This document shows positions 1 to 5,357 of a stretch of 5,357 bases of DNA, in pieces. The DNA is taken from the NCBI GenBank assembly GCA_946480495.1, contig CAMLKO010000093.1, positions 1-5,357 of the forward strand. Direction: 5' to 3'. The position numbers and the translations under genes are program-made. Source of the stretch: an uncultured Caulobacteraceae bacterium (lineage in GTDB: Bacteria; Pseudomonadota; Alphaproteobacteria; Caulobacterales; Caulobacteraceae). Numbering within the stretch: the stretch's first letter is position 1; every line of letters begins with the position of its first letter. The notes under the pieces were generated by a model. The model made no database searches and was not told the origin of the DNA. It saw only the letters and a program-made list of their open reading frames with translations.

Positions 1-33
1 CGACGTGTAGTCGTAATCTGATCCTGAACCCAT
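1..33 (-). CDS. possible N-terminus of a divergent minus-strand gene (partial)
   Basis: Reading leftward from an ATG whose first base is at 33, eleven codons are open to the window edge and give MGSGSDYDYTS. The Gly/Ser-rich then Asp/Tyr-rich start looks like a natural protein N-terminus, and this stretch is clearly less GC-rich than the rest. No convincing ribosome binding site is visible upstream. The alternative is that an upstream plus-strand gene ends in this stretch: the frame from position 3 stays open to a TGA at 45-47. The window edge prevents a decision and no function can be assigned. Confidence 0.25.
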   Translation of the reverse strand, partial: MGSGSDYDYTS

Positions 34-78
34 TGCGCCCAGCTTGAGGCCTGGCGTTCGCAACGCGCGCGCCTCCGC

Positions 79-423
79 GTGGAAGAGGCTGCGTCCGACC
101 GGTTTGTGCAGGTCGTGGCGAGGCTGCGGCACGGTTTTGCCGCGACCTCGATAGGGCGCGGCGGCCAGGCGAGGGCGTTGCTGCGCCTGATGGAGACGCC
201 TGGCCATCTGGTGTCGACCGAGACCCTGCTGTGCGCGGTGGCGCGCGGTGAGCCGCACGAGGTCGAGGAACAGCTGGTCAAGGTCCACATCAGCGTCCTG
301 CGCAAGGCCTTGCGGGGCCTTGGGATTGGCGCGGCGATCACCACAGTGTGGGGCCGGGGTTATCTGCTGGAGGTCGGCGCAGTAGAGCCGATCAAGGCGG
401 CGTTCCCGGGGCTGTTCGAGTGA
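79..423 (+). CDS. stand-alone winged helix-turn-helix DNA-binding protein (OmpR/PhoB C-terminal-like)
   Basis: This encodes a 114-aa protein that is essentially one winged-helix domain of the OmpR/PhoB effector type. The helix region spans about residues 30-80. The recognition-helix and wing signature is visible as V69-H-I71, L74-R-K-A-L78, then I87-T-T-V and W91-G-R-G-Y-L at residues 87-97, matching the 'HIxxLRxKL...IxTVxGxGYxL' pattern of this family. There is no receiver domain, so it is not a complete response regulator. Single-domain versions are common in alphaproteobacterial phages, presumably as transcription regulators. The GTG at 79 is the first usable start after an in-frame TGA at 25-27. 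No clear Shine-Dalgarno is seen, and the 17 codons upstream also look coding-like. It overlaps the next gene by GTGA at 420-423. The fold is well supported; DNA target and regulatory role are unknown. Confidence 0.8.
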   Translation: MEEAASDRFVQVVARLRHGFAATSIGRGGQARALLRLMETPGHLVSTETLLCAVARGEPHEVEEQLVKVHISVLRKALRGLGIGAAITTVWGRGYLLEVGAVEPIKAAFPGLFE

Positions 424-1250
424 CGCCCTCCCGTCCAGTCCTGCGATGGCATGGCGGCAAGTGGATGCTGGCCCCGTGGGTGATCGCCAACCTGCCGCCG
501 CACCGCATCTACGTCGAGCCGTTCGGCGGCGCGGCGTCGGTGCTGCTGCGCAAGCCTCGGGCCTATGCCGAAGTCTACAACGACCTCGACGGCGACGTCG
601 TGAATGTCTTCAGAGTGCTGCGCGAAGAAGAGACAGCGCGAAGGCTTGAACAACAACTTCGGCTGACGCCGTTCGCGCGCGACGAATTCTTCGCCGCCTA
701 TGACGAGGCCGACGATCCGGTCGAGCGGGCGCGGCGGATGATCGTGCGGTCCCTGATGGGGTTCGGGTCCGATGCGCCCAACATCACCAAGCCGACCGGC
801 TTTCGCGCCAACAGCAAAAGGTCCGGCACCACGCCGGCCATCGACTGGCGCAACTATCCGGACGCGATCAACGGGTTTGTCGAGCGGCTGAGCGGCGTCA
901 TCGTCGAGCATCGCGGCGCGCTGGTGGTGATGGCCGCGCACGACGGGCCCGACACGCTGCACTACGTCGATCCGCCCTACCTGCCGGAGACGCGCACGCG
1001 AAACCGGGGCGAGTATCGGCACGAGCTGACCGAGGCCGACCATCGCGCGCTACTGACGGCGCTGCGCGGGCTGGCGGGCAAGGTGGTGCTGTCGGGCTAT
1101 CCCGCGCCGCTCTACGACGCACACCTGCCGGACTGGAAGCGGGTGGAGCGACCGGCGCTGGCCGATGGGGCGTGGCCGAGATCTGAAGTGCTTTGGCTTA
1201 ACCCTGCGGCCACGCTTGAGCAGGGCCTGTTTGCGGAGCGGGTCGCATGA
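420..1250 (+). CDS. dam: DNA adenine methyltransferase, Dam/D12 class (DPPY)
   Basis: This 276-aa protein is a probable N6-adenine DNA methyltransferase of the D12 (Dam-like) class, transferring methyl from S-adenosylmethionine to adenine in a short DNA site. Motifs appear in Dam order: W10-H-G-G-K14 at the N-terminus (AdoMet-binding start), Y31-V-E-P-F-G-G37 (motif I equivalent), E51-V-Y-N-D-L-D57 (the conserved 'xxNDxxxxL' element), and catalytic D184-P-P-Y187. The length fits the family (about 270-280 aa). I chose GTG at 420 because the homologous N-terminus begins just before residue 7 and because it gives a 4-base overlap with the upstream stop. An ATG at 348 in the same frame would add 24 residues lying wholly inside the previous gene and unlike Dam proteins. 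No restriction endonuclease is next to it, so it looks like an orphan methylase, used for self-protection or regulation. The recognition sequence cannot be read from the protein; GATC is not assured. Confidence 0.92.
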   Translation: MTPSRPVLRWHGGKWMLAPWVIANLPPHRIYVEPFGGAASVLLRKPRAYAEVYNDLDGDVVNVFRVLREEETARRLEQQLRLTPFARDEFFAAYDEADDPVERARRMIVRSLMGFGSDAPNITKPTGFRANSKRSGTTPAIDWRNYPDAINGFVERLSGVIVEHRGALVVMAAHDGPDTLHYVDPPYLPETRTRNRGEYRHELTEADHRALLTALRGLAGKVVLSGYPAPLYDAHLPDWKRVERPALADGAWPRSEVLWLNPAATLEQGLFAERVA

Positions 1251-1924
1251 GCGGGCTCGCCATCAAGCCCCGCGATCACCGTGCCGTCATGGCCTCGCGC
1301 CGGGCGACGGCGCCCGACGACGCGGACTTCTACCCGACGCCGCCGTGGGGCGCGCGGGCGGGCGGGGAGCTGATCCGCCGGCTCGATCCGCGGGCGGGCT
1401 CGGTGTGGGAGCCGGCCTGCGGGCAGGGGCACATGGCGCACGGCCTGGCCGACTATTTCGAGACGGTGCACGTCTCCGACCTGGTCCCGTATGGGCGCCA
1501 CGCGATCTTCGACTTCCTGGGCGAGGCGCCGCCGCCGTTCGAGGCGGACTGGATCGTCACCAACCCACCGTTCTCCCTCATCGATCCGTTTATCCGGACA
1601 GCGCTGAAGCGCGCGCGACGAGGCGTGGCGATGCTAATGCGCGCGGGCGTGCTGGAGACGCCGGGACGCTACCGGCTGCTGTATCGCGATCATCCGCTGA
1701 CGATCTTCGCGCCGTTCATCGAGCGGCTGCCGATGCACAAGGGCCGCTGGGAGCCGAACGGCTCGACCGCCGCCTTCTACGCCTGGTTCGTATGGCTCGT
1801 GCCCGCCCCGTCGCGGCGGCTGGCGACCATCGTGCCGATTCCGCCCGGCACGCGCGACCGGCTCAAACGACCGGGCGACCTGAAAGACCTTCCCAACATC
1901 CCGAGATCACCGAGGCGCTGCTGA
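1247..1924 (+). CDS. class I SAM-dependent DNA methyltransferase (NPPF), probable N6-adenine
   Basis: This 225-aa protein is a second methyltransferase, unrelated in motif layout to the one upstream. It has D27-F-Y-P-T-P-P-W34, common near the N-terminus of phage adenine methylases, then motif I V53-W-E-P-A-C-G-Q-G-H62 for AdoMet binding, an acidic residue after the next strand (V76-S-D78), and catalytic motif IV D101-W-I-V-T-N-P-P-F109. The NPPF tetrapeptide indicates methylation of an amino group, most likely adenine N6 in DNA. No separate target-recognition domain is obvious, as in small phage orphan methylases. The ATG at 1247 overlaps the previous stop (ATGA) and has a GGAG at 1235-1238 with good spacing, so the start is well supported; Met15 is a less likely alternative. 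The C-terminal ~20 residues are Pro/Arg-rich and probably disordered. Substrate specificity is unknown. Confidence 0.88.
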   Translation: MSGLAIKPRDHRAVMASRRATAPDDADFYPTPPWGARAGGELIRRLDPRAGSVWEPACGQGHMAHGLADYFETVHVSDLVPYGRHAIFDFLGEAPPPFEADWIVTNPPFSLIDPFIRTALKRARRGVAMLMRAGVLETPGRYRLLYRDHPLTIFAPFIERLPMHKGRWEPNGSTAAFYAWFVWLVPAPSRRLATIVPIPPGTRDRLKRPGDLKDLPNIPRSPRRC

Positions 1925-2931
1925 TGGCCGACGACACCCTGATCTCGTGGGCGGACAAGACCCACAACCACTGGATCGGCTGCATGAAGGTCGGTCCGGG
2001 GTGCGACGGCTGCTACGCCGAGCACCTGATGGATACGCGGCTGGGGCGGGTGACGTGGGGCGCGCCCGGCGTCGGCGTCGGCACGCGGGCGCTGACCAGC
2101 GAGGTGAACCGCCGGAAGCCGCTGGCGTGGAACCGGCAGGCGGCGAAGGACGGGACGCGGCCGTTCGTGTTCTGCAGCTCGCTGGCGGATGTGTTCGACA
2201 ACCAGGTCCCGCTCGAATGGCGAGCCGAGCTGTTCGCGCTGATCGCGGCGACGCCTAACCTGACGTGGCTGCTGCTGACCAAGCGGCCGCGGAACATCGT
2301 CGACCTGTTCGATGCGCTGGCCGGCGTCCTCGATGACGACGTCTATCGGCGCAAGGCCTGGCCGGCCAACGCCGCCATCGGCTGCACCGTCGTCAACCAG
2401 GAGGAGGCGGACCGGGACGTGCCGGTGCTGCTGGCGGCGAAGGCGGCGCTGAACCCGGCGTTCGCGTTCCTGAGCATGGAGCCGCTGCTGGGGCCTGTGG
2501 ACCTGACGCGCGTCTGCATACTGCCGAAGGTTCCCGACTCGATCCGGGCGGGCATTCACCTCGACAGCCTACGCGGGCGCTACGTCGAAAGTGGGCTGGC
2601 CTATCAAGGCGATTGGGACATCAACGGCCCGGCGCCGACAGGCCCGGCCGTGGGTCTCGACTGGGTCATAACGGGTGGCGAGACCGACCAGGGCAAGCAC
2701 AAGGCCAGGCCGTCGAACCCTCAATGGTTCCGGGATCTGCGCGACCAGTGCGCGGCGGCAGGCGTCGCCTTCCACCACAAGCAGAACGGCGAATGGGCGT
2801 CGGTTTCCGAGGTCGAGGGGCCGGGTGACCACTTCACCTTTCCGGATCACCGCTCCGTTCGCCGCGTCGGCAAGAAGCGCGCCGGTCGCCTGATCGACGG
2901 CCGCGAGCACAACGCCCGGCCGGGCGCATGA
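1924..2931 (+). CDS. DUF5131 / phage Gp37-Gp68 family protein with C-x6-C-x2-C motif
   Basis: This 335-aa protein matches the phage Gp37/Gp68 family (DUF5131, PF07505) along its whole length. Signatures in order: N15-H-W-I-G-C20 ... P25-G-C27-D-G-C30-Y-A-E33, giving cysteines 20, 27 and 30; L118-T-K-R-P122; S184-M-E-P-L-L-G-P191; W247-V-I-T-G-G-E253; and K286-Q-N-G-E-W291 near the C-terminus. The three-cysteine motif recalls radical-SAM iron-sulfur proteins. The family is often found with a partner (TcmP, three-Cys-motif partner), which is absent here. No biochemical activity is firmly established as far as I know; a radical-SAM-like modification role is inference. Start ATG at 1924 shares one base with the previous stop (TGATG) and has GAGG at 1912-1915. 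The same frame is open upstream to 1165, but that part lies inside the methyltransferase gene and is not real. Its place directly after two DNA methylases suggests a DNA-modification or counter-defence function. Confidence 0.9.
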   Translation: MADDTLISWADKTHNHWIGCMKVGPGCDGCYAEHLMDTRLGRVTWGAPGVGVGTRALTSEVNRRKPLAWNRQAAKDGTRPFVFCSSLADVFDNQVPLEWRAELFALIAATPNLTWLLLTKRPRNIVDLFDALAGVLDDDVYRRKAWPANAAIGCTVVNQEEADRDVPVLLAAKAALNPAFAFLSMEPLLGPVDLTRVCILPKVPDSIRAGIHLDSLRGRYVESGLAYQGDWDINGPAPTGPAVGLDWVITGGETDQGKHKARPSNPQWFRDLRDQCAAAGVAFHHKQNGEWASVSEVEGPGDHFTFPDHRSVRRVGKKRAGRLIDGREHNARPGA

Positions 2932-3176
2932 AGCCGCGCGAGCCCGTCAACGGCGACCTGTTCGGCAAGCCCGCCAAGCCGGTGCGCGACGTCACGCCGG
3001 TGAGCCTGCCGATGCGGGTGGCGGCGCAGACCGACGACGCCTGGCTGCTGGTCATCGACGGCCAGAAGGGCGGCGCCAAGTGGGTGCCCAAGTCGCGGGT
3101 GACGCGCGGCGAGGGGCTCGAGGAAAACCTGTTCACCATGGCGCGCTTCGTCGCCGCCGAGCGGGGCTGGCTGTGA
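2928..3176 (+). CDS. conserved-looking small phage protein, unknown function (82 aa)
   Basis: This encodes an 82-aa soluble protein with no signal peptide or membrane segment. I do not recognise a named family. The central part, A38-W-L-L-V-I-D-G-Q-K47 followed by K51-W-V-P-K-S-R57, resembles a pattern seen in many small phage proteins in which a 'WIPKS'-like strand follows a short beta hairpin (often read as single-strand-DNA-related or unknown); that is a recollection of pattern, not an assignment. The tail is helical (L64-F-T-M-A-R-F-V-A-A-E75). The ATG at 2928 overlaps the DUF5131 stop (ATGA), and the stop overlaps the next small gene (GTGA), so it is co-translated with its neighbours. 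Codon use is the same as in the surrounding genes. Confidence 0.72.
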   Translation: MKPREPVNGDLFGKPAKPVRDVTPVSLPMRVAAQTDDAWLLVIDGQKGGAKWVPKSRVTRGEGLEENLFTMARFVAAERGWL

Positions 3177-3292
3177 GTCCGCTGCGGTCGTCCTTTGTCG
3201 CCTGGGCCCGTGAAAAGAACGAGGCCTACGAGGCTTACCGCCGCCGCTGGCGCGCGGCGTTCGCCGAGTGGATGCAGCGGGGGCGTCCATGA
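3173..3292 (+). CDS. 39-aa basic/aromatic microprotein, unknown function
   Basis: A 39-residue reading frame starts at GTG 3173 and ends at TGA 3290-3292. It overlaps the previous stop by GTGA and the next start by ATGA, so it exactly fills the gap between two longer genes. The product is mostly one predicted amphipathic helix (about residues 8-36), rich in Arg, Glu and aromatics: W11, Y19, Y22, W26, F30 and W33, with a basic R23-R-R25 patch. It has no membrane segment. Small proteins with a similar 'AxxxxYRRRW' look occur beside helix-turn-helix replication genes in phages, but I cannot name a family. The frame is also open upstream inside the previous gene; the overlap geometry favours 3173. 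The precise fit between both neighbours is the main support for it being real. Confidence 0.6.
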   Translation: MSPLRSSFVAWAREKNEAYEAYRRRWRAAFAEWMQRGRP

Positions 3293-4275
3293 GCCCGCTG
3301 CCGACCACCAAGGAAGATCTGCTGAAGTGGGTCAACGACCAGCAGCAGCTCGATCCGACCTCAAAGTTCATCCTCTATCGGCTGGCGCAATTCGCCGACG
3401 CCGACTGCTGCGCCTGGTCGAAGGTCGAGACGCTGGCCACGGCGGTCAACGTTTCCCGCCGCACGGTGCAGCTGCGCATCGCGCGCTTCGAGGGCGAGGG
3501 GCTGATCCGGCGCACGGGCCGAGCGCACGAGCTGACGCCGGGTCCGAAGGGCGCGCGGGTGGTGGCGATCTACCAGCTGGCGCCGCTGGTTCCGGGGCTC
3601 GGCGCGCCGGCGGATTCGGGTGCAAATTCTGCACCCCAATCGGCCATTGGGGTGCAAGAAAGCGACCATTCGGGTGCAGCTGGATTCACCCCTAATGAAC
3701 TGAATAGAACTGAGGTTAGAGCTGACGCTCTAACCGTGTGCGAGCGCGCGCGGAGCGCCGGGTTCGACGAGGCCCTGGCGGCCTATCCGCAGACCGGGCT
3801 GGCGGTAACCGACTTCCCCCGGGCCCGGCAGGCGTGGCTGTCCGTCACCGCCGAGGTTGCGCCGGACGTGCTGCTGGCCGCGATCGCCGACTATGTGGCC
3901 CGCGACCGGGCGCTGGCCAAGGGCGACTACGGCGCGCCGGCCTTCGAGAAGTGGCTGCTGAGCGAGCGGTGGCGGGCCTGGCTGCCGGCGGATGTGCGGG
4001 GTGCGGCGGCCGGCGCTGTTGCACCGGCGAAGGCCGCGGGGCCGCGGTTCCCGGGGCCGTCCGATCTTCGTGACGACTTCCTGGACAGCTTCGGCGAGGG
4101 AGCGACGGCCAACTACCTCGACCCCTGCCGCTGGGACGGCGAGCGCCGGGTGCTGCTGGCCCGCACCGGCGTCGCCGCCGCCTGGTTCGGCTCGACGGCC
4201 TGGTGGTGGCTGAGCAAGCACGAGTTGCGCGTCGAGCGCTTCAACCAAACAGCAAACGCGGGAGTGGGCGGATGA
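3289..4275 (+). CDS. helix-turn-helix protein, candidate phage replication initiator with internal origin
   Basis: This 328-aa protein has an N-terminal winged helix-turn-helix at about residues 25-78: S44-K-V-E-T-L-A...V55-S-R-R-T-V-Q61...G71-L-I-R-R75 is the classic 'LAxxxxVSRRTVxRxIxxLxxxGLI' signature. A low-complexity linker (about 95-150) follows, then a helical middle region with D170s-A190s 'FPRARQAWLSV' and K-W-L-L-S-E-R-W. A C-terminal part (about 259-310) has 'ANYLDPCRW...LLARTGVAAAWF', which resembles the N-terminal domain of DnaA; that match is by eye only. Architecture and position suggest a phage replication initiator analogous in role, not sequence, to lambda O. Strengthening this, the linker DNA carries an iteron-like repeat array. 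No helicase or helicase loader is visible in the window, so host factors or genes elsewhere would be needed. ATG 3289 gives an ATGA overlap with the preceding microprotein and an upstream G-rich stretch. A transcription regulator is the main alternative. Confidence 0.75.
   Translation: MSPLPTTKEDLLKWVNDQQQLDPTSKFILYRLAQFADADCCAWSKVETLATAVNVSRRTVQLRIARFEGEGLIRRTGRAHELTPGPKGARVVAIYQLAPLVPGLGAPADSGANSAPQSAIGVQESDHSGAAGFTPNELNRTEVRADALTVCERARSAGFDEALAAYPQTGLAVTDFPRARQAWLSVTAEVAPDVLLAAIADYVARDRALAKGDYGAPAFEKWLLSERWRAWLPADVRGAAAGAVAPAKAAGPRFPGPSDLRDDFLDSFGEGATANYLDPCRWDGERRVLLARTGVAAAWFGSTAWWWLSKHELRVERFNQTANAGVGG
3614..3696. repeat. iteron-like array: four 11-bp ATTSGGGTGCA repeats plus one degenerate copy
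   Basis: Copy 1 ATTCGGGTGCA at 3614-3624 (+); copy 2 is the reverse complement of ATTGGGGTGCA at 3630-3640 (-); copy 3 ATTGGGGTGCA at 3646-3656 (+); copy 4 ATTCGGGTGCA at 3668-3678 (+). Only the fourth base varies, C or G. Centres are 16, 16 and 22 bp apart. A degenerate fifth copy on the minus strand, with one extra base, lies at 3685-3696. The copies fall in different codon phases (DSGA and HSGA for copies 1 and 4, IGVQ for copy 3, antisense for copy 2), so the repetition is at DNA level and not a protein repeat. Likely binding sites for a replication initiator or repressor. Confidence 0.8.
3714..3735. repeat. perfect 9-bp inverted repeat with 4-nt loop
   Basis: GGTTAGAGC at 3714-3722 pairs perfectly with GCTCTAACC at 3727-3735 around a TGAC loop. 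No T-run follows, so it is not a typical intrinsic terminator. It closes the A+T-rich end of the candidate origin and could be a protein-binding palindrome, a primer or RNA structure, or a hairpin exposed when the origin melts. Confidence 0.7.
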
Positions 4276-4832
4276 CGGGATCTGGGCTGAAGGATCGGCC
4301 GGTCGATGCGAGCACGCCCTACTCGGCCTGGATCGTGGTGCTGACCAAGGGCCAGTGCGAGCGGCCGACCAAGGCGCAGCTGGAGGCGCAGGGGTTCGAG
4401 GTCTATCTGCCGATGCGCCCGGTGCGCCATCGCTTCGGCGGGGTGCATCCGGTGCCCCTGTTCCCGCGCTACCTGTTCGTGCGGATCACCCGCGAGGCCT
4501 GCCGCTGGCAGGCGCTGTTCGGGACGCGGGGCGTGACGCGGGTGATGTGCACGATGCAGCGGCCGATCGGGGTGCGTAACGAGTTCATCGAGAAGGTGCG
4601 GGCGCAGGAGCTCAAGGTGCTCGAGGGCTTCGGCGCCGAGGGCGCGGCGGCGGCCGTCAGCTTCAAGCCGGGCGACCGGGTGGTGACGCTGGACGGTCTG
4701 GTGCAGGGCATCTTCCAGGAGGACATTGACGGTCGTCGAGTCGCGATCCTAATCTCCCTCATCGGCGGTGATTCGCGCATCGCCACGGTCGACATGCGGA
4801 AGCTTGCTCATCCCCAGTCGGTCGCGTCCTAG
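4272..4832 (+). CDS. NusG/RfaH-like transcription elongation factor (phage specialised NusG)
   Basis: This 186-aa protein has the two-domain plan of the NusG family. The NGN domain (about residues 17-115) opens with Y17-S-A-W-I-V-V-L-T-K26, where the family has 'WYvlxtk', and contains E43-V-Y-L-P47 and the diagnostic L63-F-P-R-Y-L-F-V70. The KOW domain (about 131-180) has F131-K-P-G-D-R-V near its start and G-L-V-Q-G-I-F following, as in NusG/RfaH KOW motifs. NGN binds the beta-prime clamp helices of RNA polymerase and promotes processive elongation; KOW contacts ribosome or Rho. The length matches ordinary NusG, but the phage location and divergence suggest a specialised paralogue acting on particular transcripts. 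ATG 4272 overlaps the previous stop (ATGA), with GGAG at 4261-4264. It is the last gene before a hairpin, an ops-like site, a terminator and the HNH gene, which suggests antitermination into the late genes. Confidence 0.88.
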   Translation: MTGSGLKDRPVDASTPYSAWIVVLTKGQCERPTKAQLEAQGFEVYLPMRPVRHRFGGVHPVPLFPRYLFVRITREACRWQALFGTRGVTRVMCTMQRPIGVRNEFIEKVRAQELKVLEGFGAEGAAAAVSFKPGDRVVTLDGLVQGIFQEDIDGRRVAILISLIGGDSRIATVDMRKLAHPQSVAS

Positions 4833-4857
4833 GCCACACAGACCCCGCCCTGCAGCC

Positions 4858-4880
4858 CATGGAGCCAGAGTCGCTCCGTG
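4858..4880 (+). other. leader hairpin, 8-bp stem with 7-nt loop
   Basis: CATGGAGC at 4858-4865 pairs with GCTCCGTG at 4873-4880; seven Watson-Crick pairs and one G-U pair, 7-nt loop. It lies 25 bases after the NusG-like stop and ends immediately before the ops-like element. There is no T-run, so it is not a simple terminator. In RNA it could pause polymerase or be a recognition element. Confidence 0.5.
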
Positions 4881-4892
4881 TGCGGTAGCCTT
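4881..4892 (+). promoter_or_regulatory. ops-like element (possible NusG/RfaH-paralogue recruitment site)
   Basis: TGCGGTAGCCTT matches the known ops consensus GGCGGTAGNNTG at 8 of the 10 specified bases, including an uninterrupted GCGGTAG. I see no other GCGGTAG in the window. It lies 48 bases downstream of the NusG-like gene and just upstream of a terminator. The ops role is established for E. coli RfaH; its use by this phage protein is inference and a chance match remains possible. Confidence 0.4.
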
Positions 4893-4894
4893 CC

Positions 4895-4930
4895 AGCCCG
4901 CCCGGTCTAGCCGCGGCGGGCTTTGTCGTT
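4895..4930 (+). terminator. rho-independent-type terminator upstream of the HNH gene
   Basis: AGCCCGCC at 4895-4902 pairs perfectly with GGCGGGCT at 4915-4922 around a 12-nt loop, followed by TTTGTCGTT, a weak U-tract. It closes the eight-gene operon and lies 10 bases or so before the HNH start. Because readthrough would be needed to express the packaging genes from the same promoter, it is a natural target for antitermination. Confidence 0.65.
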
Positions 4931-4940
4931 CCTAAGGGAC

Positions 4941-5303
4941 ATGGGCCGACTGCGCACGCCAACGGCGCGGATCGCCAGCGCTCCTGAGCGGATGCGCCGG
5001 GTCACCGACGCTCACGGCCACGACGACCGGGGCGAGGCCGGCCGGTCCTGGTATCACCTGGCTCGCTGGAAGCATCCCGAGCGCGGCCTCCGCATCCAGG
5101 TCCTGACCCGCGACCTGTTCACCTGCCAGTGGCCCGGCTGCGGTCGCCTCGAGGCCGACACCTCCCGCCTGGTGGCCGACCACAAGGTCCCCCATCGCGG
5201 CGACCCGACGCTGTTCTGGTCCGAGGCCAACCTCTGGACCCTCTGCAAACCCTGCCACGACCGCCTCAAGCAAGCCGCCGAAGCGAACGCCGTTCGCCGC
5301 TGA
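4941..5303 (+). CDS. phage HNH endonuclease (packaging-associated type)
   Basis: This 120-aa protein is a small HNH nuclease. Zinc-binding cysteines are C62-x4-C67 and C102-x2-C105. The HNH residues are D80-H81 in 'VADHKVPHRGD', N97 in 'EANLWTLC' and H106 in 'CKPCHDRL', the layout of the beta-beta-alpha-metal fold. The N-terminus 'MGRLRTPTARI' is like that of many phage HNH proteins encoded just upstream of terminase. In several phages such an HNH protein works with the terminase at cos cleavage, which is known for HK97-like phages. ATG 4941 fits the homologous N-terminus. AAGGGA lies at 4934-4939, too close for an ideal ribosome binding site, so the start is slightly uncertain; a TTG at 4923 would lie inside the terminator. 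It is the first gene after the terminator, so it probably begins the late transcription unit. All catalytic residues are present. Confidence 0.9.
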   Translation: MGRLRTPTARIASAPERMRRVTDAHGHDDRGEAGRSWYHLARWKHPERGLRIQVLTRDLFTCQWPGCGRLEADTSRLVADHKVPHRGDPTLFWSEANLWTLCKPCHDRLKQAAEANAVRR

Positions 5304-5357
5304 CCCCCCGGGGGGGGGGGCAAAACTCCACGGGGCCCCTCCTCCGGACCCCGGCCC
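5304..5357. other. C6G11 tract and GC-palindromic region after the HNH gene; candidate packaging (cos) region
   Basis: Directly after the HNH stop come six C (5304-5309) and eleven G (5310-5320), then CAAAACTCC and the palindrome GGGGCCCC at 5332-5339, then more G/C-rich sequence to the window end. No reading frame is supported here. In many phages the cos site or packaging initiation site lies between the HNH gene and the small terminase gene, so a packaging role is plausible; this is inference, and the terminase itself is outside the window. Confidence 0.4.

Follow-up and report, generated by a model that had tools for sequence, protein, structure and literature searches.

To our knowledge, few phages outside the classical models have a mapped origin of replication. 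In iteron plasmids the iterons lie outside the rep gene, and in the classical lambda origin an inverted repeat is also placed after the AT-rich tract. As described in the available text, the middle of gene O of phage lambda and its Stx variants holds iterons, each an inverted repeat, together with an AT-rich tract (PMC7466680). Iteron plasmids (RK2, R6K, and others) have an initiator acting on repeats beside an unwinding element, according to the text available (PMC4980987). In Pseudomonas phage MD8, repeats were reported inside the gene that encodes O-like gp56, as in the locus analyzed here; the available text of that report gives neither the repeat sequence nor a wider family (PMC8508860). 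Mesorhizobium phage vB_MseS-P1 gp27 has an in-gene linker array and the gene order initiator, NusG, HNH, also as in our locus, but its iteron is AGGGTGAC, present five times, rather than GGGTGCA.

We analyzed a stretch of 5,357 nucleotides from an uncultured Caulobacteraceae bacterium (contig CAMLKO010000093.1), referred to below as the window. Its O-like initiator gene carries iterons and an AT-rich tract midway along its length, as lambda gene O does. The iteron sequences differ, being CCCTC...GAGGG in the available account of lambda (PMC7466680) and GGGTGCA in the window. The intragenic lambda-type origin is already known, and what appears to be new is a probable GGGTGCA variant of it with its own initiator. 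Among the papers listed in searches of the open-access literature, a weak sample that has most subscription journals outside it, none dealt with GGGTGCA iterons in phage initiators.

An O-like initiator with a predicted winged-helix domain

The gene under study and the parts of its protein are as follows.

3289..4275, + strand: O-like replication initiator gene, 328 aa
3307..3579, + strand: predicted winged-helix DNA-binding domain, aa 7-97 (AlphaFold2, block pLDDT 75-87)
3457..3495, + strand: recognition helix, aa 57-69, a helix in the AlphaFold2 model; aa 57, 58, and 62 associate with iteron class
3601..3747, + strand: predicted disordered linker, aa 105-153 (pLDDT < 50), encoding the iterons, AT-rich stretch, and hairpin
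4051..4245, + strand: predicted C-terminal DnaA-domain-I-like domain, aa 255-319

The protein matches PHROGs 270 and 1032 ("replication initiation protein") and 391 ("replication initiation O-like") with E values of 3e-15 to 3e-11. Its score against HTH_36 (PF13730) is just below the gathering cutoff, 23.3 bits versus 25; the homologues P0002, P0004, L001, L061, and L101 are above this cutoff, and P0003 is below it. Lambda O's own Pfam family, Phage_rep_O (PF04492), has no match to the window protein at E <= 0.1 and reaches only 14.1 bits versus 28.7 on L061; the Pfam hits of the window protein include no plasmid Rep family. The protein probably works like lambda O, yet it lies outside Pfam family PF04492.

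A sequence search of the PDB gave no convincing match. The AlphaFold2 model of the window protein has a mean pLDDT of 71 and a pTM of 0.33. When this model was compared with the PDB, winged-helix chains ranked at the top, with a best E value of 0.006. Within the winged-helix domain, residues 81-90 drop to a pLDDT of 59. Past the linker, the model has additional confidently predicted helical and mixed parts up to residue 319, and the best fold match of the C terminus is DnaA domain I. The DnaA_N profile scores above its cutoff in the homologues P0004 and L101.

An iteron array in the linker

Since the AlphaFold2 linker covers residues 105-153, the array lies inside the linker-coding stretch, which bears out an earlier note on this DNA that placed it between the DNA-binding and C-terminal domains. 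The array begins about 330 bp into the gene and is made up of the following elements.

3614..3640: palindromic iteron, half-sites GGGTGCA at 3618-3624 (+) and 3630-3636 (-), gap N5
3646..3656, + strand: single iteron half-site, core at 3650-3656
3668..3691: second convergent pair, GGGTGCA at 3672-3678 (+) and one-mismatch GGGTGAA at 3685-3691 (-), gap N6

The earlier note described four ATTSGGGTGCA 11-mers with center spacings of 16, 16, and 22 bp, followed by a degenerate fifth site. All four are exact in position and strand, the spacings are correct, and the fifth site is the minus-strand GGGTGAA. At the position of this fifth site, L001 and L292 have a perfect GGGTGCA and L101 has GGGTGAA. 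The N5 convergent and N15 direct gaps obey the spacing rules of the wider family described below; the second convergent pair has a gap of N6. One further exact GGGTGCA is found outside the gene, at 4441-4447.

We compared the array with synonymous shuffles of the gene. Not one of 20,000 shuffles reached four copies of GGGTGCA (shuffle mean, 0.19). A four-member 11-mer family (at most 1 mismatch, within 120 bp) was reached by 0 of 300 shuffles, and three members by 36 of 300. Weaker tests gave less: with 2 mismatches allowed, the window has 5 sites versus 2.09 expected, an unremarkable excess that 15 of 200 shuffles also gave, and any exact heptamer present four times in 250 bp was found in 59 of 200 and 45 of 200 shuffles of this GC-rich gene taken alone.

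Close relatives share a near-fixed layout

tblastn of the window protein against named phages gave no match at E 1e-5, a single-protein scan of viral contigs found no relative, and neither did the A1 scan of genome contigs. Protein-alignment scans of viral contigs yielded L001 and then five loci, L291-L295. Here, L291 is the L001 gene again, L292 and L293 are one identical gene, and L295 is the L101 gene, which was also found by pattern. This leaves four distinct motif-blind relatives, and all four carry the array. The half-sites start at the following positions in each gene.

Window: 329, 341, 361, 383, 396
L001: 320, 332, 351, 373, 386
L101: 305, 317, 336, 358, 371
L292: 311, 323, 342, 364, 377
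L294: 328, 341, 361, 383, and a weaker TTCACCT about 13 bp beyond

The first four half-sites of these five genes are oriented + - + + and the fifth is -. The five-site layout is near-fixed across the window, L001, L101, L292, and L294. In L294 all four clear half-sites read GGGTGAA, a concerted change; its recognition helix has SDRQVQ, compared to SERTVQ in L001, L101, and L292 and SRRTVQ in the window. Two clade members found by pattern, L061 and L042, have seven and five sites, respectively, and their layouts differ. The homologue P0002, known here from its protein alone, is 93% identical to the window protein from residue 141 on (174/188), 55% over residues 13-97 (47/85), and 33% in the linker at 111-140 (10/30). 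In P0002, the DNA-binding domain and the array seem, judging from these identities, to have been swapped as one unit.

The motif in a wider family of probable initiator genes

We scanned viral contigs and genome contigs with the pattern GGGTGCA-N(3-14)-TGCACCC-N(3-14)-GGGTGCA. The viral contigs hold at least 120 stretches with this triple motif, and 117 of the 120 listed lie inside helix-turn-helix (HTH) ORFs (the misses are L014, L048, and L066), as matched by an HTH profile seeded from the window and members of the motif-found set. With the rearranged control heptamer GGTGGCA, the collection gave 19 stretches, 5 of them in HTH ORFs by the same profile. At least L124, L133, and L137 carry their GGTGGCA arrays in the linker, and these look like a variant iteron.

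Genome contigs also hold at least 120 stretches; among the 120 listed, 55 are in matched HTH ORFs and 65 are unexplained. Many of the matches are from Pseudomonas, and there are also records titled Kutzneria, Bacillota, Thermoactinomyces, Chloroflexi, Bacteroidetes, and Synergistaceae, several records being metagenome bins. An actinobacterial contig (JAUSNB010000005.1; L149, L181) has three separate GGGTGCA triple matches outside matched HTH ORFs.

From 173 genes, we retained 49 below 60% identity (28 viral and 21 from genomes), leaving out the window. These diverged genes have 6.6 sites per gene, compared to 0.82 in synonymous shuffles, and for 47 of the 49 the count was reached by 0 of 200 shuffles; each gene has 4 to 10 copies of GGGTGCA. 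The usual unit is GGGTGCA-N5-TGCACCC plus a direct spacing of 21-22 bp. With neighbors more than 40 bp apart dropped, the gap is N5 in 80 of 103 convergent neighbors and 14-15 in 71 of 90 direct neighbors. All six phase/strand classes are used, unevenly.

These data bear on whether the heptamer is simply a protein-level repeat or codon bias, with Gly-Ala and Ala-Pro linker residues producing it by chance. The cores do encode GA, AP, GV, and GA in a low-complexity linker, and this gene, taken by itself, gives no significant result in the any-heptamer test. Relatives with the same peptide and other codons would speak against such an explanation; the reverse is seen. The family uses all phases and both strands at fixed DNA spacings, and none of the 20,000 synonymous shuffles matched the gene. 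We regard a protein-level origin of the repeats as most improbable. The earlier note had argued the same from mixed phases and strands within the window. Both strands are indeed used, but the cores are in codon phases 2, 2, 1, and 2, so the phase argument is only partly right for the window.

In-gene arrays in a motif-blind sample

Protein- or family-based searches gave 117 new loci, from which we kept those with an ORF of at least 35 bits by the HTH profile and at least 150 codons (n = 31; 25 dereplicated and 6 not). An array was called, at no more than 10 of 200 shuffles, in 11 of the 31 genes, L338 and L361 being doubtful; L291 and L295 (GGGTGCA) and L294 (GGGTGAA) add three, for a total of 14 of 31. 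Four or more copies of GGGTGCA were present in 3 of the 31 genes, all in the window's clade, and in 0 of the other 27. GGGTGCA is therefore one class among several. Other motifs included GGGCGCA (L278), TGGTGAA (L267), TTGGCAC (L357), and GGGGGTC (L362). The O-like gene L263, in a genome chosen by pattern, has twelve CGTGTCC half-sites in its linker, including four convergent pairs with a gap of N7. In-gene arrays are thus common but not universal at this sensitivity. The earlier note held that homologues without repeats would speak against the module. None was found among the window's close kin (arrays in 5 of 5 loci, 4 genes), and only 14 of the 31 motif-blind O-like genes show an array.

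Six named phages, reached by tblastn with two pattern-found proteins, were examined as well. Of the 10 GGGTGCA sites in JBD68, 7 are in gene 54, 6 of these lying within 33737-33839; the GC skew of this related phage was uninformative on origin position. SC_8_H2H8_2017 has 7 GGGTGCA in its initiator gene, Bordetella phage PHB09 has 7 in gene O, and Gordonia phage DatBoi has five GGTGACA. The fifth, Arthrobacter phage Galaxy, has no clear array in its gene, and the sixth is vB_MseS-P1 with its five AGGGTGAC.

Recognition-helix residues associate with iteron sequence

If the protein reads the iterons, the repeats should co-vary with the recognition helix, as the earlier note proposed. We compared 53 GGGTGCA genes with 14 genes of other classes, leaving out genes with 60% or more likeness to a representative, those in which no array was clear, and the doubtful arrays L338, L140, L303, L361, L272, and L355. 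The three columns with the strongest association, aa 58, 57, and 62, all belong to the recognition helix. For these and for aa 46, the association was reached by 0 of 500 label shuffles, a figure uncorrected for kinship. The proposed covariation is thus seen as an association at aa 57, 58, and 62, with the same qualification as to kinship.

An AT-rich stretch and a hairpin adjoin the array

Two further elements are found on the 3' side of the array.

3684..3733: AT-rich stretch, candidate unwinding element, 42% GC (window mean, 70%)
3714..3735: inverted repeat, 9-bp stem pairing 3714-3722 with 3727-3735, loop TGAC

Of the window's 5307 50-mers, the AT-rich stretch has the lowest GC content, and it adjoins the array directly. 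Among the 49 diverged genes, the 50 bp 3' of the array has a GC content below the gene's own in 45, at a median percentile of 5%. GAACTGA occurs twice in the stretch, at 3697-3703 and 3707-3713. We rejected tandem GAAC as a signal in the window, where 385 of 1,000 synonymous shuffles reach the same count; in the 49 diverged genes it was found 66 times versus 42 expected, with 24 of 34 spacings at 9-12 bp.

The hairpin is present in 7 of 7 clade members (window, L001, L101, L292, L294, L061, and L042), with TGAC, TAAC, or TGGC as the loop. Out of 500 synonymous shuffles, the stem length was reached by 0 for the window, L061, and L042, by 8 for L001, 67 for L101, 13 for L292, and 88 for L294. 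In an alignment of the seven, both partners vary in 8 of the 9 pairs, and pairing is kept in 93.7% of cells, a count that leans towards structure because the rows were aligned on their own best hairpins. The 49 diverged genes have a mean stem of 3.2 versus 1.0 when shuffled, with a stem of 8 or more in only 6.

Inverted pairs could also make hairpins in the mRNA, and we considered an RNA element. In favor of this, single-stranded folding of 3608-3740 scores well (DNA parameters, z -5.6). But direct half-sites at 21-22 bp are unable to pair together, the heptamer sequence itself is conserved beyond mere pairing, and Rfam gave no match at gathering scores. An RNA element is extremely unlikely.

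A probable lambda-type intragenic origin

What we observe are arrays, their conservation and geometry, an association with the recognition helix, an AT-rich neighbor, hairpin covariation, and predicted folds; from these we infer binding, dimerization, melting, helicase recruitment, and origin activity. Very probably, the locus is an intragenic origin of the lambda type that encodes its own initiator, operating as follows. The winged-helix domain, probably as a dimer, would bind the palindromic GGGTGCA-N5-TGCACCC iterons and further half-sites in its own linker (3614-3691). Several initiator molecules in helical phase would wrap the DNA and assist in melting the AT-rich stretch 3684-3733. Once this DNA is open, the replicative helicase would be brought in by the C-terminal DnaA-domain-I-like domain, and the hairpin at 3714-3735 may be a further conserved part of the origin. 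According to the available text, lambda reaches DnaB via P (PMC8508860), in contrast to the window protein, whose own C terminus resembles DnaA domain I. No P-like helicase loader gene was found among the eight genes scanned in the 5.4-kb window. The earlier note had proposed an initiator/origin module as in lambda O, and comparison supports this: the PHROGs, the linker array, its near-fixed geometry, the AT-rich 3' stretch, and the DnaA-domain-I-like C terminus.

A winged-helix protein with palindromic sites within its own gene might instead be an autoregulator that tunes or blocks transcription with no role at an origin, and most top PDB matches of the whole model are transcription regulators. 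The sites are, however, about 330 bp into the gene, and nothing resembling a sigma-70 promoter was found between 2900 and 4950. The replication PHROGs, AT-rich stretch, and DnaA-domain-I-like domain better fit initiation, and we consider an autoregulatory operator very unlikely. We give almost no weight to a self-immunity or decoy element inside the gene, like aba of the BstA defense protein. The available text describes aba as a short DNA element of a prophage gene whose product has a putative DNA-binding domain, which resembles our case, but aba spans the start codon, is 63 bp long, and has two CCCGCC repeats (PMC8585504). The array here is mid-gene, about 330 bp into an O-like initiator, and 4 to 10 GGGTGCA are present in each of 49 relatives.

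Beyond the lambda-type origin, the family may represent a portable initiator and origin cassette in phages of several bacterial phyla. The winged-helix fold would read a palindrome, mostly N5 with 21-22 bp phasing, and the half-site (GGGTGCA, GGGTGAA, GGGTGAC, GGGCGCA, GGTGGCA, or TGGTGAA) would drift together with a small number of recognition-helix residues, making the origin sequence predictable from the protein. The window's clade would add a DnaA-domain-I-like part, a possible helicase contact without a phage loader. We hold this broader reading tentatively, our judgment falling slightly on the side of doubt. A sequence rule for the in-gene origin, together with a testable protein-DNA code, would locate the origins of many prophages in one step and would supply a clean system for studying joint change of initiator and origin. 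The DnaA-domain-I-like part is a concrete, testable guess on helicase recruitment.

Genomic context

Next to the initiator is a gene with a possible role in phage transcription.

4272..4832, + strand: NusG-like gene (PF02357; phrog_6386, antiterminator)

It is followed by an HNH gene, the two occupying 4272-5303. In the annotation of vB_MseS-P1, the same order of initiator, NusG, and HNH is followed by terminase genes, and by analogy the NusG paralogue of the window may therefore act as a late antiterminator. Near the right end, at 5304-5320, six C are followed by eleven G, possibly an assembly or end artifact. Near the left end, 79-423 encodes a small protein that carries a Trans_reg_C domain, a winged helix of the OmpR type. 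Upstream of the initiator, 423-2931 holds two DNA methyltransferase-like genes and a DUF5131 gene. A comparison of the whole window DNA with phages gave 46 records; in the 20 that were listed, the matches extend over no more than portions of the methyltransferase and DUF5131 genes.
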